A stretch of DNA of 64,000 nucleotides from Bradyrhizobium japonicum USDA 6 (lineage in GTDB: Bacteria > Pseudomonadota > Alphaproteobacteria > Rhizobiales > Xanthobacteraceae): the NCBI RefSeq assembly GCF_000284375.1, contig NC_017249.1:4194001-4258000 (forward strand). The letters are read 5' to 3'. The notes below the pieces were generated by a model, which was not told the origin of the DNA, did not search any database, and was given only the letters and a program-made list of their open reading frames with translations. The translations under genes and the position numbers were made by a program. The first letter of the stretch is position 1, and every line of letters starts with the position of its first letter. Positions 1 through 64,000 of this stretch are shown here, piece after piece.

Positions 1-726
1 ATCGCCGGCGGCCACACGCTGATTCCCGTCATGAAGCAGCGTCTCGCGAGCCCGCCGCATCTGGTCGACCTCTCCCATATCGAGGGGCTCAACACGATCG
101 AGATGAAGGGCCGCGCGCTCGTGATCGGCGCCACTGCCAGGCATGCCGAGGTCGCAAGCTCCGCGATCGTCGGTGAGGCGATCCCGGCGCTGGCCAATCT
201 TGCCAGCCAGATTGGGGATCCCGCAGTGCGCCACAAGGGCACGATCGGCGGCTCGCTCGCCAACAACGATCCGACCGCGGACTATCCGGCCGCGGTGCTC
301 GCGCTCGGCGCCACCATCGTCACCAACAAGCGCCGCCTCAAGGCGGAAGAGTATTTCCAGGGCCTGTTCACGACGGCGCTCGAAGCCGACGAGATCATCA
401 CCAAGGTGATGTTCCCGCTGCCGAAGAAGGCGGCCTACATCAAGTTCCGCAACCAGGCCTCGCGCTATGCGCTGGTCGGCGTGTTCGTGGCGCGGCGTCC
501 TTCGGACGTGCGCGTCGCCGTCACCGGCGCCGGCTCCGAAGGCGTGTTCCGCGTCACCGCGTTCGAGGAAGCCCTGAAGAAGCGCTTCGCCGCGAAGGCG
601 CTTGACGGCATCGAGGTGCCGGCGGAAGGGCTCAACAGCGACATCCACGGCAGCGCCGAATACCGTGCGCATCTCATCGGGGTGCTGACGCGGCGCGCCC
701 TCGACGCCGCCAACGCCAAGGAGTGA
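1..726 (+). CDS. coxM: FAD-binding (medium) subunit of CO-dehydrogenase-like molybdenum hydroxylase, 5' truncated by window edge
   Basis: The frame is open from base 1, so the gene starts outside the window; 241 residues remain of an expected ~270-290. It begins with an IAGGHTLIP segment, which matches the FAD pyrophosphate loop near the N terminus of this family, and later carries the second FAD motif GTIGGSLANNDPTADYP. The C-terminal part matches the CO dehydrogenase flavoprotein C-domain layout. The subunit would pass electrons from the iron-sulfur subunit to FAD and on to the quinone pool. The MoxR, VWA and XdhC genes that follow are the usual maturation genes of cox clusters, which is why I prefer a CO-dehydrogenase-type enzyme (probably form II) over xanthine dehydrogenase. 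The substrate cannot be settled without the large subunit. Confidence 0.85.
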   Translation: MAGGHTLIPVMKQRLASPPHLVDLSHIEGLNTIEMKGRALVIGATARHAEVASSAIVGEAIPALANLASQIGDPAVRHKGTIGGSLANNDPTADYPAAVLALGATIVTNKRRLKAEEYFQGLFTTALEADEIITKVMFPLPKKAAYIKFRNQASRYALVGVFVARRPSDVRVAVTGAGSEGVFRVTAFEEALKKRFAAKALDGIEVPAEGLNSDIHGSAEYRAHLIGVLTRRALDAANAKE

Positions 727-788
727 GTGAACCTCACGCCTCGGCCCAAACTTGTCCCCGGTGAGGGCGTAGCGAGACTGGCTTTTTC

Positions 789-1697
789 ATGACTCTCACG
801 GCCCTGCCGGCATCGGTCGATGCGATGCTCGAACTTTTGACTTCGCGCGGTTATCTCGCGGAGCGATCGCTGGCGACGGTGACCTATCTGTCGCTGCGCA
901 TGGGCCGGCCGCTGTTCCTGGAGGGCGAGGCCGGCGTCGGCAAGACCGAGATCGCCAAGGTGCTGTCGGCGGCGCTGGGGCGGAAGCTGATCCGCCTGCA
1001 GTGCTACGAGGGCCTCGACGTCTCCTCCGCCGTCTACGAGTGGAACAGCGCCGCGCAGATGATCGCGATCCGAATGGCGGAAGCCGCCGGCGACACCGAC
1101 CGCGATCAGCTCTCGTCCGATATCTTCGCCGACCGCTACATGATCAAGCGGCCGCTGCTCCAGGCGCTGGAGCCCGACGTCGCGGGACCGCCGGTGCTGC
1201 TGATCGACGAGCTCGACCGCGCCGACGAGGCGTTCGAGGCGTACCTGCTCGAAATCCTCAGCGACTTCCAGGTGACCATTCCCGAATTCGGCACCGTGAA
1301 GGCGCCGCATCCGCCGATCGTCATCATCACCTCCAACCGCACGCGCGAGATCCACGACGCGCTGAAGCGGCGCTGTCTCTATCACTGGGTCGACTATCCC
1401 GAAGCCGAGCGGGAGCTCGCGATCGTCAAGACGCGCGTGCCCGGCATCTCCGCCAAGCTGTCGCAGCAGGTCGTGCGTTTCGTCCAGGCGCTGCGCAACC
1501 AGGATTTCTACAAGTCGCCTGGCGTCGCCGAGACCATCGACTGGGCCACCGCGCTGTCGGAGCTCGACGCCCGCTCGCTGACCCCGCAAGTGGTCGGCGA
1601 CACGCTGGGGGCGCTGCTCAAGTATCAGGACGACATCACCCGGATGCAGGGCGATACCTTGCAGAAGGTGTTGAAGGAAGCGACGAGCGAGAATTGA
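789..1697 (+). CDS. coxD: MoxR-family AAA+ ATPase, CoxD-like
   Basis: A 302-residue AAA+ protein. Walker A is GEAGVGKT at about residues 46-53, Walker B is LLIDELDRAD near 138-147, and a sensor-1-like stretch IITSNRTREIHDAL lies near 178. In cox clusters the MoxR ATPase CoxD works with the VWA protein CoxE as a chaperone that helps build the copper-sulfur-molybdenum site of CO dehydrogenase. The partner VWA gene follows after a repeat-bearing gap of 140 bases. The function is taken from family and context; the motifs themselves are clear. Confidence 0.88.
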   Translation: MTLTALPASVDAMLELLTSRGYLAERSLATVTYLSLRMGRPLFLEGEAGVGKTEIAKVLSAALGRKLIRLQCYEGLDVSSAVYEWNSAAQMIAIRMAEAAGDTDRDQLSSDIFADRYMIKRPLLQALEPDVAGPPVLLIDELDRADEAFEAYLLEILSDFQVTIPEFGTVKAPHPPIVIITSNRTREIHDALKRRCLYHWVDYPEAERELAIVKTRVPGISAKLSQQVVRFVQALRNQDFYKSPGVAETIDWATALSELDARSLTPQVVGDTLGALLKYQDDITRMQGDTLQKVLKEATSEN

Positions 1698-1718
1698 TCT
1701 CGCGTCACTAGTACTCCC

Positions 1719-1817
1719 GTCATTCCGGGGCGACGCGCAGCGTCGAGCCCGGAATCCATAACCACGATCGGGAGTATGGATTCCGGGCTCGCGCCAAGTG
1801 GCGCGCCCCGGAATGAC
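1719..1817. repeat. CATTCCGG-type intergenic palindrome
   Basis: Imperfect inverted repeat bounded by GTCATTCCGGGGCG and its reverse complement CGCCCCGGAATGAC, with an inner pair GGAATCCATA/TATGGATTCC. It separates the MoxR and VWA genes. Related copies lie at 6306, 43162, 46705 and 54044. Confidence 0.85.
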
Positions 1818-1837
1818 GAGGGGATGGATACGAGACC

Positions 1838-3040
1838 ATGGCCATCAACCACCTGGCGCCCGAGCAAACCGAGCAGTTCGCCGACAACATCGTCGGTTTC
1901 GCCCGCGCGTTGCGTGCAGCCAGCATGCCGGTCGGGCCGGGCGCCGTCATCGATGCCATGAGCGCGCTCCAGGTGATCGACATCGGCAACCGCGCCGACG
2001 TCTTCACCACGCTGGAGGCGATCTTCGTCAAGCGCCACGAGCATGCGCTGATCTTCAGGCAGGCCTTCAACCTGTTCTTCCGCGCCTCGGAAGAGTGGAA
2101 GCACATGCTGGATTCGGTGCCGTTGCCGGAGCAGGCCAAGAAGAAGCCGCAGGCCGGCTCCCGCCGCGTGCAGGAGGCGATGTCGCAGCCGCGGATGACG
2201 GAGACGCCGCAGCACCAGGAGCAGGATTTGCGCCTGTCGGTCTCCGACAAGGAGATCCTTCAGAAGAAGGATTTTGCGCAGATGAGCGCGGCTGAGATCA
2301 CCGAAGCGCTCCACGCCGTCGAGCGGATGCGCCTGCCGCAGGCCGAGCTTCTGACGCGCCGGCAGCGGCCCGATCCCCGCGGGCTTCGTCTCGATTTGCG
2401 CCGCACGCTGCGTGCGTCCTTGCGCACCGGCGGCGACATCATCGACATCCATCGCCTCGGGCGCATCGAGAAGCCGGCGCCGATCGTCGCGCTGCTCGAT
2501 ATCTCGGGCTCGATGAGCGAGTACACCCGCCTGTTCCTGCATTTCCTGCATGCCATCGGGGATGCGCGAAAGCGCGTCTCAGTGTTCCTGTTCGGCACCC
2601 GGCTGACCAACGTCACCCGGGCGCTGCGCCAGCGCGACCCCGATGAGGCGCTGGCGAACTGCTCGGCCTCGGTCGAGGATTGGGCCGGCGGCACCCGGAT
2701 TTCGGCCTCGCTGCACAACTTCAACAAATTGTGGGCGCGGCGCGTGCTGAGCCAGGGCGCCATCGTGCTGCTGATCTCCGACGGGCTGGAGCGGGAGGCC
2801 GATTCCAGGCTCGCCTTCGAGATGGACCGGCTGCACCGGTCCTGCCGCCGGCTGATCTGGCTCAACCCGCTGCTGCGGTTCGGCGGCTTCGAGGCCAAGG
2901 CGCAGGGCATCAAAATGATGCTCCCGCACGTTGACGAATTCCGCCCGGTACATAATTTGAGTTCGATCCAGGAGCTGATCACGACGCTCTCCCGGCCGCT
3001 GCCGCCGCACCACCGCAGCCTGATCCGTTCCGCAGCTTGA
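1838..3040 (+). CDS. coxE: VWA domain protein, CoxE-like
   Basis: A 400-residue protein with a C-terminal von Willebrand A domain. The MIDAS metal motif is intact: DISGSMS starts near residue 221, and the distal LLISDGLERE lies near 310. The N-terminal 200 residues are helical and charged, as in CoxE. It is expected to pair with the MoxR ATPase just upstream in metallocofactor insertion for the molybdenum hydroxylase. The ATG follows immediately after the intergenic palindrome. Confidence 0.87.
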   Translation: MAINHLAPEQTEQFADNIVGFARALRAASMPVGPGAVIDAMSALQVIDIGNRADVFTTLEAIFVKRHEHALIFRQAFNLFFRASEEWKHMLDSVPLPEQAKKKPQAGSRRVQEAMSQPRMTETPQHQEQDLRLSVSDKEILQKKDFAQMSAAEITEALHAVERMRLPQAELLTRRQRPDPRGLRLDLRRTLRASLRTGGDIIDIHRLGRIEKPAPIVALLDISGSMSEYTRLFLHFLHAIGDARKRVSVFLFGTRLTNVTRALRQRDPDEALANCSASVEDWAGGTRISASLHNFNKLWARRVLSQGAIVLLISDGLEREADSRLAFEMDRLHRSCRRLIWLNPLLRFGGFEAKAQGIKMMLPHVDEFRPVHNLSSIQELITTLSRPLPPHHRSLIRSAA

Positions 3041-3051
3041 GAGGTTAAGCC

Positions 3052-3375
3052 ATGCTCGATCGCGACGAGGATATTCTGAAGGCGGCGGAGGATTGGCAGA
3101 AGGCCGGCCGGGGCGTCGCGCTGGCCACCGTTGTCGAGACCTGGGGCTCGGCGCCGCGCCCGGCGGGCTCGAGCCTCGTCATCAACGATGAGGGCACGTT
3201 CCTGGGGTCGGTCTCCGGCGGCTGCGTCGAGGGCGCCGTGGTCACCGAGGCCATGGACGTGATCCAGAGCGGCAAGCCCAGGATGCTGGAGTTCGGCGTT
3301 GCCGACGAGACAGCCTGGAATGTCGGGCTGTCCTGCGGCGGCACCATCCGCGTCTTCGTCGAGAAGGTCGGCTAG
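3052..3375 (+). CDS. XdhC/CoxI N-terminal domain protein (stand-alone)
   Basis: Only 107 residues, covering just the XdhC_CoxI domain: GSAPRPAGS, SGGCVEGAV and the conserved Cys of VGLSCGG near residue 96 are present. XdhC-type proteins bind the molybdopterin cofactor, help sulfurate it and deliver it to the hydroxylase. In many relatives this domain is fused to a Rossmann domain; here the Rossmann half is the next gene, two bases downstream, so the function is split over two polypeptides. The start follows a GAGAGG ribosome site. Confidence 0.85.
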   Translation: MLDRDEDILKAAEDWQKAGRGVALATVVETWGSAPRPAGSSLVINDEGTFLGSVSGGCVEGAVVTEAMDVIQSGKPRMLEFGVADETAWNVGLSCGGTIRVFVEKVG

Positions 3376-3377
3376 CC

Positions 3378-4079
3378 GTGAAGCTCGCAACCCTGCACGA
3401 ACTCAACGCCGAGCGCGCCGCGCGCCGGCCGGCAATTTTGGTGACCGACACCGAGACCGGCGAGCAGCGTCTGGTGAAGGCTGCCGATTTTGCAAAAGAC
3501 CCGCTGCGGGCCGAACTGGACAAGCAGCTTCGCATGGGCAAGAGCGCCAGTGTCGAAGCCGGCGGCAAGAAACTGTTCCTCAACGTCTACGCCCCGACCG
3601 CAAAGCTCGTCATCGTCGGCGCGGTCCATATCAGCCAGGCCCTGGCGCCGCTGGCGCGCTCGCTCGGTTACGACGTCACGGTGGTCGATCCCCGCACGGC
3701 ATTTGCGAGCGCGGAGCGCTTCCCTGACATTCCCCTGGTCGCCGAATGGCCCGACACGGCACTGCCGCCGCTGGATGTCGATGCCTACACGGCTTTCGTC
3801 GCGGTGACGCACGATCCGAAGATCGACGATCCCGCGCTGCTGCACGCCTTCGAGCGCAACTGCTTCTATATCGGCGCGCTCGGCTCGCGAAAGACGCATG
3901 CCAAGCGCGGCGACCGGCTGCGCGCGCAGGGCGCGAAGGACAGCGATATCGCGCGCATCCACGCGCCCATTGGGCTGGCGATCGGCGCGGTCTCGCCGTC
4001 CGAGATCGCGGTGTCGATTATGGCCGAGATCACGGCGGTGCTGCGCCTGCCTCCCAAAGAAAAAGAAGAAGCGGCATGA
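3378..4079 (+). CDS. XdhC C-terminal Rossmann domain protein
   Basis: A 233-residue protein with a GTG start two bases after the preceding stop. After ~75 N-terminal residues comes a Rossmann core with KLVIVGAVHISQ near residue 75 and an acidic end of beta-2 (VTVVDPR). YIGALGSRKTHAKR and the C-terminal segment IGLAIGAVSPSEIAVSIMAEI are typical of the XdhC_C domain. It probably forms a complex with the small XdhC_CoxI protein and handles the molybdenum cofactor. The downstream gene overlaps it by ATGA, showing tight translational coupling. Confidence 0.85.
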   Translation: MKLATLHELNAERAARRPAILVTDTETGEQRLVKAADFAKDPLRAELDKQLRMGKSASVEAGGKKLFLNVYAPTAKLVIVGAVHISQALAPLARSLGYDVTVVDPRTAFASAERFPDIPLVAEWPDTALPPLDVDAYTAFVAVTHDPKIDDPALLHAFERNCFYIGALGSRKTHAKRGDRLRAQGAKDSDIARIHAPIGLAIGAVSPSEIAVSIMAEITAVLRLPPKEKEEAA

Positions 4080-5680
4080 AATTCGGACCGGCGAGCCCCA
4101 AGGATGCGATCGGCGGGGTGACCGTCCACACCCTGCGCCAGGGTCCGCTGGTGCTGAAGAAAGGCACGACGATCGGCCCGGCCGAGGTCGAGGCGTTGAC
4201 GCGCGCCGGCATCAAGGACGTCGTGGTGGTGCGCATGGAGGAGGGCGACGTCTCCGAGGATGTCGCCGCCGCCAGCATCGCGCTGGCCGTCGGCGGCGAG
4301 GGCATTCATGTCGAGCGCGCCTTCACCGGCCGCGCCAATCTGTTCGCCGCACGCCCGGGCGTGCTGGTGATCGACCGCGCCGCGGTCGACCGCATCAACA
4401 ACATCGACGAGGCCATCACCTTCGCGACGCTCTCCGCCTACAAGCCGGTGGTCGAGGGCGAGATGGTCGGCACCGTTAAGATCATCCCGTTCGGCGTCGA
4501 AGGCAATTTGCGCGATGCCGCGGTGAAGGCGGCGGGCAGGGACGTGCTGAAGATCGCGCCCTACGTCATCAAGCGCGTCGGCGTGGTCTCGACGCTGCTG
4601 CCGGGCCTCTCGTCGAAGGTGATCGACAAGACGCTGCGCGTCACCGCCGAGCGGCTCGCGCCGGCCGGCGCCAGCATCATCGCCGAGCGGCGGGTCCAGC
4701 ACGAGGAACGGGCGCTGTCGGCCGCGATCAAGGAATTGCTCGGGCTTGGTGCGGAGCTCGTCATCGTGTTCGGGGCATCCGCGATCGCCGACCGCCGCGA
4801 CGTCATTCCGGCGGCCGTCACCGGGATCGGCGGCGAGATCGAACATTTCGGCATGCCGGTCGATCCCGGCAATTTGCTGCTGATCGCGCGGGCCGGCGGG
4901 GTGCCGGTGCTGGGCGCGCCCGGCTGCGCGCGATCGCCGGTCGAGAACGGTTTTGACTGGGTGCTGATGCGGCTGCTCGCCGGCATCAAGGTAACGCGTT
5001 CCGAGTTGATGGGCATGGGCGTCGGCGGCCTCCTGATGGAGATCGTCACGCGGCCGCAGCCGCGCGCAGAACCCGCGATCGAGGGCAACAGCCAGGTCGC
5101 GGCCATCGTGCTCGCGGCGGGCCGCTCGACCCGGATGGGCGGCCCGAACAAGCTGCTCGCCGAGCTCGACGGCAAGAAGCTGGTGCGGATCGCGACCGAG
5201 CAGGCGCTGGCCTCCAAGGCCTCCGAGGTGATCGTCGTCACCGGCCACCAGACCGAGCTGGTCGAGCAGGCGCTGCAAGGCTTGAAGGTGAAATTCGTCC
5301 GCAACCCGGATTTCGCCGGCGGCATAGCGAGCTCGGTCAAGGCCGGCATCGCGGCCGTGCCTGAGGCTTGCGACGGCGCCGTGGTGTGTTTGGGCGACAT
5401 GCCGCTGATCGATGCCGGCCTGATCGACCGTCTCATCGACGGCTTTGCGCCGGACCGCGGCAACCTCATCGTCGTGCCCGTCAGCGACGGGCGCCGCGGC
5501 AACCCCGTGCTGTGGTCGCGCCGCTTCTTCAAGGAATTGATGACGCTCGACGGCGACGTCGGCGCGCGCCATCTGATCGCCAAGCACACCGAAGCGGTGG
5601 CCGAAGTCCCCGTGGATGGCGAGAGCGCCTTCCTCGACATCGACACGCCGCAGGCGCTGGAAGCGGCAAGAGGGGGATGA
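4076..5680 (+). CDS. Molybdopterin-binding (MoCF) / MocA-like nucleotidyltransferase fusion
   Basis: 534 residues starting at the ATG that overlaps the previous stop. The first ~330 residues resemble MoeA/CinA-like molybdopterin-binding proteins (IVFGASAIADRRDVIP near 232-247). From about residue 340 there is an NTP-transferase domain with AAIVLAAGRSTRMGGPNKLL and GDMPLID near 440, as in MocA-type molybdenum cofactor cytidylyltransferases. CO-dehydrogenase-family enzymes use the cytosine dinucleotide form of the cofactor, so a CTP-dependent role fits the context. An open frame upstream of 4076 exists but lies inside the previous gene. Confidence 0.85.
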   Translation: MKFGPASPKDAIGGVTVHTLRQGPLVLKKGTTIGPAEVEALTRAGIKDVVVVRMEEGDVSEDVAAASIALAVGGEGIHVERAFTGRANLFAARPGVLVIDRAAVDRINNIDEAITFATLSAYKPVVEGEMVGTVKIIPFGVEGNLRDAAVKAAGRDVLKIAPYVIKRVGVVSTLLPGLSSKVIDKTLRVTAERLAPAGASIIAERRVQHEERALSAAIKELLGLGAELVIVFGASAIADRRDVIPAAVTGIGGEIEHFGMPVDPGNLLLIARAGGVPVLGAPGCARSPVENGFDWVLMRLLAGIKVTRSELMGMGVGGLLMEIVTRPQPRAEPAIEGNSQVAAIVLAAGRSTRMGGPNKLLAELDGKKLVRIATEQALASKASEVIVVTGHQTELVEQALQGLKVKFVRNPDFAGGIASSVKAGIAAVPEACDGAVVCLGDMPLIDAGLIDRLIDGFAPDRGNLIVVPVSDGRRGNPVLWSRRFFKELMTLDGDVGARHLIAKHTEAVAEVPVDGESAFLDIDTPQALEAARGG

Positions 5681-5694
5681 AGGCGCCGTAGCTG

Positions 5695-5809
5695 CGTAGG
5701 GTGGATTAGCCCTGCGGCTGGGCGAAGCGCAGTCCGCAAGGCGTAATCCACCACTGTGTCTGTACGGAAGCAAAAGAGATGGATTACGCTTCGCTAGTCC
5801 ACCCTACGG
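5695..5809. repeat. CGTAGGGTGG-type intergenic palindrome
   Basis: Bounded by CGTAGGGTGGATTAG and TAGTCCACCCTACG, with inner arms GCGTAATCCA/TGGATTACGC. It fills the gap after the molybdenum-hydroxylase cluster. A diverged relative lies at 46015-46116. Confidence 0.85.
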
Positions 5810-5904
5810 CACCTCCCAAGGCGCCGTTTTCACCCCTCGTTCACCATCTGGAAACGTCCACCGCCTAGAGTCCTCTCCACCTGCCTTGGGGGAGGGGTTT
5901 TTCC

Positions 5905-6294
5905 ATGGCTTCGAATGTCGTCGCGCGCCGTTGCGCGATGTTTTTCTTTGCGCTGTCGGTTTGTGTCGCCGGCGCTCGCTACATCACGGATGCGCATGCT
6001 GCCGGCGCGTTTGCGGTCGGCAAGTGCGGGGCCTATGGCCAGGCTTTCGATTACGGCGCCGAGCACGAGGCCCGTGCCGCGGCACAGAAGCAGTGCAAGG
6101 GCGATTGCACGACGGTGACCATGAAGCGCGCTTGCGCCGCGATGTCGGTCGATATGGCCAACCCGTGCGGCGCCTATGGCTATGCCGTGAAGCCGAAGAT
6201 CTCGGCCTCGCTCAACGCCGCCACGCGCGAGTGCTACAAATACGGCGGCAAGGAATGCGTGATCCGCGCCTGGGCCTGCGACGCTAAGGGCTGA
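5905..6294 (+). CDS. Secreted DUF4189-like Cys-rich protein
   Basis: 129 residues with a signal peptide ending near the AHAAG segment at about residue 33. The mature part has the DUF4189 pattern: GAYGQAFDYGAEHEARAAA, then QCKGDCTTV, GAYGYAV and a final CVIRAWAC. Several Cys residues are likely paired in the periplasm. A strong ribosome site (GGGGGAGGGG) precedes the ATG. Its function is not known. It stands alone between two repeats. Confidence 0.75.
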   Translation: MASNVVARRCAMFFFALSVCVAGARYITDAHAAGAFAVGKCGAYGQAFDYGAEHEARAAAQKQCKGDCTTVTMKRACAAMSVDMANPCGAYGYAVKPKISASLNAATRECYKYGGKECVIRAWACDAKG

Positions 6295-6305
6295 TTCCTC
6301 TTGCT

Positions 6306-6351
6306 GTCATTCCGGGGCGATGCGTAGCATCGTGGCACGCTCCGGAATGAT
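6306..6351. repeat. Short CATTCCGG-type intergenic palindrome
   Basis: A 46-base version bounded by GTCATTCCGGGGCGATGC and GCTCCGGAATGAT. It is the shortest copy of the family seen in the window. Confidence 0.75.
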
Positions 6352-6365
6352 AGTTGAGGAAGCTG

Positions 6366-6776
6366 ATGCAGTTCGACACCAAGATCGCCGTCGTGATCCG
6401 CACCGATCTTCAGGCTTGGCAGAAGCTCAACGTTGCGGCCTTTCTCACCAGTGGCATCGCGGCAGCGTTTCCCGACTGTATCGGTGAGCCCTACGAGGAC
6501 GCCTCAGGCACGACATATCACGCGCTGATCGGCCAGCCGATCCTGATCTACGGCGCTGACGGCCCGGCGCTGTCGCGCGCTGTCGACCGCGCGCTCACGC
6601 GCAACGTGAAGCCTGCCGTCTATACCGAGGGCATGTTCAGGACCACGCATGATGCCGCTAACCGCGAGGCGGTGAGGGCGGTCGCGCGCGCCGAGCTCAA
6701 TCTGGTCGGCATCGCGATGCGCGCCGAGCGCAAGGTGATCGACAAGATCGTCGATGGCTTGAAGTTCCATAGCTGA
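6366..6776 (+). CDS. DUF2000 family protein
   Basis: 136 residues, a small soluble alpha/beta protein matching the DUF2000 pattern: MQFDTKIAVVIRTDLQ at the start, LNVAAFLTSGIA, then a region ending in LVGIAMRAERKVIDKIVDGL. DUF2000 proteins are distantly related to peptidyl-tRNA hydrolase 2-type folds, but no activity is established. I place the start at the ATG rather than the TTG four codons earlier. It is preceded directly by a palindromic repeat and is probably monocistronic. Confidence 0.7.
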   Translation: MQFDTKIAVVIRTDLQAWQKLNVAAFLTSGIAAAFPDCIGEPYEDASGTTYHALIGQPILIYGADGPALSRAVDRALTRNVKPAVYTEGMFRTTHDAANREAVRAVARAELNLVGIAMRAERKVIDKIVDGLKFHS

Positions 6777-6831
6777 CGCGCCCGTTATCGTTGCGTCATG
6801 ATGGCTTCCGCCATCGATAGACTTGCATTCC

Positions 6832-6845
6832 TTGACGCTGATCAA
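6832..6845. promoter_or_regulatory. FNR/FixK-type box upstream of adhP
   Basis: TTGACGCTGATCAA is a full match to the TTGA-N6-TCAA core bound by FNR/FixK proteins. Its centre (6838.5) would lie about 41 bases upstream of a start site near 6880, the classic class II activator position. A possible -10 (TAGTCT) lies at 6867-6872, and the adhP ATG follows at 6901. Confidence 0.6.
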
Positions 6846-6900
6846 GGGGGCGCCTCCCGGCATCGCTAGTCTGCTCCAAATATTGCAACGGAGCAGACCC

Positions 6901-7926
6901 ATGCCAACCATGAAGGCCGCAGTCGTCAAGCAATTCGGCAAGCCGCTGGTGATCGAGGACGTGGCGGTGCCGCAGCCCGGTCCCGGCGAGGTTTTGGTCG
7001 AGGTGAAAGCGTGCGGCGTCTGCCACACCGATCTGCACGCCGCTTCCGGCGACTGGCCGGTGAAGCCGACGCCGCCTTTCATTCCCGGCCATGAAGCCGC
7101 AGGTATCGTCGCCGCGCTCGGCCCTGGCGTGAAAAACCTGAAGGTTGGCGATGCTGTCGGCGTCGCCTGGCTGCATGACGCCTGTATGGCCTGCGAATAT
7201 TGCGAGACCGGCTGGGAGACGCTGTGCGAGCACCAGCACAACACCGGCTACAGCGTGAACGGCGGCTTTGCAGAATATGTCATCGCCTCGGCTGTCTTTG
7301 CCGCAAAGCTGCCGCCCACCGTCGATTTCGCGGCAATCGCGCCGATCCTGTGCGCCGGCGTCACCACCTACAAGGGATTGAAGGAAACCGACGCGCGGCC
7401 CGGCGAATGGGTGGCGATCTCAGGCGTCGGCGGGCTCGGCCATGTCGCGATCCAATACGCCAAGGCGATGGGCTTCAAGGTCGCGGCGATCGATATCGCC
7501 GAGGACAAGCTTGCGCTCGCGCGCGAGACCGGCGCCGATCTCGCGGTCAACGCGCTCGCCGCTGATGCCGTAAATGAGGTCCTTACGGCGACCGGAGGCG
7601 GGGCGCACGGCGTACTGGTGACGGCGGTCTCGACCGCGGCATTTGCGCAGGCTCTAGAGATAGTGCGCCGGAAGGGCACGGTCAGCCTCGTCGGCCTGCC
7701 GCCGGGTGAATTCCCGACGCCGATCTTCGACGTCGTGCTCAAGCGTATCACCGTGCGCGGCTCCATCGTAGGCACCCGCCGGGATCTCGCCGAAGCTGTC
7801 GCATTCGCCACCGAGGGCAAGGTCAAGGCCGAGGTGACGAAGGTGCCGCTGGCGCAAATCAACGACGTCTTCGAGCGGATGAAGGCCGGCAAGATCGATG
7901 GCCGCATGGTGCTGGACTTTGGCTAG
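6901..7926 (+). CDS. adhP: Zinc-dependent alcohol dehydrogenase, AdhP type
   Basis: 341 residues, the usual length for AdhP. The catalytic zinc ligands lie in GVCHTDLHA (Cys) and GHEAAG (His). The structural zinc site is complete in [28 protein letters not shown] is the NAD-binding glycine motif. It interconverts primary alcohols and aldehydes in the cytosol. The ATG follows an ACGGAG ribosome site. The FNR/FixK-like box upstream suggests induction under low oxygen, which is inference. Confidence 0.92.
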
Positions 7927-7930
7927 CATC

Positions 7931-8344
7931 TCACCCCGGCGGCATCCCCGCAAACTTCGGCAGGTCCGGGTCGAGACGATCCCAATCATGCCCGCGCGCC
8001 GCGTAAGTGACCACCTGCGGCTTGTAGCGGGCGGGCTCGTCGAGGCTTGCGGCGCGGATGGTGAAGATGTCGGGCATTGCGGCGAAGGTCATGTAGACCG
8101 GCAAGCCGCACCGCGTGCAGAAGCCGCGCGTCTTCACGTTGCCGCTGTCGCCGACCATGTCCCAGTGCTTCGCCTCGCCCGTCACCGTGACGCCGGCGCG
8201 TGCGAAGGTCATGTACGAGCCGTGGCCGCTACCGCTTTCGCGCTGGCAATCCCGGCACTGGCAGTGATTGCTGAACAGCGGCTCACCGAGAATCGAATAG
8301 CGGATCGCGCCGCAGGCGCAGCCGCCGGTAAAAGGACTGGTCAT
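7931..8344 (-). CDS. GFA (glutathione-dependent formaldehyde-activating enzyme-like) family protein
   Basis: 137 residues with the GFA zinc pattern: GGCACGAIRY at the N terminus, HCQCRDCQRESGSG near 30, and FCTRCGLPVY near 90. Most members are small zinc proteins without proven activity. I choose the ATG at 8344, which has a GGGAG ribosome site, over the GTG five codons upstream. It is the third gene of an ArsR-SRPBCC-GFA operon, 15 bases after the SRPBCC stop. Confidence 0.82.
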   Translation of the reverse strand: MTSPFTGGCACGAIRYSILGEPLFSNHCQCRDCQRESGSGHGSYMTFARAGVTVTGEAKHWDMVGDSGNVKTRGFCTRCGLPVYMTFAAMPDIFTIRAASLDEPARYKPQVVTYAARGHDWDRLDPDLPKFAGMPPG

Positions 8345-8359
8345 CGAAATATCTCCCAC

Positions 8360-8833
8360 TCACTTCTCGCCACTGATCTCGTCGAGCTGGCGGACAACCT
8401 TCTTCCAGCCGCCGCTCATGACCGTGTAGGCCGATTCGTTTCTGGGCATGATGAAGCCCGCATGCACCAGGCGGATCCGCGTGCCGGCTTCGACCGGGGT
8501 GAGGGACCACGTCACGACGGTGTCGAGCGGCGCGCCGTAGCCGGTGTTGCGTTCGTCGCCGCCTTTCCAGGCATAGACGAGGCGCCGGTTAGGTACGACT
8601 TCCAGAACCCGGCAATGGATCACGCCGTCCCAATTGCCGCCCGGCGTTGTCTGGAAGGTGAAGGCCTTGCCTTCGACGGCTTCGAAGCCGGTCGGCTGCA
8701 TCAGCCAGCGCGCGATCAACCGGGCGCTGGTCAGCGTCTTCCAGATCGTCTCGGGCGCGTGAGGGAAGACGTCCTCCAAAACAATGTCTTGGACGATGTC
8801 TTTTGTCTCGGCTTTGAACTCGGCTGCACTCAC
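8360..8833 (-). CDS. SRPBCC / AHSA1-like domain protein
   Basis: 157 residues with the Bet v 1/AHSA1 hallmarks: DVFPHAPETIWKTLTS early, ARWLMQPTGFEA, then W-rich strands and a C-terminal helix (GGWKKVVRQLDEI). These proteins bind hydrophobic ligands in a helix-grip pocket; the ligand is unknown. The start overlaps the end of the ArsR gene by four bases, so the two are translationally coupled. The ArsR/SRPBCC pairing is common in rhizobia. Confidence 0.85.
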   Translation of the reverse strand: MSAAEFKAETKDIVQDIVLEDVFPHAPETIWKTLTSARLIARWLMQPTGFEAVEGKAFTFQTTPGGNWDGVIHCRVLEVVPNRRLVYAWKGGDERNTGYGAPLDTVVTWSLTPVEAGTRIRLVHAGFIMPRNESAYTVMSGGWKKVVRQLDEISGEK

Positions 8834-9165
8834 GGATCGATCTCCTTCAAGAGGTCACGCAGATTCTGGAAGCGCTCGCGCCAGAACACGCCGTAATGGT
8901 CCATCCAGGTGACCAGCGGCTCGAGTCCTTGCGGCGCGGCGCGGTAATAGACATTGCGGCCCTCGGCGCGCTCGGCGACGAGGCCGGCCTGCTTCAGCGA
9001 CTTCAAATGCTGCGAGATCGCGCCCTGCGTCACGCCGCTGCCGCGGGTGAGCTCGGCGACGCTGATCTCCTTGCTCTCGAACACGCGCTCGAACACGGCG
9101 CGGCGGGTCGGATCGGCGAGGGCACGCATCACGGTCGTGACGGGATTTGGGGTGGCTTCGATCAT
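8830..9165 (-). CDS. ArsR-family transcriptional regulator
   Basis: 111 residues with a winged-helix domain: MRALADPTRRAVFERV, then the recognition helix region SGVTQGAISQHLKSLKQAGL and wing AERAEGRNVYY. No metal-binding CxC is present, so it is likely a metal-independent ArsR of the type linked to SRPBCC genes. The ATG at 9165 is chosen instead of an upstream TTG at 9201, because the TTG lies inside a palindromic operator. The gene appears to start a three-gene operon and to repress itself. Confidence 0.85.
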   Translation of the reverse strand: MIEATPNPVTTVMRALADPTRRAVFERVFESKEISVAELTRGSGVTQGAISQHLKSLKQAGLVAERAEGRNVYYRAAPQGLEPLVTWMDHYGVFWRERFQNLRDLLKEIDP

Positions 9166-9174
9166 GGGTGTTAG

Positions 9175-9208
9175 ATTAGTAAGCGCTAATGCATTAGTCA
9201 ATGCTAAT
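9175..9208. promoter_or_regulatory. ArsR operator over a probable leaderless promoter
   Basis: A 12-base perfect palindrome CTAATGCATTAG (9186-9197) is flanked symmetrically by ATTAG at 9175 and CTAAT ending at 9208. On the minus strand TTGACT (9201-9196), a 17-base spacer and TAATCT (9178-9173) form a sigma-70-like promoter under the operator. It would start transcription at about 9165-9166, the arsR ATG. Confidence 0.65.
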
Positions 9209-9246
9209 TTATTGGCTTGAAGCAGGCTGGATCGCCGTCTTGACTG

Positions 9247-9264
9247 TGACTGACCAGTCAGTCA
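9247..9264. promoter_or_regulatory. TetR operator
   Basis: A perfect 8+8 inverted repeat with a 2-base centre, TGACTGACCAGTCAGTCA, eleven bases before the tetR ATG. TTGACT (9240-9245), 17 bases, and CATAAA (9263-9268) form the likely promoter. The operator fills the spacer and touches the -10. The start site would fall at about the ATG (9275). Confidence 0.72.
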
Positions 9265-9274
9265 TAAATTTGGA

Positions 9275-9964
9275 ATGACAAAGAAGCCAACCAAAGCAGT
9301 CACGCCAACCGCAGCTCGCGCCGATGCGAAGGGCCGTTCGCCCGCCGACGCTGCGCCCGCTTCGAACCGTGCCACGCGTGCGGCCGAGCGCCGGTCGGCC
9401 ATCGTGGAAGCGGCGATGGAGGAGTTCATCGCGCGTGGCTTTGCCGCGACGCGGCTCGACGACATCGCCAAGCGGGCGGGCGTGGCCAAGGGCACGATCT
9501 ACCTGCACTTCAAGGACAAGGAATCGATGTTCGAGGAGCTGGTGCGCACGGTGATCGTGCCCGTCGTGGCCAAGCTGAATGCGCTGCCGCCGCCGACGGG
9601 CTCGGTGCGCGATCTCGTCGAGGCCTTTGCCGGTAACTTCCTCAAGGAGGTCATCGGCACGAGGCGCGGCGATCTCGTGCGATTGATCGTGGCGGAAGGG
9701 CCGCGCTTTCCGTCCGTCGCCGATTTCTATTATCGCGAGGTCGTCTCGCGCGGGATCGCCGGCATGCGCGCGCTGATCGAGCTCGGCATTGCCCGCGGCG
9801 AGATCCGCGAGAAGAACCTCGCGCGCTATCCGCAGATCCTGGTCGCACCCGCGATGATCGCGGTGATCTGGCAGAGCCTGTTTGCACGGCACGCGCCGCT
9901 CGACGCCCAGGACATGCTGCGCGTCCATCTCGATGTGATTTTTGGTGAACGGAGGACGACATGA
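9275..9964 (+). CDS. TetR/AcrR-family regulator of the downstream efflux operon
   Basis: 229 residues. After a ~40-residue Ala/Arg-rich tail comes the TetR DNA-binding domain: AIVEAAMEEFIARGFAATRL and the helix-turn-helix DDIAKRAGVAKGTIYLHFKDK near 59-79. The C-terminal ligand domain is helical. The next gene overlaps its stop (ATGA), so regulator and transporter form one operon, and the operator just upstream implies autorepression lifted by a transported compound. No ribosome site is visible before the ATG, in line with leaderless translation. Confidence 0.88.
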   Translation: MTKKPTKAVTPTAARADAKGRSPADAAPASNRATRAAERRSAIVEAAMEEFIARGFAATRLDDIAKRAGVAKGTIYLHFKDKESMFEELVRTVIVPVVAKLNALPPPTGSVRDLVEAFAGNFLKEVIGTRRGDLVRLIVAEGPRFPSVADFYYREVVSRGIAGMRALIELGIARGEIREKNLARYPQILVAPAMIAVIWQSLFARHAPLDAQDMLRVHLDVIFGERRTT

Positions 9965-10749
9965 GGTCGTCGCGGGCAATTTCTGTGTTTGCGTTGGCCG
10001 CCGTCCTTGCAACCGGCCTTGCCGGTTGCAAGGACAAGCGCGATCCCGGATTTCAGGGCTGGGTCGAGGCCGACATGATCTTCGTCAGCCCGGACGAAGC
10101 GGGCCGGGTGACGAAGCTCAATGTCCGCGAGGGCGACGAGGTGAAGGTCGGCGATGCCCTCTATTCCGTCGACGACGATCTCCAGCTTGCCGACCTCAAC
10201 CAGAACAAGGCGACACTGGCCAACGCGCAGCAGACCTATGATCGCGCGGCCTCGCTGAACAAGACCGGGTCCGGCACGCAGGCCAATCTCGATTCCGCGG
10301 TGTCGTCCTTGCGTGTCGCCGAAGCGCGGGTCGCGACGTCGGAGACGCGAATGGCGCGGCGGAGGGGCTTTGCGCCCGTTGCCGGCACCATCCAGCAGAT
10401 CTATTTCCGCGAGGGCGAGATGGTGGCGGCGCAGCGGCCGGTGCTCTCGATCATGCCGCCTGGCAACATGAAGCTGCGCTTCTTCGTGCCCGAAACGGAG
10501 TTGCCGAAGCTTGCGATCGGCGACACGGTGCGCATCTCTTGCGACAATTGCGCGGCGGATCTCACCGCAAAGATCTATTTCATCGCGACCTCGGCCGAAT
10601 ACACTCCGCCTGTCATCTACAGCCTCGATGAGCGCAACAAGCTGGTCTATTTGATCCAGGCGCGGCCCTCGCGGCCCGATGCCCTGCGGGTCGGACAGCC
10701 GATCGACGTCTATCTCAATCCAAAAACGCCGGTGGCGGACAAGCGATGA
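9961..10749 (+). CDS. HlyD-family periplasmic adaptor lipoprotein
   Basis: 262 residues. The N terminus has a signal peptide with lipobox LAGC, so Cys23 is the likely lipidated residue. A biotinyl-lipoyl-like half motif follows (VSPDEAGRVTKLNVREGDEVKVGD), then a short coiled-coil hairpin (about 85-130) and the second half (RRRGFAPVAGTIQQIYFREGEMV). It resembles YbhG-type adaptors that join ABC-2 exporters to an outer membrane channel. It sits between the TetR gene and the ABC ATPase with four-base overlaps on both sides. Confidence 0.87.
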   Translation: MRSSRAISVFALAAVLATGLAGCKDKRDPGFQGWVEADMIFVSPDEAGRVTKLNVREGDEVKVGDALYSVDDDLQLADLNQNKATLANAQQTYDRAASLNKTGSGTQANLDSAVSSLRVAEARVATSETRMARRRGFAPVAGTIQQIYFREGEMVAAQRPVLSIMPPGNMKLRFFVPETELPKLAIGDTVRISCDNCAADLTAKIYFIATSAEYTPPVIYSLDERNKLVYLIQARPSRPDALRVGQPIDVYLNPKTPVADKR

Positions 10750-11684
10750 GCGGCGGCAACGGCAACGGCATCGCGATCGACGTCAAGGGCCTGACCAAGT
10801 CGTTTGGCGGCCGCGAGGTCGTGCACGATCTGTCGATGCAGGTGAAGCGCGGCTCGATCTACGGCTTCCTCGGGCCGAACGGCTCGGGCAAGACCACCAC
10901 CATCCGCATCCTCTGCGGCCTGCTCACGCCCGACAGTGGCGAGGGCACCTGCCTCGGCTACGACATCCGGCGCGATGCCGAAAAGATCAAGCGCCAGGTC
11001 GGCTACATGACCCAGCGCTTCAGCCTGTACCAGGACCTCTCGGTTCGGGAGAACCTCGAATTCGTCGCGCGGCTCTATGGCCTCACTGACGCACGCGGCG
11101 CTGCGCGCGACATGATCAAGCGGCTCGGGCTGTCGGGGCGCGAGGAGCAGCTCGCGGGCGAGCTCTCCGGTGGCTGGAAGCAGCGGCTCGCGCTCGGGGC
11201 CTGCACGCTGCCCAGTCCGAAACTGCTTCTGCTGGACGAGCCGACCGCCGGCGTCGATCCCAAGGCGCGGCGCGATTTCTGGAACGAGATCCATGCGCTC
11301 GCGGCCGACGGCCTCACCGTCCTGGTCTCGACCCACTACATGGACGAGGCCGAGCGCTGCCACGAGATCGCCTACATCGCCTACGGCCATCTCCTGGCGC
11401 ACGGCACGGTGGAGGAGGTGATCGCGAAGTCCGCCCTGACGACCTACACCGTGACGGGCGAGGAGCTCAACGGGCTCACGGCCGCGCTCACCGGCAAGCC
11501 CGGCGTGGACATGGTGGCACCGTTCGGCACTTCGCTGCACGTGTCCGGGCGCGACGTGGCCGCGCTCGAGGCCAGCATCGCGCCGTGGCGCGAGAAGGGC
11601 GGCCTGCACTGGCACAAATCATCGCCCTCGCTCGAAGACGTGTTCATCGAATTGATGAGCCGTTCGAAGGACAATTTCCAATGA
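10746..11684 (+). CDS. ABC-2 exporter ATP-binding protein
   Basis: 312 residues with a complete nucleotide-binding domain: Walker A GPNGSGKTT near 40-48, signature ELSGGWKQRLALG, Walker B LLLLDEPTAGVDP, and switch His in STHYMDEAERC. The C-terminal extension (about 225-312) is typical of drug/polysaccharide DrrA/YbhF-like ATPases. It powers the downstream permease. Overlaps with both neighbours show a tight operon. Confidence 0.93.
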   Translation: MSGGNGNGIAIDVKGLTKSFGGREVVHDLSMQVKRGSIYGFLGPNGSGKTTTIRILCGLLTPDSGEGTCLGYDIRRDAEKIKRQVGYMTQRFSLYQDLSVRENLEFVARLYGLTDARGAARDMIKRLGLSGREEQLAGELSGGWKQRLALGACTLPSPKLLLLDEPTAGVDPKARRDFWNEIHALAADGLTVLVSTHYMDEAERCHEIAYIAYGHLLAHGTVEEVIAKSALTTYTVTGEELNGLTAALTGKPGVDMVAPFGTSLHVSGRDVAALEASIAPWREKGGLHWHKSSPSLEDVFIELMSRSKDNFQ

Positions 11685-12844
11685 GCGCCGCCGATCATCC
11701 CGCACCCGCGCACGAATTCCGCGAGCGCTTCGGCTTCTGGAAGCGCTCCTATGCGATGCTGGTCAAGGAGTTCATCCAGCTCAAGCGCGACCGCGTGTCG
11801 TTCGCGATGATCGTGATGCTGCCGGTGATGCAACTTCTGCTGTTCGGCTATGCCATCAACACCACGCCGCACAATCTGCCGAGCGCGGTGCTGCTCCAGG
11901 AGGATTCGGATCTTGCCCGCTCGGTGTTGAAGGCGCTGGAGAACACCGCCTATTTCCGCTTCATCTACGAGGTGCACGACGTCGACGATTTCGACAACCT
12001 GCTGAAATCGGGCAAGGTGCTGTTCGGCGTCGAGATTCCGCGCGGCTTCGAGCGCGCGGTGCGGCGCGGCGACCGGCCGGCGCTGCTGGTTGCGGCCGAC
12101 GCCACCGATCCCGTTGCGGCGAGCGCCGCGCTCGGCTCGCTCGGCATGGTCGTGCAGACCGCGCTTGCGCACGATCTCTATATCGGCAATCCGCCCGAGA
12201 TGCCGTTCGAGATCCGCGCGCATGCGCGCTACAATCCGGCCGCGTCGTCCAGCCTCAATATCGTGCCGGGCCTCGTCGGCACCATCCTCACCATGACCAT
12301 GCTGATCTTCACCGCGCTCTCGGTCACCCGCGAGGTCGAGCGGGGCACCATGGAGAGCCTGCTGTCGATGCCGATCAAGCCGGTCGAGGTGATGTTCGGC
12401 AAGATCATTCCTTATGTGCTGGTCGGCTTCGTTCAGGCCTTCCTCATCATCGGCATCGGCGTCGGCTTGTTCGGTGTGCCCTTGCTCGGCAATCTGTTCC
12501 TGCTCGCGCTGCTGTCGACCTTGTTCATCGCTACAAATCTATCGATTGGCTACACCATCTCGACGGTGGTGCAGAACCAGCTCCAGGCCATGCAGATGGC
12601 CATGATGTTCTTCCTGCCGAGCATTCTGCTCTCCGGATTCATGTTCCCGTTCGCCGGCATGCCGGTCTGGGCGCAATATCTCGGTGAGTGCCTGCCGCTG
12701 ACCCACTACTTGCGGATCGTCCGCGCCATCATGCTGAAGGGCGCGACCATGCAGAATTTGCGCTTCGACGCGTTGGCGCTGGCGATCCTGATGCTGGTCG
12801 CCATGACCATCGCGGTCACGCGCTTCCGCCGCACCCTGGATTGA
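11681..12844 (+). CDS. ABC-2 type permease (YbhR/YhhJ-like)
   Basis: 387 residues. An N-terminal cytoplasmic stretch and one membrane helix (MIVMLPVMQLLLFGYAI) are followed by a ~130-residue periplasmic domain. Five further helices come after the LSVTREVERGTMESLLSMP motif, which is typical of ABC-2 permeases. With the adaptor and ATPase it would form a tripartite exporter for drugs or lipids; the substrate is unknown. The ATG overlaps the ATPase stop; the open frame upstream lies inside that gene. Confidence 0.9.
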   Translation: MSAADHPAPAHEFRERFGFWKRSYAMLVKEFIQLKRDRVSFAMIVMLPVMQLLLFGYAINTTPHNLPSAVLLQEDSDLARSVLKALENTAYFRFIYEVHDVDDFDNLLKSGKVLFGVEIPRGFERAVRRGDRPALLVAADATDPVAASAALGSLGMVVQTALAHDLYIGNPPEMPFEIRAHARYNPAASSSLNIVPGLVGTILTMTMLIFTALSVTREVERGTMESLLSMPIKPVEVMFGKIIPYVLVGFVQAFLIIGIGVGLFGVPLLGNLFLLALLSTLFIATNLSIGYTISTVVQNQLQAMQMAMMFFLPSILLSGFMFPFAGMPVWAQYLGECLPLTHYLRIVRAIMLKGATMQNLRFDALALAILMLVAMTIAVTRFRRTLD

Positions 12845-12873
12845 GGCAGAATGCCCCGGAATCGAGGGGTGGA

Positions 12874-14181
12874 ATGGTCAGGTTAGCCAGCAGGAAGACC
12901 CGGCAACACGCCGTGCTATCGGAGGATTTCGAGCGCGAGCTGACGCGGGAAGTGCTGCGCACCGAGCTGTTGCGCGTGCGGACACTGATCATCACCGGCT
13001 GCGTCATGATCTTGTTCCTCACCGCAACCTACCTGATCGACCCTGCTCTCGTGAACCGGGTCTGGCGCGGGACGGAGGGCCTCGTCCACGAATACATTCT
13101 CTTGGCGGGGTTCATCCTCTTCGAGGTTTGGATTCACCGTCAGATCAGGCGAAACCTCAAGCTCGATCGCGACCTGCCGGTGATCAGGCGCTATATCGGC
13201 GCTCTCATCGAAACGTCGCTGCCGACGATCATTCTGATCCTGCAGATTCGCAGCATGGGGGCGAGCCAGGCGCTCGGTTTCGTGCTGCCACTGGTTTATT
13301 TCATTTTCGTCATTCTTTCGACGCTGCGGCTCGATTTCTGGCTGTCCACCTTCACTGGATTTGTGGCCGCAGCCGAACTCTTGGCCGTCGCGCTGTATTA
13401 TAATTCGGCCAACGACGCCGGCGAGCCCCTGATCTACTTTCACGTGGTGCGCAGCACCATCATCCTGATTTGCGGCGTGCTCGCGGGCGCCGTCGGCGCG
13501 CGGTTGCGGCGGCAATTTGCCGCGAGCATTGTGGCGGCCACCGCGCGCGACCGGGTGACGAACCTGTTCGGCCAGCATGTCTCGCCGCAGGTGGTGGAGC
13601 GGCTGATGGCGGCGGGACCCAGCGCGGGCGGCGACCTTCGTCGCGTCGCGGTGATGTTCGTCGATTTCCGCGGCTTCACCGCCAGCGCGCGGTTGCGCAC
13701 CCCGCAGGAGGTGGTTGACCGGCTCGACGGCGCGTTCGCCGTGCTGGTCGACATCCTCGATCGTCAGGGCGGCATCGTGAACAAGTTTTTGGGCGATGGC
13801 TTCCTCGCCCTGTTCGGCGCGCCGCTGGAGGCCTCCGACGCCGCGCACCGCGCGGTTGCCGCAGGCCGCGAGATGCTGGCCGCGATGGACCGCATCAACG
13901 CACAAACGAGCTGGCCCCTGCGGATCGGCATCGGCATCCATTTCGGCGAGGTCGTTGCCGGCAATATCGGCTCGCCCCGACGCAAGGAGTACACGGTGAT
14001 CGGCGATACCGTGAACTTCGCCTCGCGGCTGGAGGCACTCAACAAGGAGCTCGGCTCGCAGCTCCTGATCTCCGAGTCTGTCCGCGAGGCGCTCGGCGAC
14101 GACGGTGAGGACGCCGTCGCGCTCGGCGAGGTCGCGGTCCGCGGCTACGAGCACAAGGTAGCGGTGTTTCAACTGGGGTGA
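12874..14181 (+). CDS. Membrane-bound class III adenylate/guanylate cyclase
   Basis: 435 residues. Residues ~35-215 hold about six hydrophobic segments, then a class III catalytic domain: VMFVDFRGFTASAR supplies the first metal Asp, NKFLGDGFLALFGAP the second, and DTVNFASRLEAL the transition-state Asn/Arg region. It should make cAMP from ATP at the inner membrane. The start with a GAGGGGTGG ribosome site is preferred over the long upstream frame, which overlaps the permease gene. No partner gene is coupled to it. Confidence 0.9.
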   Translation: MVRLASRKTRQHAVLSEDFERELTREVLRTELLRVRTLIITGCVMILFLTATYLIDPALVNRVWRGTEGLVHEYILLAGFILFEVWIHRQIRRNLKLDRDLPVIRRYIGALIETSLPTIILILQIRSMGASQALGFVLPLVYFIFVILSTLRLDFWLSTFTGFVAAAELLAVALYYNSANDAGEPLIYFHVVRSTIILICGVLAGAVGARLRRQFAASIVAATARDRVTNLFGQHVSPQVVERLMAAGPSAGGDLRRVAVMFVDFRGFTASARLRTPQEVVDRLDGAFAVLVDILDRQGGIVNKFLGDGFLALFGAPLEASDAAHRAVAAGREMLAAMDRINAQTSWPLRIGIGIHFGEVVAGNIGSPRRKEYTVIGDTVNFASRLEALNKELGSQLLISESVREALGDDGEDAVALGEVAVRGYEHKVAVFQLG

Positions 14182-14293
14182 GGGTGCTCGCGTTTCGTTG
14201 ACGGCGCGTGATGAAATATCTCACGGCGATTTCCGCTCATGTTGTCAGGACGCCGAAACCTCTCGGCTTCCGTTTGCCACGCGGAGAGAACCC

Positions 14294-14491
14294 ATGACCC
14301 GATTGACCCTTGTCTCGGCCGCCCTGATCGCCGCCGCCGTCTATCAAACCCAGGCCGCAGCCGCCCGCGACGTCGCCCCGCGGCGCGCTCCGCCTCAGGC
14401 GGCTGCGGATTGCGTGAGGGCTCCGGCGCAGGGCGCGTTTGCCTCTGCGCCCTACAAGCAACCGCCCTGCACGCCGAAGGCAGCGAACTAA
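14294..14491 (+). CDS. Small secreted Ala/Pro-rich protein
   Basis: 65 residues, a signal peptide of ~22 residues (LTLVSAALIAAAVYQTQAAA) followed by a short Ala/Pro/Arg-rich mature part with two Cys (DCVRAPAQ and PPCTPKAAN). A GGAGAGAA ribosome site supports the ATG. I do not recognise a family; the two Cys could form a disulfide in the periplasm. The size makes this call less certain than its neighbours. Confidence 0.55.
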   Translation: MTRLTLVSAALIAAAVYQTQAAAARDVAPRRAPPQAAADCVRAPAQGAFASAPYKQPPCTPKAAN

Positions 14492-14591
14492 CACGCAAGG
14501 CGAGGTCGGGTTGGCAACGTCCGCCCGCCCGACCTCGCGTCGCCGGTCTCGCAATTGCGGTACCCTGGTAGCTCTTGACTCCCATCTCATC

Positions 14592-14609
14592 TAGTCATCT
14601 ATATGACTA
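14592..14609. promoter_or_regulatory. GntR/HutC-type operator at the gntR start
   Basis: TAGTCAT-N4-ATGACTA, a perfect 7+7 inverted repeat ending one base before the ATG at 14611. TTGACT at 14575-14580 and TATATG at 14600-14605 (19-base spacer) are a possible promoter whose -10 lies inside the operator. The start site would be at or next to the ATG. Confidence 0.6.
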
Positions 14610-14610
14610 T

Positions 14611-15342
14611 ATGAATGCAGCTCCGCACGACGATCGCCTGCCACGCTACCAGCGCCTGCGCGACGACCTCGCCGCGCGGATCAACCGCAATGAATGGCGG
14701 CCGGGCGAGCCGATCCCGTCGGAGGCCGAGCTTGCGGCGCATTACGGCGTTGCGATCGGCACCGTGCGCAAAGCGATCGATCAGCTCGTTGCGGATGCCG
14801 TGCTGGAGCGCCAGCAGGGCCGCGGCACCTTCGTGCGCCGGGCGCGCTTCAACTCCTCGCTATTCCGCTTCTTCCGCTTCCAGTCCGAGAGCGGCGAGCG
14901 GCGCGTGCCGAAGAGCCGCATCATCCGGCGCAAGAGCGTTGCCGCGAATTCGGCCGTTGCCTCGGCGCTGCGCATCCCTGTCGGCGAGCCCGTGATCAGC
15001 CTGTCGCGTCTGCGCCTGATCGACGATGTGCCGCTGCTCGCCGAAGAAATCTGGCTCCAGCAATCGCGCTTCGCGCCGATCTTGGAGATCGACACCGCCG
15101 AATTCGGCGACCTGCTTTATCCGCTCTACGAGGAGCGCTGCGGGGAGGTGGTGGTGTCGGCCGAGGAAATTCTGACGGTCGAAACCGCCAACGAGATGCA
15201 GGCGCGCCTGCTGCGCCTCGAAGCGCACGCGCCATTGATCGTGATCGAGCGCCTCGCGCTCGATCTGGAGCGGCGGCCGATCGAATGGCGCAGGTCGCGC
15301 GGGCCGGCCGACCGGTTCCGCTACCACGCCGAGATCAGGTGA
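14611..15342 (+). CDS. GntR-family regulator, HutC subfamily (UTRA domain)
   Basis: 243 residues. The N-terminal winged helix is clear: LPRYQRLRDDLAARI, GEPIPSEAELAAHYGVAIG and TVRKAIDQLVADAVLERQQG, then GRGTFVRR. From ~85 on comes a UTRA-type ligand domain (VISLSRLRLIDDVPLLAEEIW). It probably represses itself and the following MFS transporter and amidohydrolase genes. No ribosome site precedes the ATG. The TTG at 14575 would overlap the -35 and operator, so I reject it as a start. Confidence 0.87.
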   Translation: MNAAPHDDRLPRYQRLRDDLAARINRNEWRPGEPIPSEAELAAHYGVAIGTVRKAIDQLVADAVLERQQGRGTFVRRARFNSSLFRFFRFQSESGERRVPKSRIIRRKSVAANSAVASALRIPVGEPVISLSRLRLIDDVPLLAEEIWLQQSRFAPILEIDTAEFGDLLYPLYEERCGEVVVSAEEILTVETANEMQARLLRLEAHAPLIVIERLALDLERRPIEWRRSRGPADRFRYHAEIR

Positions 15343-15391
15343 GCGCGACTTTTCAAGACATCAAGCAATAACGAGTACAAGGGTAGGAAAA

Positions 15392-16633
15392 ATGTCAAAC
15401 TGGTACAGCGAAAGCTCTCCGCTGGAGCGGCGCACGTTCTGGGCAAGCTTTGGCGGCTGGGCGCTCGATGCGCTCGACGTCCAGATGTTCGGCCTTGCCA
15501 TCCCCGCGCTGATCGCCGCCTTCGGCATCAGCAAGGCCGATGCGGGTCTGCTCGGCTCGATCACGCTGTTCTTCGGCGCGTTCGGCGGCTGGATCGGTGG
15601 CGCGCTCGGCGACCGTTTCGGCCGCGTCAAGGCGCTTCAGATTACTGTTGCGACCTTTGCGCTCGCGACCTTCGCTTGCGCGTTCGCGATGACTTTCACC
15701 CAGCTCCTGATCCTGAAGGCGATCCAGGGCCTCGGCTTCGGCGCCGAATGGGCCTGCGGCGCGGTGCTGATGGCCGAGATCATCCGCCCCGAGCATCGCG
15801 GCAAGGCGCTGGGCTCGGTGCAGAGCGCCTGGGCCGTGGGGTGGGGCGCAGCCGTGCTGCTCTCGGCCCTCGTGTTCACTTATGCACCCGCCGACATCGC
15901 CTGGCGGCTGCTGTTTGCACTGGGGCTGTTGCCCGCGCTCCTCATCATCTTCATCCGCCGCGGCTTGAAGGAGCCGCCACGCGCCGTCGCAGCCGGGAAG
16001 ACGCCGTTCTTCGCCACGCTCTCGGGCATCTTCCATCGCGACGTGCTGCGCTCGACGCTGATCGGAGGCCTGTTTGGCATCGGCGCCCACGGCGGCTACG
16101 CGGCCCTGACCACGTTCCTGCCGACCTTCCTGCGCGAAGTGCGGCAGTTGTCGGTGCTGGGCTCCAGCGGCTACCTCGCCGTGATCATCGTCGCCTTCTT
16201 CTGCGGCTGCGTCGCCAGCGGCATCATCAGCGACCGTATCGGCCGCAGGGCCAACGTCGCCTTCTTCGCCAGCGCCTGCATCGTCACCGTGCTGATCTAC
16301 ATCTTTGCGCCGCTGACCAATGGCGAGATGCTGGTGCTCGGCTTTCCGCTCGGCTTCTTCTCCGCCGGCATTCCCGCCAGCATGGCGGCGCTGTTCAGCG
16401 AACTCTATCCGGCCGGCGTGCGCGGCACCGGCGTCGGCTTCTGCTACAATTTCGGCCGCATCGTCTCCGCCGCGTTCCCGTTCCTCGTGGGCTATCTCAG
16501 CGACCATATCGGGCTCGGACCGGCGATCGGCATCGATGCGGCCTTCGCCTATTCGCTGGTGCTGATCGCGGTGGTGCTGCTGCCCGAGACCCGCGGCAAG
16601 GTTTTTGAACAAGCCGCCGCGACGCGCGCCTGA
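15392..16633 (+). CDS. MFS transporter (aromatic-acid/sugar-acid H+ symporter type)
   Basis: 413 residues with 12 predicted membrane helices. The loop 2-3 motif is GGALGDRFGRVKAL and a second copy SGIISDRIGRRANV lies in the C-terminal half. LDALDVQMFGLAIPAL in helix 1 carries the Asp typical of the AAHS/MucK branch. It likely imports an organic acid as a symporter. It lies 49 bases after the GntR gene, and the next gene encodes an amidohydrolase that may process the imported compound. Confidence 0.87.
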   Translation: MSNWYSESSPLERRTFWASFGGWALDALDVQMFGLAIPALIAAFGISKADAGLLGSITLFFGAFGGWIGGALGDRFGRVKALQITVATFALATFACAFAMTFTQLLILKAIQGLGFGAEWACGAVLMAEIIRPEHRGKALGSVQSAWAVGWGAAVLLSALVFTYAPADIAWRLLFALGLLPALLIIFIRRGLKEPPRAVAAGKTPFFATLSGIFHRDVLRSTLIGGLFGIGAHGGYAALTTFLPTFLREVRQLSVLGSSGYLAVIIVAFFCGCVASGIISDRIGRRANVAFFASACIVTVLIYIFAPLTNGEMLVLGFPLGFFSAGIPASMAALFSELYPAGVRGTGVGFCYNFGRIVSAAFPFLVGYLSDHIGLGPAIGIDAAFAYSLVLIAVVLLPETRGKVFEQAAATRA

Positions 16634-16655
16634 CGCCGGATGGGGAGCAATCACC

Positions 16656-17555
16656 ATGATGTCCCGCGAGCGCGGCCTGACGCGCCGCCAATTCGGCACA
16701 GGCCTTGTATCCCTCGTGGCGGCCGCGGCCGTCGCGAGCCGAGCGAAGAGTGAGGCGAGCTTGCCGACGATCGATACCCATGCCCATGTCTTCCACCGCG
16801 GCCTCAAGCTCGCGCCCGGCCGGCGCTATGCCCCCGATTATGACGCGCCGCTGGCGCTGTATCTGGAGCAGCTCGACCGCAATGGCATGAGCAATGGCGT
16901 GCTGGTGCAGCCGAGCTTTCTTGGCACCGACAATTCCTATCTGGTCGAGAGCCTGAGGACGGCCGGCGGACGCCTGCGTGGCATCGCGGTGGTCGATCCT
17001 TCCGTGACCGCGGACGAACTGCGCGCGCTCGATCGTGCCGGCGTCGTCGGCATTCGTCTCAATCTCGTCGGCCAGCCGTTGCCTGATCTCTTGGCCAGCG
17101 AATGGAAGGCGCTGCTGGCGAATCTAAAGGCCCTCGGCTGGCAGGTGGAGATCCAGCGCAATGCGGCCGATCTCGCTGTGCTCGCGCCACGGCTGCTCGA
17201 TCACGGCGTCACTGTCGTGCTCGATCACTACGCGCTGCCGGATCCAAAGCTCGGCGTCGCCGATCCCGGCTTTCAGTCGGTACTGAAGTTAGAGGCGACG
17301 AAGAACGTCTGGGTGAAGATCTCGGCGCCGTATCGCAACGGCGCGGCTGGCGAGAGCTTTGCGAAGGAAACCTATCCGTTGCTGCGTAGTGCTTACGGTC
17401 TTGATCGTCTGCTGTGGGGGAGCGACTGGCCGCACACGCAGTTCGAGGCGTCGCAGGGCTATGAGAGGAACCGCCAGTTTCTCGACACGCTGATCACCGA
17501 TCCCGCCGCGCGTGCGCAAGTGCTCGCATCGCCACGTTCACTCTTCCGCTTCTGA
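16656..17555 (+). CDS. Tat-exported amidohydrolase, LigI-like (2-pyrone-4,6-dicarboxylate lactonase family)
   Basis: 299 residues. The N terminus has a Tat-like motif (LTRRQFGTGLVSLVAAAAV), so the enzyme may be periplasmic. The metal motif is DTHAHVF near 34-40, and the strand-8 Asp is in WGSDWPHTQ. VLVQPSFLGTDNSYL and RGIAVVDPSV match PDC-lactonase-like amidohydrolases. The ATG at 16656 has a GGGGAG ribosome site; the earlier in-frame ATG lies inside the MFS gene. It is likely co-regulated by the GntR protein. Confidence 0.8.
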   Translation: MMSRERGLTRRQFGTGLVSLVAAAAVASRAKSEASLPTIDTHAHVFHRGLKLAPGRRYAPDYDAPLALYLEQLDRNGMSNGVLVQPSFLGTDNSYLVESLRTAGGRLRGIAVVDPSVTADELRALDRAGVVGIRLNLVGQPLPDLLASEWKALLANLKALGWQVEIQRNAADLAVLAPRLLDHGVTVVLDHYALPDPKLGVADPGFQSVLKLEATKNVWVKISAPYRNGAAGESFAKETYPLLRSAYGLDRLLWGSDWPHTQFEASQGYERNRQFLDTLITDPAARAQVLASPRSLFRF

Positions 17556-17679
17556 ATCGTTTTCCGCGATTGCTCCGATTGCACTCAATTTTGGGGCATG
17601 ACGAGCGATGTCGCCGGCTTGTAGAGTGCCGGCGATGCAGCCGAGCGCGGCTGCGATTTGCGTGAAGAGGAAATGAGCG

Positions 17680-18594
17680 ATGCAGCGCCGCTACATCACC
17701 GTCGACGTGTTCACCGACCGCGCCTTCGGCGGCAACCAGCTCGCCGTGGTGCTCGACGCCGGCGGGCTCACGACGCAGCAGATGCAGGCGATCGCGACCG
17801 AGTTCAACTATTCCGAGACAACCTTCGTGCTGCCGCCGCGCAACCCCGGCCACGACGCGGAGGTCCGCATCTTCACGCCGGTGAGGGAGCTTCCCTTCGC
17901 GGGTCATCCCAATGTCGGCACCGCTTTCGTGCTGGCCCGGCGCAGCAATGAGCCCTGGCCGCGATTGTTGTTCGAAGAGAAAGCCGGAATCGTGCCGGTC
18001 GAGATCTGGCGGGAGCAGGGCAAGGTCGTCGGTGCCGAGCTGACTGCGCCGCAGCCGCTGGCGCGTCTTGCAAAGCTGTCCGCCGCCGATGTCGCCGCGT
18101 GCCTGTCATTGAGCGCGGACGACGTCAGGACCGATCGCCATGTGCCGGAAGTCGTCGGCGTCGGTACGCCGTTCGTGGTCGCGGAATTGCATTCGCGCGA
18201 CGCGCTGCGGCGGGCGACGCCCGACGCTGCGGCGTTCGGCCGGACACTGCCACGCGATGGCGCGTTCTCGATTTATTTCTACACGCGCGATATCCCCGCG
18301 GCGCAGGCGCCTTGCGACCTCCAGGCGCGGATGTTCATGCGCGGTGCCAGCGGTTTCGCCGAGGATCCCGCCACCGGCAGCGCAACGGTCGCCGCGGCCG
18401 CGCTGCTCGCCACCCTCGATTCGCTCCGCGACGGCGAGCTGAAGCTCACCATCGGCCAGGGTTTTGACATGGGCCGGCCGAGCATCCTGCGGACGACAGT
18501 GGAAAAGGAGGGCGGGGCCCTTCTCGATGCCTATGTCGGCGGCCATTGCGTGCAGATGATGGAGGGGACGTTCGAGCTGGCGGGTGAGGGGTAG
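17680..18594 (+). CDS. PhzF-family isomerase/epimerase-like protein
   Basis: 304 residues with the PhzF/DapF fold signature: YITVDVFTDRAFGGNQLAVV at the N terminus, the catalytic Glu in NYSETTFV near 46, LPFAGHPNVG near 70, and GFAEDPATGSA in the second domain. PhzF relatives catalyse proton-shift isomerisations; only a few make phenazines, and no phenazine genes lie nearby. It appears monocistronic, with a GAGGAAATGAG region as ribosome site. Confidence 0.9.
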   Translation: MQRRYITVDVFTDRAFGGNQLAVVLDAGGLTTQQMQAIATEFNYSETTFVLPPRNPGHDAEVRIFTPVRELPFAGHPNVGTAFVLARRSNEPWPRLLFEEKAGIVPVEIWREQGKVVGAELTAPQPLARLAKLSAADVAACLSLSADDVRTDRHVPEVVGVGTPFVVAELHSRDALRRATPDAAAFGRTLPRDGAFSIYFYTRDIPAAQAPCDLQARMFMRGASGFAEDPATGSATVAAAALLATLDSLRDGELKLTIGQGFDMGRPSILRTTVEKEGGALLDAYVGGHCVQMMEGTFELAGEG

Positions 18595-18619
18595 GCTCTC
18601 TCCGTCATGCCCGGGACGA

Positions 18620-19081
18620 TCACACCTGCCGTCCCGCCAAATTCCTCACCGCCACGCCATCGCGCTCCTCGATGATTTCCGCGATCATCTGGCGGTGGCA
18701 GTGGGTGTGATCGCGTTCGTAGCAGAGCAGGCAGACCGGGCCGGCCTTCATCACCAGCGCCGAGAGCTCGTCCATCTCTTCCCTGGCCTGCGGCGTCTTC
18801 AGGTGCTTTGAATAGATATTCTCCAGCACATCGTATTGGCCGCTGCGTGCAGCGAGCCGGCCTTCCTTCGGCGTGCCTAGCGCGGCGAGATGGACATAGG
18901 CGATGCCGCGCTCATCCAGGCCCGCGGACAACTGCTTCTTCGAAAAGCCGGGCCGGCGCGATGACGTCACGGCGCGCACGTCGACCACGAGCTTGACGCC
19001 GGCCTCTTCCAGCGCGTCGAGCACCGCCTTGGGCGGCGTCTGTTCATAACCGATGGTGAAGAGCTTTTTCGCCTTTGCCAT
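18620..19081 (-). CDS. DUF488 family protein
   Basis: 153 residues matching DUF488: LFTIGYEQTPP at the start, VDVRAVTSSRRPGFSKKQL near 34-52, and the Cys/His-rich CYERDHTHCHRQMIAEII near 118-135. The conserved Cys and His residues suggest a nucleotide- or metal-binding site, but the function is unknown. It is downstream of and co-directional with the DUF72 gene (9 bases apart). Confidence 0.85.
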   Translation of the reverse strand: MAKAKKLFTIGYEQTPPKAVLDALEEAGVKLVVDVRAVTSSRRPGFSKKQLSAGLDERGIAYVHLAALGTPKEGRLAARSGQYDVLENIYSKHLKTPQAREEMDELSALVMKAGPVCLLCYERDHTHCHRQMIAEIIEERDGVAVRNLAGRQV

Positions 19082-19090
19082 GAACCATCC

Positions 19091-19927
19091 TCAGCTCACC
19101 CGCGCGATCAGTTCCATGGCGCCGGCCGGTGCGCGCACCTTGCCCTCGTGGATGACATAGGCGAACACGTCGCGCGGCTCCTTCTTCGGCTTGGCCTTGT
19201 CGACCTTCGGCAGATCGTCGGGTTCACTCCCCTCGGCCCAGTCCTGAAAGCGCTTGGCCCAGGCGTCGAGCTGCTTCGGCGGATAGCAGGTCTTGATCTC
19301 GTCATTGCCCTTCTGGAGCCGTGCATAGACGAAATCGCCGGCGACGTCGGCGATCGCCGGATATTTGCCGTGCTCGGCGAACACGACAGGCGTCTCGAAC
19401 TCGCGGATCAGCGCGACGAAGTCCGGCGCGCAAAAGCTGTCGTGGCGGACCTCGACGACATGGCGCAGCGCGCGCCCCTCGAGCTTGCGCGGCAGCAGCT
19501 CCAGGAACTTGCCGAAATCGGCGCCGTCGAATTTTTTCGTCGGCGCGAACTGCCACAGCACCGGTCCGAGATGGTCGCCGAGTTCCAGCACGCCGGAATC
19601 ATAGAAGCGCTTGATGGAATCGCCGGCCTCGGCGAGTACGCGGCGGTTGGTGGCGAAGCGCGGTCCCTTCACCGAGAACACGAAACCATCGGGCACTTCG
19701 CTGGCCCATTTGCGAAAGCTCTCCGGCTTCTGTGAGCCGTAATAGGTGCCGTTGATCTCGATCGAGGTCAGCTTCGAGGCGGCGTAGGACAACTCCTTTG
19801 CCTGCGTGAGCTTCTCCGGGTAGAACACGCCGCGCCAGGGCTCGAAGGTCCAGCCGCCGACGCCGATGAAGATGTTGCCGGATTTTTTGGACGCGGTTTT
19901 TGCTTTGGCCACGGGAGGGTCTCGCAT
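19091..19927 (-). CDS. DUF72 (YecE-like) family protein
   Basis: 278 residues, a TIM-barrel DUF72 protein: FIGVGGWTFEPWRGVFYP, SKLTSIEINGTYYGSQ and FSVKGPRFATNRR at the N-terminal half. LWQFAPTKKFD and VVEVRHDSF follow. DUF72 and DUF488 genes are frequent neighbours; a role in nucleic-acid handling has been suggested for the family but is not proven. I take the ATG at 19927; a GTG five codons later is possible. Confidence 0.85.
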   Translation of the reverse strand: MRDPPVAKAKTASKKSGNIFIGVGGWTFEPWRGVFYPEKLTQAKELSYAASKLTSIEINGTYYGSQKPESFRKWASEVPDGFVFSVKGPRFATNRRVLAEAGDSIKRFYDSGVLELGDHLGPVLWQFAPTKKFDGADFGKFLELLPRKLEGRALRHVVEVRHDSFCAPDFVALIREFETPVVFAEHGKYPAIADVAGDFVYARLQKGNDEIKTCYPPKQLDAWAKRFQDWAEGSEPDDLPKVDKAKPKKEPRDVFAYVIHEGKVRAPAGAMELIARVS

Positions 19928-20028
19928 CGACGGGGAGGGACCTCATCCTAATCAAACCAGATGTGATTGGCCAGTTGCGCCGTCCCGTCTAAGCTCGCAG
20001 CTGGACCCGCGCAAAAAGGAGAACAAGA

Positions 20029-20412
20029 ATGCGGATGCTGATGGTGGGAGCGGCGCTCGTCATGATGACATCTGCTGCCATGACTTGTTCTGCCATGGCC
20101 GACGATGACGACGACGCCAAGGGCGCCCAGAAGCTCGCCATGCAGGGCCGCGACGATTACTGGCATTGCCTGGCGCGGGAATACTCGCGCGACTCCAATC
20201 AGGGAATGTCGGAACAGGATTTCGGCCGCTCGGTCGCGGGCGCCTGTCCGTCGGAGCGGCAATATTACCGGGTGGCGTTGCTCGACTATCTCACCACGCA
20301 ATATCCGAACATCGATGCCGGCGCCCATCTCGCCACCGCGAACAGGGCGGTCGAGTCGGCGCAGAAGGACATCGTGACGGCGTTCGTCAAGCACAGGCCG
20401 CCCGTAAAGTAG
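20029..20412 (+). CDS. Secreted protein of unknown function
   Basis: 127 residues with a signal peptide cleaved near CSAMA/DDDDDA (about residue 24). The mature part is acidic at first and then helical, with two Cys (HCLAREY and GACPSE) that could pair. An AAAAAGGAG ribosome site precedes the ATG. I do not recognise a family. The preceding DUF72 gene is divergent. Confidence 0.65.
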   Translation: MRMLMVGAALVMMTSAAMTCSAMADDDDDAKGAQKLAMQGRDDYWHCLAREYSRDSNQGMSEQDFGRSVAGACPSERQYYRVALLDYLTTQYPNIDAGAHLATANRAVESAQKDIVTAFVKHRPPVK

Positions 20413-20417
20413 GGCCG

Positions 20418-20490
20418 TGGCGAATGGCCCATCGCGAAGAGGGCACGTAGGCCGGCGCTCCCCGTTCGCGATGAGCCACTCGCTATTCGT
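20418..20490. repeat. Imperfect intergenic inverted repeat
   Basis: GGCGAATGGCCCATCGCGAA is mirrored by TTCGCGATGAGCCACTCGC. It differs in sequence from the other repeat families of the window. Confidence 0.5.
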
Positions 20491-20566
20491 CCCTCCGCGG
20501 GGGCTCTTCCAGCTCCGCGCGCATCCATGGTATCACTGGCGGCATCTGGAACAGGGATGGGCTTCC

Positions 20567-20767
20567 ATGTCGTCTGAGTCGCTGGGTGGCATTCTGGGCG
20601 CGATCGTCGCGGCGGTCGTGCTTGCGGTCGCCGTCGTATTGGGGCCGATCGGCCAGTACGGCAAGCCGCCCAGGCCGGCAAAGGCCGAGCCGGCTCCGGC
20701 GGCAGCGCCCGCTGTCCCGGCCGCCCCCGCACCGCGTGGGCCGGTGATCAAGGAAGTCCCGAACTAG
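20567..20767 (+). CDS. Small single-pass membrane protein with Pro/Ala tail
   Basis: 66 residues: a short N terminus, one hydrophobic helix (GAIVAAVVLAVAVVLGPIG, about residues 11-29), then a Pro/Ala/Lys-rich tail. A longer in-frame reading from 20417 runs through a repeat and is unlikely. No family recognised; it may be an envelope component. Ribosome site is weak (AGGGATGGG). Confidence 0.45.
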   Translation: MSSESLGGILGAIVAAVVLAVAVVLGPIGQYGKPPRPAKAEPAPAAAPAVPAAPAPRGPVIKEVPN

Positions 20768-21038
20768 CAAGGATCCGAAAAAGGGCTGCTATGCCCCCTT
20801 GCGAAGCGGTTTTACCGTTCTTATCTAGCGTCTAACGGCGACGTTGAGCGAAACCTCCGGCGCTGGAACGACCTTGGAATAGCTTGGGCTTGCGCCGGAT
20901 GTACGCGCAGTCCGCCGTTCCGGGGTCGTTGGCATTTTTGGGCCCTTTTTGGGCCTTTCCCCACAGACCCCCGGCTCGGTAGATCTTGGCTGCGCAACGT
21001 CTTGGCAGCGCAGGACGCGGCAGATATACGCTGCCGTC

Positions 21039-22172
21039 ATGAATGAAGCGATCAGACCGGGCTCCGGCACTCCCCCGCAGGCTCAAGAGGCGCCGGAACT
21101 GTCGGTCATCGTCCCGACGTTCAACGAGCGCGACAACGTCACGGTGCTGTACCGGCGGCTGGAGGCGACGCTCGCCAACGTCGCCTGGGAAGTCGTGTTC
21201 GTCGACGACAATTCGCCCGACGGCACCTGGGACGTCGTGCGCGCGCTGGCGCAGCGCGACAACCGCGTGCGCTGTGTCCGCCGCATCGGCCGCCGCGGCC
21301 TGTCGGGCGCCTGCATCGAGGGCATCCTGGCCTCCAGCGCGCCCTATGTGGCCGTGATCGATGCCGACCTCCAGCACGACGAGACGCAACTGCCGAAGAT
21401 GCTGCTGCTGCTCGCAAGCGACCAGGCCGATCTCGTCGTCGGCAGCCGCTACATCGAGGGCTACAAGAGCGAAGGCTTCAACAAGCAGCGCGCCGGCGCA
21501 AGCGCGCTGGCGACCGAGGTCGCAAAGAAGGTGCTGCGGGTCGAGATCGCCGATCCCATGAGCGGCTTCTTCATGGTTCGCCGCGACCGTTTCGAGGAGC
21601 TCGCGCCGAAGCTCTCGGTGCACGGCTTCAAGATCCTGCTCGACCTCGTCGCGAGCGCGAACGGTGGCTTGCGAGCCGTCGAAATTCCCTACACGTTCGG
21701 TCAGCGCCAGCACGGCGAGAGCAAGCTCGATTCCATGGTCGCGCTGGACTTTCTCGGCCTGGTGCTGGCCAAGTTCACCAACGATGCGGTCTCGCTTCGC
21801 TTCATCCTGTTCGCGATGGTCGGCGGCATCGGCCTCGTGGTGCATCTGACGACGCTGTTCATCGCCCTTCAGCTGTTCAAGGCGCCGTTCGCGGAGGCGC
21901 AGGCCGCAGGCGCCGTCGTCGCCATGACCAGCAACTTCGTCCTCAACAACTTCCTCACCTATCGCGACCAGCGGCTGAAGGGCTTTGCGCTGCTGCGCGG
22001 CCTGATCGCCTTCTACATCGTGTGCAGCGTCGGCCTGCTCGCCAATGTCGGCGTCGCCTTCTCGGTCTACGACCAGGAGCCGATCTGGTGGCTGGCCGGC
22101 ATGGCCGGCGCGCTGATGGGCGTGGTGTGGAACTACGCGATGTCCGGACTGTTCGTCTGGCGCAAGAAATAG
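21039..22172 (+). CDS. Polyprenyl-phosphate glycosyltransferase (GT2, DPM1-like) fused to GtrA-like membrane domain
   Basis: 377 residues. Residues ~20-245 form a GT2 domain of the dolichol-phosphate mannose synthase type: LSVIVPTFNERDNV, VVFVDDNSPDGTWDVV, VIDADLQHDE and the QRQHGESKL segment. The C-terminal ~125 residues have four hydrophobic helices and SNFVLNNFLTYRDQR, a GtrA hallmark. It would load a sugar onto a lipid carrier and help move or present it across the inner membrane. The next gene, a GT39 enzyme six bases on, is the likely acceptor of that lipid-linked sugar. Confidence 0.9.
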   Translation: MNEAIRPGSGTPPQAQEAPELSVIVPTFNERDNVTVLYRRLEATLANVAWEVVFVDDNSPDGTWDVVRALAQRDNRVRCVRRIGRRGLSGACIEGILASSAPYVAVIDADLQHDETQLPKMLLLLASDQADLVVGSRYIEGYKSEGFNKQRAGASALATEVAKKVLRVEIADPMSGFFMVRRDRFEELAPKLSVHGFKILLDLVASANGGLRAVEIPYTFGQRQHGESKLDSMVALDFLGLVLAKFTNDAVSLRFILFAMVGGIGLVVHLTTLFIALQLFKAPFAEAQAAGAVVAMTSNFVLNNFLTYRDQRLKGFALLRGLIAFYIVCSVGLLANVGVAFSVYDQEPIWWLAGMAGALMGVVWNYAMSGLFVWRKK

Positions 22173-22178
22173 CTCGAC

Positions 22179-23681
22179 ATGGGCGGGGCTGACGCGCGGA
22201 TTGTCCGCAATACCGCGCTGGTGATCGTCGCGCTGGTCGGCTTGCGGCTGGTCGCGGCCGCGTTCACGCCGATCACCTTCGACGAGGCCTATTACTGGAT
22301 GTGGTCGAAGAACCTCGCCGGGGGGTATTACGACCACCCACCGATGGTCGCCTACGTGATCCGCGCCGGCACCATGATCGCCGGCGACACCGAGCTCGGC
22401 GTCCGCGTGTTCTCGATCCTGCTGGCGCTGCCGATGAGCTACGCGATCTACCGCTCCGCCGCCATCCTGTTCGGCGGCGCGCGGGTGGCTGCGACCAGCG
22501 CCATCCTGCTCAACGTGACCATGATGGCCTCGGTCGGCACGCTGATCGTCACGCCCGATGCGCCGCTGCTGGTTGCCTCCAGCTTCGTGTTGTTCTTCCT
22601 CGCCAAGGTGCTGGAGACCGGCCGCGGCGTCTGGTGGCTCGCCGTCGGCGCGGCGGTCGGCGCGGCGCTGCTGTCGAAATACACCGCGATGTTCTTTGGC
22701 GCCGCGATCCTGATCTGGCTCGCGGCCGTGCCGAAACTGCGGCACTGGTTCCTCTCGCCCTGGCCCTATCTCGGCGGCCTCGTTGCGTTCGCGCTGTTCT
22801 CACCGGTGATCCTGTGGAATGCGGATCATCAATGGGTCTCGTTCGTGAAGCAGCTCGGGCGGGCGAAGATCGAGGACTTCCGTCCGGTCTTCATCGCTGA
22901 GCTGATCCCGACCCAGATCGCCTTCGCAACGCCGCTCGTCTTTATCCTCGGCGCGATGGGCCTGCACGCGCTGACCTGGCGCCGGGCCGGCGCGCTGGCC
23001 TCGCGTGTGCTGATCGAGACGCTGTTCTGGACCATCGTCGTCTATTTCGTCTGGCATTCGCTGCATGCCCGCGTCGAAGCCAACTGGTTCGCGCCGGTCT
23101 ATCCGCCCTTCATCGTTGCCGCGGCTGCCGCCGCCAGTCTCGTGCCATGGCAACCGCGCGCGCGGCGTCTCGCGGATTTCTGCCTGCGCTGGGCCGCGCC
23201 CGTGGGCATCGTGATGTTTGCGGCGCTGATCGTGCAAGCCAACACCGGCTGGCTGTCGGGCTATCGCCGCGACGCGACGGTGCGCAGCGTCGGCGTCGGC
23301 TGGCACGAGCTCGCCGCCGAGATCGAAGCGGTGCGCGCGCGCAGTGGCGCGACCTGCGTGCTCGCGCAGGACTACGGCACCACGGGCTGGCTCGCCTTTT
23401 ACCTGCCGCGCGGCACCTGCGTGCTGCAGCAGAACCAGCGCATCCGCTGGGTCAACATGCCCGAGCCCGATCCGAAGCTGCTTGCCGGCAAGCTGATCTC
23501 TGTCGACGAGCTGCGCCCGGACGGCCATCCCGCCCTCGACGAGCTGTTCGCGAAGGTGACGCAAATTGCGCAATTGCAGCGCAAGCGCGGGCCGCTCGTG
23601 GTCGAGACCTACGGCATTGATCTGCTCGAAGGCGCCAAGGGCGATGTGCTCGACCGCTCGCCGCCGCCGGAAGTGCGGTAG
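22179..23681 (+). CDS. GT39/ArnT-like lipid-linked-sugar glycosyltransferase
   Basis: 500 residues with 10-12 membrane helices. The first periplasmic loop has the conserved FDEAYYWMWSKNLAGGYYDHPP stretch, in which the Asp-Glu pair and the YDHPP motif are typical of PMT_2/ArnT enzymes. The last ~150 residues form a soluble periplasmic domain. It should transfer a sugar from an undecaprenyl-type carrier to an envelope acceptor such as lipid A or hopanoid; the acceptor is unknown. It is probably co-transcribed with the GT2-GtrA gene. Confidence 0.9.
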   Translation: MGGADARIVRNTALVIVALVGLRLVAAAFTPITFDEAYYWMWSKNLAGGYYDHPPMVAYVIRAGTMIAGDTELGVRVFSILLALPMSYAIYRSAAILFGGARVAATSAILLNVTMMASVGTLIVTPDAPLLVASSFVLFFLAKVLETGRGVWWLAVGAAVGAALLSKYTAMFFGAAILIWLAAVPKLRHWFLSPWPYLGGLVAFALFSPVILWNADHQWVSFVKQLGRAKIEDFRPVFIAELIPTQIAFATPLVFILGAMGLHALTWRRAGALASRVLIETLFWTIVVYFVWHSLHARVEANWFAPVYPPFIVAAAAAASLVPWQPRARRLADFCLRWAAPVGIVMFAALIVQANTGWLSGYRRDATVRSVGVGWHELAAEIEAVRARSGATCVLAQDYGTTGWLAFYLPRGTCVLQQNQRIRWVNMPEPDPKLLAGKLISVDELRPDGHPALDELFAKVTQIAQLQRKRGPLVVETYGIDLLEGAKGDVLDRSPPPEVR

Positions 23682-23693
23682 CCGGCCCCAAAA

Positions 23694-25580
23694 TCAGTCG
23701 ATCATCTCGGCCTTGGTCGCGGGCTGACCCGGCCCGTTCTGGTCGCGCCAGAACCAGACGGTCACGACGCCGGAGCGGCCGCGGACCTGGGTGAGCAGGG
23801 GACCTGACAGAATGCCGTCGGGAGCGCCGTGGAAGTCGGCCGCATCCAGCAGCGTATCGCTGAGCGCAAGCCGCGCACAGTTCTGGGCGGCAACCTCCAT
23901 CAAGCGGTTTGCGACGTTGACCGTGTCGCCCGTCGCCGTGATGTGCTGGTGGCTTCCGCCGAGGCGGGAGGCGACGATCGGGCCGAAATGCGCACCGATC
24001 TTGAATCCGAGCTGGCCGCGGGTGGCGGGCGGCAGCGAAGCGATCCAGCGATCGACGCTGCGATACAGGTCGATCGAGCATTGCAGCGCGCGCGCGCCGT
24101 CGTCGGGCATTGCGCCCGGCAGGCCGAACAGGATCATGGCGCCGTCGCCGAGGAAGCCGGTGATCATGCCGCCGCTGTCGACCGCGGCCTTGTCGATCAG
24201 CGCGTGAAATGCCCTCAGCAGATGCTGCAGCTCGTCCGGATCGATCCGTTCGCTGAGCGTCGTGAAACCGGAGAGATCGATGAAGACGACCGCTGCATCC
24301 TGCCGGACCGGCTTGGACAGGAAATTGGGATCGCGCGCCAGCCATTCCTGCACCGCCGGTGCCTGGAATTGCGCGAGCGACCGGCTCTTGGCGGCGAGAT
24401 ATTGCGTGCGGCGGCCTCCCGCCCACAATTGCACGCCGGCAAAGACCATCACCGGCGGCACTGCCGCGGCGAGCGTGGTCGCAGCGTTGAGCCAGACGCC
24501 GTGCGTGAATGCGAACAGGTTGAGACCGGCCCAGGCGATCATCACCACGGCTGCCGCGATGATGCCGGGCGCGCTGCGCCGCCAGGCGAGCAGGCCCACC
24601 AGCAGCATCGGCAGCAGGATCGCGGTGAGCGCGTCGACGATGTGGACCTTGCGGTCGCGCACGATGCCGTCGCCGGCGACGAGGTGGGTGATCGCGGTCG
24701 AGATCACCTCGACACCGGGCATCAGGGAATCGAACGGCGTCGGATAGAAGTCGCCGCCGCCGGAGACCGACGCGCCGATCACGACGATGCGGTTCTCGAT
24801 CGCCGCGCGATTGAGCGTGCCGTCGAAAATGCTCTGGGCGCTGACGGTGCGGATGGTCCGGCGCGGGCCGTAATAGGTGATCGGCAGCGCGAAGTCGGAG
24901 TCGGTCGGCACCGCGCGGTCGCCGAGCATGAGATGATCGGGCGCGATCGTCAGCGGCTTGTCGAGCGCGCGCGTCGCGACGCGCAAGGGAAACGACAGCT
25001 CGACCTTGTCGCTGGTCCGGAACAGCATCGGCACCGAAAGCGGCGAGCCCGACTGCCCCGTCGCGACGTTGACGACTCCGACCTCGGCGTGATCGGCGAA
25101 GGCGGGCAGAGGCAGCAGGAAGCGCTCGGCCTGTGGCAGCGCGGCGAGGGGACCTTGGGCGCCCGGCTCCACGGTCTCGCTGGCGGCGGGGAAGATCGCC
25201 GCGGCGGCGAGCACCATGGGACCGGTTGCGAGCGTGTTGGCCAGCGTCGCATCGCCGATCGCCGCGCTGCGGTCGACCAGCAGCAGGTCGATCCCGACGA
25301 CCTTCGGCTTGAACTGCACGATGGTGTCGACGACGCGCGCGAGATCGGCGCGCGGCAGCGGATAGCTGCCGCCGCGCTTCACGACGGTGTCGTCGATCGC
25401 GACGATGGTGACGAGATCGGGCGGAGCCTGCACGCCGCGGACCTGCGTGCGCCAATCCGTCAGCGTCGCCTCGAGCCGATCGAGAAAGCGCAGATGACCG
25501 TTGGCGTGGCCGGCATAGATGCCGGCACCCCACAGCGCGGTGAGGACGAGTGCCACCAGGATCTGAACGCGTCTAGTCAT
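23694..25580 (-). CDS. CHASE2-domain adenylate/guanylate cyclase
   Basis: 628 residues: one N-terminal membrane helix, a CHASE2 extracytoplasmic sensor (about 30-290; VAIDDTVVKRGGSYPLPRADLA, VVGIDLLLVDR, ENRIVVIGASVSGGGDFY), three membrane helices (about 310-385), then a class III cyclase domain (VVFIDLSGFTTLSERI, TGFLGDGAMILFGLP, DTVNVANRLMEVA). I use the ATG at 25580 rather than the TTG at 25592. It sits downstream of a FecR-domain gene, a frequent partner of CHASE2 cyclases, so the pair probably senses an envelope signal and makes cAMP. Confidence 0.9.
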   Translation of the reverse strand: MTRRVQILVALVLTALWGAGIYAGHANGHLRFLDRLEATLTDWRTQVRGVQAPPDLVTIVAIDDTVVKRGGSYPLPRADLARVVDTIVQFKPKVVGIDLLLVDRSAAIGDATLANTLATGPMVLAAAAIFPAASETVEPGAQGPLAALPQAERFLLPLPAFADHAEVGVVNVATGQSGSPLSVPMLFRTSDKVELSFPLRVATRALDKPLTIAPDHLMLGDRAVPTDSDFALPITYYGPRRTIRTVSAQSIFDGTLNRAAIENRIVVIGASVSGGGDFYPTPFDSLMPGVEVISTAITHLVAGDGIVRDRKVHIVDALTAILLPMLLVGLLAWRRSAPGIIAAAVVMIAWAGLNLFAFTHGVWLNAATTLAAAVPPVMVFAGVQLWAGGRRTQYLAAKSRSLAQFQAPAVQEWLARDPNFLSKPVRQDAAVVFIDLSGFTTLSERIDPDELQHLLRAFHALIDKAAVDSGGMITGFLGDGAMILFGLPGAMPDDGARALQCSIDLYRSVDRWIASLPPATRGQLGFKIGAHFGPIVASRLGGSHQHITATGDTVNVANRLMEVAAQNCARLALSDTLLDAADFHGAPDGILSGPLLTQVRGRSGVVTVWFWRDQNGPGQPATKAEMID

Positions 25581-25641
25581 TACGTACTGCAATCTTCTTT
25601 GTCGCCCGGGCGTTGTTGCGCGGGCCTTGATTGTCCAGGCC

Positions 25642-26166
25642 TTATTGACCCAGTCTTGCCATCAGCGCGTCGACGCGCGGCTGGCCCCAGGTCTTGACGG
25701 TCAACGGGCCGGTTGCCTCGACATCGACGCCTTGGCCCGGTCCGAGCACGACGCCGCGTCCACGAGCCCTGCGGCTCACACCGACACGGCCGTCGGCAAC
25801 GAAGACCGCGGTCTTGGCCTCAGCGACATCGACGGCCCATTTGGTCCCGCGCACTGCGGCGATCGCCTGCGGCGTCAGCACCTTGAAGGGATTGCCGCCA
25901 GGCTTCTTGGGCACCTCGATCAGCAGCGCCTTGCTGCTCAACTCCACGGAGTCAATATGTCCGTCGCGGTTGGCGTCCTTAAGTTCAAATCTGGCGCCGT
26001 TTTCCGCAACGATGGTGATGCCGTTGTCGCAGCGCCAGACTTGCGTGCCCGCGGCCGATGCCGATGCCCTGCAGCCGACACTGACAGCCGGCTGTGCACT
26101 CGCTGACCCGTTCAACTGAAACAACCACGCCAGAGCGAAAATACCGGCGCCCGCGATCCCTCTCAT
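25642..26166 (-). CDS. Secreted FecR-domain protein
   Basis: 174 residues with a signal peptide ending at SASAQ (~26). The mature protein holds a short FecR-like domain: VLTPQAIAAVRGTKWAVDV, VFVADGRVGVSRRA and VVLGPGQGVDV. GGAGG six bases before the ATG at 26166 decides this start over the GTG at 26193. It precedes the CHASE2 cyclase by ~60 bases and may supply or modulate its periplasmic signal. Confidence 0.82.
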   Translation of the reverse strand: MRGIAGAGIFALAWLFQLNGSASAQPAVSVGCRASASAAGTQVWRCDNGITIVAENGARFELKDANRDGHIDSVELSSKALLIEVPKKPGGNPFKVLTPQAIAAVRGTKWAVDVAEAKTAVFVADGRVGVSRRARGRGVVLGPGQGVDVEATGPLTVKTWGQPRVDALMARLGQ

Positions 26167-26750
26167 GCCAGCCTCCGTTTGCGTGCTTGGCACAGTTCAA
26201 AGCGATGTTGATACGGTACCGTATCACACGCAGAGGCTGCTGAAAAGTGCCGCTCTCGCAGCTATTTCCTCGGTGCGGTCTTTTCCAGTCCGACGCGATC
26301 AACTTTCGGTCAGGGCGCCGTGCCGCGTGAGCACTCTGTGCGCGATGTGTGATGTGGGACGGGCTGTGCCGCCACCCTGCTGACACCCGCTCGAGAGGGC
26401 GCAGCGCGCACCAGCCTCGCGCAACGCTTCCCCGCTATTGTCCGGGTATTGAAGACCACGAAAACGACTTGGTTGGATGGCCTTAGAGAGGCCGCCTGTG
26501 ACGTCCGTCGAACGCGCCGAACCGGCGGAGAATTATGGTTAACAGACGCTCCTAAGTCAGTAGTTCTGCGGGCTTTTTTCTCGAAATGGGACAGCGTTAG
26601 CGCGGTGCCTCACATCTGCCCGAACTTAATCTGCATTTAACTAAAAGTCGCCTTAATGACGCTCCGACCTCCTGCGAGATGCTGTTCCCGGATCGTGACC
26701 AGCGGCACTTCGAAGGGGGACTGAGTGACACCGTCCTGGACGCAAGGCGA
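26167..26750. other. Gap of ~580 bases between divergent genes
   Basis: Apart from the palindrome at 26209 I see no RNA gene or convincing small CDS here. The stretch 26530-26660 is richer in A/T than its surroundings and probably holds the promoter of the DUF2778 gene. A 63-codon frame at 26449 has no ribosome site and was not called. Confidence 0.5.
26209..26226. promoter_or_regulatory. Perfect 18-base palindrome, orphan TetR-like operator
   Basis: TGATACGGTACCGTATCA is fully self-complementary and lies 43 bases upstream of the fecR-like ATG. Its size and symmetry fit a TetR-family binding site, but no TetR gene is next to it. Confidence 0.55.
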
Positions 26751-27908
26751 ATGAGTACGAGTATCGCTGCGCAGAGTAACGCGGCACGGAAGTCCAAGAA
26801 TTCACTTCGGAAGCCTTCCCGGAAAATGACCACCACCAACTGGCTGGGCGCCGCGGCGATCGGCTGCGTCGTGATGGGCGCCGGCTGGACCATCTACAGC
26901 AACGTCTTCGGCGCTAGCGTCTATCCGACCGTCGGCAGCATTGGCTACGACGAGCCCGTGATCAAGCGCGCGCCCAGGGTGGCGCTGCGTGAGGCCGACG
27001 AGGCCATCAGGGACACCTTTGCGCTGCTGCCTGACCGGCTCCAGGTCGCAGCTCCGATCTCGCGCGAGATGTTCAACGAGCGCTTTGGCGCGGCCGCGAC
27101 CCAGGGCGTTGCGTCGAATGCGGCGAGCGCCGCGCCCGCAACCCAGGTGGCCGTCGTCAAGGACGCCCCCAAGCAGAGCGTGATCGCGAAGGTCGCGGAA
27201 GCGCTGAAGCCGGCGGCGCCGGCCAAGATTGCTGACAAGACTGCGGACAAGACCAAGCGCGCGCCGGATGCGCAGATGCAGCTGGCTTCGGCCGATCCGG
27301 CCGAGATCGTGCCGGCGCCCGAGGCGAAGCCGAAATCGTTTGCCGATCGCGCCAAGGCCGCGGTGATGTCGATCACCGGTCCGCGCCAGTCGATGGTCGA
27401 GAAGCTTTGGGGCAAGCGCGAGCCGTCCGGCGGGCTGCTGGCCTATGCCTCGGCCGATGCCAGCGTGACCGCGTCCATCGCGCCGCGAGAGCAGAACCCC
27501 ATGCTCGGCGGTTCGGCGCCCTACGAGCGCGACACCGCGGTCTACGATATCACCGCCAAGATGGTCTACCTGCCCGACGGCACCAAGCTCGAGGCGCATT
27601 CCGGCCTCGGCTCCAATCTCGACGATCCGCGCTCCTCGCGCGTCCGCATGCGCGGCGTGACGCCGCCGCACATCTACACGCTGAAGCCGCGCGAAGCGCT
27701 GTTCCATGGCGTGCCGGCGCTGCGCCTGACTCCGATCGGTGGCGAGAGTGCGATCTACGGCCGCGACGGCTTGCTCGCCCACACCTTCATGCTCGGGCCG
27801 AACGGCGATTCCAACGGCTGCGTGTCGTTCAAGGATTATTACGCGTTCCTCGACGCCTACCGCAACAAGGGCATCCGCAAGCTCGCGGTGCTGGCGCGGG
27901 TCGAGTGA
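26751..27908 (+). CDS. DUF2778 / L,D-transpeptidase-like membrane-anchored protein
   Basis: 385 residues. A basic N terminus is followed by one membrane helix (WLGAAAIGCVVMGAGWTIY, about 29-47), an Ala/Lys-rich linker to ~250, and a C-terminal DUF2778 domain. Within that domain HTFMLGPNGDSNGCVSFKDY holds the His and Cys pattern of L,D-transpeptidase-like enzymes, so peptidoglycan cross-link editing in the periplasm is plausible. The start is uncertain: ATGs at 26679, 26751 and 26826 share the frame; I chose 26751 for its AAGG and position before the basic stretch. Confidence 0.8.
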   Translation: MSTSIAAQSNAARKSKNSLRKPSRKMTTTNWLGAAAIGCVVMGAGWTIYSNVFGASVYPTVGSIGYDEPVIKRAPRVALREADEAIRDTFALLPDRLQVAAPISREMFNERFGAAATQGVASNAASAAPATQVAVVKDAPKQSVIAKVAEALKPAAPAKIADKTADKTKRAPDAQMQLASADPAEIVPAPEAKPKSFADRAKAAVMSITGPRQSMVEKLWGKREPSGGLLAYASADASVTASIAPREQNPMLGGSAPYERDTAVYDITAKMVYLPDGTKLEAHSGLGSNLDDPRSSRVRMRGVTPPHIYTLKPREALFHGVPALRLTPIGGESAIYGRDGLLAHTFMLGPNGDSNGCVSFKDYYAFLDAYRNKGIRKLAVLARVE

Positions 27909-27932
27909 TCTCAGTCAATTCGCGATGGTCTC

Positions 27933-27966
27933 AAAGGGCCGCTCTTGCAGCGGCCCTTTTCTTTTC
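27933..27966 (+). terminator. Rho-independent terminator
   Basis: AAAGGGCCGCT and AGCGGCCCTTT form an 11-base stem with a 5-base loop, followed by TTCTTTTCTTTT. It ends the DUF2778 transcript. Confidence 0.85.
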
Positions 27967-27975
27967 TTTTCTGCT

Positions 27976-28800
27976 TCAGCCCGGCCAGCACTGTCCGCCG
28001 CCGTCGATCCTCAGCACCTGGCCCGAGACGAAGGCGCCCATGGGACCGGCGAAGAACTCGACGACGCGCGCGACCTCGTCGACGGTCGCGATGCGGTCGA
28101 GCGTGCCGGTCTCGACCATCCTGTCGGGGTCCACCGCGCGCGTGCCTAGGAAACGGCCGGTGCGGGTATCGCCGGGTGCGATGCAGTTGACGGCGATGTC
28201 GTAAGCGCGGAGCTGGTCGGCCAGGCATCGCGTGTAGTGGGTCACGCCGGCCTTCGACACCGCATAGATCGAGCCCTGGGTGCGGCCCTTGAACGCGGCG
28301 ACCGAACCGAGCGTGACGATGCGGCCGCACCGCCGCTCCATCATTCCCTTCGCGACCGCCTGGCAGGTCAGGATGGTCGAGAGCAGATTGCGCTCCAGCA
28401 CCGCGCGCACATCGGCCTCCTTGATGTTCACCGCGTCGTTCGGGTCGGGCTTGCCGCCGGCGGCTGCGATATCGCCGCCGGCATTGTGCACGAGGATGTC
28501 GATCGGGCCGAGAGCTGCTTCCGTCTCGGCGATCACGCGCGCGATGTCGTCGCCCCTGGTGAGATCGCCGAGCACGCGCTGGCTGCGGACGCCGAATTGC
28601 TGGCCGATCTCTGCCGCCACCGCGGTGAGGGTGGTGCCCTCGCCATACTCCGCCGGCCCGTTCTCGCGCATGCCGTGGATGGCGACGTCGGCGCCGAGCG
28701 CGGCGAGCTTCTCCGCAAAGGCGCGGCCAAGCCCGCGTCCCGCGCCGGTCACCAGCGCGACCTTGCCTGTCAAAATCTTCGCCGTGTCATGCGATGTCAT
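27976..28800 (-). CDS. Short-chain dehydrogenase/reductase
   Basis: 274 residues of the classical SDR fold: cofactor motif TGAGRGLG near 20-27, VHNAGG near 103, LGSVAAFKGR with the catalytic Ser, and YAVSKAG with Tyr and Lys. The substrate is not evident. It lies 22 bases downstream of the RpiR regulator on the same strand and next to the branched-chain-type uptake operon, so it probably oxidises an intermediate of the same pathway. Confidence 0.88.
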   Translation of the reverse strand: MTSHDTAKILTGKVALVTGAGRGLGRAFAEKLAALGADVAIHGMRENGPAEYGEGTTLTAVAAEIGQQFGVRSQRVLGDLTRGDDIARVIAETEAALGPIDILVHNAGGDIAAAGGKPDPNDAVNIKEADVRAVLERNLLSTILTCQAVAKGMMERRCGRIVTLGSVAAFKGRTQGSIYAVSKAGVTHYTRCLADQLRAYDIAVNCIAPGDTRTGRFLGTRAVDPDRMVETGTLDRIATVDEVARVVEFFAGPMGAFVSGQVLRIDGGGQCWPG

Positions 28801-28822
28801 GATCTTTTTCCTGTTGTGAATG

Positions 28823-29656
28823 TCAGTCTGCCGCGAGATCGAGCCCGATCGCCATCGCCTGCACGAGGCACATCGGTGCGACCAGCGTGCGCAGCGCCGG
28901 CTCGGGCATGTCCTGGATCTCGAACACGACGCTTGCGCCTTCGACGATCGGGCTCAGGAGGCTGTCGGTAATGGAGATCGTGGGCACGCCTCGCGCAACG
29001 AGTTCGGGAAACAGCCGCGCCGTATCCGGATAGTAGTTCCGGAAGCTGATCGCGACCAGCGCGTCCTCCGCGGTCGCGGCATACGACTGCTCGTGGATGC
29101 TGCCGCCGGTGCCGTCGAGCAGGACGACGCGCCGTCCGAGCTTGCGCAGTACATAGGCGAGGTGGGTCGCTACCGGAAACGAGCCGCCGAGGCCGAGCAG
29201 ATAGATGTCGCGCGCTTTCGCGAGGATCGCGGTCGCGGCGTCGAGCTCTCGCGCATGCACGGACTGGCTCAGCGTCACCAACGCCGATTGCGCTTCCGAG
29301 ACGAAGCGCGACAGCACCGCGGCCGGCTGGCGGCCGAGCACCGACTTCTCCTCGCTCTTCATGCGGGCGAGCCGCGCCTTGTAGCTCGGCGCGACGCCGG
29401 CAACGAGCCGTGAGCGGAACACCTGCTGCATCTCGGTGAAGCCGCCGAATCCGAGCGCATGGGCGAAGCGAACGATCGCCGAGGGCGGCACGCCCGAGCG
29501 CTGCGCCACCTCCGCCACGGTGCCGAGCGCGACATCGGTCGGGTGATCGAGCACGAACTCCGCGATCTGCTGCAGCCGGCCGGACAGCGCCCGGTGCCGC
29601 TGCGCAATGGCGCCGCGCAGGTCGTCGTAGCTCATCGCGCCTTGTGCCTTGTTCAT
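28823..29656 (-). CDS. MurR/RpiR-family regulator (HTH + SIS domain)
   Basis: 277 residues. The N-terminal HTH_6 domain contains VALGTVAEVAQRSGVPPSAI and VRFAHALGFGGF; the C-terminal SIS domain starts with IYLLGLGGSFPVATHLAYVL and has AISFRNYYPDTARLF. SIS domains in this family usually bind phosphosugars. The ATG at 29656 is preferred over an upstream frame extension. It is divergent from the substrate-binding protein gene and presumably controls both directions through operators in the gap. Confidence 0.87.
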   Translation of the reverse strand: MNKAQGAMSYDDLRGAIAQRHRALSGRLQQIAEFVLDHPTDVALGTVAEVAQRSGVPPSAIVRFAHALGFGGFTEMQQVFRSRLVAGVAPSYKARLARMKSEEKSVLGRQPAAVLSRFVSEAQSALVTLSQSVHARELDAATAILAKARDIYLLGLGGSFPVATHLAYVLRKLGRRVVLLDGTGGSIHEQSYAATAEDALVAISFRNYYPDTARLFPELVARGVPTISITDSLLSPIVEGASVVFEIQDMPEPALRTLVAPMCLVQAMAIGLDLAAD

Positions 29657-29710
29657 CGTCTCGGGTCTCCAGATCGGTCGCCTGTTTAACGGCATTTCAC
29701 CGTTTGGATC

Positions 29711-29748
29711 AAATATTCCACTTTACATAATAAATGGAATGAATATTC
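29711..29748. promoter_or_regulatory. Probable RpiR operator region
   Basis: ATTCCA (29715-29720) and TGGAAT (29735-29740) form a spaced dyad, with matching TT/AA inside, and GAATATTC (29741-29748) is an adjoining perfect palindrome. The block is AT-rich and lies between the divergent RpiR and substrate-binding protein genes. Confidence 0.55.
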
Positions 29749-29792
29749 TAATCGCAGAAAAAAGCAAAAGACTTCGAAAACGGGAGGAAACG

Positions 29793-31085
29793 ATGAGAGG
29801 GCGTCAGATTTCACGGCGAAGCGTTCTGAAGGGCAGCTTGATGGCCAGCGTCATCGGCGGCACCGGCAGCTTCTTTGGACCGTGGAAAGAGAATCACGCG
29901 TGGGCGCAGGGCGCCAAGCCAATCAAGCTCGGCCTGACCTGCGATGCCAGCGGCCAATACGGCAACAGCGGCCAGGATGATTTCCGCGGCATCAAGATGG
30001 CGATCGACGAGTTCAACGCCAAAGGCGGCGTGCTCGGGCGTCAGATTTCGTTCATCACCGCGGATACCGAAACGACACCGGCCACAGGCAGCCGCGTCGC
30101 CGAGCGGTTCATCACCCGCGAGGACTGCACCATCCTGATCGGCGCGCTGCATTCCGGCGTCGCCAACGCGATCACCCAGGTCGCCGGCAAATACGGCGTG
30201 ATCTACATGAACACCAATTCCTCCGCGCCGAGCGAGGCCGGGGAGAATTGCTCACGCGTGAAATTCGTCTGGGACGGCAACGGCACCAATTTCTCCAAGG
30301 CATCGGTCAAGAACGCGGTCGATTCCATCGGCAAGAACTGGATGCTGCTGACCAACGATTACGTCTGGGGGCACACCACGTCCGCCGCGACCAAGGCGCA
30401 GGTCGAGGCTGCCGGCGGCAAGATCATCGACAATCTCCTGGTGCCGCAAAACACCCGCGACTTCACCGCCTACCTCCTGAAGATCCAGCAGGCAAAACCC
30501 GACGTGGTCGCGACTGCGATCGGCGGCGACGACATCAAGGCGCTGCGCGAGCAGGTGGCGCAGCTCAAGCTCGACGGCAAGCCGGCCTGGATCAACAACC
30601 AGCAGGACTGGCCCGATGTCTGGGGCGCGCCCGACAGCCTGTTCGGCGTGTTCGGCACGACCTGGTATCACAAGCTGCAACTGCCCGGCGTCGCCGAGTT
30701 CGTTCGGAAATGGCAAGCCGCCAACAAGGACGGTCCGATCCCGGTGCCCGGCAACGTCTCCTACAACGGCTATATGAGCACGCGCGAATTGCTGCGTGCG
30801 ATCGAGCGGGCAGGGTCGACCAACAACGTCAAAATCATCAGGGAACTCGAGAACCTCAAGGTCTCGGCGACCGATCGCATGCAGCATTTCGACGCCTACA
30901 TGGATCCCATGACGCATCAGATGCAGCAGACGATCTATCTGGCGCGGCGCAACGCCAAGCCGGCTGACAGCACCGATCTGTTCGAGATCATCAGCTGGAC
31001 CGAACCGAAATCAGCCGCCGATGACGCTGCGCCCGGCAAGTGCAAGCTCACGCCCTACGAGCAGGTGCCGACCGTCGACTCCTAG
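29793..31085 (+). CDS. Tat-exported ABC substrate-binding protein (branched-chain/amide type)
   Basis: 430 residues with a twin-arginine signal (ISRRSVLKGSLMASVIGG) and cleavage after AWAQG. The mature protein is a Peripla_BP_6 type: KLGLTCDASGQYGNSGQDDF, AIDEFNAKGGVLGRQISF and EDCTILIGALHSGVANAI. GGGAGG lies five bases before the ATG at 29793; the longer in-frame reading upstream crosses the operator region. It starts the uptake operon. The substrate could be an amino acid, amide or aromatic acid. Confidence 0.88.
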   Translation: MRGRQISRRSVLKGSLMASVIGGTGSFFGPWKENHAWAQGAKPIKLGLTCDASGQYGNSGQDDFRGIKMAIDEFNAKGGVLGRQISFITADTETTPATGSRVAERFITREDCTILIGALHSGVANAITQVAGKYGVIYMNTNSSAPSEAGENCSRVKFVWDGNGTNFSKASVKNAVDSIGKNWMLLTNDYVWGHTTSAATKAQVEAAGGKIIDNLLVPQNTRDFTAYLLKIQQAKPDVVATAIGGDDIKALREQVAQLKLDGKPAWINNQQDWPDVWGAPDSLFGVFGTTWYHKLQLPGVAEFVRKWQAANKDGPIPVPGNVSYNGYMSTRELLRAIERAGSTNNVKIIRELENLKVSATDRMQHFDAYMDPMTHQMQQTIYLARRNAKPADSTDLFEIISWTEPKSAADDAAPGKCKLTPYEQVPTVDS

Positions 31086-31161
31086 ACGGTTCGTCACATC
31101 GCAGAACGGCGGCGCGCATGTCGCGCGCCGCGCGCCCAGGCCTTCGGGGCTCGGGTGAGCA

Positions 31162-32106
31162 TTGCCAGTAGCGAGAGCCAAGACCTTGTTCGATCTTCTT
31201 CCGCATCTCCTTAACGGCCTGACGCTCGGCCTGTTGTTCGCGCTGATCGCGCTCGGCTTCATGCTCATTGTCGGGCTGATGGAGCAGATCAACCTCGCGC
31301 ACGGCTCCCTGTTCGCGCTCGGCGCCTATGTCGCCATGCAACTGACAGGACCGCGCCCGCCATTGCCGGCCGATCTTGCGAAAGCGTGGCTCGCGCTTCC
31401 GCTGGGCTGGCGTTATGCCGCGACGCTCGTCATCGCGCCGGTGATCGTTAGTCTCGTCGGCATGCTGATCGAGCTCTGCATGCGGCGGACCTACGGCAAG
31501 GATCCGCTGTACGGACTGCTCCTGACCTTTGGCGCGGCGATGGTGATCGAGGAGTTGATCCGACTGGTTTGGGGCACGCGCGACTACGTGTTGCAGGTGC
31601 CGTCCGCCATCAACGGCGGCTTCCTGTTCGGCGATCTGATCTGGTCGACCTATCGTTTCTACGCGGCGGGGATCGCGGCCGGGATCATCGGCCTGGTCTG
31701 GCTGTTGATCGAAAAGACTTCGTTCGGCGCAACCGTCAAGGCCGGTGCCCATGACAGCGAGATCGTCCGCGCGCTCGGCATCAACCTGTCGCGCTTGCGG
31801 CTGCTGGTGTTCGTGTTCGGCACGATGCTGGCCGCGATCGCGGGCATCATCGTTGCGCCGATCTGGGGCATTCGTCCGCATATGGGCGTCGATGCCGTCA
31901 TCCCCGCGTTCCTGGTGATCGTGCTCGGCGGCGTCGGCAGCTTTTGGGGCGCCGTCGTGGCGGGGCTGCTGGTTGGATTATGTGTCGGTCTTGCCGGCGC
32001 CTACGCGTCCGAATGGTCGCTGTTGTCGATGTACATCCTGCTCGTTGCCGTCGTGACGTTCCGTGCACGCGGCCTGTGGGGCAAGAAGAGCGTGCTCGAG
32101 GCCTAG
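31162..32106 (+). CDS. Branched-chain-type ABC permease, LivH-like
   Basis: 314 residues with eight or so membrane helices. LLNGLTLGLLFALIALGFML and GLMEQINLAHGSLFALGAY are typical LivH/UrtB segments; the EAA-like loop near 195-215 is KTSFGATVKAGAHDSEIVRALG. It forms one half of the transmembrane channel. The first codon is TTG; no ATG fits without losing the first helix, and no strong ribosome site is seen, so the exact start is tentative. Confidence 0.88.
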   Translation: MPVARAKTLFDLLPHLLNGLTLGLLFALIALGFMLIVGLMEQINLAHGSLFALGAYVAMQLTGPRPPLPADLAKAWLALPLGWRYAATLVIAPVIVSLVGMLIELCMRRTYGKDPLYGLLLTFGAAMVIEELIRLVWGTRDYVLQVPSAINGGFLFGDLIWSTYRFYAAGIAAGIIGLVWLLIEKTSFGATVKAGAHDSEIVRALGINLSRLRLLVFVFGTMLAAIAGIIVAPIWGIRPHMGVDAVIPAFLVIVLGGVGSFWGAVVAGLLVGLCVGLAGAYASEWSLLSMYILLVAVVTFRARGLWGKKSVLEA

Positions 32107-32109
32107 GGA

Positions 32110-33153
32110 ATGATTGTGGGATCAAATTCTTCATCCGACGCCGCGCGCCTCGTCACGCCGACGATGCTGGTGGTCGGGCTCGTGCTTGCAACGGTGCCGC
32201 TCTGGATCACGCGGATCGGGCTCTATCCCTATCTCGGGATCGAGATCCTGATCTGGTCGTTCTACGCGCTCGCTTTCAATCTGGTGCTGGGCACGGCCGG
32301 ACTTCCGTCGTTCGGACATGGTGCCTATTTCGGCATCGGCGCCTATGCGTTCGGGCTCTGCCAGTTCGACATCGTCGCCAATCTCTGGATCTGTCTCGCT
32401 GCCGCGGCCGTGGTCGCGGGACTTGCCGGCGTGCTGGTGGCGCTGTTCATCTCGCACCGGCGCGGCATCTATTATGCCTTCATGACCATCGCCTTCGGCC
32501 AGATATTCTGGACGCTGGCGATCAAGTCGCACCGGATCACCGGCGGCGAGGATGGGCTGCTCAAGATCAAGCGGCTGCCGGCCGATTTCGGACTGGTGTC
32601 GTTCGATCTCACCGACAATGTCGCGTTCTACTATTTCGTGCTCGCGGTCTGCGCGGTCGGTACCGCCGTCTTGTGGCGGCTGGTGCACTCGCCCTATGGC
32701 CGCGTGGTCGCTGCGATCAGGCAGAGCGAGGTTCGCGCCGCCCATCTCGGCTATAACGTGTGGCTCTACAAGGCGTCGGTGTTCGCGCTGTCGGCGGCCG
32801 TGTCCGGCTTTGCCGGCGGACTGTTCGCGATGGCGCAGCTCGCCGCATTCCCCGACGTCATGAGCCTGCATCAATCCGGCTACGTCGTGATGATGACGCT
32901 GGTCGGTGGCGGGCTCGTCAGCTTCTGGGGGCCGGTGATCGGCGTGTTTCTCTTCCTCACCGCGCGCGATGTGATCGGTGCGCTGACCAATGCCTGGATG
33001 CTCTATTTTGGTCTGCTGTTCATTGCGATCGTGTTATTCCGCCCCGAGGGCATTGCGGGCGCGCTCTCGGCCGCCGTGCAGCAACATTCACTCAACGCGC
33101 TGCGGCGACACGGTACGTCCGCGATGCGTCTACTGGTCGGGGGCGGGCGATGA
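32110..33153 (+). CDS. Branched-chain-type ABC permease, LivM-like
   Basis: 347 residues, LivM-type: NLVLGTAGLPSFGHGAYFGIG near 60-80, FMTIAFGQIFWTLAIKS, and the loop HSPYGRVVAAIRQSEVRAAHLGY. It pairs with the LivH-like protein. The ATG is three bases after the preceding stop, and the next gene overlaps its end. Confidence 0.9.
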   Translation: MIVGSNSSSDAARLVTPTMLVVGLVLATVPLWITRIGLYPYLGIEILIWSFYALAFNLVLGTAGLPSFGHGAYFGIGAYAFGLCQFDIVANLWICLAAAAVVAGLAGVLVALFISHRRGIYYAFMTIAFGQIFWTLAIKSHRITGGEDGLLKIKRLPADFGLVSFDLTDNVAFYYFVLAVCAVGTAVLWRLVHSPYGRVVAAIRQSEVRAAHLGYNVWLYKASVFALSAAVSGFAGGLFAMAQLAAFPDVMSLHQSGYVVMMTLVGGGLVSFWGPVIGVFLFLTARDVIGALTNAWMLYFGLLFIAIVLFRPEGIAGALSAAVQQHSLNALRRHGTSAMRLLVGGGR

Positions 33154-33893
33154 GCATGATCGAGGCCGCAGGTGTGCACGTCCGCTTCGGCGATCGCGTC
33201 GTGCTGGAAAGCGTCGATCTCGCGGTTGCCAAGGGCGAGTTTCACGGCGTGATGGGTCCCAACGGCGCGGGCAAGACCACCTTCTTCAACGTCCTCACCG
33301 GCAGGGTGAAACCGAGCCGCGGCCGAGTCCTGCTCGGCGGCGAGGATGTCACGGGATTGAGCCCGCACCGCATCGCCGCCAAGGGCATCGCCCGCTCGTT
33401 CCAGATCATGACCCTGTTCGACGAATTCTCCGCCCGCGACAACGTCATGATGGGCTTGCCCGCGTTTCGCGCCCGAGGCCTCGATATCGCCCGTGCCGCG
33501 GCCGGTGACCACAGGTTTGCCGAGCAGGCATCCGAAGCGCTCGCCGCGGTCGGGCTTGCCGACAAGGGCGATGTCCGCGCCAAGGACCTGTCCTATGGCG
33601 ACCGCCGTGCGCTGGAGATCGCGGTCGCGCTGGCGCAGGCCCCGCGCGTGCTGTGCCTGGACGAGCCGACCTCCGGCCTCGGCTCCGACGGCGTGCAGCG
33701 GCTGGCAGCGCTGGTGGCGCGCCTGAAGGGCCGGCTGACCATCGTCGCCATCGAGCACGACATGGAATTCCTGTTCTCGCTCGCCGATCGCATCTCGGTC
33801 ATTCATTGGGGCCAGGTGGTGGCGCGCGGCACGCCGCACGAGCTGCAGCAGAACGAATGGGTGCGTCGCTCCAATCTCGGGAAGTTCGCATGA
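33150..33893 (+). CDS. Branched-chain-type ABC ATPase, LivG-like
   Basis: 247 residues with complete motifs: Walker A GPNGAGKTTFFNVL near 35-48, Q-loop ARSFQIMTLF, signature-like DLSYGDRRALEIAVALA, Walker B VLCLDEPTSGLG, switch His in IEHDMEFLF. It overlaps the LivM stop by four bases. The longer frame upstream is inside livM and is not used. Confidence 0.92.
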   Translation: MSMIEAAGVHVRFGDRVVLESVDLAVAKGEFHGVMGPNGAGKTTFFNVLTGRVKPSRGRVLLGGEDVTGLSPHRIAAKGIARSFQIMTLFDEFSARDNVMMGLPAFRARGLDIARAAAGDHRFAEQASEALAAVGLADKGDVRAKDLSYGDRRALEIAVALAQAPRVLCLDEPTSGLGSDGVQRLAALVARLKGRLTIVAIEHDMEFLFSLADRISVIHWGQVVARGTPHELQQNEWVRRSNLGKFA

Positions 33894-34591
33894 TCCTCGA
33901 AGTGGATGGGGTCGATACCTTCTACGGCGAGACCCAGGCGCTGTTCGGCGCCTCGCTCGCCATCGAGCACGCCAAGGTCTTCGCGCTGCTCGGTCCCAAT
34001 GGCGCCGGCAAGACCACCATGCTCCGTTCGATTCTCGGGCTGACGCGGCCGCGCCGCGGCGTCGTTCGTTTCGATGGGCATGACGTGACGCGCGATGCGA
34101 CCCACGAGATCGCGCGCGCCGGCATCGGCTGGGTGCCCGACGACCGGCGGCTGTGCCCGACCTTGTCGGTGGCGCGTAACCTCACCATCGCGCAGAAGCG
34201 CACGCGCTTCCGCAACTGGAGCGTCAAGGAGGCCGCCGCGATCTTCTCGCCGCTCGAATATCTCATGGAGCGCGACTGCGAGAACCTGTCGGGCGGCGAG
34301 ATGCAGATGGTCGCGATTGCGCGCGCGCTGGTCGGCTCGCCGGGACTGGTCCTGTTCGACGAGCCGAGCCAGGGTCTTGCGCCAAAGATCGTCGGCGATG
34401 TGCTCGCGACCATATTGCGCATGAAAGAGGAGGGGATCGCCTCGCTGGTCGTGGAACAGAATGCGGAGATTGCGCTGTCGGTCGCAGACCACGCAGCGGT
34501 GATCGATCGCGGCCGGATCGTCTGGACCGGCGAGGCCAAGACCTTGCGCGATGATCGCGCCCTTCGGCAGCGCTTGCTGGGAGTACAATAA
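33890..34591 (+). CDS. Branched-chain-type ABC ATPase, LivF-like
   Basis: 233 residues with Walker A GPNGAGKTTMLRSIL, the LivF-like GWVPDDRRLCPTLSV, signature NLSGGEMQMVAIARALV, Walker B LVLFDEPSQGLAP and the switch segment VVEQNAEIAL. With the LivG-like protein it makes the normal ATPase heterodimer of this transporter class. It overlaps its neighbour by ATGA. Confidence 0.93.
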   Translation: MILEVDGVDTFYGETQALFGASLAIEHAKVFALLGPNGAGKTTMLRSILGLTRPRRGVVRFDGHDVTRDATHEIARAGIGWVPDDRRLCPTLSVARNLTIAQKRTRFRNWSVKEAAAIFSPLEYLMERDCENLSGGEMQMVAIARALVGSPGLVLFDEPSQGLAPKIVGDVLATILRMKEEGIASLVVEQNAEIALSVADHAAVIDRGRIVWTGEAKTLRDDRALRQRLLGVQ

Positions 34592-35239
34592 GTGGCCGCA
34601 CCGCTGCTCGTTCTCGATGATGTCCGCAAGGTCTACACCAGGGGCCGCGTCATCCGCCGTCCGACGTTCACCCTTCAGGCGAACCTGTCGCTGGAGGAGC
34701 CGGGCATCGTCGGCGTGGTCGGGCCGAACGGCGCCGGCAAGACGACGCTGTTCGAGATGATGACCGGTTCCAACGCGCCGACTTCGGGGCGCGTGCTGGT
34801 CGCGGGCACCGATATCCATGGGGTCAAATATCGCGAGCGCGACCGGCTCGCGATCCACTATCACCAGTCCTATCAGGTCAGGCGGTTCCGCAAGCGCATT
34901 CCGTCCGCCCTGCTGGCGCCGTCGCCGACCCGGACGCCGCTGGTTCATTTGTTCGACGAACCGCAGTTCAACCTGCAGGACGGCTATATCGGCTTCATGC
35001 TCGATTTCTTCCGCAAGCTGCGCGACGAGGGCAGGCTGGTCATCCTTTGCATGCATCCGACAGCCAGCTGGCACCTCGACATCCTCGCCGAGATCGCCGG
35101 GCAATTCCTGTTCGTCGCCGGCGGCGGGGTGACGCGGATGGCCGACTTCCGCACGCTCGTCGCCGAGCCCCGCTTCCGCCTCTATCTCGGACCGGAGATG
35201 ATGCGCGCCGCCGACGCCATTTGTCACAGCTCGACGTAA
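34592..35239 (+). CDS. Third ABC ATPase-like protein lacking the signature motif
   Basis: 215 residues starting at a GTG that directly follows the LivF-like stop. Walker A is intact (GPNGAGKTTLFEMM, near 43-56) and Walker B is LVHLFDEPQF near 117-126, with an H-loop-like CMHPTASW near 150. Between them only about 60 residues occur, and no LSGGQ-like signature or normal helical subdomain can be found. The frame is intact, so this does not look like a recent pseudogene. It may bind ATP but is unlikely to form a standard sandwich dimer; a regulatory role is possible. Confidence 0.7.
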   Translation: MAAPLLVLDDVRKVYTRGRVIRRPTFTLQANLSLEEPGIVGVVGPNGAGKTTLFEMMTGSNAPTSGRVLVAGTDIHGVKYRERDRLAIHYHQSYQVRRFRKRIPSALLAPSPTRTPLVHLFDEPQFNLQDGYIGFMLDFFRKLRDEGRLVILCMHPTASWHLDILAEIAGQFLFVAGGGVTRMADFRTLVAEPRFRLYLGPEMMRAADAICHSST

Positions 35240-35251
35240 AAGGAGACTCCG

Positions 35252-36688
35252 TTGGCCTATTCGAACACCCAGCTTTTCATTGGCGGCAAATGGCGCCCGG
35301 CCCATTCGGGCAAAGTTATCGAGGTGCGCAATCCCGCGATCGAGGAGGTGATCGGCACCGTCGCGCATGCCGGCCAGTCCGATCTCGACGAGGCGCTCGC
35401 CGCCGCTTCCGCCGGCTTCAAGGTCTGGCGTAACGTTGCCCCCTTCGAGCGCTGCCGGATCATGCGCAAGGCCGCCGCGCTCATGCGCGAGCGCAATGAC
35501 GAGATCGCGCCGCTGCTGACGATGGAGCAGGGCAAGACGCTGGGCGAGGCCAGGATGGAGGCAATGGCTGCCGCTGACGTGATCGAGTGGTTCGCGGAGG
35601 AGGCCAAGCGCGCCTATGGCCGTCTAATCCCGGCGCGTGGCCCCGGCATCTACCAGATCGCGATGAAGGAGCCGGTCGGTCCGGTCGCCGCGTTCACGCC
35701 CTGGAATTTCCCGATCAACCAGGTCGTGCGCAAGCTTTCCGCAGCGCTCGCCGCCGGCTGCTCGATCATCGTCAAGGCGCCGGAGGAGACACCAGCTTCG
35801 CCCGCGCAGCTCATCCGGGCGTTTGCGGATGCGGGCGTGCCAGATGGCGTCATCAACCTCGTCTACGGCGTGCCGTCGGAGATCTCCGAATATCTGATCC
35901 CGCATCCGGTGATCCGAAAAATCTCCTTCACCGGCTCGACCCATGTCGGCAAGCAGCTCAATGCGCTTGCCGGCCTGCACATGAAGCGCGCCACCATGGA
36001 GCTCGGCGGCCATGCGCCGGCGATCGTCTTTGGGGATGCCGACGTCGCGTCGGCCGCGAAGATCCTGGCGGCGGCGAAATATCGCAACGCCGGTCAGGTC
36101 TGTATCTCGCCGACGCGGATGCTGGTGCAGGACGATGTGTTCCGCGAATTCGTCGACAAATTCGTCGACAGCGCCAAGACGTTCAAGGTCGGCAACGGCC
36201 TCGATCCCGAGTCCAAGATGGGCTCGCTCGCCAATCCGCGCCGCGTCACCGCCATCGAGGGCATGGTGCAGGATGCCGTCGGCAAGGGCGCCAGGCTCGA
36301 GACCGGGGGTAAACGCGTCGGCAACAAGGGCCATTTCTTCGAGCCGACCGTGGTGAGCGATGTGCCGAAGGATGCGCGCGCGATGAACGAGGAGCCGTTC
36401 GGCCCGCTCGCGCTGATCTCCCGCTTCTCGTCATTCGACGACGTGGTCGAGGAGGCCAACCGGCTGCCCTTTGGCCTTGCCTCCTACGCCTTCACCCGCT
36501 CGGCCAAGACGGCGGCCGCAATCGGCTCGGCAGTCGAGGCCGGCATGATGTCGATCAACAGCTTTGGTTTGGCGCTGCCCGAAGTGCCGTTCGGCGGGAT
36601 CAAGGATTCCGGTTATGGCTCGGAAGGCGGCACCGAGGCGATGGAAGGTTACTTCAACACCAAGTTCATCAGCCAGACGGGCGTGTGA
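35252..36688 (+). CDS. NAD(P)-dependent aldehyde dehydrogenase, succinate-semialdehyde dehydrogenase type
   Basis: 478 residues, the usual length. [19 protein letters not shown], the catalytic Glu in ELGGHAP near 250 and the catalytic Cys in [12 protein letters not shown] near 285 are all present. The start is TTG with an AAAGGAGA ribosome site seven bases upstream. It closes the uptake operon, suggesting that the imported compound is turned into an aldehyde that is oxidised here. Substrate preference for succinate semialdehyde is inferred from overall resemblance only. Confidence 0.88.
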
Positions 36689-36727
36689 GAGGGCGTCGTG
36701 CGCGAGGCCGCGCGATCGTCGCGCGGC

Positions 36728-38092
36728 CTAGCGCTTGACGAAAACCAGGTTGCAGGCCCGCGCCTCGTTGCGCTTGCCGCTGCCGCGGGTGCGATCGAAC
36801 TGCGCATCGACCGTAAAGGCGTAAGGCGAGCCGGGCGCGAGGTTGTTGAGCGTGTAGGTGCTCGCCCCCGTCGTGCCACGTGCGCTCAAGGTCGTCTTGC
36901 CGTCCGCGGGGATCTGGCCGTCGATCTCCAGCCGGTTGACACCGCCCGGACCCTGCACCTCGGCGTGAAACACGCCATTGGTCACGGTGGCGACCAGGGG
37001 CCTGGTGAAGCCCTGCGCCTTGCCGGAAGCCGGGCAGTTCAACGTCACGTCCCAGCTGCCGTCGAAATCCTTGCTTCCCGTGGTTCTGGCATTGCCGGAA
37101 GGCGCCAGCGCCACTTTCTGCTTCAGGCCTTCAATGCGTGCCTTGGCCAGGGTGGCGAAGATGCAGTTCGGGAATCTCGCGAGATGATCCTCAAAGGCAC
37201 CCAGCGTGCCGATGCCCTCAGCGGCCTTCCAGTGCGCCTCGGCGGCCGCGCAGGGATCGGCCTTCGGTGCAGCTTGGGCGGCCGCCGGCGCGACCGTGAC
37301 CGGTACAGGCCCGTTCAGGTAGAACTTGCCGATGATCGACAGCGAGAGCTCCGGCAGCTGGGTCTTGCCGCTGGAGTCATAGACGTCGCTGCTGATGTCG
37401 CGAAAGACGTCGCCGATCTCCTGCGGCTCCTCGATGTGCTTGAGGAACGCGGTCGTGTAGGGGCTGTTGCGGCCGGTGCCGTCGGCGGCGACCTGTCCCG
37501 ATTGCGTCGAGAACGACACGATCGTGCCGCGCGGCGCCTCGACTTTCGACAGGCCACGTCCGATCGAGGCCGCGCGGGTCGAGCCGGCAGAGCGCTTCAA
37601 GGTTTCGGCCAGCGGATTGTCGCGGCAGGAATCGAGCACGAGGATGCGGAGGTTCTTGGCCTGCTGCAGATCGTTCACGATGTCGTCGACCCGCACGAAG
37701 CGCTTGAGGTCTGCTTCATCGGTCAGCACGGCATCGACAGGCATGAGATAGTTCACGCCGTTGTACTGCATCGCATGGCCGCTGTAGTAGAACATCGCGA
37801 CGTCGGCGCGGCTGGCGGCGCGCGCGAAGCGGATGGTCAGGTCCTGCATGTCGGCTTGACGCAGGTCGATACCCTGGAACACCTCGAACCCGCTGCGCTT
37901 GAGCGAGGCTGCGACGTCTTCGGCATCGTGCGACGGGTTGGGAAGCTGCGCCGTAGAGACATAAGCGCCGTTGCCGATCACCAGCGCAACCCGCGTGTCG
38001 GCCGATGCGGGGGCAGGGCTCAGCCCAAGGCTCAGCCAGAGGGCGAGGAGGGTCAGGAAAAAATGACGCAAAATTCCAGAAGGAGCACGCAT
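36728..38092 (-). CDS. Secreted caspase-like (peptidase C14, metacaspase-type) protein
   Basis: 454 residues with a signal peptide ending at APASA (~31). The p20-like domain covers about 33-250: RVALVIGNGAYVSTAQLPNP, the catalytic His in MFYYSGHAMQYNG near 105, and the catalytic Cys in VLDSCRDNPLAE near 155. The C-terminal ~200 residues hold a Cys-containing helical segment (CAAAEAHWKAAEG) and a beta-rich unit of unknown role. Both catalytic residues are present, so it may be an active periplasmic Arg/Lys-specific protease. It is monocistronic. Confidence 0.88.
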   Translation of the reverse strand: MRAPSGILRHFFLTLLALWLSLGLSPAPASADTRVALVIGNGAYVSTAQLPNPSHDAEDVAASLKRSGFEVFQGIDLRQADMQDLTIRFARAASRADVAMFYYSGHAMQYNGVNYLMPVDAVLTDEADLKRFVRVDDIVNDLQQAKNLRILVLDSCRDNPLAETLKRSAGSTRAASIGRGLSKVEAPRGTIVSFSTQSGQVAADGTGRNSPYTTAFLKHIEEPQEIGDVFRDISSDVYDSSGKTQLPELSLSIIGKFYLNGPVPVTVAPAAAQAAPKADPCAAAEAHWKAAEGIGTLGAFEDHLARFPNCIFATLAKARIEGLKQKVALAPSGNARTTGSKDFDGSWDVTLNCPASGKAQGFTRPLVATVTNGVFHAEVQGPGGVNRLEIDGQIPADGKTTLSARGTTGASTYTLNNLAPGSPYAFTVDAQFDRTRGSGKRNEARACNLVFVKR

Positions 38093-38202
38093 GAATGCCT
38101 TCCAGGGAAATATCGAAAAATATTCCCCCAGATTAGCGCATGCCGCGTCGGCATCAATGCCCTCGCTGTGGGCCCGTCAGATTTGGCGGCCGTGACATCC
38201 TG

Positions 38203-38841
38203 TCACGCCGGGTTTGCCGGCACCGTCTTGCGCAGCTCCATCTCGGTCGCAATCGCGTCCCGCACGCTGGGCCGCGCCTGCATGCGCGCGAGATAGGCCG
38301 ACAGGCTTGGCCATTGCGCGATGTCGACGCCCGCGGGACGGAGCAGCAGCAAGGCCCAGGTGAGGTGGGCATCCGCGACGGTGAAACGGTCGCCGACGAG
38401 GAATTCGCGGTCCGCGAGATGTGCTGATGGCACCGCCAATGTCTGCGTGATCCTTGCACGCGGCTTGGCGAGCGAGCCGTCGTCCTTGTACCAGAAGGTC
38501 GGAAACAGGAATGCCTTGTGGATCTCGGCGCCGATGAAGCTCAGCCATTCCTGCAGGCGGTAGCGGTCGGGATCGCCGAACCGGGGCGCGAGACCCGCCT
38601 CCGGCTTCGCATCGGCGATGTATTGCAGCACCGCCGCGCTTTCGGTCAGCCGGTCGCCGTTCTCCAGCACCAGGACCGGCACGGCGCCCTTCGGCGACAC
38701 GCCGCGGAAATCGCTGTCGTCGTCCGCGACCGTCTTGGTCCGGAGATGCACCAGATGATAGCGCGCATCGAGGCCGGCTTCCGTCAGCGCGATGCGGCTC
38801 GCGAGCGAGCAGGCCATCGGCGAGAAATAGAGCTGCAGCAT
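38203..38841 (-). CDS. Glutathione S-transferase
   Basis: 212 residues: thioredoxin-like N-terminal domain with LYFSPMACSLASRIALTEAG, where Ser/Cys around residues 7-12 replace the Tyr of classic GSTs as in BphK/beta-class enzymes; GAVPVLVLENGDRLTES is the conserved cis-Pro and glutathione-binding segment. The C-terminal helical domain contains FTVADAHLTWALLL. It lies 12 bases after the isochorismatase gene on the same strand and may share its transcript. Confidence 0.88.
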   Translation of the reverse strand: MLQLYFSPMACSLASRIALTEAGLDARYHLVHLRTKTVADDDSDFRGVSPKGAVPVLVLENGDRLTESAAVLQYIADAKPEAGLAPRFGDPDRYRLQEWLSFIGAEIHKAFLFPTFWYKDDGSLAKPRARITQTLAVPSAHLADREFLVGDRFTVADAHLTWALLLLRPAGVDIAQWPSLSAYLARMQARPSVRDAIATEMELRKTVPANPA

Positions 38842-38853
38842 CGCGTTGCTCCG

Positions 38854-39447
38854 TTATTTCAGCACGTCGCCGCGCGCGATGATCGCGAAGCGGTCGGACA
38901 GCTCGGCGAGCGCAACCTCGTGGATGGTCCGGGCGTCCAGCGTGCCGCCGCGGCCGTCGGGCAGGTCGCGCGTGGCGCAGGCATCGGCGTCAACAGTCGT
39001 GCGAAAGCCGAGGTCGAGCGCGGCACGGGCGGTGGAGCTGACGCACATATGCGTCATGAAGCCGGCCAGCACGAGGTTCTTCCTGTCGGTTGCGGCAAGG
39101 CGCGCCTGCAGATCAGTGCCGGCAAATGCATTCGGCAACTCCTTCTCGATCACCAGCTCGCCGGCACGGGGGCTCAGCTCGGCGACGATGGCGCCGCGGT
39201 CGGCGCCGCGATCGAACAGGCCGCCGGCCTTGCCGCGATGGGCGATATGGATGATCGCGGCTCCGCTCTCGCGTGCCCGTGCCAGGAGCGCGGCCGCCCG
39301 CGCGATCGCAGGTCCCGCGTCGGGCAAAGCGAGGGGACCCGCGAGATATTCGTTCTGGATATCGATCAGCACCAGCGCGGCGTCGCCAAGACGCGGCGGC
39401 TTGAGATCGGCACCGGCGAGCTGCAGCAGGGTCTTTGCGGTCGTCAT
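38854..39447 (-). CDS. Isochorismatase-family cysteine hydrolase
   Basis: 197 residues. The catalytic triad is visible: Asp in LVLIDIQNEYLAG, Lys in LVIEKELPNAF and Cys in AGFMTHMCVSSTARAA. Such enzymes hydrolyse amides or related compounds. The ATG at 39447 (GGAGA upstream) is chosen over an in-frame extension. The gene is divergent from a LysR regulator, the usual arrangement for direct control. Confidence 0.87.
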   Translation of the reverse strand: MTTAKTLLQLAGADLKPPRLGDAALVLIDIQNEYLAGPLALPDAGPAIARAAALLARARESGAAIIHIAHRGKAGGLFDRGADRGAIVAELSPRAGELVIEKELPNAFAGTDLQARLAATDRKNLVLAGFMTHMCVSSTARAALDLGFRTTVDADACATRDLPDGRGGTLDARTIHEVALAELSDRFAIIARGDVLK

Positions 39448-39574
39448 GGTCTGGAAATCTCCGGGGCAAAAGGCTGCACAAACATAGCTCCGGGAATGCC
39501 TGCCGATATGCAGGGATATTGCAGCGGGTGGCTGCGATATTGCAGGCTGCTCCCGGCCGGTATAACCTGACGCA

Positions 39575-40408
39575 ATGAACTGGGACGATCTGCGCATCAT
39601 CGCCGCCGTCAGGGACGAGGGCACCTACGCGGGCGCCAGCGCGCGGCTGCGCATCGACGAAACCACGGTCGGGCGCAGGCTGTCGCGCATCGAGCGTGCG
39701 CTCGGTTTGCGTCTGTTCGAGGCCGCCGACGGCGTCCGCAGGCCGACGCGGAGTTGCGAGGCGGTGCTGGCGCATGTCGAGGCGATGGCCGCACATGCCG
39801 CCGAGATCGGTCGCGTCGGCGCGAGCCTGGCAGGTCCGGTCGGCCGCCTGCGCATCGCCTCCACCAACACGTTCGCCGAGGAGGTGCTGTCGCCGCGCGC
39901 GAGTGACTTCCTGCGCGCCAATCCCGGCCTGACGCTGCAATTCCTCACCTCGAGCGAGAACGTCAAGTTCTCGCGCTGGGAGGCCGATCTCGCCATCCGG
40001 CTGCGCAAACCCGACAAGGGTGACTTCGCGATCTCCAGGCTCGGCGAGATCCGCATTTATTATTTCGAGCCTGTTGCGACCGAGGGCGAGCCGGTGCTGT
40101 GCGCCTATCCGGACGAACTCGGTGCCATTCCCGAGATGCAATTCCTGCGCATGAAGCCAGCCCGTGCGCGCTGCGTCACCGACAACGTTCGCGTCATCCG
40201 CAATCTGATCCGCGCGCATCGGGCCGCCGGCGTGTTGCCGGAGTATGTTTGCGCGGACTTGCTCGGCGATCGCCGCCTGCGTGCCACGCTGCTGCCGAAG
40301 CGGCGCGACGCCTGGCTGCTGGTGCAGAACCATCTCAAGCGCGATCCCGCGACGCGTGTCACGATCGACTGGGTGAGGGCGTGTTTTCAGGAAACGTCGC
40401 GCGGTTGA
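39575..40408 (+). CDS. LysR-family regulator
   Basis: 277 residues: winged helix-turn-helix at residues 1-60 (WDDLRIIAAVRDEGTYAGAS, DETTVGRRLSRIERALG) and a LysR substrate-binding domain from ~90 (GRLRIASTNTFAEEVL). It is slightly short for the family, mainly in the C-terminal domain. The 127-base gap to the divergent isochorismatase gene should hold its binding site. Confidence 0.87.
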   Translation: MNWDDLRIIAAVRDEGTYAGASARLRIDETTVGRRLSRIERALGLRLFEAADGVRRPTRSCEAVLAHVEAMAAHAAEIGRVGASLAGPVGRLRIASTNTFAEEVLSPRASDFLRANPGLTLQFLTSSENVKFSRWEADLAIRLRKPDKGDFAISRLGEIRIYYFEPVATEGEPVLCAYPDELGAIPEMQFLRMKPARARCVTDNVRVIRNLIRAHRAAGVLPEYVCADLLGDRRLRATLLPKRRDAWLLVQNHLKRDPATRVTIDWVRACFQETSRG

Positions 40409-40476
40409 CGTCACCCCGCATTGTGATCATCGCGTCACAGTGCGGAGTGCGTGACGAAAAATCTTGGCTTTCCCCC

Positions 40477-40505
40477 TTGTAACCCGAACGTGCTTCGTCT
40501 ATTAG
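40477..40505 (+). promoter_or_regulatory. Candidate sigma-70 promoter for the tRNA-like RNAs
   Basis: TTGTAA (40477-40482), a 17-base spacer and TATTAG (40500-40505), followed by a GC-rich discriminator as in stable-RNA promoters. Start would be near 40512. It could drive the tRNA-like elements and possibly read on into the slipin gene. I did not find a convincing GG-N10-GC sigma-54 site in this region. Confidence 0.45.
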
Positions 40506-40601
40506 CGCCGTCCTTCGCTAGGCTATGGGTTCGGGCTCTCTGAGATCCCGACTGGCGCGAGCCGCTCTGCGGTTTCGTGTTCCGCCGAATGAAGGGCAAA
40601 C

Positions 40602-40674
40602 GCAGGATGTGGCTCATGGAGAGCGTCGGGCTGAACACCCGAAGGCATCGGTTCGATTCCGATCTCTTGCCCCA
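40602..40674 (+). tRNA. tRNA-like element A (anticodon-position GAA), non-canonical
   Basis: Anticodon stem TCGGG/CCCGA with loop CTGAACA (anticodon GAA, Phe), T arm ATCGG-TTCGATT-CCGAT and a genome-encoded CCA at 40672-40674 are clear. The D arm has a 4-base stem (GCTC/GAGC) but a loop of only 5 bases (ATGGA). The acceptor pairs 6 of 7 positions if it begins at 40602 (GCAGGAT with CTCTTGC), leaving three instead of two bases before the D stem. An alternative end pairing GGGCAA (40594) with TTGCCC is also possible. It may be a tRNA mimic or a decayed tRNA-Phe. Confidence 0.5.
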
Positions 40675-40749
40675 CGAAGGATAGCTCAGTTGGGTAGAGC
40701 AGGTGACGTTGAAATCATCGGGTCGCGGGTTCGAATCCCGCTCCAAGCG
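40675..40749 (+). tRNA. tRNA-like element B, defective acceptor stem and 8-base anticodon loop
   Basis: D arm GCTC-AGTTGGGTA-GAGC and T arm GCGGG-TTCGAAT-CCCGC are canonical. The anticodon stem GGTGA/TCATC holds an 8-base loop (CGTTGAAA) instead of 7. The acceptor strands CGAAGGA and TCCAAGC pair only at the inner three positions, and no CCA follows. Body sequence (GGATAGCTCAGTTGGG, TTGAAA) resembles tRNA-Phe. It starts on the base after element A's CCA. It is unlikely to be charged as a normal tRNA. Confidence 0.45.
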
Positions 40750-40750
40750 C

Positions 40751-41080
40751 TCCGTTTCAGCCTGAAAAGCTGATACCTCTGACGAGGACCGGACGCGCGC
40801 TTCAGTCGCAGTCCGGCCGTTTTGCCGAAAGGCTTTCCGTCCGAACTAAGACACTGTGAGACCGGCTTCGCGCCGCGGTGGATACCGCTTGCGCTGATGC
40901 CGGGTGGCTCCGCACGAACGCTCGACACGCGTCGAGCGATCGCGCGCGTGCGCCCGTCATCGCGCAAGCTCAAGCCCCGGCCCGCCGATTTCCCGGGAAG
41001 CGTCGTCCGCGTCCTCACGTCCTTTGCACACGAAACCTGTCGTCCGGCATCCGGCCGGGCGCAAACGAAGGAGGCGTGCC
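40751..41080. other. 330-base leader between the tRNA-like elements and the slipin gene
   Basis: No CDS is convincing here. Short hairpins can form: TTTCAG/CTGAAA (around 40755-40766) and CCGGAC/GTCCGG (40789-40816). The slipin ribosome site AAGGAGG closes the region. It may be a long 5' leader of a transcript that includes the tRNA-like elements. Confidence 0.4.
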
Positions 41081-42244
41081 ATGACGTCACATAAGACCTG
41101 GCATTTGCTGACGACCAATGTCACCGTGAAGGACGGTGAGCGCGCGCTACTCACGCGAAACGGCCAGCTCGAGCGTGTGCTCGCGCCTGGTCGGCATCGG
41201 CTGTTCGATCTGCGCAACGAGCTGACGGCGACCGTGTACAACGTCGTGGGGACCGAATTCCCCACGGATCGCTACGCGGTGCTGAAGGCCGCGCGGCCTG
41301 ATCTCGCCGCCGAGCTGTTCGAGGCGATCGAGACCACGGCGGACGAGATCGCCATCGTCAGCCTCGACGGCCGGCCCGTGCATCTGATGACGCCCTGGCA
41401 GGTGCGCGTCTACTGGAAGGTCGCGACCCGCATCGATGTCGAGCGCATCGATGTGTCCGCCGATCCCCGGGTTGGCGCGCGGCACCTGACCATGATCGAG
41501 CGCAACCGCTCGACCGTCGTGATGGAAGCGGTGGTCGAGAACCACGAGGCGGGCCTGCTCTATGTCGAGGGCCGGCTCGTGGAGCGGCTTGCGCCCGGCC
41601 GGCACGCCTTCTGGACCGTCGGCCGCAAGATCGAGGTGAAGCGCCTCGACCTGCGGCCCCAGGCGGTCGAGATCACCGCGCAGGAGATGCTGACCAAGGA
41701 TCGCATCGCGCTGCGGCTGACGCTGACGGCGTTCCGCAGGATCGTCGATCCCGAGCGCACGGTTGCGGCCGTGCCCGACGTGGATGCGTGGCTGTACCGC
41801 CTGGTGCAGTTCGCGATCCGCGAGGCGGTGGCGGGCCGGACGCTGGACGAGGTGCTGTCTGCGAAGGCGGCGCTGGATGCGGAGCTGCGCGACTATGTGC
41901 GTGTACGCGTCGCAGAGTCCGGCGTGGAGGTGACCGAGCTCGGCGTCAAGGACGTGATCCTGCCCGGCGAGATCCGGGAGCTGGTGAACAAGGTGGTGGA
42001 GGCGGAGCGGGTCGCGAAGGCGAACCTGATCCGCCGGCAGGAGGAGACCGCGGCGACGCGTTCGCTCCTGAACACCGCCCGCCTGATGGAGGAGAACCCC
42101 CTGCTGCTGCGGCTCAAGGAGCTGGAGTCGCTGGAGCGGCTGGTCGAGAAGGTCGGCCGCATCGATCTCCATGCCGGCAACGGCGAGGGCCTCGATGCCC
42201 TCCTGACCCGGCTCGTGCGCCTGAAGGCGCCCGAGAGCGCATGA
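41081..42244 (+). CDS. Slipin-family (SPFH/band 7) protein without N-terminal membrane anchor
   Basis: 387 residues. The N-terminal part has two similar beta-rich units: DGERALLTRNGQLERVLAPG near 17-36 and EAGLLYVEGRLVERLAPGRH near 152-171. The SPFH core follows, with VEITAQEMLTKDRIALRLTL, then LYRLVQFAIREAVAGRTLDE and ESGVEVTELGVKDVILPGEI. A helical tail (EAERVAKANLIRRQEETAAT) ends it. No hydrophobic N-terminal helix is seen, so it may be cytosolic or only peripherally bound. Slipins of this long type occur in RNA-repair (Rtc/Rsr) loci of other proteobacteria; here the neighbours are tRNA-like sequences. AAGGAGG decides the start. Confidence 0.82.
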   Translation: MTSHKTWHLLTTNVTVKDGERALLTRNGQLERVLAPGRHRLFDLRNELTATVYNVVGTEFPTDRYAVLKAARPDLAAELFEAIETTADEIAIVSLDGRPVHLMTPWQVRVYWKVATRIDVERIDVSADPRVGARHLTMIERNRSTVVMEAVVENHEAGLLYVEGRLVERLAPGRHAFWTVGRKIEVKRLDLRPQAVEITAQEMLTKDRIALRLTLTAFRRIVDPERTVAAVPDVDAWLYRLVQFAIREAVAGRTLDEVLSAKAALDAELRDYVRVRVAESGVEVTELGVKDVILPGEIRELVNKVVEAERVAKANLIRRQEETAATRSLLNTARLMEENPLLLRLKELESLERLVEKVGRIDLHAGNGEGLDALLTRLVRLKAPESA

Positions 42245-42249
42245 AGCAG

Positions 42250-42273
42250 AAGGGCCGCCCACGGGCGGCCCTT
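42250..42273 (+). terminator. GC-rich hairpin after slipin
   Basis: AAGGGCCGCCC and GGGCGGCCCTT are complementary around a 2-base centre, six bases past the stop. No U-run follows, so termination may be incomplete or the hairpin may protect the 3' end. Confidence 0.55.
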
Positions 42274-42407
42274 CACATCTGCATTGTCGACGCTCGCGAT
42301 GAACGCGTGAGCGCGCCCGTGCGACCAAGACCATGAGTAGGTATTGCACGCGCGCGAAGGTTGCGTAATTTCACGGTGACGAGCACAATCTCGATCATGG
42401 CAAGCGC

Positions 42408-43154
42408 ATGACCACTCTTCAGCAGACGATCCGCCCCACGGCCCGGCCACGGGAATGGAAAGCGATCGTCGTCTTGATCCTGTTGATCCCGGTGCTGTGG
42501 TCGCCGCCGTTCCTGTTTCGCTTCTTCCTGTATCAGCCGTTCAACATCCCGTCGGGTTCGATGGCACCGACGCTGATGGTCGGCGACTACGTCTTTGCCG
42601 CCAAATACGCCTATGGCTACGGCCGTTATTCCTTCCCTTTCGCGCCGTCGTTGATCTCGGGCCGTGTCTTTGCCGCCGAGCCCGAGCACGGCGACGTCGT
42701 CGTATTTCGCACGCCAAGGGACACCTCGGTCGACTACGTCAAGCGCGTGGTCGGGCTGCCCGGCGACCGCATCCAGATGCGGCAGGGACAGCTTTTCCTC
42801 AATGACAGACCGGTGACGCGCGTCGCGCTCGCAAACGGGCTAGCCGGCACCGCCTGCGGTCTGGATGGCAGCGTCAAGGTCAAGCGCTGGCGCGAGACGC
42901 TGCCCAATGGCAATTCCTACATCACCTACGACTGCGTCGAGAACGGCTACTACGACAACACCAATGTCTACACCGTGCCGCCGGGCCATTTCTTCGTGCT
43001 GGGCGACAACCGCGACAACTCGAGCGACAGCCGCGTGATGGCGAATATCGGTTTCGTACCGATGGACAACCTCGTCGGGCGGGTGACGCGGATCTTCTGG
43101 TCGCTGGACGAAGACGGCGAGCCGCACATGGAGCGGCTGGGGAAGGTATGGTGA
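42408..43154 (+). CDS. lepB: Signal peptidase I
   Basis: 248 residues with one membrane helix (about 19-40), then the catalytic Ser in NIPSGSMAPTLMVGDY near 45, the catalytic Lys in DYVKRVVGLPGDRI near 107, and the box E motif GDNRDNSSDSR near 202. It cleaves signal peptides on the periplasmic face of the inner membrane. It is not in the usual lepB-rnc-era context and may be an extra copy; members of this group often occur as paralogues in Bradyrhizobium. It starts at the ATG with weak ribosome site in GGCAAGCGC. Confidence 0.9.
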   Translation: MTTLQQTIRPTARPREWKAIVVLILLIPVLWSPPFLFRFFLYQPFNIPSGSMAPTLMVGDYVFAAKYAYGYGRYSFPFAPSLISGRVFAAEPEHGDVVVFRTPRDTSVDYVKRVVGLPGDRIQMRQGQLFLNDRPVTRVALANGLAGTACGLDGSVKVKRWRETLPNGNSYITYDCVENGYYDNTNVYTVPPGHFFVLGDNRDNSSDSRVMANIGFVPMDNLVGRVTRIFWSLDEDGEPHMERLGKVW

Positions 43155-43161
43155 GGGCCCC

Positions 43162-43248
43162 CGTCATTCCGGGGCGCGCCCTCTTGGGCGCGAGCTACGG
43201 TGCGCAATTGCGCACCGTAGCTCACGCTTCGCGCGCCCCGGAATGACG
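43162..43248. repeat. CATTCCGG-type palindrome with GGTGCGCAATTGCGCACC core
   Basis: Outer arms CGTCATTCCGGGGCGCGC and GCGCGCCCCGGAATGACG enclose a perfect 28-base palindrome (43194-43221) centred on CAATTG. Confidence 0.88.
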
Positions 43249-43286
43249 TCTCAAAAACAAAAACCCCGGCATCGCTGCCGGGGTTT
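43247..43286 (-). terminator. groEL rho-independent terminator
   Basis: Stem AAACCCCGGCA / TGCCGGGGTTT (43261-43286) with a 4-base loop; on the minus strand it is followed by TTTTTGTTTTTGAG. It lies 25 bases past the groEL stop. Confidence 0.88.
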
Positions 43287-43310
43287 CGTAGTGCTTGAGG
43301 TGGTTGGACC

Positions 43311-44996
<1,686 letters not shown>

Positions 44997-45311
44997 TTAG
45001 GCCGCCTTCTTCTTGGAAGCGGGGACGTCGAGGACGCCCATGATGTCGCTTTCCTTCATGATCAGCAGATCGACGCCGTCGATCTTGACTTCAGTGCCGG
45101 ACCACTTGCCGAACAGCACGCGGTCGCCGACCTTCAGGTCGATCGGGATCAGCTTGCCGGCTTCGTCGCGGCCACCGGGACCAACGGCGACGACTTCGCC
45201 CTGGGAGGGCTTTTCCTTGGCAGTGTCGGGAATGATGATGCCGCCAGCGGTCTTCTCTTCTGCGTCGATGCGCTTGACCACGACGCGGTCGTGAAGCGGA
45301 CGGAATTTCAT
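44997..45311 (-). CDS. groES: Co-chaperonin GroES (10 kDa)
   Basis: 104 residues. [20 protein letters not shown], the mobile loop [15 protein letters not shown] and the segment [18 protein letters not shown] are all typical. It caps the GroEL ring. A TAGGAGGACT ribosome site precedes the ATG. It is the first gene of the operon, behind CIRCE. Confidence 0.98.
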
Positions 45312-45354
45312 GCAGTCCTCCTAAGTATTTGCACGAGTTGGGAATTTTTGGTCG

Positions 45355-45381
45355 TTAGCAGTCTGTGCCCGCGAGTGCTAG
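45355..45381 (-). promoter_or_regulatory. CIRCE element (HrcA operator)
   Basis: TTAGCAGTC-N9-GAGTGCTAG matches the TTAGCACTC-N9-GAGTGCTAA consensus at 8 of 9 positions in each arm. It lies 44 bases upstream of the groES ATG. Confidence 0.9.
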
Positions 45382-45713
45382 CACAGGCGAGGCTGAAATA
45401 GGACAGGAATTTTGCGGGGGCAAGGGCTTCTAGCAGAAAAATCGGCACTCTGAAGGCCCGGGTGCCAAAATCTCTTTACCATCGTTAACCGGCCTTGGAG
45501 GCCCCTTCGAAGCCCCTCGGATGACCGTATTAGCACGGAGCCGCCTCTGCTGCTAAAGCATTGAATTTCAACAACTTGTTAAACTTTTAGGCTTGAGATG
45601 AATTGTCAGTTTGCGTCACATATCTCTCATGTGAGCGCATCAGTTCCGGGTGGCTCGTAAGGCGCACACCGACCAAGCCGCCCCTTGAATGCGCTCCTGC
45701 AAAGGAGGTTGGC
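45382..45713. other. Gap between divergent groES and usg-like genes
   Basis: No gene or repeat is convincing. The stretch 45540-45640 is AT-richer (TTGTTAAACTTTTAGG) and probably carries the promoter of the Usg-like gene. An in-frame extension upstream to 45603 lacks a ribosome site. Confidence 0.5.
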
Positions 45714-46001
45714 ATGGGCTTGCGGAGTGGGGGCGTTTCCGAGGATTTCCGGAAACAGCTTTTGGGTTACGGGCTGACGACGGCGCAAATTCTCTATCGG
45801 ATGCCCGATCATCCCTCGCTTCTCCAGACCTACGTCTGGCAGAACTACGACATGTTTCCGAAATTTCCGGCGCTGAAGGATTTCCTGGCGTTCTGGCAGG
45901 AGAAGCTCGACGGTCCGCTCCATTCGGTCACCGTCGCGCATTCCAAGCTGATCAAGCCGGCCGAGCTGCGCGCCGTGGATGGCGTGTTCCGGCTGCATTG
46001 A
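45714..46001 (+). CDS. Usg-like family protein
   Basis: 95 residues. The sequence DFRKQLLGYGLTTAQILYRM, MPDHPSLLQTYVWQNYDMFP and LKDFLAFWQEKLDGPLHSV matches the small Usg (trp-operon-associated) family found in alphaproteobacteria; the function is unknown. AAAGGAGG six bases before the ATG decides the start. It is not near trp genes here. Confidence 0.75.
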   Translation: MGLRSGGVSEDFRKQLLGYGLTTAQILYRMPDHPSLLQTYVWQNYDMFPKFPALKDFLAFWQEKLDGPLHSVTVAHSKLIKPAELRAVDGVFRLH

Positions 46002-46014
46002 ACGGCACGCTGGC

Positions 46015-46116
46015 ATCGTAGGGCGGGCAAAGGCGCGCTTGCGCGCCGTGCCCACCGTCTCTCCGCGATTGCGTCTGGCAATGGTGGGCACGCTTTCGCT
46101 TTGCCCACCCTACGAT
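46015..46116. repeat. CGTAGGGCGGG-type intergenic palindrome
   Basis: Arms ATCGTAGGGCGGGCAAA and TTTGCCCACCCTACGAT, with an inner GCGCGCTTGCGCGC hairpin. It is related to the repeat at 5695. Confidence 0.85.
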
Positions 46117-46163
46117 ATCTCGTTCTGTGCTAGCTTCCTCCCATAACAACAGGGAGGCGGCCC

Positions 46164-46703
46164 ATGGCCAAGAAAGCAAAATCGCGCAGCGCGACCCAGG
46201 CCGCGGTGAAGAAGCGGAGCGGAGCCAAGGCCGCGGCACGATCCTCGGCGCGCAAGGCGGTGAAGGCGAAGGCGCGCACGACACCGGCAAAGGCCGCTCC
46301 GAAAAAATCCGCGCGTCCCAAGCAGCGCATCGCCATCAGCCATCACCGCGAGGAAGACTTCAAGGCCGACGGCCTGCGCGCCTACGCCAAGTACCGCGAC
46401 CTCGGCATTGCCGAAGCCAGCCACGGTCTCGCGCAAGCCCACGTGATCCGCCTGCAAGGCCCCTGCGATCCGAACGAAGTGTCGAAGCTGCACTTCCACG
46501 ACGTCGAATTCCAGATGGTCTACGTGCTCAAGGGCTGGGTGAAGACCTACATGGACGGGCAGGGCGAGACCCTGATGAAGGAAGGCAGCGCCTGGACCCA
46601 GCCGCCGAAGATCAAGCACATGATCCTGGACTACTCGGATGACGTGGAGCTGCTGGAGGTGATCCTGCCGGCGGAGTTCAAGACGGTGGAGTTGAAGGCC
46701 TGA
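46164..46703 (+). CDS. Cupin-domain protein with a lysine/alanine-rich N-terminal tail
   Basis: 179 residues. Residues 1-55 are almost only Lys, Ala, Arg and Ser (for example KKRSGAKAAARSSARKAVKA), like histone H1-type or nucleoid-binding tails. The C-terminal ~110 residues form a single cupin: SKLHFHDVEFQMVYVLKGWV gives two His and a Glu/Asp for metal, followed by GSAWTQPPKIKHMI. The fusion suggests a DNA- or RNA-associated cupin or a highly basic tether. GGGAGG precedes the ATG. Confidence 0.75.
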   Translation: MAKKAKSRSATQAAVKKRSGAKAAARSSARKAVKAKARTTPAKAAPKKSARPKQRIAISHHREEDFKADGLRAYAKYRDLGIAEASHGLAQAHVIRLQGPCDPNEVSKLHFHDVEFQMVYVLKGWVKTYMDGQGETLMKEGSAWTQPPKIKHMILDYSDDVELLEVILPAEFKTVELKA

Positions 46704-46704
46704 T

Positions 46705-46850
46705 GTCATTCCGGGGGCGCGCGCAGCGCGAACTACGGTGCGCAATTGCGCACCTGAGAATCCATTTCTCCGCATGTGCTGACGCCCGATGGATTCTTAG
46801 GTGCGCAATTGCGCACCGTAGCTCGCCGCTTCGCAGCGCCCCGGAATGAT
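46705..46850. repeat. CATTCCGG-type compound palindrome
   Basis: Outer arms TGTCATTCCGGGGGCGC and GCGCCCCGGAATGAT. Two inner GGTGCGCAATTGCGCACC-type palindromes (46737 and 46800) flank a GAGAATCCAT/ATGGATTCTT pair. It is the longest copy of its family in the window. Confidence 0.88.
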
Positions 46851-46862
46851 GGTGGAGAGAGC

Positions 46863-48113
46863 CTAACTCAACACCCCCACCACCGCGCCCATCAAACACG
46901 TCGTCAGCGTCCCCGACACGATCGACTTCAATCCCAGCGCGTTGATCTCCTCGCGCCGCTCCGGCGCCATCACTCCTAAGCCGCCGATCATGATGCCGAG
47001 ACTGGCGAAATTGGCGAAGCCGCACATCGCGTAGAGCATGATCAGGCGCGAGCGCGGATCGAGCGTATCGGGCGGCAGCTTCGAGAAGTCGACATAGGCG
47101 ATCAGCTCGTTGAGCACGGTCTTGGTGCCCATCAGGCTGCCGGCGGTCACCGCCTGGTCCCAGGGCAATCCCATCAGCCAGCACACCGGCGCCATCACGA
47201 GGCCGAGCAGCCGTTGCAGCGAGATCGCGGCGCCGCCGATATTGGGCAGCAGGCCGAGGACGGCATTGACGAGATAGACCAGCGCTACCAGCACCAGCAG
47301 CATGGCGACGATGTTGATCAGCAGTTCGATCCCCGCGCTCGTCCCCTTCACGATCGCATCCATCGGGCCGGAGACGTCCATCTCAGGATCCTCCAGCGCG
47401 CCGCCGGTGCGCTTGTCTGAAGTCTCCGGCACCATGATCAGGCTGACGAGGATCGCGGCCGGCGCACCCAGCACGGAGGCGATGACGAAATGGGCGGCGG
47501 CATCGGGAATGAGCGGCGCCAGCAGCGTCGCGTAGAGCACCAGCACCGTGCCGGCGATGCCGGCCATGCCGCCGGTCATCACCAGGAACAATTCGCTACG
47601 CGTCATCTGCGCCAGATACGGCCGCACGAACAGCGGTGCCTCGACCATGCCGAGGAAGATGTTGGCCGCGGTCGAGAGCCCGACCGCGCCGCCGACGCCC
47701 AGCGTCCGCTCCAGCAGCCAGGCCATGCCGCGCACGACCGGTGGCAGCACGCGCCAATAGAACAAGAGCGTCGTCAGCACGCTCATGACCAGCACGATCG
47801 GCAGCGCCTGGAACGCCAGGATGAAATCGGCGCCCGGCACTTTTACGTCGAAGGGCAGGGTGCCCCCGCCGATATAGCCGAACACGAAGGAGGAGCCGGC
47901 GCGCGAGGCCGCCGAGATCGCGCCGACCGCGTCGTTGATGGCGCCGAAGGCGCGCGCGACGACGGGCACCTTTAGGAGCACGAACGCGGTGACGAAGGTT
48001 ACGACAAGCCCGATCGCTGCTTGGCGAGCCGAAGCCGCGCGGCGATTCTCGCTCAGCACCCAGGCGATCAATAGCAATGCGAAAACGCCGAGTGCCGATT
48101 GCAGCCGAAGCAT
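46863..48113 (-). CDS. Concentrative nucleoside transporter (CNT/NupC family)
   Basis: 416 residues with about 10-12 membrane segments. FVFGYIGGGTLPFDV, the gate motif GMVEAPLFVRPYLAQMTRSE and TAANIFLGM, and GLPWDQAVTAGSLMGTKTVLNE are typical of the Na+ or H+-coupled CNT family. It imports nucleosides through the inner membrane. It is alone on its strand; a downstream compound repeat separates it from the cupin gene. Confidence 0.92.
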   Translation of the reverse strand: MLRLQSALGVFALLLIAWVLSENRRAASARQAAIGLVVTFVTAFVLLKVPVVARAFGAINDAVGAISAASRAGSSFVFGYIGGGTLPFDVKVPGADFILAFQALPIVLVMSVLTTLLFYWRVLPPVVRGMAWLLERTLGVGGAVGLSTAANIFLGMVEAPLFVRPYLAQMTRSELFLVMTGGMAGIAGTVLVLYATLLAPLIPDAAAHFVIASVLGAPAAILVSLIMVPETSDKRTGGALEDPEMDVSGPMDAIVKGTSAGIELLINIVAMLLVLVALVYLVNAVLGLLPNIGGAAISLQRLLGLVMAPVCWLMGLPWDQAVTAGSLMGTKTVLNELIAYVDFSKLPPDTLDPRSRLIMLYAMCGFANFASLGIMIGGLGVMAPERREEINALGLKSIVSGTLTTCLMGAVVGVLS

Positions 48114-48257
48114 GATGTCCCCAAACCTTCAATGATTATGGCCGCGCGTGCGTTGCAAACGCAATGCCGGAAGGCCGCTGGAGCCGCCCGCTGTTGACAA
48201 GCAGGCCTGCGTCAGCCACGCGGGGCAGGTCGAAATCAGGGGGCGGACGGTCCAAGC

Positions 48258-49511
48258 GTGACCCAAGAGGCGATGACAGAGCAGCCGATATCCTCGAATC
48301 CGCCGGTCACCGCCCGCGCACTTCTCTCCCACCGCGCCTTCCTGTTCTTCCTGCTCTCGCGCAGCCTGTCGCGCTTTTCCAGCCAGATCGCGGCGGTCGC
48401 GATCGGCTGGCAGATCTACGATATCACCGGCTCGGCCTTCGATCTCGGCATGGTCGGCCTCGTGCAATTCCTGCCCACCGCGCTTCTGGTGTTCGTCGCC
48501 GGCCACGCCGCCGACCGTTTCGAGCGCAAGCGCGTGGTCCAGCTCTGCCAGCTCGTGGAAGCGGCGACCGCACTCTATCTCGGCATCATCACCTATCTCG
48601 GCGCGGTCAGCGAGGTGCAGATCTTCATCGCGACCTTCGTGCTCGGCATTGCCGGCGCCTTCGAGAGCCCGACCACCGCGGCTCTCTTGCCGCTGATCGC
48701 GCCGCAGGGATCGCTCCAGCGCGCAACCGCAGTCGCGAGCGGCGCGGGGCAGGTCGCGACCATCACCGGGCCGGCGCTCGGCGGCTTTGCCTACGCAGTC
48801 GCGCCGCACCTCGCCTATGCCGTGATGCTGCTGTTCTGGATTCTCGGGATGATTTTGACCGGCTTCATCCGGCCGCGCCCGCAGGCGGTCTCCAAGGAGG
48901 GGACGGACGCCGACAACATCTTCGCCGGCGTTCGCTTCATCCGCAGCAACCCCGCGATCCTCGGCACCATCTCGCTCGATCTGTTCGCGGTGCTGTTCGG
49001 CGGCGTGACCGCGCTGTTGCCGATCTATGCCCGCGACATCCTCCAGACCGGTCCGATGGGGCTCGGGATCTTGCGCGCCGCGCCCGCGGTCGGTGCGCTG
49101 CTGATGACCATGGTGCTGGCGCGTCACGCTATCTCGCGGCATGTGGGCCTGCGCATGTTTCAGGCCGTGATCGTGTTCGGCGTCGCCACGGTCGTGTTCG
49201 CGCTGTCGTCCTGGATGTGGCTGTCGGTGTTGTCGCTTGCCATTCTCGGCGCGGCCGACACGATCAGCGTCGTGATCCGCTTCTCGCTGGTGCAGCTCTC
49301 AACCCCCGACGAGATGCGCGGCCGCGTCGGCGCGGTGAACTTCCTCTTCATCAACGCCTCCAACCAGCTCGGCCAGTTCGAGAGCGGCGTCGCAGCCGCG
49401 CTGCTCGGCGCCATGCCTGCGGCCGTGCTCGGCGGCGTCTGCACGGTCGGGGTGGCGCTGCTGTGGATGAAGCTGTTTCCGAGCCTGCGGCAAGTGGAGA
49501 GTTTGGAGTAG
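48258..49511 (+). CDS. MFS exporter, EntS-like
   Basis: 417 residues with 12 helices. LLSRSLSRFSSQIAAVAIGW and LVFVAGHAADRFERKRVVQL (loop 2-3 motif) and TPDEMRGRVGAVNFLFINAS match the EntS/DUF894 branch of MFS exporters. The starting codon is GTG at 48258, with an ATG at 48273 as alternative. Substrate unknown; siderophore export is a family precedent only. Confidence 0.87.
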   Translation: MTQEAMTEQPISSNPPVTARALLSHRAFLFFLLSRSLSRFSSQIAAVAIGWQIYDITGSAFDLGMVGLVQFLPTALLVFVAGHAADRFERKRVVQLCQLVEAATALYLGIITYLGAVSEVQIFIATFVLGIAGAFESPTTAALLPLIAPQGSLQRATAVASGAGQVATITGPALGGFAYAVAPHLAYAVMLLFWILGMILTGFIRPRPQAVSKEGTDADNIFAGVRFIRSNPAILGTISLDLFAVLFGGVTALLPIYARDILQTGPMGLGILRAAPAVGALLMTMVLARHAISRHVGLRMFQAVIVFGVATVVFALSSWMWLSVLSLAILGAADTISVVIRFSLVQLSTPDEMRGRVGAVNFLFINASNQLGQFESGVAAALLGAMPAAVLGGVCTVGVALLWMKLFPSLRQVESLE

Positions 49512-49530
49512 GGCTCCGCTCTCTCATCCG

Positions 49531-49608
49531 TCGTTGCGAGCGCAGCGAAGCAATCCAGAATCTTGCCGCAGAGACAGTCTGGATTGCTTCGCTGCGCTCG
49601 CAATGACG
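49531..49608. repeat. GCGAAGCAATCC-type intergenic palindrome
   Basis: Arms CGTTGCGAGCGCAGCGAAGC and GCTTCGCTGCGCTCGCAATG with inner AATCCAGA/TCTGGATT. A longer, partly diverged copy lies at 60931-61050. Confidence 0.9.
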
Positions 49609-49703
49609 ATTGTGGAAGCAGCAGAGGGATTTGGCCGGCCTCACCCCGTTAGCGGGGCGAGACCGGTGTCTACTGTGCATGGGGTTGTTTTCGCGTTTTT
49701 AGT

Positions 49704-50462
49704 TCAGCCCCGCCCCACGAACGGCATCTTGGTCGCCATGACCGTCATGGTCAGCACGTTGGCATCGAGCGGCAGGCCGGCCATGTAGGCGACGGCGTCG
49801 CCGACCGCCTTGGCGTCCATGCGCGGCTCATGCTTGGTCGTGCCATCGGGCTGCAGCACGCCGGGGCCGTTGACCATGCGGTCGGTCATGGGCGTCGCGG
49901 CGTTGCCGATGTCGACCTGGCCGACCGCGATGTCGTACATGCGGCCGTCGAGGTTGGAGGCCTTGGTGAGACCCGTGATGGCGTGCTTGGTCGAGGTGTA
50001 GGCCGCCGAGAACGGCCGCGGCGCGTGCGCCGAGATCGAGCCGTTGTTGATGATGCGGCCGCCGCGCGGGTTCTGGTCCTTCATGATGCGGAAGGCGTGC
50101 TGGGTGCACAGGAACGGGCCGGTGAGGTTGGTGTTCACCACCGCCTGCCACTGCTCGAGGCTGAGATCCTCGAAGTTCACCGCCGGCGCGCCCATGCCGG
50201 CATTGTTGAACAGCACGTCGAGCCGGCCGTAGGTCGCCTTCACCTTGTCGAACAGCGCGGCAATGGAGTCCGGCTTGGTCATGTCGGCGGTGACGCACAG
50301 GCTCTTGCCCGCGGGGCCGAGCTTCGCGGTCTCCTCGAGCATGTCGAGCCGGCGCCCGACCAGCACCACGGTGAAGCCGATGTTCATCAACGCCAGCGAC
50401 GCCGCGCGCCCGACACCGGTGCCCGCGCCCGTCACCACTGCGATCTTGTTTGCTTCACTCAT
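49704..50462 (-). CDS. Short-chain dehydrogenase/reductase
   Basis: 252 residues of the classical SDR type: [18 protein letters not shown] near 9-26, FNNAGMGAP near 85, [15 protein letters not shown] with catalytic Ser, and [10 protein letters not shown] with Tyr/Lys. It lies 33 bases after the Anbu gene on the same strand, so it may be the last gene of the Anbu transcript; that link is not typical of other genomes. Confidence 0.88.
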
Positions 50463-50495
50463 CGTTTCCTGCCTTTTCTCTCTTCAAGTTGGCTG

Positions 50496-51254
50496 TCAGG
50501 TTTTTGGTTCTTTTTCGTTCTTGTAGGGCGGCCGCGGAATGTTCTGATGCGCCGCGCGCAAGGCTGCCGACCAGCGCGAGCGCAGGTCGTGGAAATAGGG
50601 CTCGCCCGCCTCGATGCGGTGGTTGAGATCGGCATCACAGGCGTCGCTGCGCACCACCAGCACGTCGATCGGCAGGCCGACGCCGAGATTGGAGCGCATG
50701 GTCGAGTCCATCGAGATCAGGCCGGTCTTCAGCGCCTCGTAGAGCTCGACATCGTAATGCATGGCGCGGTCAAGCACCGGCTTGCCGTATTTGTGCTCGC
50801 CGATCTGCAGGTAGGGCGTATCCGTGGTGCACTCGATGAAATTGCCGGCGGTGTAGACCATGAACAGGCGCATGCGCGCGCCCTTGATCTGGCCGCCGAA
50901 CAGGAAGGAGACGTCGAAGGAGACGTCTTCGGATCTCAGCGCGGGTCCTTCGGTCGCGTGCACCGCCCGGATCGCCCGGCCGATGCGCTGGGCGGCCTGG
51001 AACATGGTCGGCGCGTTCATCAGCGTCTCGACCTCGCCCGTGGTGGGGTCCTCCAGGCCTTCGGTCAGCGTCGACAGCACCGACTGGCTGATGGCGAGGT
51101 TGCCGGCGCTGGCGATCGCCATGATGCGGTCGCCGGGTTTCGAGAAGATGTGGAGCTTGCGGAAAGTCGAGACATTGTCGAGCCCGGCATTGGTGCGGGT
51201 GTCGGCGATCATCACCAGACCGTCCCGAACCAGGATTCCGCAACAATAGGTCAT
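50496..51254 (-). CDS. Anbu-type proteasome-like peptidase
   Basis: 252 residues beginning MTYCCGILVRDGLVMIADTR. After removal of Met the N-terminal Thr would be the nucleophile; Asp18 (ADTRT) and Lys33 (TFRKLH) complete the proteasome-type triad. FSKPGDRIMAIASAGNLAIS and SVDSTMRSNLG-like SMDSTMRSNLGVGLPIDVL match Anbu, the ancestral beta-subunit-like family. Length agrees. The ATG at 51254, and not the upstream frame extension, puts Thr at position 2 as required. Transglutaminase, alpha-E and ATP-grasp genes upstream form the rest of the classic Anbu operon. Confidence 0.92.
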   Translation of the reverse strand: MTYCCGILVRDGLVMIADTRTNAGLDNVSTFRKLHIFSKPGDRIMAIASAGNLAISQSVLSTLTEGLEDPTTGEVETLMNAPTMFQAAQRIGRAIRAVHATEGPALRSEDVSFDVSFLFGGQIKGARMRLFMVYTAGNFIECTTDTPYLQIGEHKYGKPVLDRAMHYDVELYEALKTGLISMDSTMRSNLGVGLPIDVLVVRSDACDADLNHRIEAGEPYFHDLRSRWSAALRAAHQNIPRPPYKNEKEPKT

Positions 51255-51368
51255 TTCCAGTCCCCGAACGCGTTTGCGCGGAATTACTAACCAATTTCGG
51301 GGAGGCATGAAACCCCCGATTCCCCGGGGGAGGTCGTCATTCGCCGGCGAAACGGCTACCCCTGCCGC

Positions 51369-51776
51369 TCAGTCAGCGGCATCGACGAGAAACGCCGCGT
51401 CGACCGGGACGCCGAGCGCCGTGACCAGCCGGTTGGTCTCCGCGGCCATGCCGACGATGGCGAGCATCTCGCCATATTCGGCCTCGGTCATGCCCTTGGC
51501 CCGTGCGCCCGCGGTGTGCGAATGGATGCAGTAGCTGCAACCGTGCGCGATCGAAACCGCGACATAGAGCATTTCCTTGATCTTGGGATCGAGCGCGCCG
51601 GGGGCCATCACCTCCTTGATGCTCTCCCAGGTCCGCCGCAGCGTCTTCGGATCATGCGCCAGCGCGCGCCAGAAATTGTTGACGAAGTCCGACTTCCGCA
51701 CCTTGCGGATATCGTCGAAGACGGCGCGCGCCTCGGCGGAGAGCTCATCGTCCGAAAGCAGCTTTACGGTCGCCAT
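51369..51776 (-). CDS. Carboxymuconolactone decarboxylase/AhpD-like protein
   Basis: 135 residues with the AhpD redox motif CSYCIHSHT near 80-88 (CxxC...H) and a helical CMD domain. It may reduce peroxides or serve as a disulfide reductase; CMD proper lacks this Cys pair. It lies between Anbu and the other Anbu-operon genes, which is not the usual layout. The ATG at 51776 is clear. Confidence 0.85.
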   Translation of the reverse strand: MATVKLLSDDELSAEARAVFDDIRKVRKSDFVNNFWRALAHDPKTLRRTWESIKEVMAPGALDPKIKEMLYVAVSIAHGCSYCIHSHTAGARAKGMTEAEYGEMLAIVGMAAETNRLVTALGVPVDAAFLVDAAD

Positions 51777-51830
51777 GGGATACCTCGCGGGGTCGGGTCT
51801 GATCCCGCGAGTGTAGCACGGCTGATGCGG

Positions 51831-53030
51831 TCAGATGGCATCTTCAGCCGAGCGGCGCAAGGCCAGCTTGCCGACGTCGACATATTGCCGCTGCTGCGCG
51901 TGAGCGTGCTGCGCCCCGACGTGCAGGTCGCGCAGGCGCCGCTGCAGCGGCGAGCTGTCGTAGACCGCGCTGCTTCCGGCCAGCGCAAAACAGGCATCCG
52001 CGATGCCGACGCAGGTCGTGGCGAGCCAGACCGCGGATCGCGCCCCCTCGATCATGAGGTCTTCGTCTCTCAGCGTGCCGGCCAATGCGCGGCGCCAGTG
52101 GCTGGCAATCTGCACCTCGTGAAAGGCCTGCGCAGCCCGGAGGTTGGCGGAAATCCGGCCGAGCTCGTACTGGAAGGTCTCGGACTCCCGCATCGGGACG
52201 GCCGCATACAATTGCTGCCTCCCGGTATGGGCCAGCGCAAGCAAGTCCTCGACAGTGCCCTCGGCGAGACCCACCGAAAATGTGCCGTGAACCAACGGCA
52301 GCCATTCCCGCAATGCCTGATAGAGCGGACCCGACATGCGAGGGGGAGCTTCGACATCGAAGACATGGGTCTCGGGAACCAGCGTCTCCCGCAGCGTGAT
52401 GTGATGGCTGCCGGTGCCCTTCAGCCCTGCCGCGTGCCAGGTGTCCTCGATGTCCCAGTCACGTGCCGGCAGCACAACGACGCGAACCTGCGGCTTGCCC
52501 TGCGGGCCGGGGACCGGCTTGCCATTTTCGGTGACGATGCAGAACCCGCCGATCCAGTCGGCGTGGGTGCAACTGCTGGCGAATGGCCAGCGGCCCTTGA
52601 CGCGATAGCCGTCGGCCACGCGCTCTGCCGTGCCACCCGGCTGGGATGAGCCGCAGATCGCCACGTCCGGTCCGTCCTGATAAATTCGCCGGTACAGTTC
52701 AGGGTGTGCCGCGGCGGCGAAAAGGCTGCCGACTCCGCCGACAATCGAGATCCAGCCGATCGAGCCGTCGAGTTGGGTCAGTGCCTTGATGACCTCCAGT
52801 CCGGCCGGAAAATCCAGCTCAAGTCCGCCATGGCTCCGCGGAACGAACATCCGAAAGAGTCCGATCGATCTCAACCGCTCCACCAGGTCGGGCGGGATGC
52901 GGCGCGCAGCTTCCATCTCGGCGGCGCGTGCCTTGATCTCGGGAGCCAACTCCCGGATCCCCACAAGCATGTCCTGGTGGGGATCGCGCAGGGGCACGGA
53001 ATGCTTCTTGTTCTTTTCGTGAAGCCGCAT
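51831..53030 (-). CDS. Acyl-CoA-dehydrogenase-fold flavoprotein (HsaA/group D monooxygenase-like)
   Basis: 399 residues. The N-terminal helical domain has IPPDLVERLRSIGLFRMFVP, followed by VKGRWPFASSCTHADWIGGF, a segment typical of the flavin-dependent monooxygenase/HpaB-like branch of the acyl-CoA dehydrogenase fold. The Glu catalytic base of true acyl-CoA dehydrogenases is not evident. It would need a flavin reductase partner, which is not seen nearby. The ATG at 53030 is preferred over an upstream TTG. It is inserted within the Anbu locus. Confidence 0.82.
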   Translation of the reverse strand: MRLHEKNKKHSVPLRDPHQDMLVGIRELAPEIKARAAEMEAARRIPPDLVERLRSIGLFRMFVPRSHGGLELDFPAGLEVIKALTQLDGSIGWISIVGGVGSLFAAAAHPELYRRIYQDGPDVAICGSSQPGGTAERVADGYRVKGRWPFASSCTHADWIGGFCIVTENGKPVPGPQGKPQVRVVVLPARDWDIEDTWHAAGLKGTGSHHITLRETLVPETHVFDVEAPPRMSGPLYQALREWLPLVHGTFSVGLAEGTVEDLLALAHTGRQQLYAAVPMRESETFQYELGRISANLRAAQAFHEVQIASHWRRALAGTLRDEDLMIEGARSAVWLATTCVGIADACFALAGSSAVYDSSPLQRRLRDLHVGAQHAHAQQRQYVDVGKLALRRSAEDAI

Positions 53031-53179
53031 CTGTCTCAACCTCTGTTGCGGAAACGGATCACAACGGAGGTTGAAGAGATGGCGCTACGGGACGGTTTCA
53101 GCGCGGCGGTCGTCGATTACAGCTGTAACGCTGCGACGCGATTGCACCGCGGATGTCTCGTGACGAGATACCGCCGCGC

Positions 53180-54028
53180 CTAGCTCTGCCGCTGTGACTG
53201 CGACTGCGATTGCCCGCCGCGGCCGGCCTGCTCGACCTTCACGGCCACCGTCAGCGTCTCCGCGCCGCCGCCATAGCGGGTGCCTCGCACGGGGGCTGCG
53301 CCGAGATAGTCGAGCCCGATCGCAACGCGGACATGGGCGTCGGTGGTGCAGATGCAGTTGGCGGGATCGAAGCCGACCCAGCCGAGACCGTCGACGTAGG
53401 CTTCCGCCCAGGCATGGCCTGCATCCTGGTGCACCGTGCCGTCCGAGCGCAGGAAATGGCCGGAGACGAAGCGCGCCGGCACGCCACCGCTGCGGGCGCA
53501 GGCGATGAAGATGTGCGCGTAGTCCTGGCAGACGCCGCGCTTGAGCGTGAACGCTTCCGCCGCCGAGGTGCCGCTGTTGGTCGGATCCTCGTCGAAGGTC
53601 ATGTGATCGCTGATTTGCGTCATCAGCGTGTGCAGGAAGCCGAGCGTGTCGCTCTCGGCCTCGCTGCGCAACTGCCGCGCGACCGCCGTCATCGCCGGAT
53701 TGACGGTGGTGAGGTCGGTGGCGCGCAGGAACATGCCGGCCGGAAAACGCTCGTCGGCGCCGCGCAGCACGCCGCCGGTGTCGTGGGTCTCGATCAGGCC
53801 CTCGGCGGTGATCTTGATGTCACCGACGGGTCCGCAGGACAGCACGTGGGTGACGTTGCCGAAAGCGTCCTCATGGGTGTCGAGCTTGGTGTCGGTCGAG
53901 ACGTCGATCTGCCACTCCGCCACATATTGCCCGTCATGGCTGCCGGGCGTCATGCGCAGGATCTGGATCACGCTGGTGGCCGGCGGCTCATAGCGATAGG
54001 TCGTGGTGTGCTGGATTCGCAGGCGCAT
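53180..54028 (-). CDS. Transglutaminase-like cysteine peptidase of the Anbu locus
   Basis: 282 residues. MRLRIQHTTTYRYEPPATSV opens with the bacterial transglutaminase N-terminal domain; the catalytic triad is Cys in RGVCQDYAHIFIACAR near 165, His in QDAGHAWAEAYVDG near 203 and Asp in VGFDPANC near 218. In Anbu operons it probably hydrolyses or transfers peptide bonds on the same substrates as the ATP-grasp ligase. The last ~10 residues are Gln/Ser repeats. The frame upstream of 54028 crosses a repeat and is not used. Confidence 0.9.
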   Translation of the reverse strand: MRLRIQHTTTYRYEPPATSVIQILRMTPGSHDGQYVAEWQIDVSTDTKLDTHEDAFGNVTHVLSCGPVGDIKITAEGLIETHDTGGVLRGADERFPAGMFLRATDLTTVNPAMTAVARQLRSEAESDTLGFLHTLMTQISDHMTFDEDPTNSGTSAAEAFTLKRGVCQDYAHIFIACARSGGVPARFVSGHFLRSDGTVHQDAGHAWAEAYVDGLGWVGFDPANCICTTDAHVRVAIGLDYLGAAPVRGTRYGGGAETLTVAVKVEQAGRGGQSQSQSQRQS

Positions 54029-54043
54029 GGTGTTTCTAGATCG

Positions 54044-54123
54044 GTCATTCCGGGATGGTCCGAAGGACCTGACCCGGAATCTCGAGATTCCGGGTTCGAT
54101 GCTTTGCATCGCCCCGGAATGAC
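54044..54123. repeat. CATTCCGG-type intergenic palindrome inside the Anbu locus
   Basis: Arms GGTCATTCCGGG and CCCCGGAATGAC with inner CCCGGAATCTCGAGATTCCGGG (centre CTCGAG). It separates the alpha-E and transglutaminase genes. Confidence 0.82.
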
Positions 54124-54147
54124 GAAGGGTGAAGGTTTCAGTCTCGA

Positions 54148-55092
54148 CTAGATCAAATACTGCTTCGTGATGATTTCGCCCAGCCTGGAATTGTCCGCGA
54201 TGAATTCCTGAATGAATTCATGCACGCCATGCTGGAAAATGTCGTTCATATTGCTGTGTTCCAGCCGGTTGCGGATGCCGCGGGCATGGCGCTGGGCGGG
54301 GCCCTGGCGGCCATAGGCGACGCCGATCTGGTCGAGGTTGCGCACGAGATTGCCGTAACAGCTTGCCAGCGAGCGTGGCAGCGTGTCGTTGAGGATGAGC
54401 AGGTCCGCAATCAACCACGGCTTCAGCGTCTCGCGATAGACCCAGTGATAGGCCGTCAGCGCCGAGACCGAGCGCAGGATCGAGCTCCACTGATAGAAGT
54501 CGAGCGGACCGCCGACATGCTCCTCCTCGGGCAGCAGCACATGGTACTTCACGTCGAGGATGCGCGCGGTGTTGTCGGCGCGCTCCAGATGCACGCCCAT
54601 CCGCGAGAACCAGTAGGCGTCGTTGCGCAGCATGGTCCGGTAGGCCGAGCCGTCGAAGCGCAGCGAAGTCTCCTGCACGAAGCGCAGGAATTTTGCGAGA
54701 TCCTCGCGCGTGGAGGTGCCCTTGCTCCAGACCTCCTGGAGTTCGATCCAGGCCGAGTTGATGGTGTCCCACATCTCGCTGGTGAGCGCGGTGCGCACCG
54801 AGCGCGAGTTCAGCCGCGCCGCCTCGATGCAGTTCCTGATCGATGATGGATTGTTTGCCGAGAACGAGAGGTAGTCGACGACGTTGTGCTCGTTGGCGAC
54901 TTCGTATTGCTGATAGAAGCTCGCGGCGACGCCGGCGGTGAGAAGCGCCGAGTCCCATTCATTGGTCTTGCCGATATAGGCGGCGGGAAGCGCAGTGACG
55001 CGCAGCGTCGCATCGATGGTGCGCGCGAGATATTCGGCCCGTTCGACATAGCGGGCGAGCCAGTAGAGGTTTTCGGCGGTACGCGACAGCAT
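54148..55092 (-). CDS. Alpha-E domain protein of the Anbu locus
   Basis: 314 residues, all helical. MLSRTAENLYWLARYVERAE, the conserved ARTIDATLRV segment and NNPSSIRNCIEAARLNSRSV are alpha-E hallmarks. The function is unknown; it is usually coupled with the circularly permuted ATP-grasp protein, here four bases upstream, and probably works in the same peptide-modifying pathway. Confidence 0.92.
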   Translation of the reverse strand: MLSRTAENLYWLARYVERAEYLARTIDATLRVTALPAAYIGKTNEWDSALLTAGVAASFYQQYEVANEHNVVDYLSFSANNPSSIRNCIEAARLNSRSVRTALTSEMWDTINSAWIELQEVWSKGTSTREDLAKFLRFVQETSLRFDGSAYRTMLRNDAYWFSRMGVHLERADNTARILDVKYHVLLPEEEHVGGPLDFYQWSSILRSVSALTAYHWVYRETLKPWLIADLLILNDTLPRSLASCYGNLVRNLDQIGVAYGRQGPAQRHARGIRNRLEHSNMNDIFQHGVHEFIQEFIADNSRLGEIITKQYLI

Positions 55093-55096
55093 CTGA

Positions 55097-56515
55097 CTAC
55101 TCGTCCAGGATCCAGGTGTCTTTGGTGCCGCCGCCCTGGCTCGAATTCACAACCAGGGAGCCTTCCTTGAGCGCGACCCGTGTCAGCCCGCCGGGCACGA
55201 TCGTGGTGCTCTTGCTGCCGGTGAGCACGAAGGGCCGCAGGTCGACGTGGCGTGGCGCGAGGCCGCTTGCCGTACAGGTCGGACAGGTCGAGAGCGCCAG
55301 CGTCGGCTGCGCGATAAAACCTTCCGGCTCGCGCTTGAGCTTTTCGCGGAAGGCCTCGATCGTCGCTTTCGTCGCGGCGGGGCCGATCAGCATGCCGTAG
55401 CCGCCGGAGCCGTGGACTTCCTTGACGACGAGCTCGCCGAGATTGTCGAGCACGTAAGCAAGGTCCTTCGGCTCGCGGCAGCGCCACGTCGGTACGTTCT
55501 TCAGGATCGGCTCTTCGCCGAGATAGAATTTCACGATGTCCGGCATGTAGGAGTAGATCGCCTTGTCGTCGGCGATGCCGGTGCCGACCGCGTTGGCGAG
55601 CGTGATGTTGCCGGCCGCATAGGCCGACATCAGCCCGGGCACGCCGAGCACGGAGTCGGGGCGGAAGGTGAGGGGGTCGATGAAATCGTCGTCGACGCGG
55701 CGATAGATCACGTCGATCCGTTTCACCCCCTCGGTCGTCCGCATGAACACTTCGTTGTTCTTGACGATGAGGTCGCGGCCTTCGACCAGTTCGATGCCGA
55801 GCTTGTCGGCAAGGAAGGAGTGCTCGTAGTAGGCCGAGTTGTAGACGCCGGGCGTGAGCAGGGCGACCGTCGGCTCGCCGGAGGCGCCTTGCGGCGCCAC
55901 CGAGCGCAGGGCGGAGAGCAGCTCGTCCGGATAGCGTTCGACCGGCGCCACCCTGTGGCGGGCAAACAGATCCGGAAACAACCGCATCATGATCTCGCGG
56001 TTTTCCAGCATGTAGGACACACCCGACGGCGTACGGGCATTGTCCTCCAGCACGATGAAGTCCTCGGCATCGACCCGGACGATGTCGATGCCGGCAATGT
56101 GCACGTAGACGTCGTGCGGCACCTGCTGGCCGTTCATCTCTGGGCGGAACACCGGGTTCTGGAAGATCAGGTCGTCGGGCACGACCTCGGCGCGCAGGAT
56201 GTCGCGGCCATGATAGATGTCGCGCAGGAACATGTTGAGCGCGCGCACGCGCTGCTTCAGGCCCTTCTCCAGCAGCGCCCATTCCTTGCCGGACATGATT
56301 CGCGGGATCACGTCGAAGGGGATCAGGCGCTCGGTGGATTCGGAATCGCCATAGACGGCAAAGGTGATGCCGATGCGGCGGAACAGGAGCTCGGCCTCCT
56401 GGCGGCGATATTCGAGCGCCTCGGGAGGCGTCTCCTTGAGCCAGCGTGCCAGCTCCTGATAGGCGGGGCGAAGGTCCCCACCGGGAATGTTCATTTCATC
56501 AAACGCGACTGCCAT
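55097..56515 (-). CDS. Circularly permuted type 2 ATP-grasp protein of the Anbu locus
   Basis: 472 residues, the usual length. FQNPVFRPEMNGQQVPHDVY, IVLEDNARTPSGVSYMLENR, LTPGVYNSAYYEHSFLADKL and VVKEVHGSGGYGMLIGP are typical of the family; the last segment belongs to the ATP-grasp. It is predicted to join peptides or amino acids to an unknown target. The ATG at 56515 (GGGAT upstream) is chosen; the longer frame to 56599 has no ribosome site. It is first in the Anbu-locus order. Confidence 0.92.
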   Translation of the reverse strand: MAVAFDEMNIPGGDLRPAYQELARWLKETPPEALEYRRQEAELLFRRIGITFAVYGDSESTERLIPFDVIPRIMSGKEWALLEKGLKQRVRALNMFLRDIYHGRDILRAEVVPDDLIFQNPVFRPEMNGQQVPHDVYVHIAGIDIVRVDAEDFIVLEDNARTPSGVSYMLENREIMMRLFPDLFARHRVAPVERYPDELLSALRSVAPQGASGEPTVALLTPGVYNSAYYEHSFLADKLGIELVEGRDLIVKNNEVFMRTTEGVKRIDVIYRRVDDDFIDPLTFRPDSVLGVPGLMSAYAAGNITLANAVGTGIADDKAIYSYMPDIVKFYLGEEPILKNVPTWRCREPKDLAYVLDNLGELVVKEVHGSGGYGMLIGPAATKATIEAFREKLKREPEGFIAQPTLALSTCPTCTASGLAPRHVDLRPFVLTGSKSTTIVPGGLTRVALKEGSLVVNSSQGGGTKDTWILDE

Positions 56516-56737
56516 AGATCCCGACTTGTCTCCGTGGCCATGCGGCAAGAGTGCATGACTCTGAGGAGGTAGCAAGGGCTGGGCCAGCGCGATAAGCATG
56601 GAGTTGTGGCATTTGCCGGCGACAGCCGGGAGGGTGCCTCAAAAAATGGCTGAGGACTGCTTATTTCGGCAGCAAAACCGCGTGACTTCAACGCGTTACC
56701 TCGGCAAAGTCGGGCCGACAGGTGAGGGACTTAAGGT

Positions 56738-57475
56738 ATGAGCGACATCGTCACGGCGGGCATTCTGGTCATCGGGGATGAAATCCTGTCCGGCCGCACC
56801 AAGGACAAGAATATCGGCTTCATCGCCGAATACCTGACCAATATCGGCATCGACCTGAAGGAAGTCCGGGTCGTCTCCGACGACGAGGACGACATCATCG
56901 CCGCCCTGAATGCGCTGCGGCAACGCTACACCTATGTCTTCACCACCGGCGGCATCGGGCCGACCCATGACGACATCACCGCCGACAGCGTCGCCAAGGC
57001 GTTCGGCGTCGGCATCGACCATCATCCCGAGGTCGTTGCCCGCTTCCGCGAGCGCTGGAGCGAGCAGGACCTCAACGAGGCCCGCCTGCGCATGGCCCGC
57101 ATCCCCGACGGCGCCGAGTTGATCCAGAGCGCCACCATCCTCGCCCCCGGCTTCAAGATCGGCAACGTCATCGTCATGGCCGGCGTGCCCTCGATCATGC
57201 AGGCGATGATGGACATCGTCTCGCCCAAGCTGAAATCGGGCGTGCGCATGCTGTCCGAATCGGTCCGCGCCAATGCGCGGGAGGGTGACATCGGCAGCCC
57301 GCTGCGCGCGATCGCCAACGCCCATCCCGACACCATCATCGGCAGCTATCCGTTCATGGACGAAGAACAGAAGCCCAACACCAATCTGGTGGTGCGCTCG
57401 CGCGACGCAGACAAGCTGGCAGCGGCGATGGCGGCGGTGAAGGAAATGCTGGCGGGATTGAACATCACCCGGTAG
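56738..57475 (+). CDS. CinA-like molybdopterin-binding (MoCF) domain protein
   Basis: 245 residues made of the CinA N-terminal domain: [20 protein letters not shown], then [20 protein letters not shown] and [13 protein letters not shown]. The C-terminal amidase/deamidase half of full CinA is absent, as in many alphaproteobacterial short forms. These proteins may act as ADP-ribose pyrophosphatase or NMN-related enzymes; the exact role is unknown. Confidence 0.88.
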
Positions 57476-57513
57476 CAGAATGGCTGCCGGATGAAGATTG
57501 GCAGGAGACAACA

Positions 57514-58041
57514 ATGGCTGGTGAAGCACCGGAGCTGAGCGCGCAGGAGCGGGCCGGCAAGGCCTTTCCCGTGTCGTGGGACCAGTTCCACCGCGACTGC
57601 CGGGCGCTGACCTGGCGGCTCAACGAGGTCGGCCCGTTCCACGCCGTCATCGCGATCACCCGCGGCGGGCTGGTGCCGGCCGCGATCGTGGCGCGCGAGC
57701 TCGGCGTCCGCATCATCGATACGGTCTGCATCGCCAGCTACGACCACGACAAGCAGGGCGAGCTCCAGGTCCTCAAGGGCATGTCCGAGGCGGCGATCAA
57801 GCTCGGCGGCGGCACCGGCAAGGGGCTTCTGATCGTCGACGACCTCGTCGACACCGGCAAGACCGGCAGGCTGGTGCGCGACATGCTGCCCGATGCGCAT
57901 TTCGCCACCGTCTACGCCAAGCCGAAGGGACGCCCGCTGGTCGACACCTTCATCACGGAAGTGTCGCAAGACACCTGGATCTTCTTCCCCTGGGACACCG
58001 CGCTGTCCTACCACCCGCCGCTGCGCGACGGCGCGGCGTGA
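57514..58041 (+). CDS. gpt: Xanthine-guanine phosphoribosyltransferase
   Basis: 175 residues. [18 protein letters not shown] and [18 protein letters not shown] open the typical type I PRTase; the PRPP loop is [13 protein letters not shown] near 110-122 and [10 protein letters not shown] closes the purine pocket. It salvages xanthine and guanine with PRPP. It follows the CinA-like gene by 38 bases and is probably co-transcribed. Confidence 0.93.
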
Positions 58042-58049
58042 TCTTTCTC

Positions 58050-58182
58050 TACCTCGCCCCGCTTGCGGGGAGAGGTCGCGCCGAAGGCGCGGGTGAGGGG
58101 GACTCTCCGCGAGTCTAATTCTCACCGACCTTGCGGAGGCTCCCCCTCATCCCGACCTTCTCCCCGCAAGCGGGGAGAAGGA
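58050..58182. repeat. CGCCCCGCTTGCGGGG-type intergenic palindrome
   Basis: CCCCGCTTGCGGGGAGAGGTCG is mirrored by CGACCTTCTCCCCGCAAGCGG; GAGGGGGACTC and GCTCCCCCTC form the inner arm. This is a family common in rhizobia. Confidence 0.88.
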
Positions 58183-58195
58183 GAAGAGAGCAGCC

Positions 58196-58816
58196 ATGCC
58201 CCTGCAAAACCGTGTGACGCCGACCGGCGACATCATCGCCACGCCGCACCGGGGCCTGTTCACCGGCAATCGCGGCATCATCCATGATCCCGCGACCAGG
58301 ACGCTGCTCAAGAAGCGGTGGTCGTCGCCGGCCTGGCTCACCTGTGTTTGCGAATTCCGCGGCCGCCGTCGCGAGGTGATGGCGACGCATAGCTGGACCG
58401 AGCTGTTCTTCCTCGACGAGGCCACTGCGCTTGCCGCCGGCCATCGCCCCTGTTTCTACTGCCGCCGTGACGATGCCAATCGCTTCCGAGCCGCGTGGGA
58501 GCAGGGCAACCGCGTCCGTGATGTCCGCATGCACGATATCGACACGGTGCTGCACCACGAACGGCTCGATCACGGCAAGAAACGGCTTCACGCGCTGCTG
58601 GTGCCGCTCGAGCAGCTTCCAGACGGCGCGATGCTGCAGCAGGGCGAGCAAAGCTTTCTGCTGATGCAGGGCGGGACGCTGTTGTGGTCGGCGGCGGGTT
58701 ATGTTGAAGGTGCGCGCGAGCTCGACGATGCGCAGTTGCTGACCCCGCCATCGACGTTGCGCGCGATGAGCGCCGGCTATGAGGTCACGCTGCACCCGAG
58801 CGCACACCGCGCCTGA
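58196..58816 (+). CDS. Conserved protein of unknown function with a GHRPCFYCRR motif
   Basis: 206 residues. The most notable feature is GHRPCFYCRRDDANRF near 80-95, whose CxxC and neighbouring His (also THSWTELFFLDEA before it) might bind a metal or nucleic acid. The N terminus (RVTPTGDIIATPHRGLFTGNRG) is well ordered. I do not recognise a function. It starts directly after the intergenic repeat. Confidence 0.75.
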   Translation: MPLQNRVTPTGDIIATPHRGLFTGNRGIIHDPATRTLLKKRWSSPAWLTCVCEFRGRRREVMATHSWTELFFLDEATALAAGHRPCFYCRRDDANRFRAAWEQGNRVRDVRMHDIDTVLHHERLDHGKKRLHALLVPLEQLPDGAMLQQGEQSFLLMQGGTLLWSAAGYVEGARELDDAQLLTPPSTLRAMSAGYEVTLHPSAHRA

Positions 58817-58851
58817 CCGTCCCCGCAAGGGGGAACGCAGCGGGCGTGTGG

Positions 58852-59082
58852 CTATTTCAGCGGCCGCCCTTGCTCATCCACTGTCGTCCGCGCATCGCGC
58901 AGCGCCCATTCGCGGATGACCTGGCGGCAACGGGTGAGCTCAGCCTCGGTTGCAGTACCCGTATCCTTCGACACGCGCTCGACCATGGCCTTGCAATTCA
59001 GCAAGACGGAGCGATCCTCCGCGCGCGCAGCCAACGTGATCGCCGCAAGAGCCGTGACGACGAGTGCCGTTCGGAGCACCAT
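58852..59082 (-). CDS. Small secreted protein downstream of the methionine synthase
   Basis: 76 residues with a signal peptide (LRTALVVTALAAITLAARAE) and a short mature part with two Cys (NCKAMVERV and TRCRQVIREW) that may pair. The ATG overlaps the stop of the MetE-like gene by one base (TAATG), which indicates coupling. The longer reading to 59415 is out of frame with that gene and is rejected. Confidence 0.6.
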   Translation of the reverse strand: MVLRTALVVTALAAITLAARAEDRSVLLNCKAMVERVSKDTGTATEAELTRCRQVIREWALRDARTTVDEQGRPLK

Positions 59083-60104
59083 TATCCCAGCTTCTCGCGC
59101 GCCAGCGCGGCACCGGCGCCGAGCGCCATCAGCTTGGCCTCGGCGATCTCGCGCCGCATCGGCGCCATGCCGCAATTGGTGGTGGCGATGATGTTGCTCT
59201 TGGGAACGAACCTCGACACCGCGTCGATCACCTGCACGACGTCCTCGGCTGTCTCCACCGTGTCGCTGGCGACGTCGATCACGCCGGCCTGCACGATCTT
59301 GGTCTTGAGCAGCGCGAGCAAATCGAGCGGCACCTTCGAATTGCGGCACTCGATCGCGACCTGCTGGATCGGGCTCGCGTCGATCGCCGGAAAGATCTGC
59401 TCGTATTGCCGCCACTGGCTGCCGAGCGTTTCCTTCCAGTCGGTGTTGGCCTTGATGCCATAGCCGTAGCAGATGTGCACGGCGGTGGCGCAGGTCAGCC
59501 CCTGCGCGGCACGCTCCAGCGCCTTGATGCCCCAGTCGTTGACCTCGTCCATGTAGACGTTGAAGGCGGGCTCGTCGAACTGCACGAGATCGACGCCGTC
59601 GGCCTGCAATGCCTTGGCTTCCTCGTTGAGGAGATCGGCGAAGGCAAAGGCCATCTTGACGCGATCACCGTAGTAACGGTCCGCAATCGTGTCGATGATG
59701 GTCATCGGGCCGGGCAGGGTGAACTTCAGCTTCTTCTTCGTGTGCGTGCGCGCCACGCGCGCCTCGTCGGCATGAACACGCCCCTTGAGCTGAAGCGGCG
59801 CGACCACCTGTGGCACCATCGCCTTGTAGCGGTCCTTGCGGATGCCCATCTCGACCTTGTGGGCGAAATCGATGCCGTCGATCTTCTCCAGGAAGCCGTG
59901 CACGAAATGCTGGCGGGCCTGCTCGCCCTCCGTGACGATGTCGATGCCGGCATCCTCCTGGACCTTGACGGCAAGCATCGTCGCGTCGCGCTTGGCGCGG
60001 AGAAGCTCGTCGCCTTGCGACTTCCAGGGTGCCCAGAGCATGTTCGGCTCGGCGAGCCATTCCGGCTTCGGCAAGGAGCCGGCGATCGTGGTTGGAAACA
60101 GCAT
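59082..60104 (-). CDS. Core-MetE-like cobalamin-independent methionine synthase
   Basis: 340 residues, i.e. only the C-terminal catalytic half of MetE (full MetE ~750). TTIAGSLPKPEWL opens it; the zinc ligands are HICYGYG (His, Cys) near 222, Glu in VAIECRNSK near 262, and Cys in ATTNCGMAP near 325. LVQFDEPAF provides the homocysteine Asp. Such core enzymes may use other methyl donors than folate; a DUF1852 partner known for one type is not adjacent. The ATG at 60104 with GGGAGA upstream is chosen over a longer frame. Confidence 0.88.
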   Translation of the reverse strand: MLFPTTIAGSLPKPEWLAEPNMLWAPWKSQGDELLRAKRDATMLAVKVQEDAGIDIVTEGEQARQHFVHGFLEKIDGIDFAHKVEMGIRKDRYKAMVPQVVAPLQLKGRVHADEARVARTHTKKKLKFTLPGPMTIIDTIADRYYGDRVKMAFAFADLLNEEAKALQADGVDLVQFDEPAFNVYMDEVNDWGIKALERAAQGLTCATAVHICYGYGIKANTDWKETLGSQWRQYEQIFPAIDASPIQQVAIECRNSKVPLDLLALLKTKIVQAGVIDVASDTVETAEDVVQVIDAVSRFVPKSNIIATTNCGMAPMRREIAEAKLMALGAGAALAREKLG

Positions 60105-60214
60105 GGCGGCTCTCCCGGCAGGTTGTGTTGCGCCCCTTCCTGCCATGTCTTAACGTCAAGGTACAGAACAACAAAAGTCGCTCTCTATTCCATTGGCGAC
60201 GACAGGGAAGGGCG

Positions 60215-60916
60215 ATGATCGACCTCTATTATGCGCCGACGCCGAACGGCTGGAAAATCTCGATCATGCTGGAGGAACTCGGGCTCCCCTATGACGTGAA
60301 GCCCGTCAATATCCGCGCAGGCGAGCAGTTCAGCCCCGAATTTCTGGCGGTCTCCCCCAATAATCGCATTCCCGCGATCGTCGACCACGCGCCCGCCGAC
60401 GGCGGTGCACCGTTCTCGGCGTTCGAGACCGGCGCGACCCTGATTTACCTCGCGGAAAAGACCGGCCGCTTCCTGGCCAGCGATCTGCGCGGCCGCTCGA
60501 CGACCATCCAGTGGGTGATGTGGCAGATGGCGGGCCTCGGGCCGATGCTCGGCCAGCACGGCCATTTCGCGCTGTATGCTGCTGAAAAGATCCCTTATGC
60601 GATTGAGCGTTACCGCGACGAGGCCGCGCGGCTCTATGGCGTGCTCGACCGGCAATTGGCCAAGACCGGCGCCTATGTCGCCGGCGACTATTCCATCGCG
60701 GACATCGCCTGCTTTCCCTGGACCATGACTCACAAGGCGCAGGGCTTTACACTCGACGACTATCCGAACGTGAAACGCTGGTACGCCGAGGTGCGCGCGA
60801 GGCCGCAGGTGCAGGCGGGGCTTGCGATCGGAAAATTCGTGAAAGAGCCGTTCGACGAGGAATCACGCAAGATCATGTTCGGCCAGCGTGCCAAGGAAGT
60901 GCTGGGAAAGAAGTAG
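60215..60916 (+). CDS. Glutathione S-transferase, YfcG/YghU-like
   Basis: 233 residues. IDLYYAPTPNGWKISIMLEE (Asn in the TPNG segment binds glutathione), NNRIPAIVDHAP and FETGATLIYLAEKT form the thioredoxin-like half, and YSIADIACFPW lies in the helical half. Members of this group often act as disulfide-bond oxidoreductases. The ATG at 60215 is preceded by GGGAAGGG. It is divergent from the MetE-like gene. Confidence 0.9.
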   Translation: MIDLYYAPTPNGWKISIMLEELGLPYDVKPVNIRAGEQFSPEFLAVSPNNRIPAIVDHAPADGGAPFSAFETGATLIYLAEKTGRFLASDLRGRSTTIQWVMWQMAGLGPMLGQHGHFALYAAEKIPYAIERYRDEAARLYGVLDRQLAKTGAYVAGDYSIADIACFPWTMTHKAQGFTLDDYPNVKRWYAEVRARPQVQAGLAIGKFVKEPFDEESRKIMFGQRAKEVLGKK

Positions 60917-60930
60917 GCTGCTCGCCCTAT

Positions 60931-61050
60931 CGTCATTGCGAGGAGCGACTTGTCCGCCGTAGCTCGAAGAGCGAAGGCGGAAGCGACGAAGCGATCCAGA
61001 CTGGTTCCGCGGAAAGATTCTGGATTGCTTCGCTGCGCTCGCAATGACGG
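60931..61050. repeat. GCGAAGCAATCC-type intergenic repeat, long version
   Basis: ATCGTCATTGCGAGGAGCGA at one end and TTCGCTGCGCTCGCAATGACG at the other, with inner GATCCAGA and TCTGGATT. It relates to 49531-49608 but carries extra sequence in the left arm. Confidence 0.82.
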
Positions 61051-61087
61051 GGATAGAGCACGACAAACAAGACGCAAAGGAAACGCC

Positions 61088-61696
61088 ATGATGGAATTCT
61101 TCTTCGACTGTTCCAGCCCCTGGACCTACCTCGCCTTCCACAACATCCAGCCGCTGGCAAAGGAGCTGGGGGCCGAGATCGTCTGGCGGCCGATCCTGGT
61201 CGGCGGCATCTTCAACACGGTCAATCCGAGCGTCTACGCGCAGCGCGAGACGCCGGTGCCGCTGAAGGCGCGCTACATGAAAAAAGACCTCGCCGACTGG
61301 TCGCGCTCGGCCGGCCTCGCGATCAAGATGCCGCCGACGGTGTTTCCGGTGAACAGCGTGAAGGCCATGCGTGGCTGCATCTGGCTGGGGAAAGACATGG
61401 TGCCGTTCGCCACTGCCGTGTTCGAGACCTATTGGGGCGGCGACAAGGACATCTCGCAGGACGCCGTGCTCGCCGAGATCTGCAGGAAGGTCGGTGTCGA
61501 CGAGCAGAAGTTCTTTGCCGGCATCTCCGAGCAGGCAATCAAGGACCAGCTCAAGGCCAACACGGAAGAGGTCGTGGCACGCGGTGGCTTCGGCTCACCG
61601 ACGATCTTCGTGGGCAAGACCGACATGTACTTTGGCAACGACCGCCTGCCGCTGATCCGCGAGGCGCTCGAACGCAGCAGGGCGAGTGCGGCCTGA
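61088..61696 (+). CDS. 2-hydroxychromene-2-carboxylate isomerase-like (DsbA-fold) protein
   Basis: 202 residues: FFFDCSSPWTYLAFHNIQP (Ser near residue 9 is the usual glutathione-contact site), VWRPILVGGIFNTVN, and GGFGSPTIFVGKTDMYFGND, typical of the HCCA isomerase/GST kappa group. It uses glutathione in aromatic catabolism in known members. The stop overlaps the start of the quinone oxidoreductase gene (ATGA), so both are one operon. Confidence 0.87.
   Translation: MMEFFFDCSSPWTYLAFHNIQPLAKELGAEIVWRPILVGGIFNTVNPSVYAQRETPVPLKARYMKKDLADWSRSAGLAIKMPPTVFPVNSVKAMRGCIWLGKDMVPFATAVFETYWGGDKDISQDAVLAEICRKVGVDEQKFFAGISEQAIKDQLKANTEEVVARGGFGSPTIFVGKTDMYFGNDRLPLIREALERSRASAA

Positions 61697-64000: not shown

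Follow-up and report, generated by a model that had tools for sequence, protein, structure and literature searches.

The window is the whole stretch of DNA that was analysed, 64,000 nucleotides long, and it covers positions 4194001-4258000 of the 9.2-Mb Bradyrhizobium genome G000. It contains the gene of a long slipin. Upstream of this gene, on the same strand, lie a probable promoter, a 5' hairpin, two abutting tRNA-like elements (E1 and E2), a further hairpin and a predicted structured leader domain (Table 1). Five neighbouring genes were named with Pfam and encode a LysR regulator, a GST, an isochorismatase, a caspase-domain protein and a signal peptidase.

Table 1. Features of the slipin locus, in window coordinates.
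Feature	Position	Strand	Basis
Probable promoter, TTGTAA-17-TATTAG	40477..40505	+	Conserved in 42 Bradyrhizobium loci
5' hairpin TCGGG/CCCGA, then CTGGCGC	40531..40551	+	By eye, low diversity
tRNA-like element 1 (E1)	40602..40674	+	Rfam, ARAGORN, cross-locus parsing
tRNA-like element 2 (E2): D, anticodon and T arms	40675..40751	+	Rfam, cross-locus parsing
Free-standing hairpin like an anticodon stem-loop, TCAGC-CTGAAAA-GCTGA	40757..40773	+	Loop-pattern search
Predicted structured leader domain with long-range closing helix	40784..41015	+	Alignments, model R1
Ribosome binding site, GGAGG	41070..41074	+	Sequence
Long slipin, 387 aa	41081..42244	+	Band_7 (Pfam), relatives' matches, hydropathy

The Band_7/SPFH domain of the slipin is C-terminal (residues 151-322, E=2.8e-31, Pfam). 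The start of the protein is indicated by its relatives, whose matches open within the first seven residues of the frame that begins with ATG 41081; this frame also has an in-frame GTG extension back to 40904. The region of the original prediction ended at 42273, 29 bases beyond the slipin stop. The best 19-residue hydropathy window of the protein reaches 1.06, and a membrane helix is therefore not expected, in line with the slipin without a hydrophobic anchor that had been proposed. Identity to named Bradyrhizobium records is up to 96%. A profile of the slipin family matches solved stomatins from profile position 141 onward, with E values down to 9.6e-30. Carriage by phages was considered and rejected, as no slipin relative at E<=1e-15 occurs in the 50,697 phage records searched.

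Crude open reading frames around 84 loci were clustered, and the slipin forms the biggest cluster (57 loci). The second cluster (51 loci) consists of slipin antisense frames and other minus-strand frames joined by chaining. Since it is mixed in this way, the lack of a further conserved partner gene is not firmly established.

Both elements score above the gathering score of the Rfam tRNA model: E1 has 44.7 bits at 40603-40670, and E2 has 43.2 bits at 40679-40744 with both model ends missing. Two abutting tRNA-shaped sequences had been proposed from the sequence alone, and Rfam supports them across 40602-40751. ARAGORN calls E1 alone, as tRNA-Phe(gaa) at 40602-40674. In the window E1 has a 7-nt anticodon loop and, by eye, six of seven acceptor pairs, while E2 has three of seven acceptor pairs and an 8-nt anticodon loop, and so breaks the rules for tRNAs as had been claimed. 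Neither combines a seven-pair acceptor stem with a 7-nt anticodon loop in one molecule. The anticodon triplet of E2, at about 40710-40712, varies between species. A single-sequence fold of the RNA pair is no more stable than that of shuffled sequences (z=+0.75). The case for structure therefore stands on covariation and conservation.

An alignment of 42 Bradyrhizobium loci shows the candidate promoter to be kept, if with some variation, in DNA that otherwise diverges; its commonest form is CTTGCAAC...TATTAG. This conservation speaks for the promoter that the original prediction had proposed, but a strict sigma-70 scan of the window does not score the site. Mean diversity is low around the 5' hairpin (0.12 at 40521-40540 and 0.09 at 40541-40560). 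In the 300 nt before the elements no sigma-54 pattern occurs, either in the window copy (L034), as had been stated for this DNA, or in the other alphaproteobacterial loci scanned.

Evidence that the RNAs and the slipin belong together can be found within the genus. Among 117 Bradyrhizobium genomes the RNA pair is present in 37 (E<1e-20) and the slipin in 36 (E<1e-190), and all 36 carriers of a full-length slipin also have the pair. RNA and slipin matches share contig and strand, with the former ending 291-342 nt upstream of the latter. The RNA pair and the slipin are almost certainly a conserved unit. The original prediction had proposed such a unit and named synteny across Bradyrhizobium as a check; the comparison does not refute it.

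Genomes without the complete unit often show remains of it. The one genome with RNA only (G084) has RNA fragments beside lysR and leader fragments beside lepB, with unidentified DNA between the two and no slipin match. In three others (G010, G081 and G003) just pieces of the slipin from towards its C terminus remain; that of G010 adjoins lysR, and neither neighbour of those in G081 and G003 was recognised as belonging to the same site. Twelve genomes lacking the full unit were searched with lepB, and lysR and lepB are adjacent in five of them (G094, G002, G105, G027 and G056), with a short slipin stretch left between the two genes in G002. All this is most simply explained by an old locus whose RNA and slipin have been lost together, repeatedly.

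Outside the genus, the arrangement of tRNA-like RNA and slipin is retained in the majority of the distant relatives examined. Long slipins (E<1e-90) are clearly separated from short ones (E of about 1e-25 to 1e-32) in 299 genomes of the phylum. They occur in 16 of these genomes, that of the window included, and nine of the 16 lie outside the class; the match in one of them (G490) spans profile positions 58-365 only. Fourteen of the 16 loci were examined, and an Rfam tRNA-like match lies near the slipin in 13, the miss being L145. Further Rfam matches in two loci (L138 and L139) lie farther upstream and resemble ordinary tRNAs, and ARAGORN finds three consecutive elements in L144. Among four class-level relatives, Rfam detects the pair in G285 and G117 and one element in G334. 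In the fourth, G382, with 40% identity, no tRNA-like element was found, and none was found directly upstream of the slipin of a relative from the Clostridia.

A wider comparison was made of 99 upstream regions. At least 564 stretches that encode a slipin relative were found among 84,980 species genomes, and the best 80 were taken, including Bradyrhizobium, Rhodoplanes, Dongia, Methylopila, Hyphomicrobium, Filomicrobium, Devosia and others; 19 loci from the G genomes, the window among them, were added. The elements were parsed from their T arms, and anticodon loops of 4-9 nt were allowed. E2 is present in 96 of the 99 regions and both elements in 83. The regions without E2 are L043 and two that are clipped by a contig end (L113 and L115); L113 still shows a T arm. 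On reading, at least two loci, L103 and L108, prove to have a misassigned E2. The parser prefers the arms that pair best, which biases the paired fractions towards structure; the acceptor stem took no part in its choice.

Among 90 distinct E2 sequences, each position of the anticodon stem is paired in 89-90, through five different pair types, and has 9-43 double-change cells. The first three pairs of the T stem are formed in 89-90 of the 90, with four to six pair types. Acceptor pairs 5-7 are formed in 83-85 of the 90 and pairs 1-4 in only 29-41. The combination of a five-pair stem, a 7-nt loop, U33 and a purine at 37 is seen in 63 of 96 E2 elements, against a mean of 0.35 and a maximum of 2 in shuffles; this count is not deduplicated and includes 42 Bradyrhizobium loci, and the control is the 75 nt upstream, shuffled. 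With the best of three registers counted, at least six of the seven acceptor pairs are formed in E1 in 66 of 83 loci (shuffles: mean 10.7, maximum 20) and in E2 in 13 of 96 (mean 1.9, maximum 5). A CCA near the 3' end is found in 44 of 79 E1 and 13 of 92 E2 elements. The anticodon loop of E2 has 7 nt in 76 of 90, whereas that of E1 ranges from 4 to 8 nt, with 7 nt in 22 of 77 and 4 nt in 15. Given this range, the 7-nt loop of E1 in the window does not reflect a rule.

The two elements decay in opposite directions: E1 keeps the acceptor stem and E2 keeps the anticodon arm. Comparison of the loci shows the RNA arms to be under selection. Covariation, which had been proposed as a way to expose ordinary functional tRNAs, does not point to them here.

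The triplet of E2 behaves differently from the arms that carry it. The 76 seven-nt loops hold 23 kinds of triplet, with GTT the commonest (22). Diversity over the 42 Bradyrhizobium loci is 0.57, 0.50 and 0.54 in the three triplet columns and averages 0.085 over the other 62 measurable columns of E2, in an alignment blurred by uneven loop lengths. Other variable columns are one in the D loop (0.60) and one in a stem (0.52). For comparison, third codon positions of the slipin have a mean diversity of 0.24, and 66 of 382 reach 0.5. From this comparison the triplet is seen to change between species in an apparently free manner. Such change can be due to mere lack of constraint instead of diversifying selection.

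Just 3' of E2 stands a hairpin with four to five pairs and a 7-nt loop of the pattern [CT]U-NNN-A-[AC]. After removal of two misassigned segments it is found in 48 of 82 distinct segments (shuffles: mean 0.8, maximum 5), and in 27 of 54 segments from outside Bradyrhizobium (mean 0.5, maximum 3). Many segments without the pattern have hairpins with different loops.

The DNA between E2 and the slipin had been described as a leader without open reading frames. This does not hold literally, since frames of at least 60 aa overlap it, including one at 40822-41094 (+) and the GTG extension of the slipin. The leader is probably a conserved structured RNA domain; GGATACCGC and CTCAAGC..CCCG are its core motifs. 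From an alignment of 16 loci RNAalifold predicts a long-range helix that closes the leader, mostly without sequence change. Twenty-one Hyphomicrobiales-type leaders give a similar long-range fold, with few double changes in the closing helix and many inside, for a structure fitted to the same alignment. No Rfam family reaches its gathering score in the domain in a scan of the window, so that the locus adds a predicted structured leader RNA without a match at that level.

An RNA model of the leader core, R1, was built from 29 sequences, the window among them, and has 152 positions. It holds just 18 base pairs and is therefore mainly a sequence model. R1 gives the window, as one of its training sequences, 98.3 bits at 40854-40993. 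Of 38 loci that had no part in building the model, 16 are matched at E<=1.3e-5, and close relatives of training loci are among them. All 17 confident matches lie upstream of a slipin, in loci that had been collected by their slipin. No match was found in the loci listed outside the class, or in L131-L133, L042-L045 and L098. A search of 240 alphaproteobacterial genomes under strict filters returned the window alone; at most 12 candidates were scored per genome, so the restriction of R1 to slipin loci is weakly tested.

Genes of RNA repair connect the locus to relatives in other classes. RtcB was searched for in 36 genomes. All nine carriers of the long slipin outside the class have it on the slipin strand within 4 kb (156 to 3808 nt), full-length and at E<=1.5e-125. 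RtcR is in the cluster in six of the nine, divergent from the slipin in four and from the cluster's RtcB in two (G508 and G490). Elsewhere, long slipins of this family do occur beside RtcB, and often RtcR too, with tRNA-like RNAs upstream; the original prediction had named long slipins in Rtc/Rsr loci of other proteobacteria. In Burkholderia cenocepacia and Photobacterium, tblastn and Pfam likewise place a divergent RtcR and a downstream RtcB beside the slipin. ARAGORN finds a single tRNA-like element in Burkholderia cenocepacia and two in Photobacterium; at the gathering score Rfam returns just the two of Photobacterium. Of the 96 element-bearing loci, four have sigma-54-like sites, each in a genome outside the class. 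By eye, such sites were seen in the loci of Citrobacter, E. coli, Burkholderia and Photobacterium.

The situation in the alphaproteobacteria is different. RtcB was not found in 13 of the 19 carriers tested, among them G000. Of the other six, G047 shows a weak RtcB-like match at a distance of 1.3 kb downstream, G031 has RtcB 4.9 kb upstream, and four have it away from the slipin. RtcR is found in one of the 19, on a different contig, and 18 Bradyrhizobium genomes tested for it gave no match. TROVE proteins occur in two of the 19, away from the slipin. The absence of rtcB, rtcR and rsr noted for the window extends to the whole of G000, where none of RtcB, RtcR and TROVE was found.

With rtc-linked modules the window locus shares a long anchor-less slipin, similar to theirs over its full length, and a tRNA-like RNA upstream on the same strand. 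Neither RtcB nor a nucleotidyltransferase is among the five neighbours named with Pfam, and neither RtcR (searched in G000) nor a sigma-54 promoter (searched 300 nt upstream) was found. The original prediction had linked the locus to RNA repair by analogy. Because RtcB and RtcR adjoin its sister loci, the analogy becomes a likely kinship, but none of RtcB, RtcR and TROVE was found in G000. An RNA-repair role in the alphaproteobacteria rests on kinship, since 13 of 19 carriers lack a detected RtcB and one of 19 has RtcR. Common ancestry of the window locus with the rtc-linked slipin modules is very probable. We read the locus as the alphaproteobacterial form, lacking RtcB, of a slipin/tRNA-like module that stands beside RtcB and RtcR elsewhere. 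Thus tRNA-mimic RNAs accompany the slipin far outside the studied enteric rtc operons, also where the ligase is absent. As RNA and slipin persist without the ligase, they probably serve a function in their own right.

Burroughs and Aravind (Nucleic Acids Res, 2016) are reported to have described modules of an SPFH/Band-7 protein and a "novel tRNA-like molecule" that serve as cofactors of RNA repair. Such a module would have, like the window, a Band-7 protein with a cognate tRNA-like non-coding RNA; unlike it, the window is without ligase, RtcR and sigma-54-like site. The window locus is best filed as a ligase-less variant with an unexpectedly elaborate RNA.

Two further systems can be compared. 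In Pseudomonas aeruginosa the SPFH gene PA14_60630 (PaFlo8) lies among rtcA, rtcB and rtcR (PMC13086221). The passage on this gene mentions no small RNA, and the word tRNA is absent throughout the main text of the paper (PMC13086221). The rsr-yrlBA-rtcBA operon of Salmonella combines a tRNA-mimicking Y RNA, YrlA, with RNA-repair genes under RtcR control (PMC7790460, PMC9879122). It resembles the window in its tRNA-mimicking RNA and differs in having the TROVE protein Rsr in place of the slipin. The authors of one of these papers suggest that the tRNA-like domain of YrlA may competitively inhibit an anticodon nuclease (PMC7790460). A literature search, with most subscription papers outside its scope, returned no report that treats slipin, RtcB and a tRNA-like RNA together and none on slipin in Bradyrhizobium; two papers name both slipin and RtcB.

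A mechanism can be proposed from these features. A single transcript from about 40510 would carry E1, E2, the anticodon-like hairpin, the large structured domain and then the slipin. SPFH proteins form oligomeric scaffolds. The anchor-less slipin may be such a scaffold and hold the processed tRNA-mimic RNA, which would present anticodon loops to the ribonucleases that cleave tRNAs when the cell is stressed or attacked. The RNA would act as a decoy or competitive substrate, and the slipin complex would deal with the damage. RtcB, where present, would reseal the RNA; since it is missing at the window, protection or decay is the likelier outcome there than ligation. This decoy on a scaffold is a plausible but tentative proposal, with a little less than an even chance of being right. 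In any case the locus is a compact system of two parts, one RNA and one protein, in which the roles of slipin and non-coding RNA can be tested.

A more specific form of the proposal treats the whole upstream transcript as one composite bait. E1 would be the acceptor half and E2 the anticodon half of a split mimic, followed by the hairpin and the uncatalogued domain; the anticodon would be diversified according to the tRNA-cutting enzymes of each lineage, and the slipin would be a cytosolic cage. If true, this would be a ligase-free, RNA-based defence against ribonuclease toxins. It is rather unlikely in this full form. A pure anticodon-bait view is weakened by the 8-nt loop of E2 in the window and by the lack of a canonical E2 loop in 12 of the 42 Bradyrhizobium loci.

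Alternatively, the RNA may act in cis. The pair and leader would then form a 5' riboregulator: a tRNA-cutting enzyme cleaves or binds the mimics, the leader refolds and translation of the slipin is turned on. Wherever loci were read, the pair precedes the slipin on its strand, the leader in between is a conserved domain for which a long-range helix is predicted, a terminator scan of the window finds none between RNA and slipin, and the confident R1 matches precede slipins, by which their loci were collected. However, the distance from the start of the E2 T arm to the slipin match varies by locus from about 236 to 638 nt. Outside part of the alphaproteobacteria R1 does not detect the large domain, whereas tRNA-like elements do occur there, and several loci of other classes have RtcR together with sigma-54-like sites upstream of the pair. 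We give this sensor a minor but real chance.

Alternatively, the RNA may be a scaffold like a Y RNA: it would link the slipin with tRNA-modifying enzymes or with an RNase, for instance PNPase, and in this way lead to the breakdown of structured or broken RNAs. The YrlA model does score 25.7-34 bits at the element junction in seven of nine slipin loci scanned. In the window, though, its 25.7 bits are far under the gathering cut-off of 69, the ordinary tandem tRNAs of phage T4, used as a control, give 25.8, and two of the nine loci have no match. The signal is thus unspecific and homology to YrlA is rejected; with no TROVE protein found in G000 either, membership in the Rsr/YrlA branch, which the original prediction had raised, is not supported. 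The chance of a Y-RNA-like tether is small.

That the elements are ordinary or decaying tRNA genes which stand beside the slipin by chance, as their Rfam scores, the tRNA-Phe call and the 7-nt loop of E1 might suggest, is highly improbable, being contradicted by the co-occurrence in 36 of 36 genomes, an arrangement kept beside distant slipins, compensatory changes in the arms, the three-pair acceptor stem of most E2 elements and E1 loops of 4-8 nt.

Members of the slipin family are also found in enterobacteria. Those of Citrobacter (NZ_CP151862) and E. coli (CP061233) match at 33-37% identity, and their partner is a nucleotidyltransferase, with rtcR alongside in Citrobacter. No complete tRNA-like element was found in these two loci by ARAGORN or Rfam; by eye, a T-arm-like remnant accompanies the sigma-54-like site upstream. 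The slipin-nucleotidyltransferase DNA of E. coli is matched with a query cover of at least 80% in 1621 of 5426 genomes.

In one genome outside the Alphaproteobacteria, three tRNA-like elements stand in a row ahead of the slipin according to ARAGORN, whereas Rfam scores two (locus L144). At another locus (L139), the first tRNA-like element is matched by the tmRNA model at 32.9 bits; this is reminiscent of the acceptor-plus-T-arm shape of tmRNA, but the score is under the model cut-off of 47.

In E. coli (L167), no complete tRNA-like element lies upstream of the slipin-nucleotidyltransferase pair. A T-arm-like remnant and a sigma-54-like site were read there by eye. Matching DNA over at least 80% of the query length is present in 1621 of 5426 E. 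coli genomes.

The Clostridia record of Subdoligranulum variabile (OY725857; L169) encodes a slipin relative with 32.6% identity. There is no tRNA-like element directly upstream of it, and the sole tRNA call at the locus is 2.8 kb away. In the Bradyrhizobium genome G084, the slipin is absent from the locus that carries the RNA match (L170), and locus-foreign DNA lies between the RNA fragment and the leader end.

Within the window, a caspase-domain gene is located a few kb upstream of the slipin/tRNA-like unit and is not part of it.

Coordinates of features in the window and at the compared loci
Feature	Location	Coordinates	Strand	Evidence
Caspase-domain protein	window	36728-38092	-	Peptidase_C14 domain, E=7.2e-43 (Pfam)
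Three tRNA-like elements	L144	1078-1292		ARAGORN
tmRNA-model match to element 1	L139	2944-2999	-	
Stretch with sigma-54-like site and T-arm-like remnant	L167	3960-4500		
Locus-foreign DNA	L170	2787-3955
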